Source: Pseudobdellovibrionaceae bacterium
GTDB taxonomy: Bacteria > Bdellovibrionota > Bdellovibrionia > Bdellovibrionales > Bdellovibrionaceae
DNA length: 64,000 nt
Assembly (NCBI GenBank): GCA_019637955.1
Contig: JAHBUS010000001.1
Location: 434,001 to 498,000 of the forward strand
Reading direction: 5' to 3'
A program made the translations under genes and the position numbers. Shown one piece after another: positions 1 through 64,000 of the stretch. The first letter of the stretch is position 1, and each line of letters starts with the position of its first letter. The notes under the pieces are model-generated. The model had not been told where the DNA came from, did no database searches, and saw only the letters and a list, made by a program, of their open reading frames with translations.

Positions 1-39
1 GCCCTTGTCTTTGCGCGAGGCTGGTTTAAATTCGCGCTC

Positions 40-582
40 ATGAACAACCCCCGCGATCTGGCCCTGAAACGCTTGATCCGACTTTTGCAAGACGCTCACG
101 CCGGCGAGCTCGCCGCGTTTCATGCGTACGACGGCCATTTCAAATCCGTCCGCGATCCCAAAGAGAGACAAGAGATTAAAAAAATCCGCGATGAAGAATG
201 GGAGCACCGGGAGTGCCTCGCACGCTTTCTGGGCGAGATCGGCGCGGCTCCCCGGCCAGCCCGGGAATTCAAAATGAAGTGCGTGGGTCTCACCATCGGT
301 TTTCTGTGCCGCATTGGTGGATGGCTCATCCCGATGTACGGCGCGGGCAAGCTGGAGAGCGGCAACATTGTCGAATACGAAATCGCGGCCCGCTTGGCCT
401 TCACGGCCGGCCGTCACGAGTGGATCTCGCCGCTTTTGCACATGGCCGAAGTCGAGTGGGACCACGAGATTTACTTTCGGCAAAAGTTCCTGAGCCACCC
501 CTTGGGACGGTATCTGCCCATGTGGCCCCTGCCTCCGCCCCGAACTGAAATCCGCGCCAAGGGCCCGCAAGCACTTTCGTAA
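40..582 (+). CDS. COQ7-like / ferritin-like di-iron protein
   Basis: The 180-residue protein has the carboxylate/histidine pattern of the demethoxyubiquinone hydroxylase (COQ7) and ferritin-like superfamily: E23 in AGELAAF, E53-x-x-H56 in EEWEH, E112/E114 in VEYEIAA and E139-x-x-H142 in EWDHEIY. These would form a di-iron site in a four-helix bundle. COQ7 proteins hydroxylate a ubiquinone precursor at the inner membrane, and the hydrophobic stretch at 82-100 fits a membrane-associated helix. No strong Shine-Dalgarno is visible before the ATG and only 39 bases precede it, so the start is provisional. No other quinone gene is nearby; the substrate is inferred from family only. Confidence 0.8.
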   Translation: MNNPRDLALKRLIRLLQDAHAGELAAFHAYDGHFKSVRDPKERQEIKKIRDEEWEHRECLARFLGEIGAAPRPAREFKMKCVGLTIGFLCRIGGWLIPMYGAGKLESGNIVEYEIAARLAFTAGRHEWISPLLHMAEVEWDHEIYFRQKFLSHPLGRYLPMWPLPPPRTEIRAKGPQALS

Positions 583-674
583 GATTCGCTTAATGAGAAC
601 AAAAACGACGCTTTTATCGATTTGAGCAATAAGTCCTTTTTCGCGATAGTAGCGGAGTAGGAGAATTTGCAAAC

Positions 675-1709
675 ATGATCTTGTTTCCTTTTGCTGAATA
701 CTGGTGGTTTTACCTTGGCTTCGTCGCTTTTGTTCTGGTGGTGCTCGCCCTGGACTTGGGCGTCTTTCATAAAAATGCCCATGAGGTCTCCTTCCGCGAA
801 GCCTCCATTTGGACCACGGTTTGGATCAGCCTCGCGCTGGTCTTCAATCTTCTTTTCTATTACTACGCGCAGTGGAAGTTCTCGGTGGATCCACGCTACC
901 TCGCGATTCCGGGGTGGGATCCGTCCGCGCAAGCCCAAAACGTGGCGCTCGAATTCTTAACCGGCTTCGTCGTCGAGAAATCGCTCGCCATCGACAACAT
1001 CTTTATCTTCGCGGTGGTGTTCGGCTACTTCGCGATTCCGAAGATGTATCAGCACCGGATTTTATTCTGGGGCATCTTGGGCGCGCTCATCTTTCGCGGG
1101 ATCTTCATCGCGCTCGGCTCAGTGCTGATGCGCTACGAATGGGTCGTGATCTTCTTCGGCGGTCTTTTGATCCTGACCGGGATCAAAATGTACTTCGCGG
1201 GAACCGAAGAAACCGATTTGAGCAAAAACTTTTTGATCAAGTGGATGCGCAAAGTGTTTCGCATTCATCCCAAAATTGAAGGCCAGCACTTTTTCCATAA
1301 AATCGATGGCCTGTGGTACGTGACGCCGCTCTTCATCGCGCTGATCTTCTTGGAGCTGAGTGACATCATCTTTGCCGTGGACTCGGTCCCCGCGATCTTC
1401 GCCCTGACCAAAGAGCCTTTGATCGTGTTCACGTCGAACATCTTTGCGATTTTGGGTCTGCGTTCGATGTACTTCATGCTCGCGGGCGTGATGGACCGTT
1501 TCGCCTACATCAAATACGGCTTGGCCTCGGTTCTGATCTTCGTGGGCTTGAAAATGGTGTACCTGAACCACGCGTTCGGCGGAAAGTTCCCGATCACCTG
1601 GTCTTTGGCCATCATCGCCGTGTTGATTGGTGGCTCGATCGTGGTTTCGATCCTGATCGACGCGCGAAATCGTAAACTCGAGAAGTTAAAAATCGACGCC
1701 GGCCACTAA
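675..1709 (+). CDS. TerC/Alx family integral membrane protein
   Basis: The 344-residue protein is rich in membrane segments and carries the two acidic intramembrane motifs of the TerC family, EKSLAIDNIFIF near residues 98-109 and ELSDIIFAVDSVPAIF near 228-243. TerC/Alx proteins are implicated in metal (manganese) export and in tellurite or alkaline-stress phenotypes. The start has a good ribosome-binding site (GTAGGAG, 8 bases upstream). TerC genes are often preceded by a yybP-ykoY manganese riboswitch; the 92-base upstream gap shows no convincing one. A second protein of related architecture lies at 33623-34663. Confidence 0.92.
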   Translation: MILFPFAEYWWFYLGFVAFVLVVLALDLGVFHKNAHEVSFREASIWTTVWISLALVFNLLFYYYAQWKFSVDPRYLAIPGWDPSAQAQNVALEFLTGFVVEKSLAIDNIFIFAVVFGYFAIPKMYQHRILFWGILGALIFRGIFIALGSVLMRYEWVVIFFGGLLILTGIKMYFAGTEETDLSKNFLIKWMRKVFRIHPKIEGQHFFHKIDGLWYVTPLFIALIFLELSDIIFAVDSVPAIFALTKEPLIVFTSNIFAILGLRSMYFMLAGVMDRFAYIKYGLASVLIFVGLKMVYLNHAFGGKFPITWSLAIIAVLIGGSIVVSILIDARNRKLEKLKIDAGH

Positions 1710-1728
1710 GCCCGTCTATCATGAAGGC

Positions 1729-2304
1729 ATGAAGTATCAGGCCTTCATTTTCGATCTCGACGGCACCCTTGTGGACTCGGCCCTTGATTTTCAGGCGCTG
1801 CGCTCAGAGCTGGGATTGAGTCCGAACGACCCGATCCTCGAATCCATCGCCGAGTGGACCGAGGAGCGCCGCGCTTGGGCTCACGACGTGATTCATCAAC
1901 ATGAGCGGCGCGGGGCCGAGGTTTCGACGCTCATTCCGGGCGTCGCCGAATTTTTGACCCTGATCGCTTCCCGCCAAAAACCGGTGGCCCTGTTCACCCG
2001 CAACTCACGTGAGGTGGCGCTGGCCACCTTGCAAAAACATGGTCTTGAATTTTCGTTGGTCATTTCGCGCGACGATGCGCCCGCCAAGCCCAAACCCGAC
2101 GGCCTGCACGTTATCGCCGAGACACTGGGTCTTTCGCCGTCCGAGATTTTATTCGTTGGCGACTATCTTTACGACCTTCAAGCGGGCCAAGCCGCGCAAA
2201 TGCCGACGGCGCTGTATCTTTGCGAGCCCGCCGACTTTGATGCTGAAGGCGCGGTCTTTCAATTTGGCCACTTCGATGAGCTTCACGGCTTTGTGGATGC
2301 CTGA
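1729..2304 (+). CDS. HAD family phosphatase (phosphoglycolate phosphatase-like)
   Basis: This 191-residue HAD-superfamily hydrolase shows all four motifs: DLDGTLVDS with nucleophile D9 and acid/base D11, the Thr of LFTRNS (motif II), the lysine of AKPKPDG (motif III) and VGDYLYDL (motif IV). The helical cap between residues 20 and 85 resembles phosphoglycolate phosphatases. The substrate cannot be deduced. It starts 20 bases after the TerC gene and its TGA shares one base with the next gene's ATG (TGATG), so the two are probably translationally coupled. Confidence 0.88.
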   Translation: MKYQAFIFDLDGTLVDSALDFQALRSELGLSPNDPILESIAEWTEERRAWAHDVIHQHERRGAEVSTLIPGVAEFLTLIASRQKPVALFTRNSREVALATLQKHGLEFSLVISRDDAPAKPKPDGLHVIAETLGLSPSEILFVGDYLYDLQAGQAAQMPTALYLCEPADFDAEGAVFQFGHFDELHGFVDA

Positions 2305-2939
2305 TGATCAAGTGGCTTCTTGTTGTTTTCTGCCTGTCCGTCGGAGCCGCCGAGCCCGCACCGTTGGACTACTGGGAGAAATCCCCCGAGCTGTGGAAAA
2401 AGCTCACCGAGGAGCGCCAGATTCTGGTGTCCGCCAAAAACGAAGACGGCCGCACGATCTCGCGCGGCGCCGGCCTGGTGAGGGCGAGCGTCGCTGAGAT
2501 CTGGGCCTTTACCACCAACACCGAGAAGATCAAAACTTCGAGCCGCTTCATCAAAGAATTTAAGTGGGACCAAACGTCGGGGGACGTCGACATGTTGATT
2601 GAAATGATCGGCATCAGTTACCGTTTGCGCGGCAAAGCGCTCCCGAAGCCCGATCCCGAAAATCCCAAAGTGGAGCTCGCCGTGCATGAGGGCTCACTTG
2701 TTCCCTTCACGGCCCTTCTCGAAATCCGCTCCCCCAAAGCCCAAGCCGCCATCGAAGGCGCTCCGGGTTTTGCCGAAGGCTCGCTCGTTCGCCTCTACGG
2801 TGTCAGCTCCCGCGACCGCGCGCTCTCGTGGCCCCTGCGCGTGGCTCTCGAAGCCGTGCTCCAACGCTCCGCCGGCCACCTACGCACCGCCGTCGAATCC
2901 GAAAAGGTGCCTGCCGGGGTCGCGCCGACCACCTTTTAG
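2304..2939 (+). CDS. Secreted START/SRPBCC-like protein
   Basis: The 211-residue protein begins with a signal peptide (MIKWLLVVFCLSVGAAEP; cleavage near residue 17) followed by a domain that reads like the START/polyketide-cyclase (SRPBCC) lipid-binding fold: an initial charged helix (WEKSPELWKKLTEER), a strand with RTISRGAGLVRASVAEIW and alternating strands to residue 185. Such domains bind hydrophobic ligands in a deep pocket. The last residues (KVPAGVAPTTF) are encoded by a sequence resembling a dispersed palindromic repeat that continues into the neighbouring LysR gene, so the natural C-terminus may have been extended or replaced by repeat insertion. Confidence 0.72.
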   Translation: MIKWLLVVFCLSVGAAEPAPLDYWEKSPELWKKLTEERQILVSAKNEDGRTISRGAGLVRASVAEIWAFTTNTEKIKTSSRFIKEFKWDQTSGDVDMLIEMIGISYRLRGKALPKPDPENPKVELAVHEGSLVPFTALLEIRSPKAQAAIEGAPGFAEGSLVRLYGVSSRDRALSWPLRVALEAVLQRSAGHLRTAVESEKVPAGVAPTTF

Positions 2940-2941
2940 AA

Positions 2942-2976
2942 ATGCGGCGCGTTTCAGAAAAGTGCCAGGCACCTTT
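2942..2976. repeat. Dispersed 35-bp palindromic repeat, copy 1
   Basis: Read on the minus strand, positions 2976-2942 match 41807-41841 at 32 of 35 bases. The element begins with an almost perfect palindrome centred on GTGCCAGGCAC and continues with a unique arm ending near GCGGCGCGTTTC. The 3' ends of two convergent genes meet in it: the LysR gene stops inside it, and a degenerate partial copy (AAAAGGTGCCTGCC, from about 2912) forms the end of the START-like gene. Confidence 0.8.
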
Positions 2977-3805
2977 CGGTGAGTTGGGTGACGATTTCTT
3001 GGTGCAGTTTTGAGTAGTAGGGTTGTTCGAAGTAGTTGAGCGTGACCGCGCGTTGGTATTTTTTGAATCCTTTGAGCACGCGGACCTTGGTGTTGCCCTC
3101 GATCAAATGCCGCGACATCACCGCGCGCCCGAGTCCCATCTCCACCCCATTGATGATGCCGTAGACGTCGCCCATGAACGAGCGGCGCCACGTTTTGGGT
3201 GCGTGCGCCTGCGACTGGAAATATGTTTCGGTGGCGTTGTCGTGCGGACCGTGATCGAGATAAAGGTCTTCGGGCGCCTCAAACTTGGCGCTCTCGATCA
3301 CCACGTACTCTTCGTGTCCGAGAACATGTTCGGTGACGCCTTTTTTTTGCAAATGAAAATCCAGAACCACGAAGTCCGCCTCCCCGCGCCGGAGGATGTC
3401 GGCCAGGTCCACGACTTCGTGGCTGCTAAACTCGCAGTGCACGAGCGGGTGCGATCTTAAAAAAGGCGCCAGGGCGGGAATCACCACGGAGCGCAGCACG
3501 GATGAAAACCCGGCGATCCGCACGGACCCGCGCAGCTGCCCCTGCGAGGACTTGAGCTGCCCGAGAACGTCGTCTTCGAGCGAACGGGCCACTTGGCAGT
3601 GCCTGAGAAGCGTTTCGCCCGCCGTGGTCAGCACCGGACCCGCCGGGTCTCGCACGAACAGGGACACCTCAAGATCCTTTTCTAGATTGGAGATCCGTTG
3701 CGACAGGGCCGATTGAGTCACCGCCAAGGCCTCGGCGGCCCGGGAGAAGCTTCTCAGCCGTGCGGTTTCAAAGAAAGCCTCGAGTTGGTGGGAGACCAGT
3801 TTCAT
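2954..3805 (-). CDS. LysR family transcriptional regulator
   Basis: The 283-residue protein has a LysR-type helix-turn-helix at residues 5-62 (FETARLRSFSRAAEALAVTQ, SALSQRISNLEK) and a periplasmic-binding-protein-like effector domain from about 88 onward. It is divergent from the secreted-protein gene at 3916, which is its most likely target besides itself. A 21-bp inverted repeat lies 12 bases upstream of the ATG. The final residues (ERCLALF) are encoded by the dispersed palindromic repeat; the family is usually about 290-300 residues, so the natural C-terminus may have been slightly altered. Confidence 0.93.
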   Translation of the reverse strand: MKLVSHQLEAFFETARLRSFSRAAEALAVTQSALSQRISNLEKDLEVSLFVRDPAGPVLTTAGETLLRHCQVARSLEDDVLGQLKSSQGQLRGSVRIAGFSSVLRSVVIPALAPFLRSHPLVHCEFSSHEVVDLADILRRGEADFVVLDFHLQKKGVTEHVLGHEEYVVIESAKFEAPEDLYLDHGPHDNATETYFQSQAHAPKTWRRSFMGDVYGIINGVEMGLGRAVMSRHLIEGNTKVRVLKGFKKYQRAVTLNYFEQPYYSKLHQEIVTQLTERCLALF

Positions 3806-3816
3806 TGCTATTAGTT

Positions 3817-3837
3817 ATTTTAAACGCCTTTTAAAAT
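3817..3837. promoter_or_regulatory. Candidate LysR operator (inverted repeat)
   Basis: A perfect 8-base inverted repeat, ATTTTAAA-CGCCT-TTTAAAAT, lies in the AT-rich 110-bp gap between the divergent LysR gene (ATG at 3805) and the gene at 3916. Its size and AT-rich symmetry fit a LysR-type recognition site for autoregulation and control of the divergent gene. Binding is inferred. Confidence 0.5.
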
Positions 3838-3915
3838 CAATTAATTTTTCTTTTAGGTGAAAAGACTCTATTTCTGGCGCCAACAAAAACGGCCCTGGGG
3901 CCAGAAAGAGGATTT

Positions 3916-4638
3916 ATGAAAACGATTCTGATCACACTTTTCGCGGCGCTCGTGACCGCGGCGCCGATGGCGCAAGCCGACCACCCGTCGGTTCACGGCA
4001 TGGTTCTTTTCGGCGACAAGAATCTTTATGTTTCGCACCTGCCGATGTTCCACGCTCCGCATGACTACCAAGTTCTTCTCGAGGTGGAGATGCGCCAAGA
4101 CAAACTGGGTGAGGTCATGAAGGCGTTCGCGCAGGCGAAGAGCGACGGCAAAACCCTCTTCACTCTCGAGCCCCAATTGATGGACCTCGCCCAAATCATT
4201 TCGGGCGAGAAAACAAGTTTTCTGGCGAACGTTTACCAAGGCCATTTTGAAAAAGACGGCGTGAAGCTCGGGCCGGTGAACATCTTCGTCAAAAAACAAA
4301 TCCTGAGCGCCAAGCTGGACCCGAACGCGTCCGCGAACCCGCAGTACATCCTCTTCGGCAAAGAGGGCGAGTATTTCGCCGCGCACGTCATCAAGGGCAA
4401 ACCCAGCTTTGATTCGATCGTCAGCATCTCGGCTCCGTACTCGCTCGCGCTCTCGCACTGCCGCACGAGAGTTTGCAACGACACGTTTCCGGTGAAAATT
4501 CCCGACTCAAAATTGCCGGTGACGACCTACGAGGCGAGCACGCAGGAACTCAAAGCGGGCGATCAAATCGGCTCCTTGGGCGCCATCGCGGATGTCTTGG
4601 GCTCTCTCTATTTTGAACAAAACGAACTCTCGCACTAA
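3916..4638 (+). CDS. Exported protein of unknown function
   Basis: The 240-residue protein has a clear signal peptide (MKTILITLFAALVTAAPMAQA, cleavage after residue 21). The mature part is soluble, has a histidine-rich beginning (DHPSVHG, SHLPMFHAPHDY) and two cysteines near 181-187 (CRTRVC) that could form a disulfide in the periplasm. I do not recognise the family. It has a good ribosome-binding site (AGAGGA), is divergent from a LysR gene and is followed after 13 bases by the diheme protein gene, so the pair may be co-transcribed in an envelope redox or metal function. The histidines could bind metal, but this is speculative. Confidence 0.75.
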   Translation: MKTILITLFAALVTAAPMAQADHPSVHGMVLFGDKNLYVSHLPMFHAPHDYQVLLEVEMRQDKLGEVMKAFAQAKSDGKTLFTLEPQLMDLAQIISGEKTSFLANVYQGHFEKDGVKLGPVNIFVKKQILSAKLDPNASANPQYILFGKEGEYFAAHVIKGKPSFDSIVSISAPYSLALSHCRTRVCNDTFPVKIPDSKLPVTTYEASTQELKAGDQIGSLGAIADVLGSLYFEQNELSH

Positions 4639-4651
4639 GACCGGAGCGGCC

Positions 4652-5329
4652 ATGAAACTCATCACCCTCACGGCCGCGGCCGCCCTTTTGATCGGAGTCT
4701 GGGCCTTCGGGCCGGCTCCGATTCGGTTTCGATCTCTAGAGTCCGTCACCGAAACCGGCGGTCCCGTTTACAACGAAGTGAGTTTTCTTCCCGGCTGGAA
4801 CCAAGACATCTGGCTGATGGGTCAAAGTCACAAGGGCGTTTCGCTTGACGCCCAAAAATGGGACCGCCTTATGATCAAGGTCGACAAGATCACGAAAACG
4901 GCGAGTTTTTTTCAGATTGAAAACGGAACTCCCGCCCCGCTCAAGGCCCGCTGCTTCGCGTGCCATTCGAGCGGACCGCGCGCGGTGAGGGCCGACGTCT
5001 CGGCCCGTGAAGCGTTCGTGTCTTGGGCCGATCGCGTGAAGATCGCCGCGTGGAACCTTCGAATCAAAACCTACGGCGCGCTGAAAAGCGAGGCCGGCTT
5101 CGAATCCAGCGACGGAGCGCCGTTCAAGTCTCACCTCAAAGCGCTGTCAAGGCCGCTCGCTCTTGAGTCCTGCACCCGGTGCCACCGTGAAGGCGGTTTG
5201 CGAGCTCCGTTGAAACTCGAACAGGCCGCGACGGCGCGGTTCTTGGTTCAAAACCAGATGATGCCGCCCTTTCCGTTTCGGATCTCACCGCAAGACCAGG
5301 CCCAGCTCGAGGCGCTCTTCGTGAACTGA
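4652..5329 (+). CDS. Exported diheme c-type cytochrome-like protein
   Basis: I start this gene at 4652 (MKLITLTAAAALLIGVWAFG), not at the longer in-frame start at 4592, because only the short form begins with a membrane anchor or signal sequence. The 225-residue product has two CxxCH heme c motifs, CFACH at 101-105 and CTRCH at 174-178, and a proline-rich end (QMMPPFPFRIS) in which the methionines could act as axial ligands. It therefore probably carries two covalent hemes in the periplasm. It follows the exported-protein gene by 13 bases. The electron partner is unknown. Confidence 0.82.
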   Translation: MKLITLTAAAALLIGVWAFGPAPIRFRSLESVTETGGPVYNEVSFLPGWNQDIWLMGQSHKGVSLDAQKWDRLMIKVDKITKTASFFQIENGTPAPLKARCFACHSSGPRAVRADVSAREAFVSWADRVKIAAWNLRIKTYGALKSEAGFESSDGAPFKSHLKALSRPLALESCTRCHREGGLRAPLKLEQAATARFLVQNQMMPPFPFRISPQDQAQLEALFVN

Positions 5330-5330
5330 A

Positions 5331-5410
5331 GCTCCGGCGGCTTCTCGATCCCCCGTGCCGCCTCCGGCGGCTTCTCGATCCACCCGTGCCGCCTCCGGCG
5401 GCTTCTCTAT
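5331..5410. repeat. Dispersed GC-rich palindromic repeat family, locus 1 (2.6 tandem units)
   Basis: Two and a half units with a 31-bp period fill the gap between two convergent genes. Each unit contains CCCGTGCCGCCTCCGGCGGC followed by TTCTCGATC; the core GCCGCC-TCC-GGCGGC can form a hairpin. The last unit overlaps the stop codon of the helicase gene. Related units occur at 13672-13770, 17323-17391 (inverted) and 23585-23632. The array lacks unique spacers and is not a CRISPR. Confidence 0.85.
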
Positions 5411-8400
5411 TTCAAAAGGTAGATGAAGTCTTCGCGGGTGAGGCCTGAGCCGTTGTCGAGACCGGCGTCTTCGAGACGCTCTTCGTCGCCGAAGAGACGG
5501 TCGAACGATCCCTGTTTCTTGATTTTAAGATCGGCGATGCGTTCTTCGAGCGATCCCTCGATCAAAAGGTTGTAGACTTTGACGTTCTTGGTTTGTCCCA
5601 TGCGGTGCGCCCGGTCCGTCGCCTGATTTTCGACGGCCGGATTCCACCAAGGTTCCAAGTGGTACACCACCGAAGCCTTGGTCAAATTCAAACCCACGCC
5701 GCCCGTTTTGAGCGTCATGAGCATGACCGCGGGGCCGTCGTGTTTTTGAAACTCGTCGATCAGGCGCAGACGCTCTTTGGCGCTGATGCGGCCTTGAAGC
5801 ACGAATGCCGGGACGTTTTGTTTCTTAAGCTCGCTTTCGATGCGTCCGAGCGTGGACAGGAATTGGGTGAACACGATCACGCTCTCACCGTTTTCGAAAT
5901 GCTCCTGCAAGGATTCGAGGAAGTGCTCGACTTTGACCGGTTTCTCATCGTACTGCACGCCGGGAATCGCCGCCGGGTCCGAACAGATTTGACGTAAACG
6001 CATCAAGGCCGAGAACATGGCGATCTGAGCCTTGCGTTCGCCTTGGCTTTGGATCAAGTCCTCCACCTGTCGCGAAAAGGTCATGGCCATCTTCTTGTAA
6101 ATGTCCCGCTGCTGCGGCCCGAACGGCAAAAGCACCTTTTGCACGGTCTTCTCGGGCAACGAAAGCTTCACTTGCGCTTTGGTCCGCCGAAGAACCAACG
6201 GCTTTGAAATCAAACGCAAGTCGCGAAGCGCCTCGGGCCGAACTTCGTTGTTGTAGTAGCGCTTTCGGAACGAATCGACATCGCCCAGGCTTCCCGGCAC
6301 GACCAAATCGCAGAGCGAGTAGAACTCGAGGTAATGGTTTTCCATCGGCGTTCCGGTGAGGCAGGCTTTGAACGACGCTTTGAGCTTGCGCGCGGACACC
6401 GAGCGCACGGACATGATGTTCTTTAAGTTTTGGGCTTCGTCGAAAATCACCGTGTTCCATTCGAACGACTCGAAGAATTCGACGTTCTCGCTCAAAAGCC
6501 CGTAAGTCGCCAGCACCACCGTCGAAGGGTCGACGCGCAAGGCCTCGCGCATCTCGGCCTGCTCTCCCGAATGAAAAACTTTGACCGGGAGATCGGGCGC
6601 GAATTTCTTTTTCTCGTCGACCCAATTGTACACGAGCGACGTGGGAACGATGATCAGACTGCGCTTGAGCTTTCCACGGCGCTGCAGGCTGGTGAGAAAC
6701 GCGAGCACCTGGAAGGTTTTTCCCAGACCCATGTCGTCGGCCAAGATCGCGCCGAGACCGAGCTCGTGCAGGTCATGCAACCACTGTGCGCCTTCAAGTT
6801 GATGCGGCAGGAGGCGCGTTTGCATCTCTTCGGGAAGCTGGATCTTGTCGGTTCCCAACCCTCGATCGAAGTACTCGTAGATGCGGCGCCACTCGCCATC
6901 GCCTTCGACCTGCACACCCTGGGCGCGCAGCATGAGAAGCTCGAGGGCCTGCGATTTTTCGATGCGGTAAACGCGGTCGCCGAAACTGTCGCGCTTGATT
7001 TTTTCTTTGTCGCCGCGGATGCGGTTCCAAAACCGTTGCAGCGATTTCAAGGTCGGGATCTGTTTCTTGTCAATGCGGTACATCTGACCGCGGTACTCGA
7101 TAAAACCGACCTGATCGGGCGTGAAATTAAAATGCACGTCTTCCGACGAGATCCGTTTGCCGTTGAAAAAGATTTGCGGGTGCAGGTCGAACCAATTCGA
7201 ATCTTCTTTTTGCTCGCTGTCTTGCACCGAGAAAATAAACTCGAACGGATTGTCTTGGTTCAAGAATGGCGCGCCGTTGAATTCGACCTCGATGCCGTGA
7301 TCGAGAAGGTCAAAAAGCATCGGCACGATCGATTTGCTGAAAAGGCCCACATCCACCCAGAGAGGTTCGTCGTTGGGAGCGGTGCTGGCCAAAACCGCCG
7401 CGCGTGGGCTGGTCCAGGGCGTGATCGCGGCTTTGAAGTTGTCGCCCACGGGGGCCTGCGCCCGCGTGAGGATTTTGCCGTGCGTGGATTCGACGAAATG
7501 CAAAATCAAAAATCGCAGGAGCGGCAGAACTTGTTTCTGCACCCCGCGGATCTCGCCCACCAGCCCGCCGTGAAACATCAAACCGTGATCGTCTTTGAGA
7601 TGCTGGTGCATCTTCTCCAAAAAATCGGTGAAGTAGCCGCGCGCCTCGCCCGAGAGCAAGTCTTCAAAAACGGCGCCCGGTTTTCCGAGAAGGCCCGGGA
7701 TCGACATTTTAAGGTACTTGGCCAGGCGCTCGAACTGCCAATCCATCTCGGGCGCGTCGGGATCTTCAGGGTACGGAATCGTTTCTCCCGAGGTGAGCGG
7801 ACGGCCCAAACGCCAATTCAGAAGTTCGAGGAGACAAAAAATCGTGAGGCCTTGATGGCGCAGGAACAAAAGATCGTTGGTGCGAAATTGAACCTTGTTC
7901 GACGCCGCGGTTTTACGGTCGACGTTAAAGAAGCGGTCCAGCCCCCCGAGAAAAGGCGCCAGCAAAGCCTGCACCGACGCCGGAAAATTGACGTGTTGGG
8001 CGTTCATCAAGGCAACATCGAAGCGAACGGCCATGTGCAGGGTGCCTTCGTCTTCACGCAGGCGCAGCACGGGCTTGAAATTGGCGCCGCTCACGCCCGT
8101 GCGGTGCACGAAATGAAGACGCTCATCGCCCACCGTCTGCTTCAGGCGCTCCAGAGTCTTGGCGATGTCCTTGGGATTGGACTCTTTGTTGACGAAGCGA
8201 GGCTCCCAATCCCAATCGCCTTTGGCCTCGCGGCCCAGCGTCTCGACCTCTTCGGCCGACGGCGTGATGGTGCTGGCCCCCGCGCTCTGCCAATCGCCAA
8301 AAGTTCCCACGGCGTGCAGGCGCAAAACGCCCGCGGTGCGCTCTTTGGCGAGACCTTCCCACATCGTGATGCGGGCGGCGTTGTCGGACTCCTCGTCCGC

Positions 8401-9090
8401 CCGCACGGTCACCGCCACGGGACGCGCCCGCAAGAACTCCAGATCGCGCAACGGGTATCCCGCACGCGCCTCGCCGGGCTCGGCCCAAAGGACCTCAAGA
8501 TCCCCGACTTGCCGTTGGCGCTGAAACGCCCAGGCTAAAATCTCGAGAACCGTGAACCAAGTTTTTCGGAACTCGTCTTGGCGTTTTTGGTACTCAAGAA
8601 CCTTGAGCGGCGCCATGTAATCGTCGGCCAAGTGACCTTCGAGCACGCGCGCCCAATTCGGGCTCTTGTCCAACAGATAATACCGCGGACTTAAAAAGTG
8701 AGGAATGCCTTGTAAACGGTCGATCCCGACAAGGGAGTAAACCCAGCCATCCTCAAAATGAAATTCGAGCGAAGACGCCAGATGTGACAGAGCGGTGGGA
8801 TGCACCTTATAGGAGCTTAAGTCATGGCCCGAGAAAAGCGTCCAGTAAAGCTCACGCGAGTACGAGTGGCTCCGGATGCGCACCTCGCGGCTCTCTTCGT
8901 CATGAATCGGGACGATCTGCGCCAGCGAAGGGGGCGCCAAGTCCACACGGGCCTTCGGGTCTTTGGTGAATTCGGTGTTCAAAACCGAAGGCGGCGGCGT
9001 GAAAACCACGCGGCGAAGCCCCAACAGATCCGCATCCATCGGATTCTGCGACGCGAGCCAGTGGGGCTTGATCACGGGTTTGAGTTTCAC
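5407..9090 (-). CDS. Very large SNF2/RapA-family DNA-dependent ATPase
   Basis: The 1227-residue protein ends with a complete SNF2-type helicase motor: Walker A LADDMGLGKT near residue 790, the DEAQ Walker B motif near 886, TGTPMEN after it, and the C-terminal lobe with VIVFTQF and QATDRAHRMGQ near 1160. SNF2 proteins translocate on double-stranded DNA and remodel protein-DNA complexes. The first 740 residues match no domain I can name from sequence; bacterial SNF2 proteins often have a SWIM zinc finger here, but no CxCxnCxH pattern is visible. The gene stands alone between convergent and divergent neighbours. It is not part of a recognisable restriction or defence cluster. Confidence 0.93.
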   Translation of the reverse strand: MKLKPVIKPHWLASQNPMDADLLGLRRVVFTPPPSVLNTEFTKDPKARVDLAPPSLAQIVPIHDEESREVRIRSHSYSRELYWTLFSGHDLSSYKVHPTALSHLASSLEFHFEDGWVYSLVGIDRLQGIPHFLSPRYYLLDKSPNWARVLEGHLADDYMAPLKVLEYQKRQDEFRKTWFTVLEILAWAFQRQRQVGDLEVLWAEPGEARAGYPLRDLEFLRARPVAVTVRADEESDNAARITMWEGLAKERTAGVLRLHAVGTFGDWQSAGASTITPSAEEVETLGREAKGDWDWEPRFVNKESNPKDIAKTLERLKQTVGDERLHFVHRTGVSGANFKPVLRLREDEGTLHMAVRFDVALMNAQHVNFPASVQALLAPFLGGLDRFFNVDRKTAASNKVQFRTNDLLFLRHQGLTIFCLLELLNWRLGRPLTSGETIPYPEDPDAPEMDWQFERLAKYLKMSIPGLLGKPGAVFEDLLSGEARGYFTDFLEKMHQHLKDDHGLMFHGGLVGEIRGVQKQVLPLLRFLILHFVESTHGKILTRAQAPVGDNFKAAITPWTSPRAAVLASTAPNDEPLWVDVGLFSKSIVPMLFDLLDHGIEVEFNGAPFLNQDNPFEFIFSVQDSEQKEDSNWFDLHPQIFFNGKRISSEDVHFNFTPDQVGFIEYRGQMYRIDKKQIPTLKSLQRFWNRIRGDKEKIKRDSFGDRVYRIEKSQALELLMLRAQGVQVEGDGEWRRIYEYFDRGLGTDKIQLPEEMQTRLLPHQLEGAQWLHDLHELGLGAILADDMGLGKTFQVLAFLTSLQRRGKLKRSLIIVPTSLVYNWVDEKKKFAPDLPVKVFHSGEQAEMREALRVDPSTVVLATYGLLSENVEFFESFEWNTVIFDEAQNLKNIMSVRSVSARKLKASFKACLTGTPMENHYLEFYSLCDLVVPGSLGDVDSFRKRYYNNEVRPEALRDLRLISKPLVLRRTKAQVKLSLPEKTVQKVLLPFGPQQRDIYKKMAMTFSRQVEDLIQSQGERKAQIAMFSALMRLRQICSDPAAIPGVQYDEKPVKVEHFLESLQEHFENGESVIVFTQFLSTLGRIESELKKQNVPAFVLQGRISAKERLRLIDEFQKHDGPAVMLMTLKTGGVGLNLTKASVVYHLEPWWNPAVENQATDRAHRMGQTKNVKVYNLLIEGSLEERIADLKIKKQGSFDRLFGDEERLEDAGLDNGSGLTREDFIYLLK

Positions 9091-9147
9091 GCGGCCTGTC
9101 CTCTCACCCGGTTTTTTAAACCGGATCGGACAGTCTACCGGAGAGTG

Positions 9148-9879
9148 CTACATCTGGCAATTGAATGCGGACACATTGATGCCGTAGCCGGCAGCAATGG
9201 TTTTTGCGCTCTCGCAAGCCGAACGAAGTCCAGCCAGGGCGCCGCCGCTGATACCGAAGTTGATGGCCGTTTGGAGGGCCGCGTAGGCCGCCGCCATGGC
9301 ATCTCCCGCCTGCGTAATGACCGCGGGGTCCACGGCACCGGAGGCCGAGCAGTTGACCGAGCTTGCGGCCGTCACGCCCAAAACGAGGGCCGCGGCCTTG
9401 GCCTGGTTGCACGCATCGACGGCGATTTGAATCTGCGCGGGCGTCAGGTGGGCATTGATCGCCGCTTGAAGAGCGGCGTAAGCCGTATTCAAAAGGGCCT
9501 GAGCCTGAGCGGGCGTGACTTCAGGAATCACGGGCTCACAAGGAAAGCCGCTCACATCCAGGCCATAGCTGACGGCCAAGGCTTTCGCGACATTGCATTG
9601 GTTGATCAAGGTTTGCAGCTGAGCGCCGGTGATCCCGTTGGTGATCGCATTTTGAAGGGCACCGAAGGCGGCCAAAAAAGAAGACTGCGCGCCATCGATC
9701 GGGTTCGGCGTCGGCGTGGGCGTCGTGCCGGTGCTGGCAAGGATGTTCGTGCCCGAGGCCTGGTCCGCGAGAGGCGCGGTTTTAAATCCGCCGCTGCAGT
9801 TTTGAAATGACAAAACCGCTCCGATCGCAAAGGCGGCCAAAGCGGCCCGGATTCCCACTTGTCGCGACGTGATTTTCAT
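9148..9879 (-). CDS. Lipoprotein with three cysteine-paired internal repeats
   Basis: The 243-residue protein has a lipoprotein signal (basic start, hydrophobic core, lipobox SFQNC with Cys28) and a TPTPTPNP linker near 53-60. The rest is three homologous units at residues 71-114, 133-177 and 198-241, each reading roughly A[YF]xALQxAIN...C-x(18,19)-C, with pairs C95/C114, C157/C177 and C222/C241. Each unit is predicted to be a helical hairpin closed by a disulfide, facing the periplasm or cell surface. The two later units share longer stretches (AYAALQ). I do not recognise a named family. The start ATG follows no strong ribosome-binding site. Confidence 0.8.
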   Translation of the reverse strand: MKITSRQVGIRAALAAFAIGAVLSFQNCSGGFKTAPLADQASGTNILASTGTTPTPTPNPIDGAQSSFLAAFGALQNAITNGITGAQLQTLINQCNVAKALAVSYGLDVSGFPCEPVIPEVTPAQAQALLNTAYAALQAAINAHLTPAQIQIAVDACNQAKAAALVLGVTAASSVNCSASGAVDPAVITQAGDAMAAAYAALQTAINFGISGGALAGLRSACESAKTIAAGYGINVSAFNCQM

Positions 9880-9975
9880 ACACCTGTTCCCAAAGCCTCG
9901 AATGAAGCCTCAGATCCCCTCCCCTTCAGTATGCGGGGGGCCCACGAACCAAACAAGTTTTCCTTGAAAAGCGTC

Positions 9976-10503
9976 TTAATTAGGGATGCCCGATCGGTGA
10001 AGCGCGTTCCATTCGGCCACCGTGCGGATCCAGATGACTTTCTCGCGGTGGGCGGGTCGCTGCAGAATCCGTCTCATCTCGGGATGCATTTTTTCATGGA
10101 CGTTGCGAAGGGCTTTAAAAAGCCGGCGCGTCTGAGTCCAACTGACTTCATGGCAGCCCTCGGGAAGTTCCGCGCGCGGAGACCACAAGTTTTGCACTTG
10201 GCGTTTGGCGCACCACCAAGCGTGGCGCCAAATCGGAAAATCGACCATCACGATTTTATCCGCGAGCGCGAGGCGCTCCTCGAGAATGTCGAGCGGTCCG
10301 TACCCATCGATGATCCACTCGTCGTGTGTGTGCACCTCATCTAAAATTTCGATCGACTGGGCGTGCGGCCGGATCACCATCCCCGGCAAAAACTGCACCG
10401 AATCGACGTGCGTCACCGGAAGACCGTGAATTTGACCGAGCCGCCGCGCGAGCCGCGTCTTGCCGCCGCCCGAATTGCCGATGATCGCGACCTTACGAAC
10501 CAT
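9976..10503 (-). CDS. P-loop NTPase, adenylate-kinase/FlaR-like
   Basis: I start at 10503 (MVRKVAIIGNSGGGKT), because the longer open frame upstream lies inside the epimerase gene. The 175-residue product has a Walker A motif GNSGGGKT at residues 9-16 followed by LARRL, then HVDSVQFLPG and DEWIIDGYG, as in the small kinases annotated as adenylate kinase-related or DNA topology modulation (FlaR) proteins. The substrate is unknown. Its ATG lies within the end of the upstream epimerase gene (11-bp overlap, with TAA inside ATGGTTCGTAA), implying translational coupling. Confidence 0.85.
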   Translation of the reverse strand: MVRKVAIIGNSGGGKTRLARRLGQIHGLPVTHVDSVQFLPGMVIRPHAQSIEILDEVHTHDEWIIDGYGPLDILEERLALADKIVMVDFPIWRHAWWCAKRQVQNLWSPRAELPEGCHEVSWTQTRRLFKALRNVHEKMHPEMRRILQRPAHREKVIWIRTVAEWNALHRSGIPN

Positions 10504-11365
10504 GGGCCGACTGCTCGACAAGCTCGCGAATCCAAGTGGGGCTGGCGTCGGCGTGAAATCCCAAACTCTGCAGGAGCGAGGTGTCCATGGTGGTTTCGCG
10601 GGCAAAACCGTAGGGCGAATGATTGTCCTCGTTCGCGTTGCTGGCCAGAACCGCTTTTTTGCCGGTGGCGGCCTCAAACATGCGCACCAAATCTTCGAGC
10701 GCAACCGCGCCCGGCGCGGTGCAATTGACCGGACCTTCAACTTTCGAAAGGCCGATCACTTTGAGTGCCAATCCCGCCTGATCCGAACGGATGACATCGA
10801 TCTTGGCTTTGAGGTCAGGAAAGAACAGATCCTGTCCGCGGCGGATGCGCTCCAAGTGCCACGTCAGGCGCTTGGTGTAATCGTCCACGCCCACGACGAG
10901 CGAGGGACGCACGATCGCCACCGAAAAGCCGCGGGCCTGCGCAAACACGTGCTCGACTTGGCGCTTGGCCTCTTGGTAATTTTGCTTGGGATCGGCCTCC
11001 ATCGTAAAGCGGTACTTCAGCGGATCGAACCCGGCTTCGGTTTGCATCGAGCCCGCATCGAAAACCGATTCGCTTGAGGTGACAACGTAGCGGCTCGTTT
11101 TGCCCGCGAAGATTTCGCAGGCCGCCTGGGCTTCGGAGGCCGAGTAACAGATTTGGTCGAAAACCAAATCGTAGCGTTGGCCCTCAACCGCCTTGGCGAG
11201 TTCGGAGGGCTTCTGCCGGTCGGCGCGCAGGCGCTCGATCTTGTCGCCGAAGCCATCGTCAATCTGGCCGCGGTTGAGCAGGGTGATTTCGTGCTTCGCG
11301 CCCAGAAGCGAATCGGTGAGGTGGCGTCCAAAGAAGCGGTTTCCGCCCAGGATCAAAATCTTCAT
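10493..11365 (-). CDS. NAD(P)-dependent epimerase/reductase (SDR)
   Basis: The 290-residue protein begins with a Rossmann nucleotide-binding motif, LILGGNRFFGRHL, a GGxxFxG variant of the extended SDR family typical of isoflavone-reductase/RmlD-like and chloroplast-stem-loop-binding-like reductases. It contains VVTSSESVFD near residue 95 and a YQEAKRQVE segment with the catalytic Tyr-x-x-x-Lys (YQEAK) near 130. The substrate is probably a nucleotide sugar or similar metabolite but cannot be deduced. It forms a two-gene operon with the downstream P-loop kinase. Confidence 0.88.
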   Translation of the reverse strand: MKILILGGNRFFGRHLTDSLLGAKHEITLLNRGQIDDGFGDKIERLRADRQKPSELAKAVEGQRYDLVFDQICYSASEAQAACEIFAGKTSRYVVTSSESVFDAGSMQTEAGFDPLKYRFTMEADPKQNYQEAKRQVEHVFAQARGFSVAIVRPSLVVGVDDYTKRLTWHLERIRRGQDLFFPDLKAKIDVIRSDQAGLALKVIGLSKVEGPVNCTAPGAVALEDLVRMFEAATGKKAVLASNANEDNHSPYGFARETTMDTSLLQSLGFHADASPTWIRELVEQSAHGS

Positions 11366-11480
11366 GCCTGAATCTTACGCAAGGAGTCCATCTTTGGACA
11401 AGTTTTCTTCACACGTGACCTCTTGCTTCCCCTCCTCCAAAGCGTCCCGCTAGGCTGGAGATCTTCACCAGGAGGATGTC

Positions 11481-11936
11481 ATGCGCCCGGGACGAGAACT
11501 CAACACTCGGATCGCCACCGAAGTTTTTGGTTATAAAGTGCTGCGCCACAAAGGCGAGCTCACCGAGGACCACCCGCTCGGCTACCGGCCTTTGCGCAAC
11601 TACTCCAACTCGATCGAGTGGGCCTGGGAAGTCGCCATGAAAATGAAGGTGACCTTGATCCCCACCATCGACAACCAGTGGTTCGCCTTTATCGGTGATG
11701 CCGACAACCAAGGCTGGGAGTCTCCGCAGGCGGCGCTGCAGTTCTTGGAAGCGGGAAATTTTAAAGGTTCCGGCGCGGCCGTGAACGAAAATCCGTCGCT
11801 CGCGATCTGCATGGCGGCGCTGCGCGCGGTGGAAAAGCGCGCCACCGAGACCAACGAACAGGGCGAGGGCGCGGAGCCGGAGACCGACGAAGCGGTCGGC
11901 GCTCCCGAGGTGTCCGAACCCAACTCTCTTCACTGA
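11481..11936 (+). CDS. Small protein resembling the phage ABA sandwich domain
   Basis: The 151-residue protein has the layout of the phage ABA sandwich family: an N-terminal [14 protein letters not shown], then a [15 protein letters not shown] helix, a tryptophan-containing strand ([10 protein letters not shown]) and [16 protein letters not shown]. In that family a short start sequence is followed by tD...AwxVvexm and P.AIcxAALkA, which match in order and spacing. The C-terminal 30 residues are acidic and probably disordered. The family is usually phage-encoded, but no other phage gene is present. It has a good ribosome-binding site (AGGAGG), and its 3' end overlaps the convergent purT by 7 bases. 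Confidence 0.7.
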
Positions 11937-13096
11937 TCTTTGATTTTGATCTTTCCGGCGGCGGCCTTGGCTTTGCGCCGGGCCTCGTCCGTCGAAGCGC
12001 CGCGCGCGAGGGCCACGGCCATGCGCCGGTAAGGACGTGTTGACGGCTTTCCGAACACGCGCACGTCGACCTGTTTCGCTTTTAACGCCTCTTTGATCCC
12101 GGTGATTGCAAACGACTCGCTCTCCTTGGAGGCCAACACCACCGCCGAGGCGGAGGCGCCCCAGTACGAGATCTCGGGAATCGGCAGACCCAACACCGCC
12201 CGCAAATGCAAATCGAACTCGGTCAGATCCTGCGAGATCAAAGTCACCATGCCGGTGTCGTGCGGCCGCGGTGAGAGTTCCGAAAAGTAAATGTCCTTCT
12301 TGGTCACAAAAAACTCGACGCCAAAAATCCCGGCGCCGCCCAAGTAATCGGTCACTTTTTTCGCCATTTGCTGCGCCTTTTTGAGCTGCGACGGCGAGAG
12401 CTTCGCCGGGAGCCACGACTCTTGATAGTCGCCCCGCTCTTGACGGTGACCGATGGGCTTCACGAAAAGTGTCGGGCCCTTTTTCTGCTTCACGGTTAAA
12501 AGCGTGATCTCGGATTCGAACGGAATGAACTCCTCGACGATGACTTTCTTCTTGTCGCCGCGCATGCCTTCGACGGCAAACTCCCAGGCCTTGCGAACGT
12601 CGGCGGATTTTTTGACGACCGACTGCCCTTTTCCCGAGGACGACATCACGGGCTTGACGACATTCGGAAAGCCGATGTCGTTCGACGCCCGCTCCAGCTC
12701 TTCGAAAGATTCGGCGTAAAGAAAGCGCGCGGTCTTGAGCTTCAGCGTGCGGGCCGCCACGTCGCGGATCGCGTCGCGATTCATCGTGAGGTGTGCCGCC
12801 TTCGCCGTCGGCACCACCTGCAGTCCGCGCTCTTCAAACTCGCGCAGCTTTTCGGTGCGGATCGCTTCGATCTCGGGAACGATGATCGACGGCTGGTGCT
12901 TCTGCACCACGCGCTCGAGTTCCGCGGCGTTGAGCATGTCGATCACCTCAAACGCGTCGGCGACCTGCATGGCCGGCGCGCCCTCGTAGCGGTCGACCGC
13001 GACCACCCAAAGTCCTAAGCGTTGAGCCGAGATGACGAACTCTTTGCCGAGTTCGCCCGAACCGAGAAGCATGAGGGTGGGCGATTTGTTTTTCAT
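11930..13096 (-). CDS. purT: Formate-dependent phosphoribosylglycinamide formyltransferase
   Basis: PurT uses ATP and formate to formylate GAR in the third step of purine synthesis, avoiding the folate-dependent PurN route. The 388-residue length and the ATP-grasp order fit: LGSGELGKE near residue 12, the adenine-binding region [14 protein letters not shown] near 145-158, [24 protein letters not shown] and [15 protein letters not shown] near 270. The final lysine- and alanine-rich [14 protein letters not shown] is typical for PurT. It is a monocistronic gene facing a CheY-like gene. Confidence 0.96.
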
Positions 13097-13210
13097 GCCG
13101 GTAGATTGTCGAATCGCAAATTGAACCTCAAGAGATTCCTCACAAGATGCTTAAGATTTTAACACTCTTGTTTCGTTGCGCCAAAGCACGGGCCGCCTTA
13201 AAAATAAGCT

Positions 13211-13675
13211 ATGAGCCCAGTGATCGTTCCCACCACCCCTCAAGAACGGCAACTCCAACAGAAGATGATGGCGATTCGCACATCGCTGATGCGCCACGAC
13301 CGACGCCCCCTCGAAGGTCTGCGCGTGCTTCTGGTTGAGGACTCAGAAGACAACCAAACCCTGTTTCAGTGGATGCTCTCGAAAGAGGGCGCCAACGTCG
13401 AGGTCGCCAGCAATGGCGCCGAAGGCATCGAACAGGCTTTGGAGGGCAAACACCACCTCGTGTTGATGGACTTGCAAATGCCCGTGATGGGCGGCCATGA
13501 AGCCACCCGCACGCTCCGGCAATTGGGCTTTCGCAAACCCATCGTCGCCCTCACCGCTTGCTCCGAAAGCGAGGAGCGCGGCCGCTGCATGCAATCGGGC
13601 TTCAATCACTTTCTGAGCAAGCCCCTCGAACAAGAGACGCTCTACTCGCTGCTCAAACAAATCCCCCGACCGTAG
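13211..13675 (+). CDS. Single-domain response regulator (CheY-like)
   Basis: After 36 residues of basic N-terminal extension, the 154-residue protein is a receiver domain: LLVEDSEDNQ with acidic pair E43/D44, phosphoacceptor D87 in LVLMDLQMPVMGGHE, the Thr/Ala switch at LTACSE and the conserved lysine in SKPLEQ near 136. The sequence is close to the receiver of hybrid kinases (see the kinase at 20533). No output domain is present. It has no kinase next to it. A hairpin-forming repeat begins three bases before its stop. Confidence 0.92.
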   Translation: MSPVIVPTTPQERQLQQKMMAIRTSLMRHDRRPLEGLRVLLVEDSEDNQTLFQWMLSKEGANVEVASNGAEGIEQALEGKHHLVLMDLQMPVMGGHEATRTLRQLGFRKPIVALTACSESEERGRCMQSGFNHFLSKPLEQETLYSLLKQIPRP

Positions 13676-13770
13676 AGCGCGCAGCGCTCTACTCTATCCG
13701 CCCGTGCCGCCTTCACCGGCTCTCGCGCATCCTGCTCTCTTTTCTGCCCGTGCCGCCTTCGCCGGCTCTC
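13672..13770. repeat. Dispersed palindromic repeat family, locus 2
   Basis: It begins at the stop of the CheY-like gene with a perfect 9-bp hairpin, GTAGAGCGC-GCA-GCGCTCTAC (13672-13692), which may also act as a terminator stem. Two units of CCCGTGCCGCCTTC(A/G)CCGGCTCTC follow at 13701 and 13747, separated by CGCATCCTGCTCTC. The same modules occur at loci 1, 3 and 4. Confidence 0.75.
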
Positions 13771-13967
13771 TACAGATTGCCAGTGCCAAGACGGAGGTCT
13801 GGTTTTTTCTGCCTTCTTGTGACTTCGCATGAGTGCCGAAAAAAAAGGCGGTAGAACCAAGAAGATCTTTAAATAGATTGCAAGTTACGGCCGGTTTTCC
13901 GAGGGGGAAGATCTGTCGATTCGACTTTAAAACGGTCTCAATGGATTGAGACTGAGGGGGAAATCTC
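13771..13967. other. Non-coding leader region before the trypsin gene
   Basis: No open frame is supported here. The sequence ends with a perfect inverted repeat and a strong ribosome-binding site (AGGGGGAAA) directly before the protease start. The 292-bp gap as a whole also contains the repeat cluster at its left side. Confidence 0.5.
13935..13952. promoter_or_regulatory. Inverted repeat in the 5' leader of the secreted trypsin
   Basis: GTCTCAAT-GG-ATTGAGAC is a perfect 8-bp inverted repeat with a 2-base centre, 15 bases upstream of the protease ATG and 4 bases before the ribosome-binding site. It could be a repressor operator or, in the mRNA, a stem that gates translation. Function is inferred. 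Confidence 0.5.
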
Positions 13968-14732
13968 ATGAAACTGTTCAACCACATGGTTGTGGTCGGG
14001 GCCCTTTTCGCCGCCACCACGTCTTATGCCGCTCCACAATTCGGACAAAAAATCGTCGGCGGCACCGAAGCGTCGATCGGTGAATTTCCGTTCATCGTGT
14101 CGCTGCAACAAGGCACCAGCCACTTCTGCGGTGGCTCGCTCATCAAACGCGACTGGGTTTTGACGGCCGCCCACTGCGTGAAAGGCGGCACCGTGAGCCG
14201 CATCGTGATCGGCTTGCACAACCGCACCGACACCAAAAATGCCGAGATGATCAAACCCAAGAAAATCATCGCGCATCCTCAGTACAACAGCCGCACCATG
14301 GATTACGACTACGCGCTGATCCAACTCGAGAGCGCATCGACCTACGCTCCCGTGAACATGATGGCCGAAGATCTCGAGACCAAAGCCGCCGCGGGCCTGC
14401 TGCTCACGACGGCTGGTTGGGGCGCGACGAGCGAAGGTTCGTACTCTCTTCCCAACTTGCTCCAACGCGTGGACGTTCCCTTCGTTTCGAAAGCGGACTG
14501 CGCGAAAGCTTACACCGGCATCACCGATCGCATGGTCTGCGCGGGTCTGGCGACCGGCGGTAAAGACTCTTGCCAAGGCGATAGCGGCGGACCTCTCGTC
14601 GTTCGCGATGGCAGCGATGTCACTTTGGTGGGCGTCGTGAGCTGGGGTGAAGGCTGCGCGCGTCCCAACAAATACGGCGTGTACTCCAACGTCGCGGCGG
14701 CCATGCCCTGGATCACCGCCAACGCTCAATAA
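13968..14732 (+). CDS. Secreted trypsin-like serine protease (S1 family)
   Basis: The 254-residue protein has a signal peptide (cleavage near residue 21), a short propeptide ending in lysine at K28 and the activation sequence IVGG at 29-32. The catalytic triad is H69 in LTAAHC, D114 in DYDYALIQL and S206 in GDSGGP. D200 (in KDSCQGD) is the S1-pocket aspartate, so cleavage after Lys or Arg is expected. Cysteines C54/C70 and C191 and beyond are placed as in trypsins. The gene is monocistronic, with an inverted repeat in its leader and a strong terminator after it. Eukaryote-like trypsins are common in predatory bacteria. Confidence 0.96.
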   Translation: MKLFNHMVVVGALFAATTSYAAPQFGQKIVGGTEASIGEFPFIVSLQQGTSHFCGGSLIKRDWVLTAAHCVKGGTVSRIVIGLHNRTDTKNAEMIKPKKIIAHPQYNSRTMDYDYALIQLESASTYAPVNMMAEDLETKAAAGLLLTTAGWGATSEGSYSLPNLLQRVDVPFVSKADCAKAYTGITDRMVCAGLATGGKDSCQGDSGGPLVVRDGSDVTLVGVVSWGEGCARPNKYGVYSNVAAAMPWITANAQ

Positions 14733-14774
14733 GTTCTGATGTGATAGCGTGATTCCATCTCCGTGGAAGCACCG

Positions 14775-14807
14775 GCCCCGGCCTTCAAAAGCCGGGGCTT
14801 TTTTTTT
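14775..14807 (+). terminator. Rho-independent terminator of the trypsin gene
   Basis: A perfect GC-rich stem, GCCCCGGC / GCCGGGGC, with an 8-base loop is followed by nine T residues. It lies 42 bases after the protease stop. Confidence 0.93.
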
Positions 14808-14923
14808 GATGTTCGCCAGATTTGAGGCAAATAGTCTCAACTGGACCGCTTAAATTCGCCCTCACCTGGTCGTCATCTTGCTTCTCTTCAGAGAAACAGC
14901 ACGAAAGCTGAAGGGGGTTTCAA

Positions 14924-15397
14924 ATGGCACTGACGACCGTTCAAATCGCGATGACCAAAAAGTTGATCACCGTTCCGATGGGCACGCCCGTTCCGGCCGC
15001 CATCGAACTCATGGAAGAAAAACGCATCCGCCACTTGCCGGTGGTCGATGCCATGGATGATATCGTGGGCATTCTCTCGAGCCGTGACGTCGCCAACTGC
15101 GACGACCTCAAACGCATCCCGGTTGAATTGTTCATGACGAGCCCCGTGGAATTTATCGATGAAAGCACGCCGCTCAAGACGGCCGCTCTCAAGATGCTCG
15201 AGAACAAGATCTCGTGCCTGCTGATCGGCGACAAAGACGAGAATGCCGTGGGCATTCTGACGACGGATGACCTGCTGTGGTATTTGACGCACCTCTTAAA
15301 AGATGACGAGGCGACCGAGGATCTCGATCCCAGCCGCGTCTTCAACAAAGAGACGGCGGGGCAGGTGGCCCAGCAGCTCAGCAACATGGGAATCTAA
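14924..15397 (+). CDS. CBS-domain pair protein
   Basis: The 157-residue protein consists of two tandem CBS domains, seen as RIRHLPVVDAMDDIVGILSS (residues 34-53) and KISCLLIGDKDENAVGILTT (90-109), plus a C-terminal helix. Such pairs bind adenosyl nucleotides and act as energy sensors. It has no catalytic domain attached. It has a good ribosome-binding site (AAGGGGG). A second protein of the same architecture is encoded at 42774. What it regulates is unknown. Confidence 0.9.
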   Translation: MALTTVQIAMTKKLITVPMGTPVPAAIELMEEKRIRHLPVVDAMDDIVGILSSRDVANCDDLKRIPVELFMTSPVEFIDESTPLKTAALKMLENKISCLLIGDKDENAVGILTTDDLLWYLTHLLKDDEATEDLDPSRVFNKETAGQVAQQLSNMGI

Positions 15398-15509
15398 TCC
15401 TGACAGACCCTAACCAAATCCCGACTGGATCCCTCGAGGGTGTGAAGGTTACCACAAAGTCACACAACAACTTTGGGTTTAACCTCCCAACACACCTTGA
15501 GGGACCATC

Positions 15510-15827
15510 ATGCTCAGAATCGTTTCGATCCTCGCCTTCTTCAGCCTCTGCCCCACTCTGCACGTGTCGGCGCAAACGTTCGATGCCCGCCGCGCCACCA
15601 CCGTTTCGGTTGTTGAAGACATGACATGCGCGCAAGCCCGCGCTTACGTGACCGAACATAAACGCTATTATAAAATGACCGAAAAAGACGGCGCGCTTCC
15701 CATTTACCCCGTGCAGTCGGCGACCAAAAACCCCTCGTGCGCGCGCAAAGAAGTCGTGGTGTACGAATTGGTCCAAACACGCGACAACGCTCGTTGCCAC
15801 GTGGGCTACGGCTGCAAGCCCAACTGA
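15510..15827 (+). CDS. Small exported four-cysteine protein
   Basis: The 105-residue protein has a signal peptide ending near residue 21 (HVSAQ). The mature domain carries exactly four cysteines, C40, C77, C96 and C102, in the contexts MTCAQA, PSCARK and ARCHVGYGC, suggesting two disulfides. Similar short exported proteins with an MTCxQA start and a CxxGYxC end are found in various proteobacteria, but I know no function. The ribosome-binding site is GAGGGA. It converges with the TetR gene. Confidence 0.75.
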   Translation: MLRIVSILAFFSLCPTLHVSAQTFDARRATTVSVVEDMTCAQARAYVTEHKRYYKMTEKDGALPIYPVQSATKNPSCARKEVVVYELVQTRDNARCHVGYGCKPN

Positions 15828-15846
15828 TGTCGCGCCTGCGGCGTCT

Positions 15847-16464
15847 TTAAGAGCGACCCACATCCAAGTACGAACGAAGGAGGAGCAGCAGCTCCTCCTT
15901 TATTTTTTTCTTCGTGAGACCGCGCGCCTGCGGCAGGCTCTGCCCGAGCACCACGCCCCGTAGGGCCTGAATCAGCACGAAGGTCATCACGTCCATGTCA
16001 CGCTTCAAGAGTCGCGGATTTTTGACGGCCAGAAACGCTTTGATGAGCGGACGCGTGAACTCTTCCATGCGCTGCGCGCGCTGCAAGAGCCGCTTCTCGT
16101 TGTTGGCCCTGAACATCAGCGGCACCAGATAGAACTCCAATCGCGTGTCATTCTCATCGCTCTCGAGAAGCGCGTCGATCACTTTTTCGAGCGTCTTTTC
16201 GGTGGGCTCGGTGATCATTGTCAAATCCATGGCCGCGCGCAGACGCGCTTCGCGCTTTTCGAGAAGTCCCATCAGCAGATCGTCAAACATCTCCTCTTTG
16301 TTGGAGTAGTACTGATACAAAGACCCCACGCTCACTCCCGCCTTTTCGGCGACGTGGTTGGTGTTGAGCTTTTCAAAGCCGTCTTTGAGCAGGATGTGAG
16401 CCGTGGCCTCAAGGATGGCCGCCTTGGTCTCTTTGGCTTTTTCGGATTTTGGCTGTCGTTTCAT
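15847..16464 (-). CDS. TetR family transcriptional regulator
   Basis: The 205-residue protein has a TetR N-terminal helix-turn-helix (residues 15-60: AILEATAHILLKDGFEKLN, AEKAGVSVGSLYQYYSNKEE) and a helical ligand-binding domain. It is divergent from the sterol-desaturase-family gene at 16553, and a perfect operator-like inverted repeat lies between them, so it probably represses that gene and possibly itself. TetR members next to fatty-acid hydroxylase genes typically sense lipids; the ligand here is unknown. Confidence 0.93.
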   Translation of the reverse strand: MKRQPKSEKAKETKAAILEATAHILLKDGFEKLNTNHVAEKAGVSVGSLYQYYSNKEEMFDDLLMGLLEKREARLRAAMDLTMITEPTEKTLEKVIDALLESDENDTRLEFYLVPLMFRANNEKRLLQRAQRMEEFTRPLIKAFLAVKNPRLLKRDMDVMTFVLIQALRGVVLGQSLPQARGLTKKKIKEELLLLLRSYLDVGRS

Positions 16465-16521
16465 GTGCTTACCGAACTTTCTGGACCGTCGGAGATGACG
16501 TGAGCCCGATGCGAGTGGCGC

Positions 16522-16543
16522 AATATGAGCAAAAACTCATATT
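16522..16543. promoter_or_regulatory. TetR operator candidate overlapping the -10 box
   Basis: AATATGAG-CAAAAA-CTCATATT is a perfect 8-bp inverted repeat with a 6-bp spacer, the usual geometry of a TetR operator. A TATTAT -10-like box (16540-16545) overlaps its right arm and ends only 7 bases before the ATG at 16553. A bound repressor would block this promoter. Confidence 0.65.
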
Positions 16544-16552
16544 ATCACGGAG

Positions 16553-17311
16553 ATGGAAGCACTCAAAGTTTTCGTGTTCATGGCCGCCTACCAGTTTGCC
16601 CGCTATCTCCTCGTCGCCGGCGGCGCGTACCTGTACTTTTGGAAAGGGCGGCGTGAAGGGCTCGAGGGGCGACGGCTGCAAAAACCCGCTCTTGCGAAAG
16701 GTCAAATCCGCCGTGAAATGAAGAACTCGGCCGTCACGTCGGTGATCTTCTCGTTTTTCTTGTCGATCCCGGTGCTCGAGCCGCTCAAACCCTTCGTGCG
16801 CATCTACCATGCGCCGCTGGAGCACGGGATTTTATGGTTGGTGCTGACGGTTCCGTTCTTGATGATCGTGCAGGACACTTACTTTTACTGGATGCACCGC
16901 TTGGTGCACCATCCCGTCCTGTTTAAACACATTCACCTTGAGCACCACCGCTCGAACAATCCCGATCCGATGACCGCCTACTCGTTTCATCCGGTGGAGG
17001 CCGTGCTCGAAATGATCTGGATCGTGCCGCTGTTTTTCTTGGTGCCCATGTACCTCCCCGCTGTGATCCTGTTTTCGTTCTTCGCGATCGGGATGAACGT
17101 CGTGGGCCATTTGGGCTTTGAGATGTATCCGGGCTGGTTCGCGCGTCATCCGGTGATGATGTGGCTGAACACCTCCACGCATCACAACAAACACCACAAA
17201 CTCTCCCGAGGAAACTACGCCCTCTACTTCACCTTCTGGGACAAAGCCATGGGCACCGAACTCGCCCAAAACCCAGAAGCTGCTCCCCCACAACGTGAAG
17301 TTCTTGTTTAG
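16553..17311 (+). CDS. Sterol desaturase / fatty acid hydroxylase family protein
   Basis: The 252-residue integral membrane di-iron oxygenase shows the three histidine clusters of the family: HRLVHH at 115-120, HLEHH at 128-132 and HHNKHH near 211. These enzymes hydroxylate or desaturate lipids at the inner membrane. About four membrane segments are visible. The ATG directly abuts GGAG and lies 7 bases after a -10 box, so the mRNA may be leaderless; a later ATG at 16580 is possible. It is probably repressed by the divergent TetR protein. Confidence 0.9.
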   Translation: MEALKVFVFMAAYQFARYLLVAGGAYLYFWKGRREGLEGRRLQKPALAKGQIRREMKNSAVTSVIFSFFLSIPVLEPLKPFVRIYHAPLEHGILWLVLTVPFLMIVQDTYFYWMHRLVHHPVLFKHIHLEHHRSNNPDPMTAYSFHPVEAVLEMIWIVPLFFLVPMYLPAVILFSFFAIGMNVVGHLGFEMYPGWFARHPVMMWLNTSTHHNKHHKLSRGNYALYFTFWDKAMGTELAQNPEAAPPQREVLV

Positions 17312-17322
17312 ACCAGAAAATG

Positions 17323-17391
17323 ATCGAGAGCCGCCGCAGGATGATAAAGAGCCGCCGAAGGCGGCACGGGAGATAGAGCGCAGGATGCGCG
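17323..17391. repeat. Dispersed palindromic repeat family, locus 3 (inverted)
   Basis: Read on the minus strand this is CGCGCATCCTGCGCTCT, a short spacer, CCCGTGCCGCCTTCGGCGGC, then a partial second unit. The first 17 bases are identical to locus 4 at 23585. The locus lies 12 bases after the stop of the desaturase-family gene, and an open frame running through it is not considered coding. Confidence 0.8.
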
Positions 17392-17489
17392 CCTGTGAAG
17401 AAAACCAAACTTGCCGCTTCGGGGCCTTGCTCCCTAGACTCAAATTCTCGGCGCAGGATCGCACCGGGATCGAGCAAGGAAGGCGTGCT

Positions 17490-17951
17490 ATGACCACAAA
17501 AATCCGTTTTTCAAAAAAAAGACACCAAGCCCTGATGCACAGCTGGCCCTGGGCCATTTTTATCGTCGGATTTGTTCTGGCTCTGCCCCGTCTCGTCGAA
17601 GCGCAGGGTGAGAAAATTGGATTTGCTTATCCCGTTGAAGCGGTCGTCTCGGCACGCTTTGCGGACCCCGCGCACGACATCGTGATTTTGACCACGCAGA
17701 CATCGTACCCGACCTCTTGCTATGACGGCACGAAGACTCTGGGGAGCGTGGACCGCGGTGGTCAGCGCATTTGGCTTTTGCACCAAGTGCAAGTGCGCGA
17801 CGAAATCTGCGCGCGCGTGATCAAGAAACAAATTTCAGAGACGAAGATCCTGGTGAGCGGCACCGGCGTGTACGATGTGCTCGATCAGGCCACCGGTAAA
17901 AAACTGGTCACCCTCGAAGTGACCGACGACGCGGTTACTCTTCGACCTTAA
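17490..17951 (+). CDS. Exported or membrane-anchored protein of unknown function
   Basis: I start at 17490 (MTTKIRFSKKRHQALM) rather than at the earlier in-frame start at 17295, because the upstream part is repeat sequence and the shorter form has AAGGA at 17478 before it. The 153-residue product has a basic N-terminus, one hydrophobic segment (WAIFIVGFVLALPRLVEAQ) that may be a cleaved signal, and a soluble domain with two cysteines (SCYDG, EICARV) that could pair. I recognise no family. Its end overlaps a small convergent gene by 17 bases. Confidence 0.65.
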   Translation: MTTKIRFSKKRHQALMHSWPWAIFIVGFVLALPRLVEAQGEKIGFAYPVEAVVSARFADPAHDIVILTTQTSYPTSCYDGTKTLGSVDRGGQRIWLLHQVQVRDEICARVIKKQISETKILVSGTGVYDVLDQATGKKLVTLEVTDDAVTLRP

Positions 17952-18201
17952 CCAGACGCACGCCCATCTCGGGCCCGGCGCTCGATTCGCCTTCGTCACT
18001 CAGGGCCTCCAGATCGCGCGCCTTGGCTTCATGCGATTGGGTGACCTCTCCGCGTAGCGCCTTTTGAAATTCGCGGTAAGTCGCCGCCTGCTCTTGATAA
18101 CCCTCCCGGATCATCGCCCCCAGACCATCCACGCCCGCCCACGCTCCCACGGGCGCGCTCAGCGCCCAAAGCATCACCAGTGCCCTCATCTCTCCCCCCA
18201 T
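17935..18201 (-). CDS. Small exported protein, unknown
   Basis: The predicted 88-residue product has a signal peptide (MRALVMLWALSAPVGAWAG) and a charged helical mature part (REGYQEQAATYREFQKALRG) ending in acidic residues. The likely start is at 18189 (MRAL) or 18201 (MGGEMRAL), the latter preceded by a good AAGGGACAT region. It overlaps the convergent gene by 17 bases. No family is recognised, so coding status rests on the signal peptide and composition. Confidence 0.5.
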   Translation of the reverse strand: MGGEMRALVMLWALSAPVGAWAGVDGLGAMIREGYQEQAATYREFQKALRGEVTQSHEAKARDLEALSDEGESSAGPEMGVRLVKVEE

Positions 18202-18243
18202 GTCCCTTTCTTGAGAGACGCGGGGCCGAGCGGGGCCGGTTAA

Positions 18244-19029
18244 TCAGAGGGCGCCGATCAGGACCGATCTCATGGAGATGGAGCCGTTTTGCAGGCCTTC
18301 GTAGGGAAACTGGACCTCGTCGGCGGGGTCCAGAACGCCCATGGTGTAGAGGATCGGAGCGTAGTGCTCAAGGGTGGGATGGGCCTGGCGGACTTGAGCC
18401 TCGCTCAATCCCGCAAAACGCGTGAGCGCTTTGGTGTCGCGGCCAAGCAGCGCCTTGGCGACCCACTGATCGAACTCGGCCGCCCAATCAAACCCCAAGT
18501 TCTCATTTTGCCAATCGAGCACCCGCAAGTTGTGCACGAGATTGCCACTTCCCAAGATCAGCACGCCCTCGTCGCGCAAAGCTTTGAGTTGGGAGGCGCG
18601 CTCGAAATGCCCATCGAAGGTGAGGTGCGTGGACAGGCTCATCTGAAAAACCGGGATGTCAGCGTTCGGAAACAAATGCCGCAGCACCGACCATGCGCCG
18701 TGATCGAGCCCCCATTCTTGGGTCAGATCCACGGTGGCCTCGGGAGCAAAGAGCGCGCGCGTGCGCTCGGCGGTCTCGGGCGAGCCCGGTGCGGGGTAAC
18801 GAACCTCGAAGAGTTTCTGGGGGAACCCGTAAAAGTCATGGATGGTCTCGGGGTGGGCGCTCGCCTGCAAGAGGGTGCGGTCGGACTGCCAATGCGCCGA
18901 CACCACGAGAATCGCTTTCGGCACCGGGAGCTGACGGCCCAGCCGGTGGAGCGCCTGCGTGTAAGCATTTTGCGCGATCGCGTTCATGGGTGAACCGTGG
19001 CCGATGAAGAGCGCGGGCATCCGTTTCAT
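18244..19029 (-). CDS. ygiD: DODA-type extradiol ring-cleavage dioxygenase (YgiD-like)
   Basis: The 261-residue protein matches the class III extradiol dioxygenases of the 4,5-DOPA dioxygenase type: ALFIGHGSPMNAI near residues 6-18 with a metal-binding His, VVSAHWQSD with the second His near 47, and DHGAWSVLRHLFP with catalytic-site histidines near 110. E. coli YgiD opens the ring of L-DOPA in vitro. A proposed iron or zinc site would use H11, H47 and a later histidine. It stands alone and is not linked to the aminophenol-type cluster at 60-64 kb. Confidence 0.92.
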   Translation of the reverse strand: MKRMPALFIGHGSPMNAIAQNAYTQALHRLGRQLPVPKAILVVSAHWQSDRTLLQASAHPETIHDFYGFPQKLFEVRYPAPGSPETAERTRALFAPEATVDLTQEWGLDHGAWSVLRHLFPNADIPVFQMSLSTHLTFDGHFERASQLKALRDEGVLILGSGNLVHNLRVLDWQNENLGFDWAAEFDQWVAKALLGRDTKALTRFAGLSEAQVRQAHPTLEHYAPILYTMGVLDPADEVQFPYEGLQNGSISMRSVLIGAL

Positions 19030-19106
19030 AAAAAGGTCCTTTCGCGGCGTTCAGCTTATCATGGTTTTCGCGTGACTCAGAGAGAGCCTTACCCAAAAAT
19101 GGACTC

Positions 19107-20027
19107 ATGAAATCCACTTTGATCTTGATTCTCCTGGGTGCCGTGATCGGACTGTCTTCCGGGTACTTGCTTTTCGGTGCGCGCAAATCCCCGCCAACGC
19201 CGGCCGTGACGGCCGAAACGGTCGACGTCAGCGCCGAGGTGATGCGCAAGCTGCAAGACCTCAGTGAAAAGGACATCGAGGATTACCTGAAGCTTCGCGA
19301 TCAGCGGGCCCGCTACGAAAAGGCCGAAAATATTCTCACGCAGCTTTTGCAAATTTTGATCGCCGATCTTGGCGTGCGCGTGAAACAAGGCCAACTTGAA
19401 CAGCTTCAAGACCCGGCGAGCCGGTTGCCGCTGATCGAATCTGCGATCGCCACCCAGCCCACGCCGGCGCCGGCGCAAACGCCCGCCCCCACTCCCGCGC
19501 AGGCGCTCCCCGCCAAAACCGCGGCGAATGCCGAATGGAAGCGCCAAGGGGCTTTGGTCGCCGAGATCCGCGTCGAAAACGACGTGCGCGAGTTTCTCAA
19601 AAAAGTGGAGATCAGCGATCTCTACTCGGAGCTGCGCCAAACGACGTCGCTCACGCAGAGCCAGCTCGATGTTTTGAACGGGGCCTATAACGGCGAAATG
19701 ACGTTCGACGACGGCAAGCAGCGCCCGTGGGGCGTGGAGTTGCGGCTCAACGGGCGCCTGCGCAACAACCAGATCACCGGCAATCATCTGCTCACGCTCG
19801 CCAAAGACGGCAAAGTGTTCTCGCGGTCCGCGGGCCGCGGCAACATCACCGACTTCACGGGGTTCGTCGGGGACCCGAACGCCCTCTTGGTGGAAGCGGG
19901 CGGCGACAACGGCTACTTCCAGCTTTACCACTTCGAGAAGCTGGGTTACCTGTCTGGCAACTACTATCAGAAGGTGGGGGCCGGAAATTTTCGCAAGGTC
20001 GGGACCGTGGTTCTCTATTCTCGTTGA
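19107..20027 (+). CDS. Membrane-anchored protein with C-terminal beta-rich domain
   Basis: The 306-residue protein has a single N-terminal membrane segment (residues 3-22) followed by a coiled-coil-like helical part (ETVDVSAEVMRKLQDLSEKD onward to 105), a Pro/Ala-rich linker (PTPAPAQTPAPTPAQ, about 118-132) and a C-terminal domain of repeating strands with many Gly and Asn (TFDDGKQRPWGVELRLNG). The C-terminal part resembles calcium-independent beta-sandwich envelope domains, but no named family fits. It is the first gene of the region before the signalling block; it may be monocistronic. Confidence 0.75.
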   Translation: MKSTLILILLGAVIGLSSGYLLFGARKSPPTPAVTAETVDVSAEVMRKLQDLSEKDIEDYLKLRDQRARYEKAENILTQLLQILIADLGVRVKQGQLEQLQDPASRLPLIESAIATQPTPAPAQTPAPTPAQALPAKTAANAEWKRQGALVAEIRVENDVREFLKKVEISDLYSELRQTTSLTQSQLDVLNGAYNGEMTFDDGKQRPWGVELRLNGRLRNNQITGNHLLTLAKDGKVFSRSAGRGNITDFTGFVGDPNALLVEAGGDNGYFQLYHFEKLGYLSGNYYQKVGAGNFRKVGTVVLYSR

Positions 20028-20089
20028 CTTGAGCCCGAGTTGTTAAGATTCCTTGATCATCGACCCCAGAAAACAGGGTGTTATTTGGA

Positions 20090-20105
20090 CTGCATCATGA
20101 TGCAG
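20090..20105. promoter_or_regulatory. Perfect 16-bp palindrome upstream of the HPt gene
   Basis: CTGCATCA/TGATGCAG is a perfect 16-bp palindrome 36 bases before the ATG of the HPt gene, in a 114-bp gap. It looks like the binding site of a dimeric regulator. The binding protein is unknown. Confidence 0.5.
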
Positions 20106-20141
20106 AAATGTCGATAATGGAGTGTAAGCAAGGAGGTCAAA

Positions 20142-20426
20142 ATGCAACTTGAAGAATCAATCCAATCCTACATTCCTCAGTTCCTCGAAAACCGAAAAAA
20201 GGATCTTGGACGCCTCTTTGAAGCGCTGCAGAGTCAGAACTTTGAAGAGGTCACCCGCATCGGTCACACGATCAAAGGTGTCTCGCGCCCGTTCGGTTTC
20301 TCGGGGCTCGAAACTCTGGGTTTGAAAATCGAGGAGGCCGGCATTCGTAACGATTTGTCGTACTGCCGCGATCTGTACTCGGAGTTCGAAAAAGTTCTGG
20401 CAGAAGAAACGCAAAAGCTCCAGTAA
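20142..20426 (+). CDS. HPt domain phosphotransfer protein
   Basis: The 94-residue protein is a free histidine phosphotransfer (HPt) domain. The phosphoacceptor is H42 in the motif GHTIKGVSRPFGFSGLETLG, followed by the conserved glycine-rich turn; the rest is a four-helix bundle. HPt proteins relay phosphate between receiver domains. A strong ribosome-binding site (AAGGAGG) precedes the ATG. It lies 106 bases upstream of a hybrid kinase that ends in a receiver, so a four-step phosphorelay is likely. Confidence 0.9.
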   Translation: MQLEESIQSYIPQFLENRKKDLGRLFEALQSQNFEEVTRIGHTIKGVSRPFGFSGLETLGLKIEEAGIRNDLSYCRDLYSEFEKVLAEETQKLQ

Positions 20427-20532
20427 TTTGCCTTCATTTTTAATTTAACGATTTGCACAACTGAATAACAACAGACCGGCGGCCGCCAAAAGCGGCCCGG
20501 CCATTGCCGAAACCGGTTTAGAATTTGAGAAT

Positions 20533-23157
20533 ATGGATCAAGTCGTATCCGTTCTTAAAAAATTCGGGGCCCCCGGGTTGGTTTACTTTGGGGGCCTTGT
20601 CGTCTCGCTGTCTTCGCTTCACAAGTCAGTGGGAGCACCGTTCGAGCCCAACTTTTTCGTTGCGCTCTTATGTTGCTGGGGGATTCTCCTCACGCAGGCA
20701 ACGCGAAGCCGCGCACCCCGCCTGATCGGTTGCGGGGTCGCCGTTTTGTTTTTGCTGTTGAAGCTGGTTTCGTTCTTTTGGCAAATCCCCGTCCAACAGC
20801 TTTTTCACCCGAACTCGTCGCCTTGGCTTTTGGACCAGTTCTCGCTGCTGCAGATCAATGTCACCATCGGGGCGCTCGTCTTCTACGTGCTCTTGATGTT
20901 TCACGAAATGATGGAGCGCGAGGAGCCTCGCATCTGGATCGGCCTTTACAGCCTTCTGGTCTTTATTTTCGTGACCATGGGATGCCTGCGCCCGTTCTTC
21001 AATGAAGCCGACGGCTTTCGCGTGTTCAGTTTAGCGCGCGTCGACCCCTTTCACGCGCTCATGATCCAAATGAGCACGAGCATCTTCATTTTTCAGACGT
21101 GGCCCTACATCCACCAATCCTGGAAGACCTTCAAGATCTCGTGGTGGCTCACCGCCGTGGGCGGCGTGGCGCTTTCGCTCAGCCTCTCGGGTATCGAACG
21201 CCAAATCGTGACCTCGATCCAGAACCAAATGGAATCCAAAGTCTCGAGCGTGCAACTGCGGCTCAAGAACGAATCCGAAGAGCGCCTTTCGTCGATCTCG
21301 GTGCTGGCGGATTTCTTGGGCGGTTCGGATCAGATCCCCCTCTACCGTTTGCAAGAGACGATTTCAAAATTGAATCCGTCCACCAAACTGATCCCCAACC
21401 TTTACTTTTACACGCGCAACATGAAGCTCCTGTGGGCCTACCACGATAAGCGCTTTCTCGAAGCCCGCCAGGCCAAGACCGAGCTGAAAGAGCGCATCAA
21501 GCTGCAAGTTAAAAAAATCAACTACGGACCGCGCAACGATTTCGAAGTGATCAAGAGCCCCGAGTCGCTCTCGCTCTACGCCGTCGTTCCCGTGTTCCGG
21601 CGCGAGATCCCCGTGGGCTACTTGGTGATCGAAGATCCCGTGATCCCGACCATGCAGTTCATCTTCTCGCGCTATTACTTGGGACCGTTCAATACGTATG
21701 TGACGACCGAGGACGGGCGCGACATTCTCGACAACCGCCCCCGCCTGATTTCGCCGGTTCACTACAAAAAGAAAATCGATTTCTTCGGCGCCCAACTGCA
21801 AATTCTGCTGACCCCCAACCGCGAAATGCTCATGCAATCGGTGCTGTTCCCGCAGCTCGGCTTCTTCGCGATCGCGGTCACCGTGGTGTTCTTCTTGGTG
21901 TTTATCTTCTACCAAAACCGCCAGCGCGTTTTGGATATTGAGCAAGAGGTGCAGGACCGAGTCCGCGACCTGGCGATCCTCAAAGAAGAGGCGGACCGCG
22001 CCAAGTTCGCCGCCGAGAACGCGAGCTACATCAAGTCGCAGTTCCTGGCCAATATGAGCCACGAGATCCGCACGCCCCTGAACGTGCTGCTGGGCGCCTC
22101 GGAATTGCTCGAGAACACGCCCCTGGACAGCGATCAGCGCAAGTTCGTCGAGCTGTTCAGCACCTCCGGCAAACACCTGCTGAGCCTCTTGAACGACATC
22201 ATCGATTTGTCGCGCATCGAGGCGGGCCAGCTCGAAATCGAGAAGATTCCGTTCGACCTTCGCCGCACCATGGATTTTATCCGCCGTCTGTTCTTGATCC
22301 GCGCCGAAGAGGTCGGGATCCAGTTCATCGTCGACGACAAGGGCCTCAAGAGCTTCGCGCGCGTCGGCGATCCGCTGCGGATCCGTCAAATCTTGGTGAA
22401 CCTGCTCGGCAATGCCTTTAAGTTCACGAGCCGCGGGCACGTGAAGATCAAGGTTTACGAAAACGGCGGCCGCGTGGAGTTCGAAGTCGAAGACACCGGC
22501 ACCGGGATCGCCGACGACAAGCTCGGCGAGGTCTTTTTGAACTTCACCCAGGGCGACATCTCAATGACCCGAAGGCACGGCGGGGCCGGACTGGGTTTGG
22601 CGATCACCAAAAATCTTTGCGAGATGATGGGCGGCTCGATCCGGCTCGAGTCGAAACTCGGCGCCGGCACCAAGTTCTACGTGAGCATCCCGCTCGAGAC
22701 TTGTCCGCCGCTGCTGATTCAAGATTCGATGGCCGAAGATTCGGATGCCAGCTACCGCGCCGAGCTTGCGGGACCGAAGAAAATCTTGGTCGTCGACGAC
22801 TCGGACGACAACCGCTTCTTGGTCAAACTCTTCCTCGAGAACCCGAACTTCTCCGTCGTCGAGGCCGAGAACGGACAGGTCGCCGTGAATCTCGTGAAGA
22901 AAGGCGACTTCGATTTGATCTTGATGGATATGCAAATGCCCGTGATGGACGGCTACGAGGCGGTGAAAACGATCCGTCAGTTCGAGTCGACCTCGGGCCT
23001 CTCGCCGACGCCGATCCTCGCGCTCACCGCCCACGGCGTGGTCACCGAGAAAGAAAAGTGTCTCTCGGTGGGATGCAACGACTACATTGCCAAACCTGTG
23101 TCCAGATCAACTCTGTTAAGTCGCATTCATCGCTGGATGAACGTCGCGAACTGTTAA
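20533..23157 (+). CDS. Membrane hybrid histidine kinase with C-terminal receiver
   Basis: The 874-residue protein has six or more membrane helices in residues 1-210, an extracytoplasmic-type segment (about 225-430), another membrane helix near 445-465, a coiled coil, then HisKA with phosphoacceptor H510 in NMSHEIRTPLN, HATPase (NLLGNAFKFTS, DTGTGIADDKL, GGAGLGLAITKNL) and a receiver (LVVDDSDDNR, phosphoacceptor D799 in LMDMQMPVMDGY, KPVS). A RISE-like start (7TM) is followed by a sensor with RLKNESEERLSS. The signal is unknown. The nearby HPt at 20142 and response regulators at 23544 and 24111 are candidate partners. Confidence 0.95.
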   Translation: MDQVVSVLKKFGAPGLVYFGGLVVSLSSLHKSVGAPFEPNFFVALLCCWGILLTQATRSRAPRLIGCGVAVLFLLLKLVSFFWQIPVQQLFHPNSSPWLLDQFSLLQINVTIGALVFYVLLMFHEMMEREEPRIWIGLYSLLVFIFVTMGCLRPFFNEADGFRVFSLARVDPFHALMIQMSTSIFIFQTWPYIHQSWKTFKISWWLTAVGGVALSLSLSGIERQIVTSIQNQMESKVSSVQLRLKNESEERLSSISVLADFLGGSDQIPLYRLQETISKLNPSTKLIPNLYFYTRNMKLLWAYHDKRFLEARQAKTELKERIKLQVKKINYGPRNDFEVIKSPESLSLYAVVPVFRREIPVGYLVIEDPVIPTMQFIFSRYYLGPFNTYVTTEDGRDILDNRPRLISPVHYKKKIDFFGAQLQILLTPNREMLMQSVLFPQLGFFAIAVTVVFFLVFIFYQNRQRVLDIEQEVQDRVRDLAILKEEADRAKFAAENASYIKSQFLANMSHEIRTPLNVLLGASELLENTPLDSDQRKFVELFSTSGKHLLSLLNDIIDLSRIEAGQLEIEKIPFDLRRTMDFIRRLFLIRAEEVGIQFIVDDKGLKSFARVGDPLRIRQILVNLLGNAFKFTSRGHVKIKVYENGGRVEFEVEDTGTGIADDKLGEVFLNFTQGDISMTRRHGGAGLGLAITKNLCEMMGGSIRLESKLGAGTKFYVSIPLETCPPLLIQDSMAEDSDASYRAELAGPKKILVVDDSDDNRFLVKLFLENPNFSVVEAENGQVAVNLVKKGDFDLILMDMQMPVMDGYEAVKTIRQFESTSGLSPTPILALTAHGVVTEKEKCLSVGCNDYIAKPVSRSTLLSRIHRWMNVANC

Positions 23158-23242
23158 GAAATCCGTATCGATTCTTCGCGCTTACTCGATCCATCTTTGT
23201 TGGCCCCTCCGTACACTAAATGAAGGGAAATAGGAGGACTCA

Positions 23243-23575
23243 ATGCTGCAATTCAGCTTTTCAGGGATTGAAATGTCTGATTGGGAGCGCGAGCAGATTT
23301 ATCAGTCGCTCGAGCCCGTGATCGAACGCGCGCATGCCGGAGGCAAGGCCACGTTCACCGTTCAGCCGAACGGAACTCATTTCGAAACCACGCTCTTAAT
23401 CAAAGTCTCGGACGGAACAATGGACGGCTCGATGACCGCCTACGCCGTGGGCTCAAGCCCGCTCGCGAGCAGCCTGAAGGCCGTGCACAAAGTTTCTGAC
23501 TTGGTGACAAGTCTTGGTGTGATTTCAACTCGAGGAGGCGACCATGGTTACTTCAGTCAAAACCGAGCCATCTGA
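23243..23575 (+). CDS. Small protein upstream of a response regulator, HPF-like in layout
   Basis: The 110-residue product has a strong ribosome-binding site (AGGAGG, 23233-23238) and alternating strands and helices: MLQFSFSGIEMSDWEREQI, then ATFTVQPNGTHFETTLLIKV, then HKVSDLVTSLGV. Its order (strand-helix-strand-strand-helix) recalls the RaiA/HPF ribosome-associated fold, but key similarity is weak and I do not assign it. Its last 32 bases overlap the next gene and cover that gene's ribosome-binding site, so translation is probably coupled. Confidence 0.7.
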   Translation: MLQFSFSGIEMSDWEREQIYQSLEPVIERAHAGGKATFTVQPNGTHFETTLLIKVSDGTMDGSMTAYAVGSSPLASSLKAVHKVSDLVTSLGVISTRGGDHGYFSQNRAI

Positions 23576-24197
23576 ACCCAGCCCCGCGCATCCTGCGCTC
23601 TCCCAACCCGTGCCGGCTCCGGCGGCTTCTCATCACAACCCCGAAAATCCGCTCACGCAGATGTCGCGCGCGCCCCTCTCTCCTGCACGCATCTTCGTTG
23701 CGGACGACAGTCCCGACACGCTGGAGCTGATTTTTAGATCTTTGCAGAATGAGCGCTGCCGCTTCCGTTGGGCACAGGATGGCTACGAGGCCGTCACCGA
23801 AATGGTGCGCCACCCGCAAGTGGACTTGATGATTTTGGATTTCTTCTTGCCGGGCCTGCAGGCCGACGAAGTTCTGCGTGAACTCGATCACGCCATCGGG
23901 CTCGATCCGCTCACCCACGATTCGTGGAAGATGCGCAAAGTGCCCGTGGTGATTTTTTCGGCCGCCAGCCTTCCCAAAACGGGCTGGGGCCAAATGAATT
24001 ACTTCGAGGTGGTCGATGTGTGGGAGAAACCGCTCGGACCCGATGTGATCCGCGCGCGCGTGAAGAAGCTGCTCTTGGAGCGCCGGGATCCCACTCGGGG
24101 TCCCGAAGACTCAAGTCGAAACAACCAGGCGGTAGCCCTGCCCGTGGACGTTCTCGATGGCAAAAAACCCCGACGGAAGTTTTTTTCGAAGATTTGA
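23544..24197 (+). CDS. Response regulator with repeat-derived N-terminal linker
   Basis: The 217-residue protein is a receiver domain (residues 48-180: FVADDSPDT with D54/D55, phosphoacceptor D99 in LMILDFFLPG, a Ser/Ala switch at IFSAAS, K in WEKPLG near 166) preceded by a 45-residue low-complexity segment. Residues 15-30 of that segment (AHPALSQPVPAPAASH) are encoded by a copy of the dispersed palindromic repeat. The C-terminal 30 residues overlap the end of the convergent OmpR-type gene by 87 bp. The receiver contains an insertion near 118-138. It lacks an output domain. Confidence 0.9.
   Translation: MVTSVKTEPSEPSPAHPALSQPVPAPAASHHNPENPLTQMSRAPLSPARIFVADDSPDTLELIFRSLQNERCRFRWAQDGYEAVTEMVRHPQVDLMILDFFLPGLQADEVLRELDHAIGLDPLTHDSWKMRKVPVVIFSAASLPKTGWGQMNYFEVVDVWEKPLGPDVIRARVKKLLLERRDPTRGPEDSSRNNQAVALPVDVLDGKKPRRKFFSKI
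23585..23632. repeat. Dispersed palindromic repeat family, locus 4, inside a gene
   Basis: CGCGCATCCTGCGCTCT, a 5-base spacer and CCCGTGCCGGCTCCGGCGGC with trailing TTCTCATC lie in frame inside the response regulator gene at 23544. The first 17 bases are identical to locus 3 on the minus strand. The copy has no stop in the coding frame. Confidence 0.82.
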
Positions 24198-24803
24198 GAC
24201 GTGCGTGTCGACGGAGCGGGGGTACACGTGGAACCCCTTGCCCCAAACACGGTCCAAAATTTCGTCGCGCGTGGTGAGCTCGCCTTTGTGCGAGACCAGC
24301 AAGCACAAGATTTTGAATTCGATCTTGGTCAGGTTGATCGGCTTTTTGACACCGGCCTCTTCAAAGTGCACCTCGAGAGTGTCGTGGTGGATTTCGAGGG
24401 GGCCGACTTTTTCGATGCGGTTTTGCACTTTTGAATCGCGCAATTTGCGCAGGCGCACTTCGATGCGCGCTTTCATCTCGAGAAGATCCGACGATTTCGT
24501 GATGTAATCGTCAGCGCCCAGCGAAAGACCCAAAACTTTTTCGGCCACTTCGGATTTGGCGGTCAAAAAAATCACCGAGGGCAGCTCGGCTTGATATTTG
24601 TTCGAGATTTCGGTGAAAAAATGAAAGCCGTTGCCGTCTGGCAAAGTCACGTCGAGAAGGATCAGATCGACGTTTTCCGATTCGATTTTTTTTCGTCCCT
24701 GAGCGAGGTCGGCGGCCCACACCACTTCGGCCGAGTCGGCCAGAAAGCTGCGAACCAGAACGAAAATTTCTTCAGCATCGTCGATCACAAGAACTTTTTG
24801 CAT
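24111..24803 (-). CDS. OmpR-family response regulator
   Basis: I start at 24803 (MQKVLVIDDAEE). An in-frame start at 24851 would add a 16-residue tail that does not fit the family. The 230-residue protein has a receiver domain with D8/D9, phosphoacceptor D51 in LILLDVTLPDGNGF, T in FLTAKS and K in YITKSSD, followed by an OmpR/PhoB winged-helix (residues 130-228: LTKIEFKILCLLVSHKGELT, SVDTHVSNLRKKL). It binds DNA and activates promoters. Its last 87 bases are convergent with the response regulator at 23544. Confidence 0.93.
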   Translation of the reverse strand: MQKVLVIDDAEEIFVLVRSFLADSAEVVWAADLAQGRKKIESENVDLILLDVTLPDGNGFHFFTEISNKYQAELPSVIFLTAKSEVAEKVLGLSLGADDYITKSSDLLEMKARIEVRLRKLRDSKVQNRIEKVGPLEIHHDTLEVHFEEAGVKKPINLTKIEFKILCLLVSHKGELTTRDEILDRVWGKGFHVYPRSVDTHVSNLRKKLPSGFFAIENVHGQGYRLVVST

Positions 24804-24869
24804 GCTCAATGTTGTCGAGAATTTCTGACGGTTTGTCAAATCAGGGCGCATCCTGGCCCAAAATGGAAA

Positions 24870-24899
24870 GGGGCTTCTGGTCGCCGAACCAGAAGCCCC
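24870..24899 (-). terminator. Terminator hairpin after the parvulin gene
   Basis: A long stem, GGGGCTTCTGG / CCAGAAGCCCC (11 bp), with an 8-base loop. On the minus strand it is followed by CTTTCCATTTTG, a moderate T-rich tail. It lies 113 bases after the stop of the minus-strand parvulin gene. Confidence 0.7.
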
Positions 24900-25011
24900 G
24901 TGTATGAGGGGAGGGCATGGCTCCCGTCACGGACTCTCTTAAGAACAGCCCCAGGCTAGCATTTGCTTGGTAAAGTAGGTGCCAAATTGCTCACAAGAAT
25001 TCTTAACGGTG

Positions 25012-25293
25012 TTATCCGTCTCGGCGGATCAGGTGGTAACCGAACCGGGTGCGAACCAGCGTGGAGATTTCGCCTGTTTTCAAGGCTTGGGCCGCGTCGG
25101 CGAAATCGGCGTCCAGTCGACTCAGAGCGACGAGCCCCAGGCTCCCGCCTTGCTGAGAAGATGGGCATTTTGAATACTTTTGCGCCAAGTCCTCGAAGGA
25201 GACGCCGTCTTTGAGTTTGCGCAAAACATCCTCGCCCTCAAACTTTTGTGAGACCAGGATGTGAGAAAGTTTGATCTTCGCGGGATTCGTCAT
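25012..25293 (-). CDS. Parvulin-type peptidyl-prolyl isomerase
   Basis: I start at 25293 (MTNPAKIKLSHILV), as the ATG there fits single-domain parvulins. The 93-residue protein is nearly the whole parvulin fold: SHILVSQ at the start, GVSFEDLAQKYSKCPS, GGSLGL, and GEISTLVRTRFGYHLIR near 75-91. The start and end are those of the E. coli PpiC family. It has no signal peptide, so it would be cytoplasmic. It catalyses cis-trans isomerisation of X-Pro bonds. Confidence 0.93.
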   Translation of the reverse strand: MTNPAKIKLSHILVSQKFEGEDVLRKLKDGVSFEDLAQKYSKCPSSQQGGSLGLVALSRLDADFADAAQALKTGEISTLVRTRFGYHLIRRDG

Positions 25294-25370
25294 ACACTCT
25301 CTTTGGGCCCTAATGAAAGCCAATTGATTCTAACGACTGGGCCGCCCCAGTTGTAGCCGAAGGAGCACGT

Positions 25371-25796
25371 ATGGACAAAAAGAAAGTGATCGACGCCCTC
25401 AACGCCATTCTCGAGAACGAACTCGCCGGCGTGGTCCGCTACACTCACTATTCGTTGATGGTCTACGGCCACAACCGCATCCCGATCGTCAGCTGGCTCC
25501 GCGCCCAGGCGAGCGAATCGCTCACCCACGCCGCTCAAGCGGGCGAACACATCACCACCCTCGGCGGCCACCCGTCGCTCAAAATTGGTCCCTTGCTTGA
25601 GACGAACAATCATGCGATCACCGAAATCCTGAAGGAGAGCTTGCAGCACGAGAAGAAACAACTCGAGCACCTCTTCGCCCTTCTCAAGATGGTCGAAGGC
25701 GAATCGGTGTTCCTCGAGGAGTACGCGCGCGAAATGATCGTGGAAGAAGAAGCCCACATCGCCGAAGTCGAGAAAATGATCCGCAAGCCAGAATAA
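25371..25796 (+). CDS. Bacterioferritin-like / ferritin-like protein
   Basis: The 141-residue four-helix protein begins MDKKKVIDALNAILENELAGV as bacterioferritins do, with the di-iron-type E17 in NELAGVVRY, then ESLTHAAQAGEHI near 49-61, and E-x-x-H pairs in HEKKQLEHL near 104-112 and VEEEAHIAEVEK near 126-137. Bacterioferritin or Dps-like proteins store iron and detoxify peroxide. The length is about 15 residues shorter than standard Bfr; a heme-coordinating Met is not certain. The start has AAGGAG. It is followed after 3 bases by the ABC-F gene, so they form an operon. Confidence 0.9.
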   Translation: MDKKKVIDALNAILENELAGVVRYTHYSLMVYGHNRIPIVSWLRAQASESLTHAAQAGEHITTLGGHPSLKIGPLLETNNHAITEILKESLQHEKKQLEHLFALLKMVEGESVFLEEYAREMIVEEEAHIAEVEKMIRKPE

Positions 25797-25799
25797 AGA

Positions 25800-27431
25800 A
25801 TGGTTCACGTTTCCAATATTGCGAAGCAGTACGGCCCCAAGGTTCTCTACCGTGGGGGCACGTTTCAGATCAACACGGGTGAAAAGATCGGTCTTGTCGG
25901 GCCGAACGGCTCGGGAAAAACCACGATCTTTCGCCTGATCACCGGCGAAGAGAACCCCGACGAGGGCACGATCTCCAAGCCGGACAAAATCACGGTCGGT
26001 TACTTCTCACAAAATATCGAAGACATGCGCGGCCGCTCGGCCCTGGATGAGGTCAAGGCCGCCAACGCCAAACTCCCCGCCCTGCAGGCCCGCCTGCAAA
26101 CGCTCGAGGGCAAACTCTCCGAGCCGATGGACGACGACGAGATGACCAAGGTGCTCGAAGAGTACGGCGAAGCTCAAGCCGAGTTCGAGCGCTTGGGTGG
26201 CTACGATCTCGAATCGCGCGCCGCCGAGATCCTCACGGGGCTCGGCATCGGCCCCGACGATTTTCACCGCCCCACCGAAAGCTTCAGTGGCGGCTGGAAA
26301 ATGCGCATTGCTTTGGCCAAAATCCTGCTGCTCAATCCCGACGTTTTGCTGATGGATGAGCCGACGAATCACTTGGATTTGGAGTCGATCATTTGGCTCG
26401 AAGAGTGGATGCGCAACTACAAAGGCGCCCTGTTCATGACCAGTCACGACCGCGATTTCATGAACCGCCTGGTCTCGAAAATCGTCGAAGTGAACTACCA
26501 AAAAATTTCGGTGTATTCGGGCAACTACGATTTCTATGACCGCGAGAAAGAAATCCGTAAAGAGCAATTGATCGCCTCGGCCAAACGCCAAGACGACATG
26601 CTCGCCAAAGAAAAAGAATTCATCGCGAGATTCGCGGCCCGCGCCTCGCACGCGGCCCAAGTGCAATCGCGCGTGAAGAAGCTCGAAAAGATCGACATCA
26701 TCGAGATCCCGACCGAAGAAAAAGTCATGGCCTTTGAATGGCCCGAGCCCCCTCGCGGCGGCGATGAAGTTTTGCGCGTCGAGGGTTTGACCAAAGCGTG
26801 GGTCACGCCCGAAGGGAAAACCAAGCTCGTCTTTCAAAATGCCAATGCCTTGATCAAACGCCTGGACCGCGTCGCCGTGGTCGGGGTGAACGGCGCCGGA
26901 AAGTCGACGTTCATGAAAGTGGTGACCGGTCAGACCGACGCCACGTCGGGCAAATACAATCTGGGCCCGAGTATCGAGGTCGGCTACTTCAGTCAGAACT
27001 CGCTCGACGTTTTGGACCCGAACTCAACGATTCTTGAAGAGGTTCAAAACCGCATTCCCAATTCGACGATCGGTTACGTTCGCAATTTGCTGGGGGCGTT
27101 CCGCTTCTCGCAAGAGGACGTGGATAAAAAAATCAAACTGCTCTCGGGCGGCGAAAAATCGCGCGTCGTTTTGGCGACGATTCTGGCCAAGCCCGTGAAC
27201 TTCTTGGTGCTCGACGAGCCGACGAATCACCTCGACATTCAATCGCGCGAAGTTCTGTTGCAAGCGGTGAAGACCTTCCCCGGCACCGTCATGATCGTGA
27301 GCCACGACCGCCACTTTTTGCGTGAGATCACCACCCGCGTGTTTGAACTCAGCAAGCAAGAGCTCGTCGTGACCGACGGAACTTGGGACTATTATCTCGA
27401 AAAGAAAGCCTTGCTCGCGGCCGGTCGCTAG
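25800..27431 (+). CDS. ABC-F family ATPase (YbiT/EttA-like)
   Basis: The 543-residue protein has two ATP-binding cassettes and no membrane segment: Walker A GPNGSGKTT near residue 36 and GVNGAGKST near 362, signatures FSGGWKMR near 165 and LSGGEKSR near 450, and twin Walker B motifs ending in DEPTNHLD. The interdomain linker (about 240-315) carries the charged helix that reaches the peptidyl transferase site in ribosome-binding ABC-F proteins. It is most similar in opening and length to YbiT. Co-transcription with the ferritin-like gene has no obvious reason. Confidence 0.94.
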   Translation: MVHVSNIAKQYGPKVLYRGGTFQINTGEKIGLVGPNGSGKTTIFRLITGEENPDEGTISKPDKITVGYFSQNIEDMRGRSALDEVKAANAKLPALQARLQTLEGKLSEPMDDDEMTKVLEEYGEAQAEFERLGGYDLESRAAEILTGLGIGPDDFHRPTESFSGGWKMRIALAKILLLNPDVLLMDEPTNHLDLESIIWLEEWMRNYKGALFMTSHDRDFMNRLVSKIVEVNYQKISVYSGNYDFYDREKEIRKEQLIASAKRQDDMLAKEKEFIARFAARASHAAQVQSRVKKLEKIDIIEIPTEEKVMAFEWPEPPRGGDEVLRVEGLTKAWVTPEGKTKLVFQNANALIKRLDRVAVVGVNGAGKSTFMKVVTGQTDATSGKYNLGPSIEVGYFSQNSLDVLDPNSTILEEVQNRIPNSTIGYVRNLLGAFRFSQEDVDKKIKLLSGGEKSRVVLATILAKPVNFLVLDEPTNHLDIQSREVLLQAVKTFPGTVMIVSHDRHFLREITTRVFELSKQELVVTDGTWDYYLEKKALLAAGR

Positions 27432-28453
27432 TACCGCTTCGCCGCGATCTCGATCTGTTCGTTCACAAAATCGGTCACCGCAATGCCCGCGGCCTCAAGC
27501 TGCTGCGGGATGAACGAGGCTTTCGACAAACCCGGAAGCGTGTTGGTCTCCAGAAAAATGGGACCGGATTTGGTCAGGATCATATCGGTGCGGCTGTAGC
27601 CCGTGCACTTCAGCGCTTCGTGCGCCTTGACCGCGAGGTCCTGCGCCTGCTTCATCTCGGCCGGCAAAATTTGGGCAGGCGTGATTTCGGTCGTGCCGCG
27701 CCCCAGATACTTGCCTTGATAATCGAACGAGAAGCCCTCATTGAGGACAACCTCGGAGGCCGGAAGCGGCGTGAGTTTGCCGCCGCCCGCGGGCCGCTGT
27801 AAAACGCCCACCGTCAGTTCGCGGCCCTCGATAAATGATTCCATCAGGTAGTCGCCATACGACGACGAGAGAACGGCGTCGATCGCGGCGCCCAAAGCGC
27901 CGGGATCGCGCACGATCTGCAGGCCAAAACTGGAACCGCTTTCGGTGGGTTTCAAGACAAGCTTCGGGTGGGCCTTGGCGAAGGCTTGAATTTGGTCTTT
28001 CCATTGGGAGCGTTCGGAAGACTTCAGGATTTTTTCGGCCGCACCCGGAAGGCCCGCGGCGTTGGCGATGGCTTTGGTCTTGGCTTTATCGAAGCAGCTC
28101 GCACTGGAGGCGGCGCCCGAACCGGTGAAACCGATTTTGTGATCTTCGAAAAGACGTTGGATCTGCCCGTCTTCGCCCTCAGTGCCGTGCATACCCAAAA
28201 AAATCACGCGCCCTTGAATCTCGGGGATCGCGGCCTTGAGACTGGGCGCGAAGGCCGCCTCCTTGGGCCGAAACTCCTCGGTGAACGGCTTTTCATGACG
28301 GTCCAACTCTTCGCGGCTCACGCGTGAAACCGCGCCGCCGACGTGCAGGTACCAGTGTTCATCGAAAGCGAAGCGGCGCGAGAGATTCTGAGCCGAGGCC
28401 GCTGACACCAAACGCTCGTCCGACTTGCCACCGAATAAAAGAATCGCTTTCAT
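27428..28453 (-). CDS. ddl: D-alanine--D-alanine ligase
   Basis: I start at 28453 (MKAILLFGGKSDER), the typical Ddl start. The 341-residue ATP-grasp enzyme joins two D-alanines for peptidoglycan. Motifs: GGKSDERLVS at 8-17, IFLGMHGTEGEDGQIQ with the first D-Ala region, KPTESGSSFGLQIV for ATP, FDYQGKYLGRGTTE and LETNTLPGLSKASF near 310. Its TAG overlaps the end of the convergent ABC-F gene by 4 bases. No mur genes are near. Confidence 0.94.
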   Translation of the reverse strand: MKAILLFGGKSDERLVSAASAQNLSRRFAFDEHWYLHVGGAVSRVSREELDRHEKPFTEEFRPKEAAFAPSLKAAIPEIQGRVIFLGMHGTEGEDGQIQRLFEDHKIGFTGSGAASSASCFDKAKTKAIANAAGLPGAAEKILKSSERSQWKDQIQAFAKAHPKLVLKPTESGSSFGLQIVRDPGALGAAIDAVLSSSYGDYLMESFIEGRELTVGVLQRPAGGGKLTPLPASEVVLNEGFSFDYQGKYLGRGTTEITPAQILPAEMKQAQDLAVKAHEALKCTGYSRTDMILTKSGPIFLETNTLPGLSKASFIPQQLEAAGIAVTDFVNEQIEIAAKRY

Positions 28454-28472
28454 CTGAACACCTTTCTGCAAA

Positions 28473-28922
28473 TTAAAAATGCGGCCCGCGCGCGACCTGC
28501 GTGGCCAAAAACGGGAGAATCACGAAGAGGATCATTTCAAAGGCGACGATCCGGCGAAGCCGCGCGATCAACGCGGGCCGGTTCACGGCCCAATCCAAAA
28601 GCGCGAGATCCCGGTTGCGCATGAACTGCACGGTCGGAATGATCGACATCAAACCCACGGCGGCAAAGACCGCCATTTTCACCCAGAATAACGTGTGGGT
28701 GCCGTAGTACGAAGCGCCCTTGCCATAGACGAAGACGCGCATGAGGCCCGTGACAACCGAGCCCACGGCGGCGACGCCGTACAGGGCATCGACGCGGGCC
28801 AAAAGCTGCACGCGGATCCCCGGAAAGTCTTGAGGGCGTCGCAAGAAAATCGACTGCACCGTCAGGGCAGCGAGGGCCAGGGCAAAGCTGAGATAATGAA
28901 TCCCAATGAAAAGCGTCGACAT
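28473..28922 (-). CDS. DUF2214-like membrane protein
   Basis: The 149-residue protein has four predicted membrane helices (MSTLFIGIHYLSFALALAAL; YGVAAVGSVVTGLMRVFVYG; WVKMAVFAAVGLMSIIPTV; RRIVAFEMILFVILPFLAT) and the internal motif ARVDALYG of the DUF2214 family. Histidines at residue 9 and in GTHTLFW may be of interest as heme ligands as in related CopD-like proteins. Function is unknown. It lies 19 bases upstream of ddl on the same strand. Confidence 0.82.
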   Translation of the reverse strand: MSTLFIGIHYLSFALALAALTVQSIFLRRPQDFPGIRVQLLARVDALYGVAAVGSVVTGLMRVFVYGKGASYYGTHTLFWVKMAVFAAVGLMSIIPTVQFMRNRDLALLDWAVNRPALIARLRRIVAFEMILFVILPFLATQVARGPHF

Positions 28923-28982
28923 CGCCCTTAATTTTTGTGTTTTTTCCTCGGAACTTCAACAAGTTCATCGTAGATTGCGCGC

Positions 28983-29669
28983 ATGGCTTGGGAGTTTCCG
29001 GTCCTCTTTGAAGACGAAAATATTTTGGCGGTCGCCAAGCCCGCCGGTCTTTCGACCCAGGCCAGCTTCGACCCGCGCAAAGAAAACCTCTACGCCCTGG
29101 TGCAAGAGCAGCGCGGCGAAAAGCTCTTTCTGCACCACCGTCTCGACAAAGACACCTCGGGCGTTCTGCTGTTAGGACGCCATCCGCGTGCGAACAAAGG
29201 TCTCACCGATCTCTTTCGCGACCATCAGATTCAAAAAAGTTATTGGGCGCTCGCCAAGCGCGGCGATCTCGCCGCTCCGCCAAGCACCTGGACGGTCAAA
29301 GATTTCCTGGCGCCCGTCCGCGGACAGGGAAAAAATAAAATGCGCATGGTGAGGGTGAAGTCGGGCGGCTGGCCAGCCGAGACAAACTTCAAACTGCAGG
29401 CGTCCTTTCATGGCGCCGATCTGATCGAAGCGTGGCCCAAGACGGGCCGCACCCACCAGATCCGCGTTCATTTGGCATTTGAAGGCCGCCCGATTTTGGG
29501 CGATTCGCTTTATGGCGGGCGCTCGCCGGCCGTACCGCGCCTCTTGCTTCACGCCCGCAGCCTGGAGTTCTTGCACCCCGTGACCCGAGCTCCGATCAAA
29601 GTCGAAGCCCCACTTCCGCCGGATTTTGAAACGATTTTGGCCAAAGCCCGAGAGGGTGCCCGCTTTTAA
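28983..29669 (+). CDS. RluA family pseudouridine synthase
   Basis: The 228-residue protein has the catalytic motif HHRLDKDTSGVLLLG with the nucleophilic Asp in RLDKDTSG (near residue 60), plus the opening LFEDENILAVAKPAGL and the closing GRTHQIRVHLAF...ILGDSLYG. This is the catalytic domain alone; no S4 domain is present. The enzyme isomerises uridine in rRNA or tRNA; the target cannot be told. Two more RluA-type genes lie within 6 kb. Its end overlaps the histidine kinase by 4 bases. Confidence 0.93.
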   Translation: MAWEFPVLFEDENILAVAKPAGLSTQASFDPRKENLYALVQEQRGEKLFLHHRLDKDTSGVLLLGRHPRANKGLTDLFRDHQIQKSYWALAKRGDLAAPPSTWTVKDFLAPVRGQGKNKMRMVRVKSGGWPAETNFKLQASFHGADLIEAWPKTGRTHQIRVHLAFEGRPILGDSLYGGRSPAVPRLLLHARSLEFLHPVTRAPIKVEAPLPPDFETILAKAREGARF

Positions 29670-31258
29670 GACGCGGCGGCCGCGGTTTGCGCGGGCGTTG
29701 CCGGGATCTCAATCACGAAGCACGTGTGTCCTTGGTGCGTGTCTAAGAAGAAGCGGCCGCCATGATCCTCGATGATCGAGCGCGAAATGCTCAGACCCAA
29801 ACCGGTGCCCTTCCCGACTTGTTTCGTCGTGAAAAAGGGTTCGAAGATCTTGGCTTGGATGTGCGGCGGAATCCCGGAGCCCGAGTCCGAGAACTCGATC
29901 ACCACCATGGCGCCGCGCCTGTAGGACTTGAGCGAGACCCATTTTTGGGCGTGCGTCTCGATCGCGTCGATCGAGTTGTTGATCAAGTTCAAGAGCACCT
30001 GCGAAACCTGAACCGGTTGGCACCAGATCTGCGCCTCTTTCTCGATGTCGACTCTAAAATCCACGCCTTTGTTCACCAAACGTTCAGAAGAAAAACTGAG
30101 AATCTCGTCGGTCAGCGTCTGCAGTGCGACGGACTCGAACGGATCGTCTTCGCCATCGCGGGCGACCTTGCGCAAGCCCTTGACGATTTTCGAGATGCGC
30201 TCAACCGAACGTTGAATCGAGCGGCGCGACTTTTCGACCTTCTCGGGCGTCAGCCGCGAAAAGTTTTCGAGAACTTCGGTGTAGGCATGAATGATCGCGA
30301 GCGGATTGTTGATCTCGTGCGCGATCCCCGCGGCCATCACGCCCAGCGCCGAAAACTTGGCGCTTTCGACCATGTTCTTCTGGGCCGACATCAATTGATC
30401 CTGCATGCGGCGAACGTTGGTCATATCGGTCACGATACCAACCACACGCAGCGGCTGACCGAATTCGTCGCGCTCGATCACCTTGGCGCGGCCCAGGAGG
30501 TCTTTGTACTCGCCCGAGCGGCAGCGCATCCGGTACGCCTGATCGAACATCAGGGTCTTGCCATCAAGATGCTCGCGCAGGCTGTTGCGGGTCTTTTCGC
30601 GGTCCTCGTCGTGGATGAGCTTCATGACATCTTCGTAAGACTCAAAATCTTGACGGTCCCAGCCCAGGTTCTCCAACCAGGCTTCCGAAAGATACAAACT
30701 GCGATCGCGATAATCCCAGTCCCAGTACCCGTCGCCGACGCTGTCGAGCGCCATGCGAAGAGATTTTTCTTTTTGTCCGCCCGCTCGAAATTCCGACTCC
30801 AACTGCTTGCGCTCGCGCAGAAGTCCCAAGAGAACCCCGAACATCCAAAGAGCCGGAGTCAATCGCGCCTCCAAGGTGCCCGACGCCCCCTCGTTCCGGG
30901 GGGAGAGGCCCAAGGTGCCGATGAGTTGCTGACGGTGAAACAAAGGAAAGACATGACAGCCTTGAACAACGGTGGGCGCCGCGACCTGGCGGAGACCTTC
31001 GATTTTGTCGCGAATGTGCAGGCCACTTTCGGGCTCGCTCACCGCCCACAGATAATAGGCACCGCGCTTCTCGGCGTCCACTTCGGCAAAAAAACCTTCG
31101 CGGCCATCCAGCGCGACCAAGAGGCCGTTGAGCAACCGCTGGAAAACCTCTTTGGGATCCTGACGGTCCAAAAAATCTTCGTGCGCGCGCTGAACTAAGG
31201 ACACGATTTCGCCGGGTGTCGTCGTCACATCAACCTCATGAAAGAGCATTGAGACCAT
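29666..31258 (-). CDS. GAF-PAS sensor histidine kinase
   Basis: The 530-residue protein lacks membrane helices. A GAF-like region (about 20-150: LLNGLLVALDGREGFFAEV, GCHVFPLFHRQQLIGTLGL) precedes a PAS fold (about 165-290, SVGDGYWDWDYRD, ...VVGIVTDMTNVRRMQDQL). HisKA contains the phosphoacceptor in AAGIAHEINNPLAII near residue 315, and HATPase has NLINNSIDAIE, DSGSGIPPHI and GKGTGLGLSISRSI. It is a cytoplasmic kinase of the NtrB-like type. Its response regulator is not adjacent. The ligand is unknown. Confidence 0.94.
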   Translation of the reverse strand: MVSMLFHEVDVTTTPGEIVSLVQRAHEDFLDRQDPKEVFQRLLNGLLVALDGREGFFAEVDAEKRGAYYLWAVSEPESGLHIRDKIEGLRQVAAPTVVQGCHVFPLFHRQQLIGTLGLSPRNEGASGTLEARLTPALWMFGVLLGLLRERKQLESEFRAGGQKEKSLRMALDSVGDGYWDWDYRDRSLYLSEAWLENLGWDRQDFESYEDVMKLIHDEDREKTRNSLREHLDGKTLMFDQAYRMRCRSGEYKDLLGRAKVIERDEFGQPLRVVGIVTDMTNVRRMQDQLMSAQKNMVESAKFSALGVMAAGIAHEINNPLAIIHAYTEVLENFSRLTPEKVEKSRRSIQRSVERISKIVKGLRKVARDGEDDPFESVALQTLTDEILSFSSERLVNKGVDFRVDIEKEAQIWCQPVQVSQVLLNLINNSIDAIETHAQKWVSLKSYRRGAMVVIEFSDSGSGIPPHIQAKIFEPFFTTKQVGKGTGLGLSISRSIIEDHGGRFFLDTHQGHTCFVIEIPATPAQTAAAAS

Positions 31259-31303
31259 TCTCTCGAACCTCGAGAGAAAACGGGAGTCCAGAGCGAATAT
31301 AGC

Positions 31304-31954
31304 TTATGACTTTAAAGACCAAGGTCCGACGGCAATTTTTGCCGGGAGCTTCCAGGTGTTGGTGAACTCAGGGGCGAATTCGAGCGAGAGGGATCTCAGC
31401 GCCAATCCACCGCGCTCCCAGGGCTCACTGGAGCCGTAGAGGACGTCGCCAAGAAGGGGCGATTCGTGCCGGAACATCTCCCAACGCAGCTGGTGCGAAC
31501 GTCCGGTTTGAGGCCTTAAGCGCCACTCGTAAGTCTGGTGAGCGACCATCGCGACGACTTCAAAATCGGTGACCGCGAGCTTGCCCCCGGGGCTTTCGTA
31601 GGCGCGTTTTTTTCCCCGCAGGATTTTGGCCTTCCAGGTCCCCGTCTGCCCGTCTTGAAACTGACCGCCCTTGCTGAACCCTTGATAAGTCTTTTGCACC
31701 TCGCGCCCCTCAAAGGCGCGGTTCGCTTCGCGGTGAGCTTCGGGAGTGAGCGCGTAGAGCACCAGCCCCGAGACCTCGGCGTCCAGACGGTGGATCGGGT
31801 AGATCGCGCGGCCCAGCTGCGCTTCGAGTTCGCGTCCCAAGATCGGCCGCGGGTCCTTCGCGTCGCGTGCGGGCACCGACAGGACTCCGGGCGCCTTATC
31901 GACGGCGACGAAGTGATCGGTTTGAAGAACGAGGTTCAACGGCAACGAACTCAT
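31304..31954 (-). CDS. RluA-like pseudouridine synthase, second
   Basis: The 216-residue protein shows the RluA catalytic motif IHRLDAEVSGLVLYA and the end motif QTGRSHQLRWEMFRHESPLLGDVLYG. It begins LVLQTDHFVAVDKAPGVLSVP. It overlaps the rlmE gene upstream by 4 bases (ATGA) and so is co-translated with an rRNA methyltransferase, which makes 23S rRNA a likely target, though this is inferred from linkage. Confidence 0.92.
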   Translation of the reverse strand: MSSLPLNLVLQTDHFVAVDKAPGVLSVPARDAKDPRPILGRELEAQLGRAIYPIHRLDAEVSGLVLYALTPEAHREANRAFEGREVQKTYQGFSKGGQFQDGQTGTWKAKILRGKKRAYESPGGKLAVTDFEVVAMVAHQTYEWRLRPQTGRSHQLRWEMFRHESPLLGDVLYGSSEPWERGGLALRSLSLEFAPEFTNTWKLPAKIAVGPWSLKS

Positions 31955-32541
31955 TTCTTGCGCAAACCGATCAAAAAGATTTCTTTGCTGATACTGCGGG
32001 TGCTGTGCGGGCGGATCGCCTGAACATCGGCGAAACTTTTTTTGATCTCGTCGCGAAGTTTCGTGAAGTCATCGCTGTGAAAGAACTTGCAGACGAAGTG
32101 ACCGCCGGGTTTTAAAAAGCGGCGGGCGACATCGAGCGCAAGTTCGCAGAGTTCCATCGAACGCGCCTGATCGGTGATGCGAATGCCGGTGGTTTTGGGC
32201 GCCATATCCGAGATCACCACGTCGAAGGGCGGAGCGAAGCCGTTTTCGGCGAAGACTTGCTCCAGGTTCAAATCGCGAAGATCCGCTTGCAAGAAGGTGG
32301 CATTGGGAAGTTTGACCGTCACGGGCGAGAGATCGACGCCCAGAACGCGGCCCTTGGCGCCGACTTTTTGACTGGCGTACTGCGACCACGAACCCGGGCT
32401 GCATCCCAAATCAAAGACGGTCTGTCCCGGCTTGATGATTTTAAACTTCTGATCGATCTCATCAAGTTTGAAAACCGAGCGCGCCGCGAAGTTCTCCTTC
32501 TTGGCTTTTTTGAAATAGTAATCTTTGGGATTGTAGGCCAT
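31951..32541 (-). CDS. rlmE: 23S rRNA (uridine-2'-O)-methyltransferase RlmE
   Basis: The 196-residue protein has the FtsJ fold and catalytic set: DLGCSPGSWSQYASQ (SAM-binding motif I, near 45-59), the K-D-K-E members at K30ish, D in VVISDMAPKTTG near 111, K in PGGHFVCKFFHSDD near 151 and RSISKEIFLIG near 184-194. It methylates U2552 of 23S rRNA. It sits at the start of a two-gene operon with the second RluA-like synthase. Confidence 0.95.
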   Translation of the reverse strand: MAYNPKDYYFKKAKKENFAARSVFKLDEIDQKFKIIKPGQTVFDLGCSPGSWSQYASQKVGAKGRVLGVDLSPVTVKLPNATFLQADLRDLNLEQVFAENGFAPPFDVVISDMAPKTTGIRITDQARSMELCELALDVARRFLKPGGHFVCKFFHSDDFTKLRDEIKKSFADVQAIRPHSTRSISKEIFLIGLRKK

Positions 32542-32608
32542 TCGGAGTGGGAACTACCACACGCCAGGCCGGCTTGACCACCCTTAATCACCGGCGTAGC
32601 GTGGGCGC

Positions 32609-33622
32609 ATGGCTTTGATCACGCATGGCTTATCGACCCTCACCGATCTCGAGCTTCAGGGGCTTCTGCAAAACGCACGGCCCCTGCACACCGGTATCGA
32701 CGGCCGGTCGGTGGAGTTGGTCTTTGCGGGCACCCGTTATTTCGTGAAAAAAATTCCGCTCTCGGCCCTCGAAATGACTCCCGAGAATCAGGGCCGCACC
32801 GCCAACCTGTTCGGCCTTCCCTCCTTTTGTCATTACGGCCTGGGCGTCCCGGGCTTTGGGTCTTGGCGCGAACTCGCGGCCACGCTGCAAGCCCGCGACT
32901 GGCTCAGCGAAACCGATGACCGCTACTTTTTAAAACTTCTGCATCACCGCGTGCTTCCGGCCCCGGCCCAGCCGGCTTTGGACCTGGCGCAGATCCAGGA
33001 GCGTGAAGCCCAAATCCAGAATTGGGGCGGCTCGGCCCCGGTGCGGGCCCGCTACGAAGCGCTGGCGCGCACCACCCACGAAATCGTGATGGTGTTCGAT
33101 TTCATTCCACGCACGCTCAAAGACTGGATGGTGGGCGAAGCGGCGCGCGGCGCTGACGCCTTCACTCAGGCGATTCTTTTTGCCGAGTCAAACCTGCGCG
33201 CGGCGGTCGATGTGCTCAAAGCTCACGGCATGCTTCATTTCGACACGCACTTCGAAAACATTCTCACCGACGGTCACGGGTTTTATCTCACGGACTTTGG
33301 CTTGGCCATTTCGAAGGATTTCGAGTTGGAGCCCGAGGAGGCCCGTTTTCTGGAGTTGCACGCAGACTATGATTTGGCCCGTGCTTCGATCGGACTGGTG
33401 CACGCCGTGATCACGGCCTTGGAGCCCACGGGCCACTGGGCCGATCATCTGCACGCCTTTTTAAAACAAGAGCCGGATCATTGGCCGCCCGCGGCCCGCG
33501 AGGCCGTGCGCCGTTACGCCCCACTGGCGGTGGTTCAACGGGACTTCGCGCGGCGCCTGATGACGGATAAGCTCACACCCTACCCGCACGATGAAATTTC
33601 GAACTTGGTGAAGCGCCTCTGA
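32609..33622 (+). CDS. Serine/threonine protein kinase-like protein
   Basis: The 337-residue protein shows kinase landmarks: VKK lysine at 46-48, a catalytic loop MLHFDTHFENIL (D212 and N217 in the HxDxxxxN pattern) and LTDFGLA with D229 of DFG. It has more the look of an RIO/aminoglycoside-kinase-like outlier than of a Hanks kinase, lacking the P-loop glycines GxGxxG (HTGIDGRSVELVF). Possible substrates are proteins or small molecules. It is convergent with the downstream DUF475 gene, with stops adjacent. Confidence 0.82.
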   Translation: MALITHGLSTLTDLELQGLLQNARPLHTGIDGRSVELVFAGTRYFVKKIPLSALEMTPENQGRTANLFGLPSFCHYGLGVPGFGSWRELAATLQARDWLSETDDRYFLKLLHHRVLPAPAQPALDLAQIQEREAQIQNWGGSAPVRARYEALARTTHEIVMVFDFIPRTLKDWMVGEAARGADAFTQAILFAESNLRAAVDVLKAHGMLHFDTHFENILTDGHGFYLTDFGLAISKDFELEPEEARFLELHADYDLARASIGLVHAVITALEPTGHWADHLHAFLKQEPDHWPPAAREAVRRYAPLAVVQRDFARRLMTDKLTPYPHDEISNLVKRL

Positions 33623-34663
33623 TCAAGAGGGCGCGTGCTTCAAACGGTAGCGGTGGCTCGAGTAGATGCTCGCGCCGATCAAGGCCGCACCCACGACGCC
33701 CGTGATGATCTCGGGGATGTGAACGACCATGTTCATGAACATGATACTGGCCAGCGCCGCGACCGCCCAGAAGGCACCGTGCTCCAGGTAACGAAACGCA
33801 TCGAGCGTGCCTTTGTCGACCATCATGATGGTGAGGCTTCGAACGAAGAGCGCGCCGATCCCGAGGCCCACGGCGATGATGAACAGATTGTTCGTGATCG
33901 CGAACGCGCCGATCACGCCGTCGAACGAGAACGAAGCATCCAACACTTCGAGATACAAAAACATCCCGAACGAGGCTTTGTGCACGTCCTTGATGCCCTC
34001 TTGCGGCAGTTGCAAGAACGTCCCGATGGCCTCAACACCCAGAAACACCAAGATCCCGGCGATCCCTGAGAGCATCACGGGCATGGCCTCGTCCGCGGGA
34101 ACGTATTTCGAAAAGACCCACAAACAGATCAGACAGATGCCGATCTCGATCGCCTCGAGCTTGCCCATTTGGGCCAAAGGTTTTTCGATCACGGTGATCC
34201 AGTGGATTTCTTTTTCGGAGTCAAAGAAGTACTTCAGCGCCACGAGCATCAAGAAGGAGCCGCCGAACGCCGAAACTTCGTGGTGCACTGAGAGCATGAT
34301 CTTGGCGTATTCGTCCGGGCGAAGGGCCGCCATCGACAAGGCCTCGATCGGCCCCAAGTGCGCCACGACCGCGACGATCAAGAGCGGAAACACCAAGCGC
34401 ATGCCGAACACGGCGATGAGCATCCCCCAGGTCAGAAAGCGGTGCTGCCACAGCGGGGTCATATCTTTGAGAACCGTGGCATTGACCACGGCATTGTCGA
34501 ACGAGATCGAAACTTCGAGCAGGCTCAAGACGAAGGCGATGAAGAGGGCTTCAAGGCCGCCCTGCACCGTGCCTTTGTAGTAATAACCGATAAAAAACGC
34601 CGCCACCAAGCCCACAAGGCTCCAGGCGAAGGACCCCAAAAAATATTTTCTGATGCTCGACAT
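33623..34663 (-). CDS. DUF475 (TerC-related) membrane protein
   Basis: I start at 34663 (MSSIRKYFLGSF); the longer frame upstream overlaps the next gene. The 346-residue membrane protein has about eight helices and the double motif of DUF475: SISFDNAVVNATVLKDM near 50-66 and DASFSFDGVIGAFAITNN near 240-257. This is a TerC-superfamily arrangement, implying metal or stress-related transport. It faces the pseudouridine synthase gene divergently (30 bases between starts) and converges with the kinase-like gene. Confidence 0.9.
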   Translation of the reverse strand: MSSIRKYFLGSFAWSLVGLVAAFFIGYYYKGTVQGGLEALFIAFVLSLLEVSISFDNAVVNATVLKDMTPLWQHRFLTWGMLIAVFGMRLVFPLLIVAVVAHLGPIEALSMAALRPDEYAKIMLSVHHEVSAFGGSFLMLVALKYFFDSEKEIHWITVIEKPLAQMGKLEAIEIGICLICLWVFSKYVPADEAMPVMLSGIAGILVFLGVEAIGTFLQLPQEGIKDVHKASFGMFLYLEVLDASFSFDGVIGAFAITNNLFIIAVGLGIGALFVRSLTIMMVDKGTLDAFRYLEHGAFWAVAALASIMFMNMVVHIPEIITGVVGAALIGASIYSSHRYRLKHAPS

Positions 34664-34693
34664 GGCCCCGAGCCTCGCTGTAAAAACGCTCCC

Positions 34694-35479
34694 GTGCAAA
34701 TAAAAAAAGGAACCTTCGAAATTCTGTATCAGGACGCGGACTTGGTGGTGATCGACAAGCCTTGGGGCTTTCACGTGCACCCGCCCGAGAACCCGTCGAT
34801 CTGGGTTCCGCGCAACAAGATTTGCCTGCCGCTTTTGCGGGCACAGGTCGGCCAGCACGTGCACCCCGTGCACCGTTTGGACGTGGCGACGACGGGACTT
34901 TTGGTTTGGGCGCTGAACACCGAGACGGCCTCAAAACTGGGAAAGCAGTTTCAGAGCCAATCGGTCCGAAAACGCTACGAAGCCATCGTGCGCGGCTGGA
35001 CGCCCGAAAAATTTGAGATCGATCTCCCTCTGGAAAAAGAAGAGTCGACCGAAACCGTCGACGCTCTGACCCGCTGCGAGCGGCTGGCGACCGTTGAGTT
35101 TCCGGTGGCGGTGGGGAAACGCTTTCCGACCGCGCGTTACTCCTGGCTGTCGGTCAAGCCCGAGACCGGGCGCTACCACCAAATCCGCCGGCACCTGAAC
35201 CGCATCTCGCACCCCATCGTGGGCGATACCGACCATGGCGATTCGCACCACAACCGGTTCTTCCGGTTGCGTTTGGATCAGCGGGGGTTGTGCCTGAGGG
35301 CCTGCGACTTGGAATTTGAACACCCGCGCACGGGCGAAAAAATCAGCTTGAGCGCGCGGCAGAACCGCAAGTGGCAGCGGCTTAAAATGATCTTCGATGA
35401 ACCCGCGTCTTTTTTGCGGGATCAAACGGATGCCGGGACAAACGCTCCTCCGACATGTGACCGCCCGTCAGAAGAATAA
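34694..35479 (+). CDS. TruC/RluA family pseudouridine synthase, third
   Basis: The 261-residue product starts at GTG 34694 (VQIKKGTFEILYQDADLVVI); no ATG fits in the right place, so the start is an inference. It contains the RluA-family HPVHRLDVATTGLLVWAL and ETGRYHQIRRHLNRISHPIVG, which resemble tRNA pseudouridine-65 synthase TruC. Its C-terminal 33 residues overlap the convergent HAD gene by 98 bp, unusual even in this tight genome. Confidence 0.9.
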   Translation: MQIKKGTFEILYQDADLVVIDKPWGFHVHPPENPSIWVPRNKICLPLLRAQVGQHVHPVHRLDVATTGLLVWALNTETASKLGKQFQSQSVRKRYEAIVRGWTPEKFEIDLPLEKEESTETVDALTRCERLATVEFPVAVGKRFPTARYSWLSVKPETGRYHQIRRHLNRISHPIVGDTDHGDSHHNRFFRLRLDQRGLCLRACDLEFEHPRTGEKISLSARQNRKWQRLKMIFDEPASFLRDQTDAGTNAPPTCDRPSEE

Positions 35480-36041
35480 CTTCAATTCCCAGGGCCTCAC
35501 CCACTTCCAAATCGTGAAGCGTGTCGCCGATCATCACCGTCTCGTGCGTGGGAACTTGGGACTCGGCCATGAGCTCACGTCCGCGGGCGACTTTGGAGTC
35601 GGCCGCCCGGTGCGAAAGTCCGAACAGATGATCGAAATGCGTGCTGATGCCGAAGTGTTTGATCACCGCGTGCAAGTCATCGGTGCGGGCCGCGGTCAAA
35701 ATCGAAAGCTTTTTATTTTGCTGTTTGAGAAGCGCGAGCAGCTCCGCCGTGCCGTCAAACAGAGTCGCGGTCGGAAGAAGCGCGTGGTAGCGGTCGTGAA
35801 ACCGGTGCGAGAGTTGGTCGAACTCTTCGGGAGAAATGCGAAAGCCGAGATCGCAGTAATAGTCCCAGACAGGAAAGCGAAAAAACCGGCGGTAAATGTC
35901 GACGTCGATGAGAGGAAGCCCATATTCGGTCAAAAGCGGGTTCACCGCTTCGACGCAAATATGGGCGTCGTCAACGAGGGTGCCGTTCATATCCCAGATC
36001 ACATGTGAAAACGGTTTCAACTGTGATTCGAGAGACAACAT
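35382..36041 (-). CDS. HAD family hydrolase with D-x-N motif
   Basis: I start at ATG 36041 (MLSLESQLKPF); a GTG at 36047 is possible. The 219-residue protein has HAD motif I as WDMNGTLVDD: nucleophile D17 is present but the second Asp is N19. It also has ILTAARTDDL (motif II), K in AADSKVARG and GDTLHDLEVG (motif IV). Substitution of the acid/base aspartate occurs in some HAD subgroups and changes chemistry (slower hydrolysis or other functions). The C-terminal end overlaps the TruC-like gene. Confidence 0.88.
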   Translation of the reverse strand: MLSLESQLKPFSHVIWDMNGTLVDDAHICVEAVNPLLTEYGLPLIDVDIYRRFFRFPVWDYYCDLGFRISPEEFDQLSHRFHDRYHALLPTATLFDGTAELLALLKQQNKKLSILTAARTDDLHAVIKHFGISTHFDHLFGLSHRAADSKVARGRELMAESQVPTHETVMIGDTLHDLEVGEALGIEVILLTGGHMSEERLSRHPFDPAKKTRVHRRSF

Positions 36042-36082
36042 GGGCACCCCACCGGGTTACGATTGCGCCCCATAGGGGCGCA

Positions 36083-36781
36083 TCAAGGAAGATTGAAAAA
36101 GATCATCTCGGCACCTTGGCTTGACGCGAGCTCCGCGGCTTCGCTTTGGCGCAAGGCCACCCCGTCACCGGCCGACAGTTTTTCGCCGTCGATGGTGAGG
36201 TCGCCCTTGGTGATCTGAATCCAATAATTCCGCTTGGGGTTCAAATCTTTTTTCAACTGCTGACCCGCATCCAGGCGGCCCAGCCAAAGCTCGGCATCCT
36301 GGTTCATTTTGAGCGAGCCGTCCCGGCCATCGCCCGACACCGCGAGCACCCATTTTTTTTCTTTGAGTTCGTCGGCGAAGGATTTTTGACCGTAACCGGG
36401 TTTGTGCCCGGCTTTGTCCGGCAAGATCCAAATCTGCAGCAAGTGCAGCACGTCTTTCGGGAGCGGATTGTACTCGCTGTGCGCGACGCCCGTGCCCGCG
36501 CTCATCAGCTGCACTTCGCCCGGACGCACCTGGGCTTCGTTGCCCATGGTATCGCGGTGAGCGACCGCACCTGACAGAACCACCGTGATGATTTCCATAT
36601 CCCGGTGAGGGTGCGTGGGAAATCCAGTTCCGCCCGCGATGTAGTCTTCATTGATCACGCGCAGAGCCGAAAATCCCATGTTCTCGGGGTCGTAATAGTC
36701 CGCGAAGGAGAAGGTGTGCTGGCTCTTGAGCCAGCCATGATCACCACCGCCACGTTCTTTGGATTTTCGAATTTGCATCAT
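36083..36781 (-). CDS. Pirin family protein
   Basis: The 232-residue bicupin matches pirin: RERGGGDHGWLKSQHTFSFA at the start with the metal ligands in FPTHPHRDMEIITVVL (two His) and GTGVAHSEYNP (His and Glu) near 95-105. Pirins bind Fe or Zn and some have quercetinase activity. It is preceded by a good GAGG site and lies 3 bases after the DoxX gene, so the two form an operon. The divergent LysR gene probably regulates both. Confidence 0.94.
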   Translation of the reverse strand: MMQIRKSKERGGGDHGWLKSQHTFSFADYYDPENMGFSALRVINEDYIAGGTGFPTHPHRDMEIITVVLSGAVAHRDTMGNEAQVRPGEVQLMSAGTGVAHSEYNPLPKDVLHLLQIWILPDKAGHKPGYGQKSFADELKEKKWVLAVSGDGRDGSLKMNQDAELWLGRLDAGQQLKKDLNPKRNYWIQITKGDLTIDGEKLSAGDGVALRQSEAAELASSQGAEMIFFNLP

Positions 36782-36784
36782 ACA

Positions 36785-37162
36785 TTACCTCACTTGAAAC
36801 AAAGGCGCGAATTTCGCGCGGTAAGCCCATCCTAAATACACCATCAAAACCACGATCGCGGCCACCAGGCCATAACCGTTTTGCGCCAGAATCACGTGAA
36901 AGAGCGCGATGTTCACCACGATCGGCGCCAAGAAAATCAGCGCCATCGGAACGAACACTCCGGCTAAGAGCGCCGAGCCCGCGAGCACTTCAATCCCCTT
37001 GATGATCGGGAACATGTAGCCGGTTCCGGCCAAGGCTCCCAAGAAAGCACCGCCCGCGGCGTTCACTTCGGGTTGGGGCAGAAACTGCAAAAAGCCATTC
37101 AGCCCGAACACGAAAAAGAGCAATCCCAGCAAGAGTCGTGCTCCCAGAGTTAATTTGTTCAT
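36785..37162 (-). CDS. DoxX family membrane protein
   Basis: The 125-residue protein has four membrane helices and the DoxX family start ARLLLGLLFFVFGLNGFLQFLP. DoxX-type proteins occur in redox and quinone contexts. A good ribosome-binding site (GGAGATGA) precedes the ATG. It starts the doxX-pirin operon. The pairing doxX-pirin with a divergent LysR gene is common in proteobacteria and usually responds to electrophiles or quinones; this function is inferred from that linkage. Confidence 0.92.
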   Translation of the reverse strand: MNKLTLGARLLLGLLFFVFGLNGFLQFLPQPEVNAAGGAFLGALAGTGYMFPIIKGIEVLAGSALLAGVFVPMALIFLAPIVVNIALFHVILAQNGYGLVAAIVVLMVYLGWAYRAKFAPLFQVR

Positions 37163-37259
37163 CGGTCATCTCCTTGTAAATCCCATTTGAGGGTGTTTGT
37201 TGATGTCCTGACTTTACGGCGTTTCGCGTGGATTGATAAGACTGGATTATCTGGACATT

Positions 37260-37279
37260 TTGTCCAATTTATTGGACAA
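37260..37279. promoter_or_regulatory. Candidate LysR operator between doxX-pirin and lysR
   Basis: TTGTCCAA-TTTA-TTGGACAA is a perfect 8-bp inverted repeat with a 4-bp centre. The half-site GGACA is repeated at 37253-37257, so the site has three half-sites. It lies 8 bases before the LysR start and should control both the regulator and the doxX-pirin operon. Confidence 0.65.
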
Positions 37280-37287
37280 TCAAAAAC

Positions 37288-38184
37288 ATGAGTGATCTCA
37301 ATAAAATGCAAGCCTTCGTACGGGTGATTCAAGAGGGAAGCTTCTCGAAAGCGGCCCAGCAAATGGGCGTTCCAAAATCGACCGTCAGCCACCGCGTGCA
37401 GGAGCTCGAAAAGAATTTAGGCGTCAGTCTCGTGCGCCGAACCACACGTCAGCTCACGCTCACGCCCGCCGGCGAGGAGTATTTCCGCCGCGCGCTTTTG
37501 ATTTTGCAAGATCTCGAGCTTCTCGAGGAGCAGACCAAGTCCGAGCAGAACGAGCCGCGAGGCCGGCTCAAATTCACCGCGCCTTCCGAGATGGGAAACA
37601 CGGTGCTTCCGGTTTTTTTGTGCGACTTCGTTCGCCTCTACCCAAAAATTGAATTGGACGTCGAACTCACCGACCGCCGCGTGGACCTGGTGAAAGAGGG
37701 CTTCGACTGCGCGCTTCGCGGCGGCAAACTGGCCGATTCAACCTTACGGTCGCGTCACATCGGTCAGAGCGAGTTCGGCCTTTTTGCCTCACCCGCCTAC
37801 TTGAAGGCGAATCCACCGATCGAGGCGGTTGAAGATCTGCGCTACCACAAGGCGATTTTGTTCTCGCCCGAATTCACGACCGACACGCTCTGGCGGCTGC
37901 AATCACCGCCCAAGAAGCGCGACATCGCGCCCGCCTCTCCGTTTCGCACGAACAGTTTGAATCTCACCATTCAGATGACGATGGCGGGGCAGGGCATCGG
38001 CAATCTACCGCGTTTTTTTGCCGCGCCCAAAATCGCCGACAAATCGCTCGTGCGGGTTCTTCCCGAATGGGCGATGCGCCGAAGCCCCCTCAGTCTTGTC
38101 TACCCTCCGCTCGCCTACCGCTCCAAAAGGCTCGAGGTTTTTTTGGACTTCATGACCGAGCGCCTGCGCAAGTACCAGTGGTAG
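37288..38184 (+). CDS. LysR family transcriptional regulator (doxX-pirin side)
   Basis: The 298-residue protein has a LysR helix-turn-helix (FVRVIQEGSFSKAAQQMGVP, KSTVSHRVQELEKNLGVSL) in residues 10-56 and an effector domain with SEMGNTVLPVFLCDF and DCALRGGKLADSTLRSR as in regulators of the CrgA/DmlR class. It is divergent from the doxX-pirin operon. A palindromic operator lies directly upstream. The effector is probably a small aromatic or electrophilic compound but cannot be deduced. Confidence 0.95.
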   Translation: MSDLNKMQAFVRVIQEGSFSKAAQQMGVPKSTVSHRVQELEKNLGVSLVRRTTRQLTLTPAGEEYFRRALLILQDLELLEEQTKSEQNEPRGRLKFTAPSEMGNTVLPVFLCDFVRLYPKIELDVELTDRRVDLVKEGFDCALRGGKLADSTLRSRHIGQSEFGLFASPAYLKANPPIEAVEDLRYHKAILFSPEFTTDTLWRLQSPPKKRDIAPASPFRTNSLNLTIQMTMAGQGIGNLPRFFAAPKIADKSLVRVLPEWAMRRSPLSLVYPPLAYRSKRLEVFLDFMTERLRKYQW

Positions 38185-38326
38185 GTCCAAGGTCCTGCTC
38201 CAATCCGGCACACCCGCCTCAAGAAGACTTCACGAAGGTCCACAAAGGTCTTGAAGATCAAGGTTTTTGCTCAGTAAGACCTCCAAAATTCCGATAAACA
38301 AAGGTCATCTGAATGGAGGCCTTTGC

Positions 38327-39445
38327 TTGAAAAAGTGGATGCAGAAACTCATCGATCAGTTGGATTTGGATTGGTCGTCGTCGAGCCGCTCGGCCGGCGA
38401 AGAAACGCCGTCGGCGCTGGCCGACTTTACCGAAGAAAAAGCCACGCTTCTTTACGTGATCGACACCTTCGCCCGCAATTTGATCGAGACCGAGTCGCTT
38501 CCCGCCCGCAAGGTGCGTGAGACCTTTGACGAATTCGCCAAAGAGATCATCCAGGCCGACCGCGAAAAGCTCGAGAAGGTGCTCTTCCGCTTCCGTCAGT
38601 ACTTCAACACCCACCGCCTTGAGGAGTCGTCGTACGTGCAGAAAACGTTCGACGATTTTCGCGGCATCATCTGGGACTTCGTCGATCAATTGAGCGAGGA
38701 TCTCGCCTTCGAGAATCAATCCGACATCGAGATGCAGCAGCACCTCACCCAGCTCAAGGATGCGGTCGAAGCCAATTCGATCGATTCGCTCAAAACCCAC
38801 TCGCGCCAGTTCATCGACTCTTACACCGAGTACCAAACTAAAAAAGACCGCCGCAAAACCGCGCGCATGGAAAATGTGCGCAAGAACCTCGACACGGTCA
38901 AAAAGCAGCTCAGCGAAGCGCACACGAGCATGCGCCAGGACCACATGACCAAGGCGTTTAACCGCAAGAGCTTCGAGGAGCAGGCCAAGAACGCCTGGAA
39001 CCTGCACTCGCTCTACGACAAGTCGTGTTCGCTCATCATTCTGGATATCGACTTCTTTAAGAAGATCAACGACAACTACGGCCACGATATGGGCGACTTT
39101 ATCCTGATCGAGTGCGTGCGCACGCTCAAAGGACTGTTCCCCCGCGACGTGGACTGCGTGGCCCGCATCGGCGGCGAGGAGTTCGCGATCCTGCTCCCCG
39201 ACTACCAGCTTGAGCACGCCATTCAAAAGGCCGAGGCGGCTCTGGCCAAGATCCGCTCCGAAAAGTACATCAAGGGTGAGTTCACCTTGCAGTTCACCGT
39301 TTCGATGGGCATCGCCGAATTGCAAAAAGGCGAAACCGTGGAGCAATGGATGAAGCGCGCCGACGTGGCTCTTTATGAGTCGAAGCAAACCGGCCGCAAC
39401 AAGTACACGATCGCCGCTCACCGTCCTAAAATCAGCGCGGCCTAG
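38327..39445 (+). CDS. Diguanylate cyclase (GGDEF)
   Basis: I start at TTG 38327, since GGAGG at 38315-38319 lies 7 bases upstream; the ATG at 38339 has worse spacing and the longer frame at 38267 none. The 372-residue protein has a helical N-terminal domain of charged residues (about 1-200) and a GGDEF domain with SLIILDIDFFKKINDNYGHD and the active site RIGGEEF; a product-inhibition I-site RxxD (RDVD) lies five residues before GGEEF. It makes cyclic di-GMP from two GTP. No membrane segment, so it is cytoplasmic. Confidence 0.93.
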   Translation: MKKWMQKLIDQLDLDWSSSSRSAGEETPSALADFTEEKATLLYVIDTFARNLIETESLPARKVRETFDEFAKEIIQADREKLEKVLFRFRQYFNTHRLEESSYVQKTFDDFRGIIWDFVDQLSEDLAFENQSDIEMQQHLTQLKDAVEANSIDSLKTHSRQFIDSYTEYQTKKDRRKTARMENVRKNLDTVKKQLSEAHTSMRQDHMTKAFNRKSFEEQAKNAWNLHSLYDKSCSLIILDIDFFKKINDNYGHDMGDFILIECVRTLKGLFPRDVDCVARIGGEEFAILLPDYQLEHAIQKAEAALAKIRSEKYIKGEFTLQFTVSMGIAELQKGETVEQWMKRADVALYESKQTGRNKYTIAAHRPKISAA

Positions 39446-39474
39446 TCCACTCCCCTAAAATCGAACTCAATTTG

Positions 39475-39504
39475 ACACCCCTGTTGGAACTCTAACAGGG
39501 GTGT
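39475..39504 (+). terminator. Terminator after the GGDEF gene
   Basis: ACACCCCTGTT / AACAGGGGTGT form an 11-bp stem with an 8-base loop, followed by TTAAACGTTTT. It lies 29 bases after the stop of the cyclase gene. Confidence 0.8.
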
Positions 39505-39617
39505 TTAAACGTTTTGGGTGTCTGTCAACTTCCCTGGGCCTCACAGGGGGTGTCAAGCTGTGCTCGCGTTCTCGTGCCCGCGCGCCTGGCCCTTGCCTTG
39601 CTCTAGTCTCAGGCAAG

Positions 39618-40532
39618 ATGAAAAACAAAGCGATGATCCTGCTCTCGATGAATCTTCTGCTTCTCACGCAAGAGAATGCACTCGCGGATGTGAACCTGCA
39701 GGAAGGCAGCTACACTCTTCAAAGACGCGACCGTGTGACGTTCTCCTCCACCAGCCACCTGGATCTTGAGCGCCACTATTCAAGCCGCTCCAATTACAAA
39801 GGTGTTCTCGGGCTCGGCTGGTGCTCGGTTCTTGAGTGGAGGTTCTTCGCTGAACAGCGCGTGCTGCAAAAATGCGACAGCTTCGAGGCGCTCCCCGCCA
39901 AGAGCACCCGCAAAAAGGACGATCTCCATCAGGTGCTCGCATCGAAAACGGAGACTTTAATTTTCGATGCGAGCGCCCGGCTGGTCGGGATCGAACAGCG
40001 CGGCCAGCGCTTTTTACTGAAGCGCGATCTCACGGGACGCGCCACCCTGATTCAAAACCCCAAAGGACTTCTGGCGGCACTCAATGACTCCGCGGCCTTG
40101 CGAAGCCTCACCAAGGTCACGGTCGGTGAGTCAGAGGTCCTTTCTTTTACTTACCAAAACGCCCAACTCTCCCGGGTGGGCGATGACCTTTACACTTACG
40201 ACGCCTCGGCCAACATGACCCGCGTCTACAACAAGGAGGACATCACCCGGATCGAGTACGATCCGGTCAAAGACCAAGTGCTCTTGGTCGCGGACGGCTT
40301 CTGCGAATCCCGCTACTCGTACCAAACGCAGGACTCCCTCTCCCACGTTCGCGACCAAGTTCAAAGCACGCGCGCGTGCGCCAAGCAAAAGCGTGGCGTT
40401 GCCAGCGATGGACCTTTGACGACGACGGTGACCGAGTTCGCTTACGAAAAAATCGGCGGTGGCCAGATCCGCCTCGAAAAAATATCAAATCTTCCTTCCC
40501 TTGAACGACTTTCGATTGAAACCAAGGAGTAA
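39618..40532 (+). CDS. Exported RHS/YD-repeat-like protein
   Basis: I start at 39618 (MKNKAMILLSMNLLLLTQENALA), which has a signal peptide; a longer frame upstream is excluded as it runs through the terminator region. The 304-residue protein resembles the N-terminal part of RHS proteins: RDRVTFSSTSHLDLERHYSSRS...LGLGWCSVLEW (DUF6531 type) and YD-like LSRVGDDLYTYDASANMTRVYN. It is far shorter than normal RHS toxins and has no C-terminal toxin. It ends 4 bases before the subtilase gene's start. Confidence 0.75.
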   Translation: MKNKAMILLSMNLLLLTQENALADVNLQEGSYTLQRRDRVTFSSTSHLDLERHYSSRSNYKGVLGLGWCSVLEWRFFAEQRVLQKCDSFEALPAKSTRKKDDLHQVLASKTETLIFDASARLVGIEQRGQRFLLKRDLTGRATLIQNPKGLLAALNDSAALRSLTKVTVGESEVLSFTYQNAQLSRVGDDLYTYDASANMTRVYNKEDITRIEYDPVKDQVLLVADGFCESRYSYQTQDSLSHVRDQVQSTRACAKQKRGVASDGPLTTTVTEFAYEKIGGGQIRLEKISNLPSLERLSIETKE

Positions 40533-40536
40533 GCCC

Positions 40537-41622
40537 ATGCGAGCCGTGATGATCTTCTTTTTCTTGTTGATCGGCCTCTTGATGACCGTGGAGAACGCCT
40601 TCGCACAGAGCGACTGGAGTTTCGCCGCCACGGACCGGGCGGGCTCCCGACTCTTGGTTTCAAAATCGGCCCCGCTGGTCGTGGCGGTGATCGACACGGG
40701 CGCCGACCTGCTTCACCCGGCGCTCAAGGGCGCGGCCTGGCGCAACCCCGGCGAAACGGGCCTCGACTCCCAAGGCCGCGACAAAGCCTCGAACGGCATC
40801 GACGATGACGGCAATGGGTTTATCGACGACGTGAGCGGGTGGAACTTCGCGGGCAACGACGGATTCATCCACGACAGCCATGGGCACGGCACGCACATCT
40901 CGGGAATCATCAATGCCGTCGCGCCCGGCGTGAAACTCATGACGCTCAAATATTACGACCCCAAATCGAAAGGAGAGGACAATCTCAAAGCCCTGATTCA
41001 AGCCATCCGCTACGCCGTGAAAATGAAAGCCGATGTCATTAACTACAGCGGTGGCGGTTTTGTTCCCAATCTCGAGGAGCGTGCGGCCATCCGCGAAGCT
41101 GAAAAAAAAGGCATCCTCTTTGTCGCCGCCGCCGGCAACGAGGCCACGAACTCCGACAAGCGCCACTTCTACCCGGCCGGTTATGATCTCAACAACATCC
41201 TCTCGGTGACCGCGCACGACCCTCGCATGGACATCCTCCCCAGCTCGAACTATGGCACCCAGACCGTGCACCTCGCGGCGCCCGGCGCGGCGGTCCTCTC
41301 GGCCCTCCCGCAAGGCGCTTGGGGGGCGATGACCGGCACCTCCCAGGCCACGGCCTTCGTGACGGGCGCGGCGTGCCTGCTCAAAACCCAGCGGCCCGAC
41401 CTCAGCGCCAGTGAACTCAAAGCTCAGCTTGAGGACAGCGCCCGATTTGAGACGCAAATGCGCGGCAAGGTGGCATCGGCAGGGCGTCTCGATCTCAGAC
41501 GGACCCTGGCCTTGCAGGACGCGGGTCGAAGTCTTTCGGGGTACCGGCTCGAGACTTACACCGTCCTGCGAAATAAGGCCTTGATGAGGTCTCGACTTGG
41601 ATCTGAAACTTCGTTAAAGTGA
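40537..41622 (+). CDS. Secreted subtilisin-like serine protease (S8)
   Basis: I start at 40537 (MRAVMIFFFL), which has AAGGAG upstream and a signal peptide to residue 24. The 361-residue protein has catalytic D53 (VIDTGAD), H117 (HGHGTHISG) and S269 (GTSQATAFVTG), plus oxyanion N201 (AAAGNEATN). There is no I9-type propeptide, and the catalytic Ser motif is GTSQA rather than GTSMA. It is encoded directly after the RHS-like gene and before a small membrane protein gene. Confidence 0.95.
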   Translation: MRAVMIFFFLLIGLLMTVENAFAQSDWSFAATDRAGSRLLVSKSAPLVVAVIDTGADLLHPALKGAAWRNPGETGLDSQGRDKASNGIDDDGNGFIDDVSGWNFAGNDGFIHDSHGHGTHISGIINAVAPGVKLMTLKYYDPKSKGEDNLKALIQAIRYAVKMKADVINYSGGGFVPNLEERAAIREAEKKGILFVAAAGNEATNSDKRHFYPAGYDLNNILSVTAHDPRMDILPSSNYGTQTVHLAAPGAAVLSALPQGAWGAMTGTSQATAFVTGAACLLKTQRPDLSASELKAQLEDSARFETQMRGKVASAGRLDLRRTLALQDAGRSLSGYRLETYTVLRNKALMRSRLGSETSLK

Positions 41623-41644
41623 GGGACAGAAAAGGAGAGCCCGC

Positions 41645-41794
41645 ATGTCATCGAACCATCTGCCCGCCTCGGAACGCAAAGCCCAAAATCTCGAAGAAGC
41701 CAAAAAAGAGATGTGGCCGTTCGCTCTCTACACCGCAATCCCCGTCATCATCACCATCGCGATCGCCTTCTACTTCGGCTCCACCGCCAACTAA
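41645..41794 (+). CDS. 49-residue single-span membrane protein
   Basis: A short gene of 49 codons with a strong ribosome-binding site (AAAAGGAGAG, 41630-41639). The product has a charged N-terminal helix (MSSNHLPASERKAQNLEEAK) then one membrane segment of about 20 residues (FALYTAIPVIITIAIAFYFG) and a short STAN end. It follows the subtilase stop by 22 bases, so it is probably co-transcribed. I recognise no family. Confidence 0.65.
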   Translation: MSSNHLPASERKAQNLEEAKKEMWPFALYTAIPVIITIAIAFYFGSTAN

Positions 41795-41806
41795 GGTCCC
41801 TGCGGT

Positions 41807-41841
41807 AAAGGTGCCTGGCACCTTTTTGAAACGCGCTGCAT
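41807..41841. repeat. Dispersed 35-bp palindromic repeat, copy 2
   Basis: The 35 bases match the copy at 2942-2976 (read in reverse) at 32 positions; the mismatches are at element positions 16, 20 and 31. The first 19 bases form a perfect palindrome, AAAGGTGCCTGGCACCTTT. It lies 12 bases after the stop of the small membrane protein gene. Confidence 0.8.
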
Positions 41842-41857
41842 GGATTGTGAATGAAAG

Positions 41858-41880
41858 AAAGGCTCCCTCGGGGAGCCTTT
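41858..41880 (+). terminator. Terminator after the small membrane protein operon
   Basis: AAAGGCTCCC-TCG-GGGAGCCTTT is a perfect 10-bp stem with a three-base loop, followed by CTTGTTT. It ends the RHS-subtilase-membrane-protein operon. Confidence 0.85.
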
Positions 41881-41911
41881 CTTGTTTGAAAAAGGTGGAA
41901 CCCTCGGGCCG

Positions 41912-41983
41912 GACTCAGGAGAGTCGAAACTGGTCCTCGGGACCTTCAGGGATGCCGCCGGAGAATCCAATCTCCGACGGCGG
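41912..41983. other. Cluster of three adjacent stem-loops before the hsp20 stop
   Basis: Three short inverted repeats follow one another: GACTC-AGGA-GAGTC (41912-41925), GGTCC-TCG-GGACC (41932-41944) and CCGCCGGAGA with TCTCCGACGGCGG (41955-41983). They lie between convergent genes, so they may act as a bidirectional terminator or mRNA end protection. No T tract is present. Confidence 0.5.
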
Positions 41984-42000
41984 GGATTTTCAGAAATTAC

Positions 42001-42480
42001 TTACTGCTTCATCTGTCCATCGAGCGCTTTCGTGTCGTCTTTTTTTGAAAAGAGCTTCGCGAAAACGCCTTTGCTCTCACCCGACTGCAGCGCGATGGTT
42101 CGCGGCTGAGTCTCGGGACGCTTGGGCAAGTAGATATCGAGCACGCCGTCTTCATAACGGGCTTCGATGGTTTCACTGTCGACCGATTCGGGGATGCGCA
42201 AGCGGCGCTCGAAGGTCATGCCACGGCGTTCACCTTGAATGGTGAGCGTGCGGTCTTTCACTTCGATTTTAAGCGCCTCTTTTTTCATTCCCGGCAAATC
42301 GCAAGTCACGAGGAAGTGATCGTCGCTTTCGCTGGTTTCAAAGTTTGTCGATTCGCTCGAAAATCTTTCGTAGGGCGTTGGCCAATGAGTGAAACTTTCG
42401 AACAGGCGGTCGACTTCGCTAAAAAGATCCGCGGGAGTGGACCGGCGCGAGAGATAAGGGACCAAAGTTGTTCTCATCAT
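42001..42480 (-). CDS. Hsp20/alpha-crystallin family small heat shock protein
   Basis: I start at 42480 (MMRTTLVPYLSRR), since AAGGAGG lies directly upstream. The 159-residue protein has the alpha-crystallin domain (about residues 45-135): DDHFLVTCDLPGMKKEALKI, VKDRTLTIQGERR, ERRLRIPESVD and the final DGVLDIYLPKRPE. The C-terminal extension contains RTIALQS, a weaker version of the IxI motif. Small heat shock proteins bind unfolding proteins and prevent aggregation. A GAGAA-TCGC-TTCTC inverted repeat lies 24 bases before the start. Confidence 0.95.
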   Translation of the reverse strand: MMRTTLVPYLSRRSTPADLFSEVDRLFESFTHWPTPYERFSSESTNFETSESDDHFLVTCDLPGMKKEALKIEVKDRTLTIQGERRGMTFERRLRIPESVDSETIEARYEDGVLDIYLPKRPETQPRTIALQSGESKGVFAKLFSKKDDTKALDGQMKQ

Positions 42481-42773
42481 AAGTCCTCCTTTATAAGTCC
42501 TGAGAGAATCGCTTCTCACACCCTAAAACTGTGGACGCCCGAAAACCTGTCAAGCGCGCCTCCAAAAAAAGTTCACGTCCCGATATGCGAAGTGACAGGG
42601 CCTTAAAGTCCAGGGAATCGTGATGATCTCTTCACGCTTTGCGTTCATCTCTCGGAGAAAGCCCCTGCGGATCAAGAAAACTTGATTTGAGAAGATCTCA
42701 CTTGAAACCGAAAATAAGAGTGTCAACAAAGCCACTCGAACACTGAACCGCAACAGCTGAAGAGGAGGACAAA
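42481..42773. other. Non-coding gap between divergent hsp20 and CBS genes
   Basis: This 293-bp region has no supported gene. It holds the promoters of both divergent genes, the hsp20 leader with its ribosome-binding site and the inverted repeat at 42504-42517 (GAGAA-TCGC-TTCTC). A longer minus-strand open frame at 42550-42795 lacks any signal or recognised domain and is not called. Confidence 0.5.
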
Positions 42774-43229
42774 ATGGACCGACAACTTGCAACATCGATG
42801 GTGAAGAGTCCCTACATCGCCGACGCCGACATGGACTTGAACGACGCCCTTGATTACATGCGTGAGTGCAACATCCGGCACTTGCCGATCGTCGAATCCG
42901 ACAAGCTGGTCGGCATCGTCTCGGAGCGCGATCTCAAAGAGGCGCTCGCTTTGGATAAAAGCGAAGACTTGTCTTTGCGCGATATCATGAAGAGCGAGGT
43001 GTACACGGTTTCGGCCTACGATTCGCTCAAAGACGTGGTCCGGGACATGGCCGAGTCCAAGTACGGATCGGCGATCGTGGTCAACCGCAAGCGCGAGGTG
43101 CAAGGTATCTTCACGACCATCGATGCGCTTCGCATCTTGGCGGATCTGCTGGACAAAGAGCAGCTGAATGAGCTTGTATCGGTCGAAGATTACATTGAAG
43201 CCACGCGCCCGGAAGGACCGCGGGCTTAG
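42774..43229 (+). CDS. CBS-domain pair protein, second
   Basis: The 151-residue protein consists of two CBS domains: NIRHLPIVESDKLVGIVSER (residues 33-52) and SAIVVNRKREVQGIFTTIDA, joined by SLRDIMKSEVYTVSA. It has a strong ribosome-binding site (GAGGAGG). Like the protein at 14924, it lacks other domains. It binds adenosyl ligands by family, and its location divergent from hsp20 hints at stress linkage, which is not proven. Confidence 0.9.
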   Translation: MDRQLATSMVKSPYIADADMDLNDALDYMRECNIRHLPIVESDKLVGIVSERDLKEALALDKSEDLSLRDIMKSEVYTVSAYDSLKDVVRDMAESKYGSAIVVNRKREVQGIFTTIDALRILADLLDKEQLNELVSVEDYIEATRPEGPRA

Positions 43230-43240
43230 AAAGACCGGAC

Positions 43241-43963
43241 TTGGCCCCTTCTTCAAAGTTCACAAGTGAGCGATTTCTCTTTCTGTTCACTTGTGAACAC
43301 GCCACGAACAAAATCCCCTTCCCTTACCAACCCCTGTTTCGCGAAGCCCGCCAGATCCTGTCCACGCACCGTGGATGGGATGCGGGCGCCGCGCCCGTGG
43401 CGCGCCGGATGGCCCGCGCCTGCCAAAGTCCGCTGATTGAGGGCACCCACTCCCGTCTTTTGGTCGATCTCAACCGCACCGAAGACAACCCCGGCGTCTT
43501 TTCGCCATGGACCCGGGTGTTGGATCACGGCCTTCGGCAGACGCTTCTCCAAACCTATCACCGCCCCCACTGGAGCCGCGTCGAAACCGAAGTCGATCGC
43601 CTCATGAAACGCGCTCAGAAGAGCGGGCGCACGCTCGTGCATTTGGGAATCCACAGCTTCACGCCGGTGATGCACGGCTACCGACGGCCCACCGCACTGG
43701 GGCTGTTGCTGGATCCCTCGCGCCCGCGCGAAGCGGCGATGGCGCTTGAATGGCAAAAAAAATTGCGGCGCCACTCCGACTTGGTCATTCACCGCAACCG
43801 GCCTTATCGAGGAACCGGCAATGGGCTGATCTCCGACTTGCGCCAGCGTTACTCACCTCGCGACTACTTGGGCCTGGAGATCGAACTCAATCAAAATCTT
43901 GTCGAGTCCGCCGCCGCGCAAACCAAGATCGCCAAGCTTTTACTCGAGACGCTGCCCCGGTAA
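43241..43963 (+). CDS. N-formylglutamate amidohydrolase-like protein
   Basis: The 240-residue protein begins near the family's LFTCEHATNKIP (residues 14-25), then HRGWDAGAAPVARRMARAC, SRLLVDLNRTEDN and GIHSFTP, and ends with YSPRDYLGLEIELNQNLV, all in the order of the N-formylglutamate amidohydrolase (HutG) family, which releases formate from N-formylglutamate and is zinc-dependent. The start is TTG 43241; no ATG fits, and the ribosome-binding site is weak. It follows the CBS gene by 11 bases. No histidine pathway genes are next to it. Confidence 0.85.
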   Translation: MAPSSKFTSERFLFLFTCEHATNKIPFPYQPLFREARQILSTHRGWDAGAAPVARRMARACQSPLIEGTHSRLLVDLNRTEDNPGVFSPWTRVLDHGLRQTLLQTYHRPHWSRVETEVDRLMKRAQKSGRTLVHLGIHSFTPVMHGYRRPTALGLLLDPSRPREAAMALEWQKKLRRHSDLVIHRNRPYRGTGNGLISDLRQRYSPRDYLGLEIELNQNLVESAAAQTKIAKLLLETLPR

Positions 43964-44078
43964 CGGGGCAAACTGCCTCTCGCCCTTCTTTCAAATCGAA
44001 TTTAGGTCTGGACCGTTCGCACGTCTTTGGCCCTCTGAATGCAAGTCTTTTGGGGTATCAATGAAGAACGGAGTCTTT

Positions 44079-45119
44079 ATGAAAAACCAGATGCAAGAGA
44101 TCCTCGATGCCTACCATCAACTGGCGCCGCTCCCCCTCGAAAAAACCATCCCGCGCATCGCGCGCGAACAGCCCGAGCTGCGCGACGCGGTCTTGGGCGT
44201 CTTGAACAACCATGCCGCGAAAAGGTTGCTCGGCGGAACCGTGGAGACGGTCGCCAAAATTGAACACCGGCTGATTCAAGGACCCGAAGATAAAATCGCG
44301 GTTCGCATCTACCGTCCCGATCATGACGATGAGACCAAGCCCGTCTTGCTCTATTTCCATGGGGGCGGATTCGTGATCGGCAATTTGAACTCTTACGATT
44401 CTTCGTGCCGCGCGCTTTGCAACGCCGCAGACTGCGTTGTCGTGTCGGTGGCGTACCGGCAAGCCCCCGAAAATAAATTCCCGGCGGCCCGAGATGACGC
44501 CTTCACCGCTTACAACTGGTTGATTTCGCGCTCGCGCGAGCTGGGGGTTGATCCCCGCCGCATCGCCGTGGCGGGCGAAAGTGCAGGCGGAAATCTCGCC
44601 GCGCTGGTGTGCTTGCTGGCCAAAGCGCGCGGGCTGCCGCAGCCCGTGCACCAACTTTTGATCTACCCGTGGGTCGATTCCGAAATGGACACTCACTCCT
44701 TCCGCGAACACGGCCATGCCGAACCCCTCAACGCGGAGATGGTGAGTTGGTTCATGCGCTACTACTTGCCCGATGGCATTAAAGCCGCGGACCCGTTTGC
44801 GTTCCCGATGCAGAATGACGATCTCGCAGGCCTGGCCCCGGCCACGGTCATCACGGCGGAGATCGACCCCCTCTGCACGCAGGGCGAACTTTACGCCGAG
44901 AAGCTGCGCGCCCATGGCGTCCCCGTCTTTGTTCGGCGCTTTGAGGGCGTCGCCCATGAATTTTTCGGCATGGGCGCGTTGGTTCCAGAAGCCCGTGAGG
45001 CCGTTAAATTGGCCGCCGAGAACCTCCAAGCCGCCTTTGACGGGCTGCCGTTCAATGAGGACAGCGCTCGCGAGCGCCGTGAGGAACTGGCCAATTTGCA
45101 AATGCAAATGCGGACGTGA
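44079..45119 (+). CDS. Hormone-sensitive-lipase family esterase
   Basis: I start at 44079 (MKNQMQEILDAYHQL) because CGGAG is correctly spaced; ATG 44061 is the alternative. The 346-residue alpha/beta hydrolase has the oxyanion HGGG motif (YFHGGGFVIG) near 89, the nucleophile elbow GESAGGN near 163, D in EIDPLCTQGE and the catalytic His in GVAHEFFGMGA near 295. These enzymes hydrolyse short-chain esters. No signal peptide is present. It is encoded between an amidohydrolase and a CvfB-like gene. Confidence 0.93.
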   Translation: MKNQMQEILDAYHQLAPLPLEKTIPRIAREQPELRDAVLGVLNNHAAKRLLGGTVETVAKIEHRLIQGPEDKIAVRIYRPDHDDETKPVLLYFHGGGFVIGNLNSYDSSCRALCNAADCVVVSVAYRQAPENKFPAARDDAFTAYNWLISRSRELGVDPRRIAVAGESAGGNLAALVCLLAKARGLPQPVHQLLIYPWVDSEMDTHSFREHGHAEPLNAEMVSWFMRYYLPDGIKAADPFAFPMQNDDLAGLAPATVITAEIDPLCTQGELYAEKLRAHGVPVFVRRFEGVAHEFFGMGALVPEAREAVKLAAENLQAAFDGLPFNEDSARERREELANLQMQMRT

Positions 45120-45152
45120 TTTTTCGAAGGGTTCGGGGTAGGACCTGTCGCC

Positions 45153-45827
45153 ATGACAGACACCCCGAACCACCAAGTCGGCGACTTCGCCTGCCTGCGC
45201 GTGGTCTCCCTCACCGAGATCGGCACTTTTTTTGACTGGGGCCAACCCAAAGACCTCTTTCTTCCGTTTGGCGAACAGACGCGCGAACTGCGGGTGGGTC
45301 AATGGGTGGTTGTGCACATTCATCTCGACAAAAGCGGACGTCCCTGCGCTTCGATGAAGCTCGACAGGCATCTTGAGAAAGAAGACGCCCTCGTCACCAA
45401 GTTCACCGCGGGTCAAAAGGTGACACTTCTGATCGTCGATCAAACGGACCTCGGATGGAAAGCCATCGTCGATGGCAAACGCTGGGGGCTTTTGTTTAAA
45501 AACGAGGTCTTCCAAAACTTGGCTTACGGTGACGAGGTTCAAGGACAGATCAAAGCGGTTCGCCCCGACGGCAAACTGGATTTGAGCTTAGGTCCCGCCC
45601 CCGTCGGTCACAAGGCCGTGCAAGGCGAAATCGGACCGCGCATCTTGGCGATGCTCAAAGAAAGCGGCGGATTTTTACCTTTGACCGATAAAACCGAGCC
45701 CGACGAAATCTACGACCTGTTCGGCGTGAGCAAAAAAAAATTTAAGATCGCGCTCAGCGGCCTTTACAAACTCCGTCAAATCACGATCGGTGACGACGGC
45801 ATTCGACTCGCAGAAAAGGCCCCCTGA
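45153..45827 (+). CDS. cvfB: CvfB-like S1-domain RNA-binding protein
   Basis: The 224-residue protein matches the CvfB family: an S1-like start (VGDFACLRVVSLTEIGTFFD WGQPKDLFLP), a second S1-type part and a winged-helix C-terminus (ILAMLKESGGFLPLTDKTEP, FGVSKKKFKIALSGLYKLRQ). CvfB proteins bind RNA and regulate gene expression and, in Staphylococcus, virulence. It overlaps the hflX start by one base (TGATG), so the pair are co-translated. Both act on RNA or the ribosome. Confidence 0.92.
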   Translation: MTDTPNHQVGDFACLRVVSLTEIGTFFDWGQPKDLFLPFGEQTRELRVGQWVVVHIHLDKSGRPCASMKLDRHLEKEDALVTKFTAGQKVTLLIVDQTDLGWKAIVDGKRWGLLFKNEVFQNLAYGDEVQGQIKAVRPDGKLDLSLGPAPVGHKAVQGEIGPRILAMLKESGGFLPLTDKTEPDEIYDLFGVSKKKFKIALSGLYKLRQITIGDDGIRLAEKAP

Positions 45828-47233
45828 TGGACTCGTTCAACCGAAAAACGCCCCTCGCCGCTGTCCTGGTCGGCATTCAACTCCCGAAAGTCACCGACGA
45901 TGAGAATCAAGGTTCTTTGGCGGAGCTGTCGCGCCTCGTGAGCACGCTGGGCTACCGCGTGGTGGGACAGATGTCGCAAAAGCGCTCTTCGCAGCGCAAG
46001 GCCACCGTTCTGGGCGATGGCCGTTTGGCTGAACTCGCCTCGTGGACCGGCGGGACCGGCGTCGTCGGACCGATGGTGGAGCGCAAGCTGCACAAGGCCG
46101 CTTTGAAGTTTGATAAAAATCTTCCCGCCGAAGAGGCCGAGGAGAGTGAGATCGGTGACGAAGGGCCCGAGGACACCGAAGGCTCCGAAGCTCCCAAAGA
46201 AAAAGCCGAAGTCGTGATCTTCGACTGCGATCTTTCGCCCTCACAGCTGCGCAACCTTGAGAGCGCCACCGGCGCCACCGTGCTCGACCGCACCGGCGTC
46301 ATCATCGAAATCTTCTCGCGGCACGCCCGCACGCGCGCGGCCCGTTTGCAGGTTGAGATCGCGCGTCTGACTTACGTGGCCCCGCGTCTGCGTGAGACCG
46401 GTGGCGGCGAGGACCGCGGCGGCGGCGGTATCGGCGGCAAAGGTTCGGGCGAAACGAACCTTGAGCTGGACAAGCGCAAAATCCGCGACCGCATCAAAGA
46501 GCTCAAACAAGAACTCGCTTCGATCGCGGTCGAACAGGACAACCGCCGCTCGCGCCGCAATCAAGAGATCTCGGTCGCCTTGGTGGGTTACACCAACGCC
46601 GGAAAATCATCGCTGATGCGCGCGCTCACCGGCAGCGAAGTGCTTGTCGCCGACAAACTCTTCGCCACTCTCGATACGACCGTGCGTCTTTTGTACCCCG
46701 AGTCGCGTCCCAAGATTTTAATCTCCGACACCGTTGGGTTTATCAAAAAGCTGCCGCACGACTTGGTCGCCTCGTTCAAGTCGACGCTGGACGAAGCGTT
46801 GAATGCGTCTTTACTCTTGTACGTCGTCGACTCCTCGGACCCGACCTTCCGCTCGCAGCTTGAAGTCACCCGGTCGGTCCTGGGCGAAGTCGGCGCGAGC
46901 GACATCCAGAGCCTCTTGATTCTGAACAAGGTCGACCGCCTCTCGCCTGAGCAGCGCGCCGAACTTGAAAGCGAGTTTCCGGATGCGGTGTTTTTGTCAG
47001 CGCATAAGCCCGCCGATGTCGCGGCCCTGCGTTTGAAACTGATCGGCTATTTCGAGACGGACATGGTCGATGCCGACGTCTTCATCCCCTACGATGTGCA
47101 AGGGGCCATCGGCGAGATCCGCGCGAAGATGCGCGTTTTGGGCGAAAGCTACGACGAAAAGGGCGTGGTCCTGAAGGTCCGCGCCACCGACGAAGATCTC
47201 GAACGCCTTCGCAGCCGCTTCGGACTCAAGTAG
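45827..47233 (+). CDS. hflX: GTPase HflX
   Basis: The 468-residue protein has the HflX N-terminal domain (RKATVLGDGRLAELA, VIFDCDLSPSQLRNLE, VLDRTGVIIEIFSRHA, GGGEDRGGGGIGGKGSGET) and a G domain with the P-loop VGYTNAGKSS near 252, DTVGF near 303 and NKVD near 366, then a C-terminal domain. A longer insert (about 100-125, acidic EEAEESEIGDEGPEDTEGSE) is notable. HflX splits stalled 70S ribosomes under heat stress. Confidence 0.95.
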   Translation: MDSFNRKTPLAAVLVGIQLPKVTDDENQGSLAELSRLVSTLGYRVVGQMSQKRSSQRKATVLGDGRLAELASWTGGTGVVGPMVERKLHKAALKFDKNLPAEEAEESEIGDEGPEDTEGSEAPKEKAEVVIFDCDLSPSQLRNLESATGATVLDRTGVIIEIFSRHARTRAARLQVEIARLTYVAPRLRETGGGEDRGGGGIGGKGSGETNLELDKRKIRDRIKELKQELASIAVEQDNRRSRRNQEISVALVGYTNAGKSSLMRALTGSEVLVADKLFATLDTTVRLLYPESRPKILISDTVGFIKKLPHDLVASFKSTLDEALNASLLLYVVDSSDPTFRSQLEVTRSVLGEVGASDIQSLLILNKVDRLSPEQRAELESEFPDAVFLSAHKPADVAALRLKLIGYFETDMVDADVFIPYDVQGAIGEIRAKMRVLGESYDEKGVVLKVRATDEDLERLRSRFGLK

Positions 47234-47235
47234 GC

Positions 47236-47622
47236 CTATTTCACCAAACTCGTTTCGATCAAGGCGCCCTTCGATAAAAACTTATGGATCGGGCATTTGT
47301 TGGCGATTGCCAGCAGCGAGGCGCGCTGCTCGTCGGTGAGCTCGCCCTCAAAGCGGATCTCGCGCGCGATGCGGTTCTCGGCGCCCTCCGCGGTGATCTT
47401 GATTTTCACGTCGCTCGAAACCAGCGGGATCCCTTTGCGATTCGCATACATCTGCACGGTGATCGCCGTGCAGGCCGCGAGCGCCGTCTCGAGATAGTCG
47501 TGGGGGTTGGGAGCGGTGTTGGTACCGCCCAGCTTTTCGCTCACGTCCGATCGGAGCTGAAAACCCGGCACGTTGATTTCGAGCGCTAAGCCCTTGGTGA
47601 TTTTGGTGGATTCAACTGACAC
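47236..47622 (-). CDS. OsmC family protein
   Basis: I start at GTG 47622, since GGAGG lies 4 bases upstream; an ATG at 47658 would have no such site. The 128-residue protein matches OsmC: LGGTNTAPNPHDYLETALAACTAITVQMYANR has one cysteine of the redox pair (AAC), and the end shows ITIAN-like NKCPIHKFLSKG with the second Cys. OsmC/Ohr proteins reduce organic hydroperoxides. The gene's stop is three bases from that of hflX. Confidence 0.9.
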   Translation of the reverse strand: MSVESTKITKGLALEINVPGFQLRSDVSEKLGGTNTAPNPHDYLETALAACTAITVQMYANRKGIPLVSSDVKIKITAEGAENRIAREIRFEGELTDEQRASLLAIANKCPIHKFLSKGALIETSLVK

Positions 47623-47804
47623 GACAACCTCCGTTATTCCCGAGAGATTACGCCGCATTCACGGCCCTCGCCTAGTGTTTAGACACGACATCAAGACTGA
47701 AAACGATTTTAACGGCCTTTCGCCGCCGAAACCCGTGGCGCTGCGATTGCTCCTGGTGGCTCGCCGGTCAAAAAAGGCCCGGGCATCCCGGGAGAGGTGT
47801 GTTC

Positions 47805-49151
47805 ATGCGCTTAAAACGACTGCCGTTGGTCGCCCTCATTTCAAGTCTGTGCTCGGCGCCCGCCGTGATGGCCGCCGATATCGATTGGTCGCAGCCCCCT
47901 CTCGCCTGCGTGGAAGACATCGTTCCCAGCGCCCCCTCGCGCCCCTGCCCGAGCCTGAGCCACATCGAAGAGATCACCAAAGAACTCAGCGTTTTTTCGA
48001 CCCTTGAGGAGCAGATCTATTGGACCGCGCCCGAAAATAAACGCGCCCTCAACTACTGCCGCTCGATGGAAATCCTGCGCCGAGAAAAGGCCGCTCCCGG
48101 CTCGATGACCAAAGGGGCCGTGCAGATTTCGTGGATGCGCGCCACCGCGGTGTCGCGCTCGGCGGATAAACTCAAAGCCATCGTCGATGCGAGCAAGCGC
48201 TACCGCATGCCCATTCATGTTTTGGTGGGAGCCTTGACGCAGGAGTCTTTGCTTTCGGACCTGGGCATCTCGGACGACGGCGGCAACTTTTCTTGCGGCG
48301 CCGGGCAAGTGAACTTGCTGGAGTGGTGCCGATGGGCCAACAAGCAAACCCCCGCGCTCAAAACCCAGCTCGGATGGCCCGCGCAGCCCGTGGCCTGCCA
48401 AAGCCTAGATAAAGAATGGGTGCGCCCCTTTCAGGAACTCGCGCTCCAGCAAATGGGTTCGCAGCCCAGCTACCAATTGAACAAGGATCACTTCGCCTTC
48501 ATCCGCATGGCCGACATCCGCGGCAAAATCCCGGGCGCGAGCGAAGCGCAGTTTCAGTCCAACTACGGGCTCGTCAAATCTTTCATCAATCATTGCACGA
48601 ATCCCGTCTTGGGAATCGACGCCAAAGCGCACGAACTCTCGCAGCTGTTCCGCCTGCACATCTCGGCCGGCATGCAGAAGCGCGAAGTTTACCCCGCCGG
48701 AAAATCCTTCCGTCAGCCTCACTGCCGCGTTCAAGATCAGTCGGGCTATTACCCCTTGCACACCGGATGGCTGATGGCCGTGGCCGCCTACAATGCCGGC
48801 CCGCGTGCGACGGACGTGGTTCCTTACTATTACGGCTGGACGAGCGCCGATATGGCGTCGCCCACCAAGATCGCTTCGCTCGATCCCGCCAAACTGGTCG
48901 AGGGACTTTATTACGGCGGTTCGTACAACGCCTTGAGCGATCGCTTCGAGTTCAAGACACTCGCGGGCAAAGAGACGTCGAACCCTGCGTTTAAGCAGTG
49001 CGTGATGCACCAACACGTCGTGCGCATCACCCAGCACGTCACCCGCTCGGACGTACCGAGCCTTTTAAGCACATTTAATGGCAGCAACGGTTGCCGCAAA
49101 GACACCCCGGTCCCGAACTCTCGCGCGAGTGGCGCGGGACGGGCGCGATAA
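47805..49151 (+). CDS. Exported lysozyme/transglycosylase-like protein
   Basis: I start at 47805 (MRLKRLPLVALISSL), since GGAGAGG at 47791 has correct spacing; GTG 47799 is too close. A signal peptide ends near residue 24. The 448-residue protein has lytic-transglycosylase signs: HVLVGALTQESLLSDLG with candidate E147, a GAGQVNLLEWC turn after NFSCG and AVAAYNAGPRATDVV near 327-341. It also has at least eight cysteines, suggesting disulfides. It would cleave peptidoglycan at the cell surface. It is followed by another exported-protein gene. Confidence 0.8.
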   Translation: MRLKRLPLVALISSLCSAPAVMAADIDWSQPPLACVEDIVPSAPSRPCPSLSHIEEITKELSVFSTLEEQIYWTAPENKRALNYCRSMEILRREKAAPGSMTKGAVQISWMRATAVSRSADKLKAIVDASKRYRMPIHVLVGALTQESLLSDLGISDDGGNFSCGAGQVNLLEWCRWANKQTPALKTQLGWPAQPVACQSLDKEWVRPFQELALQQMGSQPSYQLNKDHFAFIRMADIRGKIPGASEAQFQSNYGLVKSFINHCTNPVLGIDAKAHELSQLFRLHISAGMQKREVYPAGKSFRQPHCRVQDQSGYYPLHTGWLMAVAAYNAGPRATDVVPYYYGWTSADMASPTKIASLDPAKLVEGLYYGGSYNALSDRFEFKTLAGKETSNPAFKQCVMHQHVVRITQHVTRSDVPSLLSTFNGSNGCRKDTPVPNSRASGAGRAR

Positions 49152-49166
49152 GAAAGGACTTTGATC

Positions 49167-50348
49167 ATGATCTCAAAATTTTTGCTCCCAATGGCCACCG
49201 CGCTCTTGGCCTCCACGGCCCAAGCCGCTTACTTCCAAGCGGATCTTCCCGCCGCCAATGCCAATGCCGCCATCGGCACGCAGCTCATCATCGCCGGCAA
49301 AGGCCTTGAAGTGGGCGATCAATGGCTGCGCGCGGCCCACACGCAGGCACTCTTGTTCAAAGACAAGTCCTCTTCGGGTCCCATCCGCGTGATCGGTGCC
49401 ATTGAAAACTCGCGCACGCTCTCGATGCTCGCCAATTGGGGCTACAAAAACGTCAAGGTGTTCGAGCAGACCTTCACCGGCTCGCGCCTCAACGATCTCT
49501 TCAAAAAAACGGGCCGCATCGCCTCGATGGATTGGATCGGGCACAACGGCGCGGTCTTGGGTTTTGTTCTCGAAGATTACTCGAACCGTTACTTCTTAGA
49601 TGATGCCCGCGCCCTCTCGAGCATCGCCGGTCAAATGACCGCCGACTCTTATGTCCGCGTGATGGGATGCAACACCGGTTGGAACCTGGCACCCGCGATG
49701 GCCAAGGCCCTGCGCGTGCCCGTGGCGGGAACGTTCACGTTCGCCGACATCCAGAAGCTGCACGAAACGAAAGAGTGGTTCTATCACGACGAAGGCCGCT
49801 ATCCCGGCGGCAAGTTCTTAAAGCGCAATGAGCTGTCTTACGTCACGCCGATCAACTGCGAAGCGGACGGCGGTTGCTTGCGCCTGAAGCCCGTGCACAT
49901 CGCTTACCAGGGCAAACACGGCAATTACGGCGGCACGGTTCCGTTTATCAAGTACTTCTGCGGCGATGTGGGCTCGGCCGACTGCAGCCGACGCATGGCG
50001 ATCTCGCTGCTCCAATTCGCGAGCACCGCCTCGTTCGCGAGCCTCCCGACCGAAGCCCAGTTCCAGGAGATCTTGGCCGATCACTTCTGCCCCGGCGTGA
50101 AAGACATGGCCAAACGCCAAGCGTGCCGTCAGTCCATTCGCGATCACGTCAGCGGCAACCGCTCTTTGGCGAAGACCTTCACCACCTCCAGCGGCCACAC
50201 CCTGAGCTGCACCATGAAGTCTTGCGAAGTGAAAATGGACTGTTCTGGGGGCTCTTGCATTATGGTCGGAACCGGCAAGCCCGGCACATCGACGATCTTC
50301 GTGGATGAGCTCAATGCTTACATCCAGGGTTTCCGTTCGCTCCGCTAA
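49167..50348 (+). CDS. Exported protein with HNG and GCNTG motifs (possible clan CD-like)
   Basis: I start at 49167 (MISKFLLPMATALLA), since AAGGA lies 9 bases upstream. The 393-residue protein has a signal peptide. It contains a hydrophobic strand followed by H126-N-G128 (MDWIGHNGAVLGFVLED) and then C168 in YVRVMGCNTGWNLAPAM, with VPVAGTFTF after it. The His-Gly and Gly-Cys arrangement in adjacent strands is like clan CD cysteine proteases (caspase, gingipain, C80), but no overall match can be made. The C-terminal half has six cysteines. It is encoded next to the transglycosylase-like gene. Confidence 0.75.
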   Translation: MISKFLLPMATALLASTAQAAYFQADLPAANANAAIGTQLIIAGKGLEVGDQWLRAAHTQALLFKDKSSSGPIRVIGAIENSRTLSMLANWGYKNVKVFEQTFTGSRLNDLFKKTGRIASMDWIGHNGAVLGFVLEDYSNRYFLDDARALSSIAGQMTADSYVRVMGCNTGWNLAPAMAKALRVPVAGTFTFADIQKLHETKEWFYHDEGRYPGGKFLKRNELSYVTPINCEADGGCLRLKPVHIAYQGKHGNYGGTVPFIKYFCGDVGSADCSRRMAISLLQFASTASFASLPTEAQFQEILADHFCPGVKDMAKRQACRQSIRDHVSGNRSLAKTFTTSSGHTLSCTMKSCEVKMDCSGGSCIMVGTGKPGTSTIFVDELNAYIQGFRSLR

Positions 50349-50417
50349 CCAGACCGGACCTCGGTCCTCATTTCAAACTCCCGGAATCGCGCTATCCTAA
50401 AGGTTCTGGGAGTTGGA

Positions 50418-51674
50418 ATGAAATCGTTTGCGCTCAGTTCGCTCGCGGCCCTCTTGATTTTGGGCTTCGGGATTTTGGCGATCAAAGACATGAAATCCTC
50501 GGATGCCGAGACCGGCACGATCACCGACGAGTACGAGGTGAACACCCGGCGTCCGCGTCAGCCTCTGATGGAACTCCCCGACGACGTCCCCTCGGACATC
50601 ACGTTCACGCCCCTGGGCGAGGACACCTTTACCGACTGCCTTCATCCCCAATCAAAGACGCCCATTCACATGAAAGGGTTCGTCTACAAAAAAGTCTTCG
50701 CGCAGACGATCGCCAAGATGGTCGATCTTGCGGCCTACGTCTTTTACCCTCCGGGCTACAACCCCGAAAGCGGCCCGCGACTTCCGGTCGCGGCTTTCTT
50801 TCACGGCGGCGGGTGGAACATGGGAAGCCCGGTTCTCTGGTTTCCGGCGGCGAACTATTTCGCCTCTCGCGGCATGATCGCCGTTTCGTTTCAGTACCGC
50901 ATCCGCGACTTTCACCACGTGATCGAGGGTGAGCGCACCCGCCCTGGCTACTGGCCCGCCGACACGATCGCCGATGCCAAATCCGCGATGCGCTGGCTGC
51001 GCAAGAACGGCGCGGCTTTGGGCATCGACACCGAGAAAATTGCGGCCGCGGGCGACTCCGCCGGGGGAAACTTGGCCTTCGCGGCGTGGTACGATCCTTA
51101 CCACACGGACGACCGGGGCGAGAATCTACTGATCTCGCGCAAGCCGAATCTGCTGATTGGTTTTTACCCCTCGCTGCAAACCAAATTTCCGTCGGCGCGA
51201 TTTCATTTGAACGAGCTTCTCGAAAAGGCCGACGGTTCTCCGAAAACGCTGATCTTGCATGGCAAAGACGACGCAACCATCGATCCCGAACTCTCGCGAC
51301 ATTTTTGCGAGCGCGTGAACGCACGCTTCGGCAAGGACACTTGCGAGTACCAAGGCCTGAAAGGCCTGGGCCACGCTTTTGTGAAGCAGCGCCTTTTCGA
51401 TGCGGGCGGAAACCTCGTCAACGCCTCCACCGATGCGATGCTCGGGCTTTCGCAGATGGACTTGTTCCTGCAAAAAAACGGTTACCTCCGCGGGGGCGGC
51501 CACATCGAGAAGAAAGCCTTCCAGGTGCCACCGCACTGTCAAATGATGAGTTACGCCTCCCCGCCCGTTTCGCAGTGGGTAACGAAGTATGGCTATCAAT
51601 TCACCGGCCCCATCACGGTGATCCCGCAGAGCAATCACGCGCTCCGTCTCGCGCAGCCTAACGACGCACAATAA
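50418..51674 (+). CDS. Membrane-anchored or exported alpha/beta-hydrolase (esterase)
   Basis: The 418-residue protein has an N-terminal hydrophobic segment (residues 4-20, FALSSLAALLILGFGILAI). The alpha/beta-hydrolase domain has HGGGW in VAAFFHGGGWNMG, the nucleophile GDSAGGN, the acid in ILHGKDDATIDPE and the catalytic His in GLGHAF. It is HSL/BD-FAE-like. The ~70 residues after the catalytic His (LRGGGHIEKKAFQV...) are unusual. It is downstream of the two exported-protein genes and its substrate is unknown. Confidence 0.88.
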   Translation: MKSFALSSLAALLILGFGILAIKDMKSSDAETGTITDEYEVNTRRPRQPLMELPDDVPSDITFTPLGEDTFTDCLHPQSKTPIHMKGFVYKKVFAQTIAKMVDLAAYVFYPPGYNPESGPRLPVAAFFHGGGWNMGSPVLWFPAANYFASRGMIAVSFQYRIRDFHHVIEGERTRPGYWPADTIADAKSAMRWLRKNGAALGIDTEKIAAAGDSAGGNLAFAAWYDPYHTDDRGENLLISRKPNLLIGFYPSLQTKFPSARFHLNELLEKADGSPKTLILHGKDDATIDPELSRHFCERVNARFGKDTCEYQGLKGLGHAFVKQRLFDAGGNLVNASTDAMLGLSQMDLFLQKNGYLRGGGHIEKKAFQVPPHCQMMSYASPPVSQWVTKYGYQFTGPITVIPQSNHALRLAQPNDAQ

Positions 51675-51720
51675 CACTTTCGCTCTGGACCTTGACGCCC
51701 CCGCCTCTTAGGCTGAGGGC

Positions 51721-53046
51721 ATGAAAAAGCACGCTTTGATCTTGAGCCTTTCTTTGTTCTGCGGGTTGGCGGCTGCGCAAGAGCCGCCGCCCCAAACGTG
51801 GGTGGACCTTCCGCTCTTGGACGTCCCTTTCAACACCGATTCGAGCTACTTTCCGGCGACGTTCAGCATGCGGCAGTCGATGCAGCTCTCCAACAGCTAC
51901 TACCAAAACATCCACCGCTGGATCGCGGGCGATCCCACCGAAGACAAAACGAACTTTCGCGAGTTCGTTTACCTCGCGCTCTTCGATTACATCGGCTCCA
52001 CCACGCCTCTCAGTAGCGGCTGGGTTCACGAAGAGTGGCACCGCTCGGTGCTCACGCGGCGCCGGATTGGCAGTTTCAATGATATGAACACGTTTCCGTT
52101 CGGCCAGTCGGTGATTGCCGTGAGCCAAGTGGACGATCAAGACCTGGTCAATTTGAAGCGTGATCACCCCGCCGAGCAGGTGCGTCTGAGCGCGGCCGGC
52201 ATGGAGTCGCAGATTCAGCAGAATCTGTCTTTGCAAGAAAATCTGTTCTTTAAAAAATCGCGTTCCGAGGACCGCCCGCTCTATTGGCTCAATGCCGTGG
52301 GCGTGATCGGTTACATGTCGACGTGCGCGAGCACCGAATCGGACCGCACCACCGACGACGAAAATCGCGATGACGGTGCCGATATTCCCCGGCGCGATTT
52401 CACGGGCCTGGACTGCAACGCTTGGGTCTACGATTTGTTCCGGCCCGATGAACCTTACACCGCGCGCGGCGTGCACCCGTCGGGCGTGGGCATTGATCGG
52501 TATATCCGTTTCTCTGATCTGAACGAGAAGGAGCAAAACTTTTTAAAACTGCAGGCGCGCTACTCGCTTTTAAATTTGGCCGATCCGTTCTTGATCGGCT
52601 GGAATGAGTTTCACACCGAGATCAACGGCCGCCCCTTGCGCTGGAACGCGAAGTTGAATCACATGCTGACCTCGTTTGGCGCGACGATCGACGCGCATCT
52701 TTTCTTGGACCTCGAGGGCGATCAGTATTTGGTGACCTGGCACAATGGGATGACCGACACGCGCTACATGCCTGGGCTCAGCGTGAAACAAGTGGACCTG
52801 GCGCTGAACGAACATTGGTTCGCCACTCCCGCTTTAACGGCCTGGCAGCAGCCCAAGGATCAGCGCCTCGAAGGATCGAGCACCGACATCCTTGTCGATG
52901 CCTCTCTGGAGCTGGCGTACCGCTCGAGCCGTTGGGTGAGTTATTACTTCGGCGTTGAAGCGAAGAACAAAGGCTGGGTCGCGGGAAATGTTTACTTGGA
53001 TGACAACGTCACCGGCTGGGCTGGTTTGAGAGCAACGGTGTACTGA
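51721..53046 (+). CDS. Exported HExxH-containing envelope protein
   Basis: The 441-residue protein has a signal peptide (cleavage near AAAQ20). It contains H103-E-E-W-H107, a zinc-protease-like HExxH, in SSGWVHEEWHRSVLTRR. The C-terminal half (about 290-441) reads as alternating amphipathic strands ending in GLRATVY, as outer-membrane beta-barrels do. I do not recognise the family. Two cysteines (STCAST, LDCNAW) lie in the middle. It ends one base before the methyltransferase start (TGATG overlap). Confidence 0.75.
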   Translation: MKKHALILSLSLFCGLAAAQEPPPQTWVDLPLLDVPFNTDSSYFPATFSMRQSMQLSNSYYQNIHRWIAGDPTEDKTNFREFVYLALFDYIGSTTPLSSGWVHEEWHRSVLTRRRIGSFNDMNTFPFGQSVIAVSQVDDQDLVNLKRDHPAEQVRLSAAGMESQIQQNLSLQENLFFKKSRSEDRPLYWLNAVGVIGYMSTCASTESDRTTDDENRDDGADIPRRDFTGLDCNAWVYDLFRPDEPYTARGVHPSGVGIDRYIRFSDLNEKEQNFLKLQARYSLLNLADPFLIGWNEFHTEINGRPLRWNAKLNHMLTSFGATIDAHLFLDLEGDQYLVTWHNGMTDTRYMPGLSVKQVDLALNEHWFATPALTAWQQPKDQRLEGSSTDILVDASLELAYRSSRWVSYYFGVEAKNKGWVAGNVYLDDNVTGWAGLRATVY

Positions 53047-53744
53047 TGGCAAAACCCACCGCCGACTTTTTCACCCCCGAACTCGCCGCCCACTACGATG
53101 AACGCAACCGCAAGCTCTCGGCGATCAGCGAGAATCTTCACTTTTTAACACGTCTGGTGCTCGAGCGGCTCCCCGCGCGGGCCCTGATCTTGAGCGTGGG
53201 GGCCGGAACCGGTGCGGACATCCTGCCACTCGCGCGCGCCTTTCCGGAATGGCGCTTTGTGGCCGTGGAGCCGTCGAAATCGATGCTCGAAGTTTGCCGC
53301 GAACGCCTGACAACAGAGGGTTTCGCGAGCCGGTGCGAGTTCATTCATGGCTACGCAAGCGATGTGCCCGCGAAAGCCGAATTCGATGCGTGCTTGTCGA
53401 TTTTGGTGGGTCACTTTGTCGGCCGCGAGGACCGCGCCGGTTTTTATAAGAATTTGGTGGACCATCTCAAGCCGGGCGGGACGCTCGTGAACGCCGAGAT
53501 CAGTTTTGATCTCAACTCGGCGCAGTTCCCCTCGATGCTCAAAAATTGGGAGAAGGTGCAAACCTTGATGGGCGCAACGCCCGAGAGCCTGCAGACTCTG
53601 CCCAAAACACTCAAAGAGATTTTGACCGTGCTCCCACCCGAAGAGACCGAAGCTTTGATTCGAACCTCCGGGGTCGATCTTCCGGTGAGGTTCTTTCAAG
53701 CCTTTCTGATTTGTGCCTGGCACGGAACGAAGACGGTGCGTTGA
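53046..53744 (+). CDS. Class I SAM-dependent methyltransferase
   Basis: The 232-residue protein has SAM-binding motif [21 protein letters not shown] (residues 45-64), then [15 protein letters not shown] and [12 protein letters not shown] final CAWHGTKT is encoded by bases with an 11-base match to the 35-bp repeat's core. It has no signal peptide. The substrate is unknown. It overlaps the exported HExxH gene and the DUF188 gene each by one base, implying a three-gene translational chain. Confidence 0.9.
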
Positions 53745-54202
53745 TGCCGGCCATCCAAATCTACATTGATGCCGACGGCTGCGCGGTCAAGGACGAGACT
53801 TACAAGGTCGCGGCTCGCTACAAACTCAAAACGTTTGTCGTCGCGAACAAATATTTGAAGGTTCCGCTCGATCCGTTGGTCGAAATGACGGTGGTCTCCG
53901 GCAACTTCGATGCCGCCGACGACTGGATCGCCGAGCACGTGACCGACTTTGACGTGGTGATCACCTCGGACATTTTGCTGGCCGAGCGCTGCGTGAAAAA
54001 AGGCGCCCGCGTTCTGGGTCCGAAGGGCGACGAGTTCACCGAAGACAATATCGGTTCCGCCGTCGCCAACCGCGAGCTGATGCAGAACCTGCGGCACATG
54101 GGAGAAATGCGCGGAGGCCCCGCGCCCATGGACGCCAAGGCCCGCTCTCAGTTTCTGGGAAAACTCGATCAAATCATTCAGTCTCTGAAGCGGAAGGGAT
54201 AA
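53744..54202 (+). CDS. YaiI/YqxD (DUF188) family protein
   Basis: I start at 53744 ([17 protein letters not shown]), the universal family start. The 152-residue protein has [56 protein letters not shown] and [17 protein letters not shown], all conserved in YaiI. The fold is PIN-like with acidic residues near the start and at 75-95, but its biochemical role is not established. Its TGA overlaps with the end of the convergent DTW gene by 29 bp. Confidence 0.94.
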
Positions 54203-54794
54203 CGCCCCGGCCCTGCAAGGTGGCCGTGAGTTTTCTTTCGTACAAGGCCGCGAGGCTGTCACCCACGGCATCGCCCTCGAGAATCCGAAAGGCCAGCGCG
54301 ATCGCTTCGAGCGTCGCGAGGCCTTCGGCAAAATGCTCTTTGCGCAAATGATGGCGGGCCGTGTTCTCGGCACTGATCTTCACGCGCGGTAGGTGGGCGA
54401 TTTCGGGATGCCGGGTGTTGATTTTACTCGCCTGGCGCCAATTGCCATCGGAGACGATGAGTTGCACCGGTTTTTGCGGTCTGAGGTCTTCGATATCAAC
54501 CGCGTCTTCGGACGGAAAGAGCACGTAGCTCTCGTACTCGGGCAAAAGAAGCGGGCTGAGATCAAGTTTTTCACCCGCCTCTCCGCGAACAATCATCTGG
54601 GAATTGGGTAGTGCCTGCAGGGCCAGTCGGCCCGTGTTGGTGGTGCGCTTAAGCTCGCGCACGTGGATGACAAGTGCCAGGCGCGTTCTCAACTCAAGTC
54701 GAGGAATGAAGGCGCACAGACAGCGCTCCGGATGAAGCCGGCAAACTGGGCACGGGTTCTTGGTTTTTCTCTGGCGCTCGAGAGGTCTTGTCAC
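54174..54794 (-). CDS. DTW-domain tRNA aminocarboxypropyltransferase
   Basis: The 206-residue protein has the DTW-domain sequence: [20 protein letters not shown] with a Cys cluster at the start, [17 protein letters not shown] and [13 protein letters not shown], where the consensus has DGTW. Members attach an aminocarboxypropyl group from SAM to uridine in tRNA or rRNA (TapT/Tsr3-like). The N for T change lies in the motif's name position. It is convergent with the YaiI gene and divergent from the beta-barrel gene. Confidence 0.88.
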
Positions 54795-54915
54795 TCGGGC
54801 CAGACTAAATTCTTGCGGAGGGGCCGTCCAGTTTTTGGTGAGAACCTCCTCAAGATTCTGTTTTCAAGTCCCCGCCAAGTTTAAGATGAGAGTTCCACCA
54901 ACAAAAGGACTCCGG

Positions 54916-55593
54916 ATGCCTGCACGTCTCTTGGCCGTCTCGCTCCTCAATTTGATTCTGACCTCAGTGGCCTTCGCGGCCGAGCCCAAGGGCCTTCCCA
55001 CCTTTGATTTCTATGCCGCTCCGCTGGTGGGCGTGAGTTCCGGCAAGTACGAAGCGACCGGCAAGGTCGATGGCGACACCATGGGCTACCATCTGGGCGC
55101 GCGCGTGGGCGTGAAGCTCGGTCCGGTTCTCTTGGGGGGCGAGTTCAATACGACCAAGATGCTTCGAAGCGCCGGCACCCAAGCCTCCGCGCAAGCAGAT
55201 CAGATTAAGTACACGCGCAGTGAAGATATGACCATCACGATGGCGGGCCTGAACCTCGGTCTCATGACGGACCGGGTGGTCTTGTGGGGCAACTACTACC
55301 CGGCCTCGGGCATCGACATCGAATTCACGGAAGCGGGAACGAAATATAAGAATGAGTACAAAGGCCCGTCATCTTCCGTGGATTTGAATTTCCGCATCTG
55401 GAACCAGCTCTACTTCGGTTTGTTCGCAAGCCAAAGCGAGATGAAAAAGTACAGCACCAACCACTCGTCGGGTCAGGTCAAAGACGCGGACCTCGACCCC
55501 TCGTTCACGGTCAAATCGTACGGCATCACCATCAGCTACCTGATCCCGTTCAGCGAACTCGGAAAACTCTCGAAAGCCTTTCCGCAGCTCTAA
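54916..55593 (+). CDS. Outer-membrane beta-barrel-like protein
   Basis: I start at 54916 (MPARLLAVSLLNLILTS), since AAAGGACTCCGG lies upstream and the signal peptide begins there; ATG 54886 is an alternative. The 225-residue protein is exported and consists of alternating strands (DFYAAPLVGVSSGKYEATGK; MGYHLGARVGVKLGPVLLGG; EDMTITMAGLNLGL), typical for an 8-stranded OmpA/OmpW-like barrel. It ends SKAFPQL without terminal Phe. Function is unknown. Confidence 0.8.
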   Translation: MPARLLAVSLLNLILTSVAFAAEPKGLPTFDFYAAPLVGVSSGKYEATGKVDGDTMGYHLGARVGVKLGPVLLGGEFNTTKMLRSAGTQASAQADQIKYTRSEDMTITMAGLNLGLMTDRVVLWGNYYPASGIDIEFTEAGTKYKNEYKGPSSSVDLNFRIWNQLYFGLFASQSEMKKYSTNHSSGQVKDADLDPSFTVKSYGITISYLIPFSELGKLSKAFPQL

Positions 55594-55602
55594 CCGCCAA
55601 GG

Positions 55603-56274
55603 CTATTTCTTGAGCAGGGCGCGGGTCAAAACCAGATGCCCGACGAAAGCACCCCACACGCAAATGGTCCCAATGAAGGCGTAAGGCATGTGCATGATCA
55701 ACTGAAGAGGATTGTCCAAGGGCCATGAAAAAGGAAATGGTGAGGACATCATCGCGACGCGCATCACGTTCACCAACAAAGCAAATCCCACCAAATTAAA
55801 CAGCCAATAGTAGGCCCTCGTCTGCAGGGACTTGCACAAAACCAAACAAGCCATCACGCCCGTGATGACATCAAAGTTTTGCCCCTCCCAAGACATCGTC
55901 GCGGGAATCGTGTCTTGCCCCACCCACGCGTGCAGAACGAGTTCAAGGGGAAGTCGAAACCACTGAAAAGCGACCAGCCAAACCAAAGGCAGAGTCGCTA
56001 GTTTTCGCCCCGCTGGTCCCAGCGCAAAGATCAGCGCGCACAAGTTGACACTCAAGAACAAGAGCGGCGCGAGCGGTAAAATATGCTCGAGAACAAGTCC
56101 GCTTCCCACAAGTGCGGAGGTCACGCCCAACCAGATCACAAAAAAGATCGCGATCTTTCTCGCAAAAGATCTTTCGATCTTGAAGGCTCCTGCCAGAATC
56201 ATCAAAACAACGGAAAGACAAACCAGCAGAAAACAAAAAACTGAAACAGTACCGGCCGAATGAAATGTCATCAT
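55603..56274 (-). CDS. Integral membrane protein of unknown family
   Basis: I start at 56274 (MMTFHSAGTVSVF). The upstream frame is basic and without signal. The 223-residue protein has about seven membrane helices, with PLVWLVAFQWFRLPLELVLHAW and SWEGQNFDVITGVMACLVL as the most striking parts and histidine HMPYAFIG near the end. No family is recognised. No strong ribosome-binding site is visible. It is downstream of tRNA-Asp on the same strand. Confidence 0.75.
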   Translation of the reverse strand: MMTFHSAGTVSVFCFLLVCLSVVLMILAGAFKIERSFARKIAIFFVIWLGVTSALVGSGLVLEHILPLAPLLFLSVNLCALIFALGPAGRKLATLPLVWLVAFQWFRLPLELVLHAWVGQDTIPATMSWEGQNFDVITGVMACLVLCKSLQTRAYYWLFNLVGFALLVNVMRVAMMSSPFPFSWPLDNPLQLIMHMPYAFIGTICVWGAFVGHLVLTRALLKK

Positions 56275-56438
56275 AACGAAAATGATATCTGGCTTGCGTT
56301 CGAACAAATAGCCAAATGATCGAGGCCGGCGGGCGCGACAACAAAAACCGTCGCTCAGCAGCCGCGAAGCGGATACACAAAAAACAACCACCCTGCGAGG
56401 AGGAGAAAATTGAGAATAAATTGAACAGGGGATGTAAT

Positions 56439-56515
56439 TGGCGGGGTGGACGGGACTTGAACCCGCGGCCTTCCGCGTGACAGGCGGACGTTATAACCAA
56501 CTTAACTACCACCCC
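56439..56515 (-). tRNA. tRNA-Asp (GTC)
   Basis: The 77-nt gene folds fully: acceptor GGGGTGG / CCACCCC, anticodon loop CTGTCAC with anticodon GTC, T-loop GGTTCAAGTCC, discriminator G and an encoded 3' CCA. It lies on the minus strand between two protein genes. Confidence 0.97.
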
Positions 56516-56538
56516 GCGGTGGTATTTTCGGTCCTCAA

Positions 56539-56567
56539 GGTATACGGGTTTGGAACGGTGGAATCAA
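56539..56567 (-). promoter_or_regulatory. Candidate promoter of tRNA-Asp
   Basis: On the minus strand, TTGATT (-35) and TATACC (-10) are separated by 17 bases, with the -10 box 23 bases before the tRNA. The match to sigma-70 consensus is partial. Confidence 0.5.
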
Positions 56568-56615
56568 CAGATTTTGTGAAGTTCCACAGCCTGTTTTTTC
56601 AGCAATTTAAGGGTT

Positions 56616-58520
56616 TTAGCGGTTCTGACGGCTCTCGGAGACGGCTTCCAGGGCCACGGCCAGGCCCAAATTCGAATCCACCACGCCCCAAAAGGCGTCC
56701 CGCGAAAGCTTGAGGAGCAGCGAATCTTCACTCGCCGTGACGTCGGCCGTGCGGGGGCGCCGCTCGAAAAGTGCGATCTCGCCGAAGAAGCCGCCCGAAC
56801 CGATCTCGGCCTTGATGCTCCCTTTGGATTGCACCAACACCCGTCCGCGAATCAGCAGGTAAAAGTTCTGATCATCACTCCCCTGCCGGATCAGGGACGA
56901 GCCTTTTGCCGCTTCGACGAACTCGCCCGCTTGCAAAAACAACTGGAGCGTTTCGGCCGGAAGACCTTGAAAGACCGGGCAGTCGGCAAAAAACGTCGAG
57001 AGCGCCACACGGTGTTCGAGTTCCTGCATCGAAGATCCCCGCTCGGCCAATGATCGGAACTCTTCTTTCGCCAGCACGAACACCACCGAGTCTTCGCTCA
57101 TCATCACGTCGGCGGTGCGTTTGCCGCCCCGAAGAAGTGCGATCTCGCCAAAGAGCGCGCCCGGCCGAAGATCCGCTAAACGTTCTTCGAGCCCCAAACG
57201 GTCACGGCGCAAAACCTCGGCGCCACCCTCCAGCAGCGCGAACATCTCGGCGCCCTCTTCACCCTGCACGATCACGCGCGCACCCGTTGGAACTTGGCGG
57301 ATCTGCCCACGGGTCACGATTTCTTTGAGAACTTGGGGGTCCACGCCTTGGAAGAACGAGATGCCGCCAAGAATCGAGAGGACTTTATCGGCGTTGTAAC
57401 TCGAAACGGTGACAATCTTGCGGCGGCGGAGCGCGATGCCGGCGCGCCCGAGCCACGGTCCCAGGATGGTGCGCACCACGGCCACGGCAAAATCAATCGA
57501 CAGCGCGATCAAAAGACCGACGACGAAGGCGGCGATCACGAAGACCGTCGCCATCTCGCCCGTCCCGCTGAGGTTCAAACGCAGCCACCAGTCATCGTAG
57601 TTCGCGGTCAAAATATTTTTCGCGACAAAAAAGAAGCAAAGACTCCAAACCAAACCGATCAAGGCCCGCGTTCTTGCGAGCGCGGCGGCGGGCCGGGCGG
57701 GCTCCGAAAACAGCGAGTCGAGCATGCGTGAAATCTCACCCGTTCGCGAAGGATTCACGCTTAAGAGAGTCATCAAGAGCGCCAGCAGCTTGAGATCGTT
57801 CACCATCGTGCCCGTCACGAACCACGACAAAATCCCCGCCGCCGCCAGCGCGCTGTAGGCCGAACCCATCCAGTAGAGAACCCGGTTGGTTTTTTCGGGG
57901 TCGGCGTCAATGCGCGTGGGATCGACCGACCAGTCCATCATAAAACCGCGGTACGCCAGTCGCACACGCGGAACCACGCCCGTCAAAAGCGACGAGAGCA
58001 GCGTGAGCAAAAGTCCTCGAAGCGCGGCGATCATCGTGAGCGCCGTGATCAGCCACCACAACGAGCCTTCGTAGCTATTGTGCCGCTGCAGAAAGCCCGA
58101 GTATTCGTACAGGCGCAAAAGACCGCCAGGTCCCAGCAAAGACGCCATCACCATGAACAGCACCAAGAGAAGCGCGCCCGGCTGCGAGCGAACGAAGCGC
58201 ATCTCGGGCAGAAAGTTGAAACCGAAAATCTCGAACTCCAGCCAGCTTTTTTTCAAGGCCGCGGCCGACGTGGGTTCGCGAACGCGCCCCAGCTTTTTGA
58301 AGACGTCCAAGATTTCGCGCAAAGTGGCGCGCTCCGCGCCCTTCTGCCCCAGGTAGATCTGCGAAGCGGATTGACCCGCGGCCGCCCTTTCCACCACGTC
58401 ACGAAGCCGGAGCGGCACGAGGTGACGCGCCTCTGGGCTGCGCGCCGCGGAGTCCGACTCGAGCGAGAAAACAAAAGAATTTTCGATGGTTTGGGCGTTG
58501 ATGATCTTGACGGTCGACAT
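56616..58520 (-). CDS. Membrane protein with two cyclic-nucleotide-binding domains
   Basis: I start at 58520 (MSTVKIINAQTIENS). The 634-residue protein has a winged-helix-like N-terminal part (about 30-80), about six or seven membrane helices (residues 110-380) and two CNB domains (about 390-510 and 515-630: IVQGEEGAEMFALLEGGAEV, PGALFGEIALLRGGKRTADV, then LIRQGSDDQNFYLLIRGRV, FFGEIALFERRPRTADV). The arrangement matches the M50-peptidase-like CNB proteins with a PqqD-like start, but HExxH is absent. It may sense cyclic nucleotides at the inner membrane. Confidence 0.88.
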   Translation of the reverse strand: MSTVKIINAQTIENSFVFSLESDSAARSPEARHLVPLRLRDVVERAAAGQSASQIYLGQKGAERATLREILDVFKKLGRVREPTSAAALKKSWLEFEIFGFNFLPEMRFVRSQPGALLLVLFMVMASLLGPGGLLRLYEYSGFLQRHNSYEGSLWWLITALTMIAALRGLLLTLLSSLLTGVVPRVRLAYRGFMMDWSVDPTRIDADPEKTNRVLYWMGSAYSALAAAGILSWFVTGTMVNDLKLLALLMTLLSVNPSRTGEISRMLDSLFSEPARPAAALARTRALIGLVWSLCFFFVAKNILTANYDDWWLRLNLSGTGEMATVFVIAAFVVGLLIALSIDFAVAVVRTILGPWLGRAGIALRRRKIVTVSSYNADKVLSILGGISFFQGVDPQVLKEIVTRGQIRQVPTGARVIVQGEEGAEMFALLEGGAEVLRRDRLGLEERLADLRPGALFGEIALLRGGKRTADVMMSEDSVVFVLAKEEFRSLAERGSSMQELEHRVALSTFFADCPVFQGLPAETLQLFLQAGEFVEAAKGSSLIRQGSDDQNFYLLIRGRVLVQSKGSIKAEIGSGGFFGEIALFERRPRTADVTASEDSLLLKLSRDAFWGVVDSNLGLAVALEAVSESRQNR

Positions 58521-58583
58521 AGTTTTATTTTCGCCCGGTTTGGAGTAGGATGCCAAGCATCCACTTTAGACCTTGGAGGTCTT

Positions 58584-58892
58584 ATGTTGCGCAAATCATC
58601 GCTCGTTTTGTTCACCCTGCTCGCCGGCCAGCTCGTGGTCGCCAAACCCGCCGCCGTCCAGGGACCGACCAAGGCCCAAGTGTTTACCGTGAAGGGCATG
58701 CACTGCGAGGCGTGCGTGAGCGCGATCACCAAAAAGGTCTGCACCGAAGGCACCTACGCGTCTTGCAGCGTGGTTTTGACCGACGAAAGCAAACAGCTCG
58801 GTGAAATCCGCATCACCCCCAAAGAGGGCCAAACGATCGACACCGCGAAACTGAAAACCGCGGTCTCAGATATCGGTTACGAACTCAAATAA
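58584..58892 (+). CDS. Exported heavy-metal-associated (HMA) domain protein
   Basis: I start at 58584 (MLRKSSLVLFTLLAGQL), where TTGGAGG is well placed. The 102-residue protein has a signal peptide and an HMA domain: VFTVKGMHCEACVSAITKK with the metal-binding C41 and C44, and a second Cys pair (VCTEGTYASC) that most copper chaperones lack. This is like a periplasmic copper or mercury chaperone such as MerP. It faces the CNB gene divergently. No copper exporter is visible. Confidence 0.92.
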   Translation: MLRKSSLVLFTLLAGQLVVAKPAAVQGPTKAQVFTVKGMHCEACVSAITKKVCTEGTYASCSVVLTDESKQLGEIRITPKEGQTIDTAKLKTAVSDIGYELK

Positions 58893-58903
58893 AGAACCCG
58901 GGG

Positions 58904-59686
58904 CTACTGAACGGCGGAGTCCTCGAGGCCGTAGGACTTGAGGATCTTTTTGAAGGTGCCCTTCTTGAGCATGTTCTCAAGTCCGACGCGAATTCGCATC
59001 GGCTCCATGCGGGCCTTTTGCGAAATCGCGCAGCCCGTGCGAAAGCTCGTGATGAGCAAGGGCTTCTCGGCCATCTTACCGGCGTACAGGCTTGTCTTTG
59101 AAATGTAGTCGTAGTTGAGCTTATTCAGAATGATGTAGTCGACGTCTTTTAGGAGCATCTTCTTCACGACGGCGTCCACGCTTTCGTACTCGACACGGTT
59201 GAACTTTTTGCCGAGCCCGACCTCGATCTCGGGGTGCGCGTAGCCGCGGGCCGTCCCCAAGCGAATGCCCTCCAACTGCGAGAGGGACTTGATCGGCGGA
59301 GCGCCCGCGCGCCACACGATGTAGTCGCCCGTCTGAAAGATGTCGTCCAAAAAGAGAAAATCGCCCTTGAGCCAGCTGGGGCGGTAGTAGCAGACAAAAT
59401 CCAGGTAACCTTTTTCAAGTTCGTTCGAGATGCGCACCCGCGGCACCACGCGCACCTCGATCTTGGTGCCCAACTCTTGCGCCAGTTCACGGGCGATATC
59501 GACGTAGATGCCCTGGACGATCTGGGTTTTGCCCTGATCGGTGACGAAGTCCGCCAGGGGCAGCGGCGCCGACGTCGCACTGCCCATGCGCAGTTCGGGA
59601 AGTTTTGCGGGCGTCTGGGCCCTGGCTTGAAGGCACGAAAACGAAACGAGCAACGAAAAAAAGAGCATGCTGAATTCTAGTGCCAT
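58904..59686 (-). CDS. Periplasmic amino-acid-type solute-binding protein
   Basis: The 260-residue protein has a signal peptide, probably from MLFFSLLVSFSCLQARAQ (start 59668), and the SBP_bac_3 fold: VQGIYVDIARELAQELGTKI, GIRLGTARGYAH and DVDYIILNKLNYDYI. It lacks a linked transporter, so it may be a sensor or orphan receptor. I chose the longest start at 59686 although 59668 fits better to a signal peptide. Its 3' end is convergent with the HMA gene. Confidence 0.85.
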   Translation of the reverse strand: MALEFSMLFFSLLVSFSCLQARAQTPAKLPELRMGSATSAPLPLADFVTDQGKTQIVQGIYVDIARELAQELGTKIEVRVVPRVRISNELEKGYLDFVCYYRPSWLKGDFLFLDDIFQTGDYIVWRAGAPPIKSLSQLEGIRLGTARGYAHPEIEVGLGKKFNRVEYESVDAVVKKMLLKDVDYIILNKLNYDYISKTSLYAGKMAEKPLLITSFRTGCAISQKARMEPMRIRVGLENMLKKGTFKKILKSYGLEDSAVQ

Positions 59687-59713
59687 ACTTTAGCTAATTC
59701 CAAGCTCGAAACG

Positions 59714-60562
59714 TCAACTCAAGACTTCGGGAGAGCCCGTGGGCAGACCTGTTAAGAAATCCACACCAGAATCGAAGGCCTGGCCGTCGGCTTTGAGCCC
59801 TTCGAAGTCCCAGCGGTTCTTATCCATGAGCTGTGAGGGTCTCACATTGGTTTGCGCCGTCAACATCGAAGCACCGATGTTGGGAATGTCCTTTTCAAGA
59901 TCCTTAAGCAGCTTCTTCATCTTTTGCCGCTTCATCCCCTCTTGCGAGCCGCAGAGGTTGCACGGAATCACCGGAAAGCTCCAGAGTTTGCCCAGCTCGA
60001 TAAGGTCTTGCTCGGCGACGTTGATGAGCGGGCGGATCACGATATTGCGGCCGTCGTCGGACTTGAGCTTGGGCGGCATCGCCGAGATCTTACCGGTGTA
60101 GAACAGATTGAGCAGCAACGTCTGATTGGAGTCGTCGCGGTGATGTCCCAGGGCCATCTTCGTGAAACCCTTGTCGACCGCATAATCATAGAGAATCGCG
60201 CGGCGCAGACGCGAGCAGAGCGAACAGTAAACGCCGTCTTTCACCTTTTCGGTGACGATCGAGTAGGTGTCGCGCTCGACGACGTGAAGTTTGACGCCGA
60301 CTTCGTTTTCGACCCAAGCCTTGAAGGCCGTGACGTTAAAGCCGGGTTGCTTTTGATCCAGGATCACCGCCTCGACCTCGTAGCGGTAGGGCGCGCGGCG
60401 CTGAATCTCGGTCAAGAGCGCGAGCAAGACCGAGGAGTCTTTGCCGCCGCTCGTGCACACCATCACCTTGTCGCCCTCTTCGATGAGCTTGTACTCGGCA
60501 ATGGCCTTCACCATTTGCTTGCGAATGCTCACCGCCGTGGGGTGGTCGAATTGAAGAGCCAT
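59714..60562 (-). CDS. ttcA: tRNA 2-thiocytidine(32) synthetase TtcA
   Basis: The 282-residue protein has the PP-loop SGGKDS (residues 38-43), the iron-sulfur-type cysteines in VYCSLCSRLRRAIL and a later CNLCGSQEGMKR. TtcA inserts sulfur at C32 of tRNAs. Its order and length match E. coli TtcA. It is the last gene before the RidA gene on the same strand (15-base gap); it might be co-transcribed but has no functional link to the operon. Confidence 0.95.
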   Translation of the reverse strand: MALQFDHPTAVSIRKQMVKAIAEYKLIEEGDKVMVCTSGGKDSSVLLALLTEIQRRAPYRYEVEAVILDQKQPGFNVTAFKAWVENEVGVKLHVVERDTYSIVTEKVKDGVYCSLCSRLRRAILYDYAVDKGFTKMALGHHRDDSNQTLLLNLFYTGKISAMPPKLKSDDGRNIVIRPLINVAEQDLIELGKLWSFPVIPCNLCGSQEGMKRQKMKKLLKDLEKDIPNIGASMLTAQTNVRPSQLMDKNRWDFEGLKADGQAFDSGVDFLTGLPTGSPEVLS

Positions 60563-60577
60563 GTTTTAAAATCCTCT

Positions 60578-60991
60578 TTAAGCTTCGGCGATCACTTTAA
60601 ACTCGACCGCGATCGGCGTGGGCAAGGCCCCCACCTGGATCGTCGTGCGCGTCGCCTGGATCTTGGCGAAATGCTTGGCGTAAACCGCATTGAACGCCGC
60701 GAAGTCACGCTTCATGTCGGTGAGAAAGACCTGCACGTCAACGACTTTCTCCAGGCTCGATCCCGAGGCCTCGAGGATGTTTTTGATGTTCTCGATGACC
60801 GACTCGGTCTGAACGGCGGCGTCGTACCAAACCACCCGTCCGGCCACGTCTTTTTGCACGCCCGGAATATCGCTGGTGCCGGGTTTACGCGGGCCCACGC
60901 CCGAGAGAAAGAGCAGAGAGCCCACTTTGCGGGCATGGGGATAGGCTCCCACGGGTTCGGGGGCTTTTTTGGTGTTGATCACGTCTTTCAC
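60578..60991 (-). CDS. amnD: RidA-family 2-aminomuconate-deaminase-like protein
   Basis: I start at GTG 60991, which overlaps the asparaginase-like stop (GTGA). The 137-residue RidA-fold protein has AYPHARKVG and FLSGVGPRKPGTSDIPG at 16-44, which are characteristic for 2-aminomuconate deaminases, and R115 with RTTIQVGALPTPIAVE. In aminophenol degradation this enzyme deaminates 2-aminomuconate to 4-oxalocrotonate. It is the last gene of the five-gene operon. Confidence 0.88.
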   Translation of the reverse strand: MKDVINTKKAPEPVGAYPHARKVGSLLFLSGVGPRKPGTSDIPGVQKDVAGRVVWYDAAVQTESVIENIKNILEASGSSLEKVVDVQVFLTDMKRDFAAFNAVYAKHFAKIQATRTTIQVGALPTPIAVEFKVIAEA

Positions 60992-62070
60992 GGGAGCTCC
61001 ACATCGAAGTACCAACGGTCATGATCGGGGTCCCAATCATCCCAGGTTGGAATTTTTTCAAGTTTGGGCAGCAAGTTCTCGGGCACGATTCCGGGGACCA
61101 AGAAGGCTTTTTGGCGGCGAAGCGGATACGGGTTGCGCAGTTCAAATCCGAGCGTTCCCAAAATTCCGCGCGCCACGTACCAGGTCGCCTGCGGGTTCCA
61201 GCCGTGCGCGATCTTGATCACGACGCCCAAACCTTGCGGGTAATCCGGATGTTCGATCGCCAAACCTAAAAGACCGTCGGCGCCCTCTTTGGCGATGACT
61301 TTGCCGCCGCAGGATTTCATCACGGTGGTGTCGAGGCGATTGAAGCCGCCGACCAAATCGGGTTCACGGATCATCGACTCCCAGATCCAATCTTCGTTTT
61401 TGGTTTTGGCCAAACCCGCATAGCACTGTGCGAGCTCTTTGACGGTCATCGAGACCGTCGGCAGGCCATCACCGTCGCGGGCGATCCGGAGCGGCTTCCA
61501 CGCCGGGCCCAAATAGCGGCGCACGACTTTGATGTACTCTTGAAAGACCGGGTGGTTCGGCAGCGTGTAGCCCGCGCGGCTCCAGCCTTTGAGGCGGCAG
61601 CCCAGCAAGATCGCCGCATGGTGGCCCGAGGAGTTGTTGTACCAACGGCGTGGGCGGCGCACCTGACGGCCAAACTGCACCAGCGGCAGATCGAGCGGCG
61701 TTTGCATCAGGCCCCACTCGGATTCGTTCAACAGACTTTGCGAGGCTTCGACGTGCTCGGCCGAGCCGTTGTGCGAGGACACGCTGATGGCTTTTTGCTG
61801 CCAGTTGGTGACGCCCTCAAGCTCTTTCGCGAATGCTTTGATGTACATGAGTTTCATCATGCTGCGGCCGTAGCAAAGCACGTTACCGCCGCAGGAGTGG
61901 ATGAGCTTGTCGCCGCTAAACCAAGCGACCGCCCCGTGAATGGTGTTCTCGCTCACGCCGTTGCGGCGGTAATCAATCAGCGGCTCCCACTCGACATCGC
62001 GGCCCGTGGGAATGCCCTTGATCTGATCCCCGAACGGACTCGACGGGTAATTGCGCGATTCCGAACTCAT
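60988..62070 (-). CDS. Divergent L-asparaginase II family protein
   Basis: The 360-residue protein has the family's catalytic residues: S70-x-x-K73 in YGRSMMKLMY, S99 in VSSHNGSAEHV and a Lys in IAKEGADG. The family's metal-binding cysteine and lysine in the NNCSGKH motif are replaced (NNSSGHHA: S147, H150), and the second cysteine is D201 in ARDGDGLPT. Its ATGA overlaps the dioxygenase alpha gene and its stop overlaps the RidA start. A role as an amidase or enamine hydrolase in the pathway is inferred. Confidence 0.82.
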   Translation of the reverse strand: MSSESRNYPSSPFGDQIKGIPTGRDVEWEPLIDYRRNGVSENTIHGAVAWFSGDKLIHSCGGNVLCYGRSMMKLMYIKAFAKELEGVTNWQQKAISVSSHNGSAEHVEASQSLLNESEWGLMQTPLDLPLVQFGRQVRRPRRWYNNSSGHHAAILLGCRLKGWSRAGYTLPNHPVFQEYIKVVRRYLGPAWKPLRIARDGDGLPTVSMTVKELAQCYAGLAKTKNEDWIWESMIREPDLVGGFNRLDTTVMKSCGGKVIAKEGADGLLGLAIEHPDYPQGLGVVIKIAHGWNPQATWYVARGILGTLGFELRNPYPLRRQKAFLVPGIVPENLLPKLEKIPTWDDWDPDHDRWYFDVELP

Positions 62071-63053
62071 TCAAGACCCTCGTCCTCAAGTCCAGCGTTG
62101 AGGGTTTGGCTGTTCATACCCCGGGTTTCATTGAGCGACGGGCCCAGAACATTGCGCTCGCCCGCGAACACTTCGGGAGAATCTTCATCAAATTCCAAGT
62201 CGCGCGAGGCGAACTCGGTGGGCACAAGACTCACGACGGCGCTTCCCGTTCCGCAAACCGGTTCGTACGCGAGCACCTCACCTTTGTAGCGGTTGTGCGG
62301 TCCCGACACGGTCGAGAGCCACCAGAGCGGTTTGAAGTTGTTGACCTTCTTCACGCGCGCTTCTTTTTGAATTTGGCGCGAGAGCTGCGACAGGTCTTCG
62401 AGACGGCCTTTTTCAAAGAACTCGATCATTTTTAAATTCCACTCTTGATCTTTGAGCGAGTGGATCTTGTCGTCTTTGGGATCGAGAAAGGTTTGATGCA
62501 AACGGTTCGAAAGGGTCGAGATCACGATCGCGACGGCCTTCTTGTTTTGTTCTTTCAAGGCATCAAGCGTGGCTTTTCCGAGCACCACGGTCTCGGCGCG
62601 GTCCGCGTACATGTTCGAAGACAGAACCACGGCCGGAATGCGATTGTCGGGGTTGATAAGCTTGAGCGCCACAACCGAGCCCGTGTCGACCGGAAAGCCA
62701 TGGTAATCCACGGGACGCATGTGCAGCCCGCGTTTCTCGCCATTTTTCACGATGGCGCGGCCCAAAGCGCCGTCCATTTTGAGTTTGTACGGAATGCTGC
62801 CCAGGTCATGAAACTCTTCATCGACATGAGTCCACTCGAGAAGTTCGCGGCACTGCACTTGGTGCCCGAGCACCGAGGGCCACATGGTCGAGTAGATCAG
62901 AATCACGTCCGCGCCCGACGCTTCGATCTCGGCGCGCACCTTTTCGAACGCGTCACGCAGGCGTGCATAGCCGGCGTTGGCCTTGGGCGTGAGCAAAGGC
63001 TGCGGCAAACCCGGCAGAACAAAACTTTTCACCACGAGATTTTGCGCGCTCAT
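62067..63053 (-). CDS. amnA: Non-catalytic subunit of a class III extradiol dioxygenase (AmnA-like)
   Basis: I start at 63053 (MSAQNLVVKSFVLPG), overlapping the beta gene's stop by 4 bases. The 328-residue protein is homologous to the next gene but lacks the metal histidines: LPGLPQP stands where the beta subunit has APHPPH, and STMWPS stands for SPHWRT. This is the pattern of 2-aminophenol 1,6-dioxygenase alpha subunits. It carries an extra C-terminal extension of about 40 residues (ASRDLEFDEDSPEV). Confidence 0.88.
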   Translation of the reverse strand: MSAQNLVVKSFVLPGLPQPLLTPKANAGYARLRDAFEKVRAEIEASGADVILIYSTMWPSVLGHQVQCRELLEWTHVDEEFHDLGSIPYKLKMDGALGRAIVKNGEKRGLHMRPVDYHGFPVDTGSVVALKLINPDNRIPAVVLSSNMYADRAETVVLGKATLDALKEQNKKAVAIVISTLSNRLHQTFLDPKDDKIHSLKDQEWNLKMIEFFEKGRLEDLSQLSRQIQKEARVKKVNNFKPLWWLSTVSGPHNRYKGEVLAYEPVCGTGSAVVSLVPTEFASRDLEFDEDSPEVFAGERNVLGPSLNETRGMNSQTLNAGLEDEGLE

Positions 63054-63931
63054 GTGAGACTCCATTCCACAATGGCATTGCCGGTGCCGATGACGGTCCC
63101 GTAGGCGTGCACTTCGGCGGGCTTGGTCGGAAAGTTCATCGTGGCCAGCAGCCAGCTCAGCGCGCCGGAATCGGTTTCGCCGATGGCCTGCTCGGTGAAG
63201 TCGGGCATCAATTGAAAGACCTCTTTGGATTTTCCGGCTTTGAAGAGCTCGATGAGCTTCATGTCCCAAAGGTACTGCGAGTGGTTGTAGATGTGCTCGT
63301 GGCTCATATCCTCAGGCAAAGGCGGCTCTTTGGTGAAATGGCGATGCGAGAGCGAGTTGCTCGCCAGCAGCACGACTTTTTTGCCGGATTTCTCGATCGC
63401 CGCGCGGGTGATCTTGGCCAACGCCAGCATCTCTTCTTGCATCACATCGGGCGAAAAATACGCCGAGGACGAGTGGCTCGAGATCGCGACGATGGGTTTG
63501 TCCCATTTGGGATTCGCCAAGTGGCACGAGACGATGGTGCCGTAATCGATGCGGTAATCGGGATTCTTCATGAGCTTCATCGGGTAGCCCGTTTTTTGCG
63601 CTTCCGCATTCAACGCTTCGGCGAGAGCCACGTCCACTTTGAGATCGTAGTTGTAACGGAACAGATGCGGAAACACCGGGTCGACCGAGAGGCCTTTGAA
63701 ATGCGGGTGGGCCAGCACGTGCGTGCCCACATACGTGCGCCAGTGGGGCGAAAGCACTATGATGACGTCATAGTCCAACTTGGCGAGCGAAGCGCGGAGC
63801 TTATCGTAACCCCAGCGCAAAGTCTCCCAGCCGCCTTCGGCCTTGGGCTCGTTTTGCGGAGGATTTTCGGCATACACCAAATGCGGGGGGTGAGGCGCCA
63901 AAGCGCCGAGCACGATTTTTCCAGTCATCAT
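63050..63931 (-). CDS. amnB: Catalytic subunit of a class III extradiol dioxygenase (AmnB-like)
   Basis: The 293-residue LigB-type protein has the iron-binding region LAPHPPHLVY (H14/H17) and VLSPHWRTYVGTH (H63), and a C-terminal VEWSLT. It matches 2-aminophenol 1,6-dioxygenase beta subunits, which open the ring between C1 and C6 to give 2-aminomuconate 6-semialdehyde. Its ATG overlaps the aldehyde dehydrogenase TGA (ATGA). Substrate specificity could also be for a substituted aminophenol or 3-hydroxyanthranilate-like compound. Confidence 0.9.
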   Translation of the reverse strand: MMTGKIVLGALAPHPPHLVYAENPPQNEPKAEGGWETLRWGYDKLRASLAKLDYDVIIVLSPHWRTYVGTHVLAHPHFKGLSVDPVFPHLFRYNYDLKVDVALAEALNAEAQKTGYPMKLMKNPDYRIDYGTIVSCHLANPKWDKPIVAISSHSSSAYFSPDVMQEEMLALAKITRAAIEKSGKKVVLLASNSLSHRHFTKEPPLPEDMSHEHIYNHSQYLWDMKLIELFKAGKSKEVFQLMPDFTEQAIGETDSGALSWLLATMNFPTKPAEVHAYGTVIGTGNAIVEWSLT

Positions 63932-64000
63932 GTCCTCACACAGACCGTGGTGGTCTCGGTAAAAAAGTCGATCGAGTGCGGGCCGCCCTCGCGGCCAATC
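63928..64000 (-). CDS. Aldehyde dehydrogenase, C-terminal end (partial)
   Basis: Only the last 23 codons are in the window. They read IGREGGPHSIDFFTETTTVC followed by VRT and a stop, which is the typical ending of the 2-aminomuconic/2-hydroxymuconic semialdehyde dehydrogenase branch of the ALDH family (GREGG..S.DF.TE...VC). It overlaps the dioxygenase beta gene by 4 bases and should oxidise the ring-cleavage semialdehyde. Confidence 0.85.
   Translation of the reverse strand, partial: IGREGGPHSIDFFTETTTVCVRT

Follow-up and report, generated by a model that had tools for sequence, protein, structure and literature searches.

A predicted caspase-fold cysteine peptidase and a transglycosylase-like protein encoded side by side in a Pseudobdellovibrionaceae genome

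Two genes lie on the same (+) strand of a Pseudobdellovibrionaceae genome (3.77 Mb, 14 contigs), with 15 bases between the stop codon of one and the ATG of the other, and their products raise the question of which enzymes they are and whether they share a task. The window, which is the whole analysed stretch of 64,000 nucleotides (G000:C1:434001-498000), contains them as genes A and B with the following features:

47236-47658, minus strand: OsmC-like ORF (named by eye), convergent, flanking A
47805..49151, + strand: gene A, 448 aa, exported (by eye), putatively disulfide-rich, SLT/lysozyme-like
Residues ~1-23 of A: signal sequence, ..APAVMA/AD, by eye
48243..48245, + strand: codon of E147, proposed catalytic acid of A
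48291..48314, + strand: motif S163-C-G-A-G-Q-V-N170 of A
48786..48800, + strand: motif A328-Y-N-A-G332 of A
49154..49158, + strand: AAGGA between the stop of A and the ATG of B, 8 bases before the latter, a probable ribosome-binding site
49167..50348, + strand: gene B, 393 aa, exported (by eye), candidate clan-CD-like (caspase-fold) cysteine peptidase
Residues ~1-20 of B: signal sequence, ..STAQA/AY, by eye
49542..49544, + strand: codon of H126, proposed catalytic His of B
49668..49670, + strand: codon of C168, proposed nucleophile of B and, from the Cys pairing, its unpaired Cys
49857..50260, + strand: Cys-rich C-terminal region of B, C231 to C364, with five co-varying Cys pairs, partly poorly modelled
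50418-51674: abhydrolase gene (Pfam BD-FAE), flanking B on the other side

An earlier note had described two exported, cysteine-rich proteins 15 bases apart, and this description was borne out, with 11 Cys in each protein and signal sequences discernible by eye. The residues it had named were also present under the same numbering, namely E147, SCGAGQVN, and AYNAG in A and H126-N-G and G-C168-N-T-G in B. No meaningful match to either protein was obtained in Pfam, NCBIfam, PHROGs, or PADLOC. The third-position GC of A and B was 0.757 and 0.777, respectively, and resembled that of three neighbouring genes (0.744-0.761). The terminator scan listed no plus-strand terminator-like site between A and B and found such sites only at chance level, while the promoter scan returned no promoter-like site. 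All genome counts given here are lower bounds, some searches having scored only the best candidates per genome, and "family" follows a genome grouping in which the window's family includes Bdellovibrio.

Relatives of B were found in 30 of 66 genomes at family level, in 36 of 143 at class level, and in at least 73 of 368 across the phylum Bdellovibrionota. Within the genus Bdellovibrio (g4, G003 to G026) the B family occurred in 21 of 24 genomes, among them B. bacteriovorus kdesi, with no B match in G004, G014, and G017. Searches of phage and plasmid collections with B gave no match, and a single-protein scan of the genome contigs gave 15 pattern matches and no relative. Among PDB sequences, no match was found with B up to an E of 1 or with the B profile up to an E of 5. 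Among openly accessible papers on Bdellovibrio and caspase-like or secreted cysteine proteases, no description of this family was seen. Bd0084, Bd1380, and Bd3070 are listed as cysteine proteases in a study of the secretome (PMC11003981). The HD100 member of the B family would fall at about Bd3150 to Bd3158 when genes are counted back from Bd3179. Bd3155 is reported to be strongly raised at prey attachment and to be a predicted lysozyme inhibitor (PMC12546842); it may be a neighbour of the HD100 member or, by raw gene count, that member itself. A match to MliC was not found in the G003 genome.

The positions proposed to be catalytic were the best conserved of B. H126 and C168 were identical in all 36 family-level relatives, which represent 36 of 37 matched genes (L011, outside the alignment, carries both motifs as judged by eye), and in 62 of 62 when 26 more distant relatives were added. 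The distant set was drawn from 27 fetched regions, of which 26 contained an ORF recognised by the profile and one (L193) did not; it includes four weak matches (E 1e-8 to 2e-7) that probably form a separate subfamily. Nine columns were invariant in the 31-row alignment of B (G46, H126, C168, C231, C237, Y247, K262, C308, and C320), and in the 62-row alignment G46 drops to 49 and G132 to 54. B contains nine His, of which H126 alone is invariant. An invariant His-Cys dyad, a feature of clan CD, is found in the B family, and the spacing between the two residues is 42 in B, 41 in 24 of 36 relatives, and 32 to 44 over the whole range. In human legumain this spacing is 41.

The glycine next to the catalytic His behaved differently. 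A Gly directly after this His, as is characteristic of clan CD, was present in only 2 of 36 relatives (L053 and L066); the residue is Asn in B and, with few exceptions, Asn, Ser, or Ala in the family-level relatives. A Gly before the H126 position is present in B and in many, though not all, of these relatives. PMC12445089 places the Gly before the His for clan CD and after it in clostripain and YabG. Since these placements differ, the Gly-His feature is not uniform within the clan.

The Cys residues of B, counted from the column of residue 21 onward, leave the same Cys as the probable free thiol. An odd number of Cys (9 or 11) was found in 36 of 36 family-level relatives, and C231/C237, C265/C273, C308/C320, C348/C353, and C359/C364 were kept or lost together without exception. 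The C265/C273 difference falls on one well-supported branch of the tree, while C348/C353 is missing in L070 and C359/C364 in L067, L068, and L069. In the 62-row set three pairs still strictly co-vary and an even number of Cys occurs in 3 of 62; the weak relatives L119, L120, and L200 lack C237 and C320 and keep their partners. Exported proteins keep few free thiols. Given the odd count and five exact pairs, C168 is the Cys that would be left unpaired.

The fold of B was predicted with AlphaFold2 from five sequences, B and four Bdellovibrio relatives. The model has a mean pLDDT of 60.1 and a pTM of 0.64, with 143 of 393 residues below 50 and ten-residue blocks within 20-120 and 150-190 mostly at 65 to 85. 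Strands at 38-43, 73-79, and 94-100, each followed by a helix, precede a strand at 118-124 that leads to H126; a hairpin (132-143), a helix (147-154), and a strand (157-166) then lead to C168, which is followed by a helix (174-182) and a strand (186-190). PMC4357240 describes an alpha/beta core for clan CD in which strands 3 and 4 carry the catalytic His and Cys at their C-terminal ends and a small sheet separates strand 3 from helix 3. This order of strand, His, hairpin, helix, strand, and Cys is reproduced in the B model at its low mean confidence, and B differs from the core by one extra strand-helix unit (94-115) ahead of the His strand. The proposal of a clan-CD-like protein is thus supported by the model, in which H126 follows one strand and C168 the next, with a small hairpin between them.

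Foldseek returned nothing at an E of 0.001 or better with the B model, and its top rows, with E between 0.013 and 0.03, were a mixture of malate dehydrogenase (first), BdcA, legumain, and a C11 protease. VIA-align was run on the first 1000 Foldseek rows. Among the best 50, rows 1-41 ranged from Z 9.0 to 7.0 and comprised legumain-like proteins (first, Z 9.0), SAVED-CHAT, GPI transamidase complex, Tce1, metacaspase, C11, and caspase entries, where a Z below ~8 may reflect a shared arrangement only. We take CHAT and GPI transamidase to be placed in clan CD. The first unrelated entry was row 42 (Z 7.0), and dehydrogenases or reductases made up 6 of the 50, none above row 42; the margin over unrelated folds is modest. 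Comparison with caspase folds had been set beforehand as the test that could refute the assignment, and it returned a caspase-like arrangement with the best matches in clan CD. The most likely reading is that B represents a new family of caspase-fold cysteine peptidases, and the proposed enzyme class carries a high probability in our judgement.

Within clan CD, the closest known proteins to B were those with DUF4347 (PF14252). When this domain was compared with 31 B relatives, two weak matches were found (E <=0.1), the best at E 0.013 and 15.7 bits against a cut-off of 24.6; B itself has no match. The B profile recognised three DUF4347-like proteins of the class, two of them above the cut-off, at E 0.0042, 2e-4, and 0.0062 (reversed controls 0.43, 0.36, and 0.14, respectively), and in these alignments H126 fell on a His and C168 on a Cys. 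PMC8262886 assigns DUF4347 to PA0256 of P. aeruginosa, and PMC13323088 presents PA0256 as Tce1, putatively a cysteine protease that contains a His-Cys pair. The Tce1 chain was row 34 of the comparison with the B model (Z 7.8, 138 residues, 16% identity), and its rmsd of 3.0 A was the lowest among the first 41 VIA-align rows. B shares with DUF4347 and the T6SS effector Tce1 a His after a strand and a Cys after the next, but lies below the cut-off and has a signal sequence and a Cys-rich C-terminal region, and within clan CD it is better regarded as a sister of DUF4347 than as one of its members. Legumain (MEROPS C13, clan CD) resembles B over 175 residues (Z 9.0, 3.7 A) with a close His-Cys spacing, although identity is 9% and no HMM match to a solved chain was found. 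Clostripain, gingipain, caspase, metacaspase, and the MARTX protease (C11, C25, C14, and C80) share the order of strand, His, and Cys with B and several of them occur in its fold list, whereas B has no sequence match to them and does not keep the Gly after the His.

The A family was less widespread and was found in 2 of 66 genomes at family level, in 5 of 143 at class level, and in at least 26 of 368 across the phylum Bdellovibrionota, with no match in the 24 Bdellovibrio genomes searched. Its alignment comprised 24 proteins: 19 ORFs from 20 fetched regions (L160 gave none), four earlier loci, and the window. Q146, E147, G165, Q168, N170, Y329, N330, and G332 were identical in 24 of 24, as were S163 and C164; A331 was kept in 23, and position 167 varies between G, A, and S. 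Each of the 24 proteins had an even Cys count (10 or 8), with C48/C85 missing together in three and C399/C430 in one, a sequence pattern that suggests five conserved disulfide candidates.

Comparison of the A profile with eight SLT domains of the same genome gave two alignments in the expected order, at E 3e-4 for the part that places E147 on the Glu of the SLT 'ES' motif and E 2e-4 for the Y-N-x-G part, which lies on the SLT 'AYN', where E-values apply to small searches. E was 0.15 for the next alternative alignment, 0.17 for the reversed profile, and 0.28 when B served as the control. In the reverse search with an SLT-domain profile and filters off, the inclusion threshold was reached for 18 of 24 A proteins, the window's A obtaining E 0.0078. 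The catalytic Glu, the Gln motif, and the Y-N motif of SLT domains were all present in the right order in 24 of 24. The Pfam cut-off of SLT (PF01464; 21.3 bits) was reached by none of five A proteins; two relatives scored E 0.083 and 0.087 (12.9 and 12.8 bits), and A and two further relatives were unmatched. A model of A from one sequence had a pLDDT of 35.6, and the A profile had no match among PDB sequences (best E 0.18). Three PDB matches to A itself, the best to an adenylate cyclase at E 0.0066, lay outside the proposed active-site order and were dismissed as chance. Support for the earlier description of A as transglycosylase-like comes from its conserved motifs and the profile alignments rather than from a structure. 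A resembles the SLT (PF01464)/GH23-like lysozyme superfamily in its ES-motif Glu, G-x-x-Q, and Y-N-x-G in order, but differs in falling far below the Pfam cut-off, in the stretch of over 130 residues that separates its Gln motif from Y-N-x-G, and in its five disulfide candidates. The known Bdellovibrio wall enzymes include the lysozyme DslA (PMC7511926) and a secreted MltA-like transglycosylase (PMC10127604); both are exported peptidoglycan cutters, as is proposed for A. Judged from its sequence, A is most likely a predicted divergent lytic transglycosylase, and we consider this class assignment probable, though somewhat less so than that of B.

From these results we infer a scheme in which B is a secreted clan CD endopeptidase and A a secreted transglycosylase, acting jointly on a wall, and we favour it as the best explanation with moderate confidence. 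A would be transcribed together with B, as suggested by the 15-base gap. In B, H126 would activate the thiol of C168 for attack on a peptide bond, while the other ten Cys would form five local disulfides and stiffen the protein outside the cytoplasm. A, secreted and presumably braced by further disulfides, would cleave the glycan chain of peptidoglycan through E147. Between them, the two enzymes would make openings in the mesh of the wall and trim proteins within or upon it, either in the envelope of the producing cell or in that of prey. What is directly observed here are the sequences, the motifs and their conservation, the Cys pairing pattern, the top fold matches, and the profile match; export, co-transcription, catalysis, the substrates, and the place of action are proposed along with the joint action, which is uncertain.

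It stands nearly on a level with even chances that both class assignments are right and that A and B have no common task, having been brought together by chance in this lineage and merely sharing a transcript. The neighbourhood of A and B is peculiar to this genome: only one of the 24 A loci, that of the window, has a B relative next to A, and A was absent from 35 other family-level B loci and from 27 more distant regions. The idea of the pair as a functional unit, put forward in the earlier note, is accordingly unsupported beyond this genome. Both genes occur in 10 of 26 A genomes where ~5 would be expected, but one genus supplies 8 of the 10, and for that reason the co-occurrence was set aside. 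The absence of a shared task is less easily reconciled with the 15-base gap and its ribosome-binding site, or with a weakly CHAP-like family (E 0.075 and 0.083; exported by eye) found in 118 of 368 genomes. A relative of this family follows A after 1 base in G049 (L054) and B after 213 bases in G022 (L037), on the same strand in each case, a coincidence of one locus each that was noticed post hoc. In G086 (L078) A is followed by a transglutaminase-elicitor-like ORF (E 1.3e-4, 21.4 bits, below the cut-off of 25), and such sequence likenesses hint that A and B accompany various exported hydrolases.

Two other readings concern the chemistry and are given far lower probability. B could be a transpeptidase or transamidase in which a C168 thioester is passed to an amine, fixing proteins to the envelope; legumain-type ligases, GPI transamidase, and PorU work by such transfer, and the best fold matches of B include peptide asparaginyl ligases and the GPI transamidase complex. 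These ligases sit among hydrolases of the same fold, however, and since both kinds share it, the fold match does not separate hydrolase from transferase; we regard this reading as highly improbable. It is scarcely more credible that B, although it retains its fold and both residues, has a binding or structural role, and that A likewise attaches to peptidoglycan but does not cut it. Much the greater part of B beyond its core has no assigned fold, yet H126 and C168 are kept in all 62 aligned relatives while most other positions vary.

Further arrangements were observed around B in other genomes. A pair of genes (cluster 9 and cluster 10) lies upstream of B on the same strand in 6 of 36 B loci, and one scanned member of cluster 9 has a Peptidase_S74 domain. 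A two-domain protein, B, and a CxxCH protein are arranged together in three loci (L040, L041, and L114). A place for B in a MAT-fibre neighbourhood, considered in view of the cluster 9 and cluster 10 pair, was rejected; the fibre-B gap in G003 is ~30 kb and most B loci contain no fibre, and no link is claimed on these grounds.

The secreted endopeptidase and transglycosylase proposed here may bear on predation as well. A Bdellovibrio cell has to soften its prey's envelope, seal it, and burst it in the end, and to our knowledge the proteases and wall enzymes for this work are known only in part. The B family, predicted to have a caspase fold and common in Bdellovibrio (21 of 24 genomes), is a direct candidate for a prey-envelope protease, with a clear dyad and no Pfam or NCBIfam name. 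A bolder idea, which we consider doubtful, is that B represents a family of exported caspase-fold proteases, so far undescribed and spread across the phylum, which Bdellovibrio and its relatives deliver to the prey envelope to cleave chosen proteins there, while swapped partners, transglycosylase-like or CHAP-like, cut the wall. If true, this would be a modular prey-opening enzyme set that annotation has missed. Should the predicted classes be borne out, clan CD would gain a family in B and the lysozyme-like enzymes one in A.

Downstream of B, the candidate clan-CD-like cysteine peptidase, three genes follow on the same strand, and a subtilisin-like protease gene lies upstream of A, the candidate lytic transglycosylase:

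40459-41622, exported subtilisin-like (S8-type) protease, about 6 kb upstream of A, assigned by eye
50418-51674 (+), abhydrolase, downstream of B
51721-53046 (+), exported protein, weakly MipA-like, downstream of B
53046-53744 (+), methyltransferase, downstream of B

B and the three genes that follow it are separated by short gaps, and the abhydrolase, MipA-like, and methyltransferase genes may form one transcript with B. Relatives of the subtilisin-like protease were also found upstream of B homologues in loci L040, L041, and L044 as well as in L046.

A conserved trio of a TH(S/T)H-motif repeat protein, a B homologue, and a CVGCH-motif protein is shared by L040, L041, and L114, with a 4-base overlap in L114, and is present in two families. 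In six loci (L045, L050, L062, L063, L064, and L065), the B homologue is preceded on the same strand by an S74-type, MAT-fibre-like fibre gene and by another exported gene, whose single scanned member is PA14-like.

Weak B relatives in L119 (5563-6888), L120 (6226-7554), and L200 (4899-6287) form a separate subgroup with the motifs GHSG and HAC[RN][ST]. In L119 and L120, the following gene on the same strand was assigned by eye as glutamate/aspartate racemase-like (MurI-like), a wall-precursor enzyme. About 1.8 kb beyond the A gene of L083, an exported ORF on the opposite strand (11573-12523) carries NGHSRFGGG and FSCASS, which, judged by eye from its sequence, are possibly another clan-CD-like His-Cys pair.

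In the Bdellovibrio genome G003 (locus L140), the gene divergent from the B homologue (16249-16581) encodes an exported protein of 110 aa, for which neither a Pfam nor an MliC match was found. Going by gene count, either this gene or the B homologue may be Bd3155, for which PMC12546842 reports an approximately sixfold rise at prey attachment.
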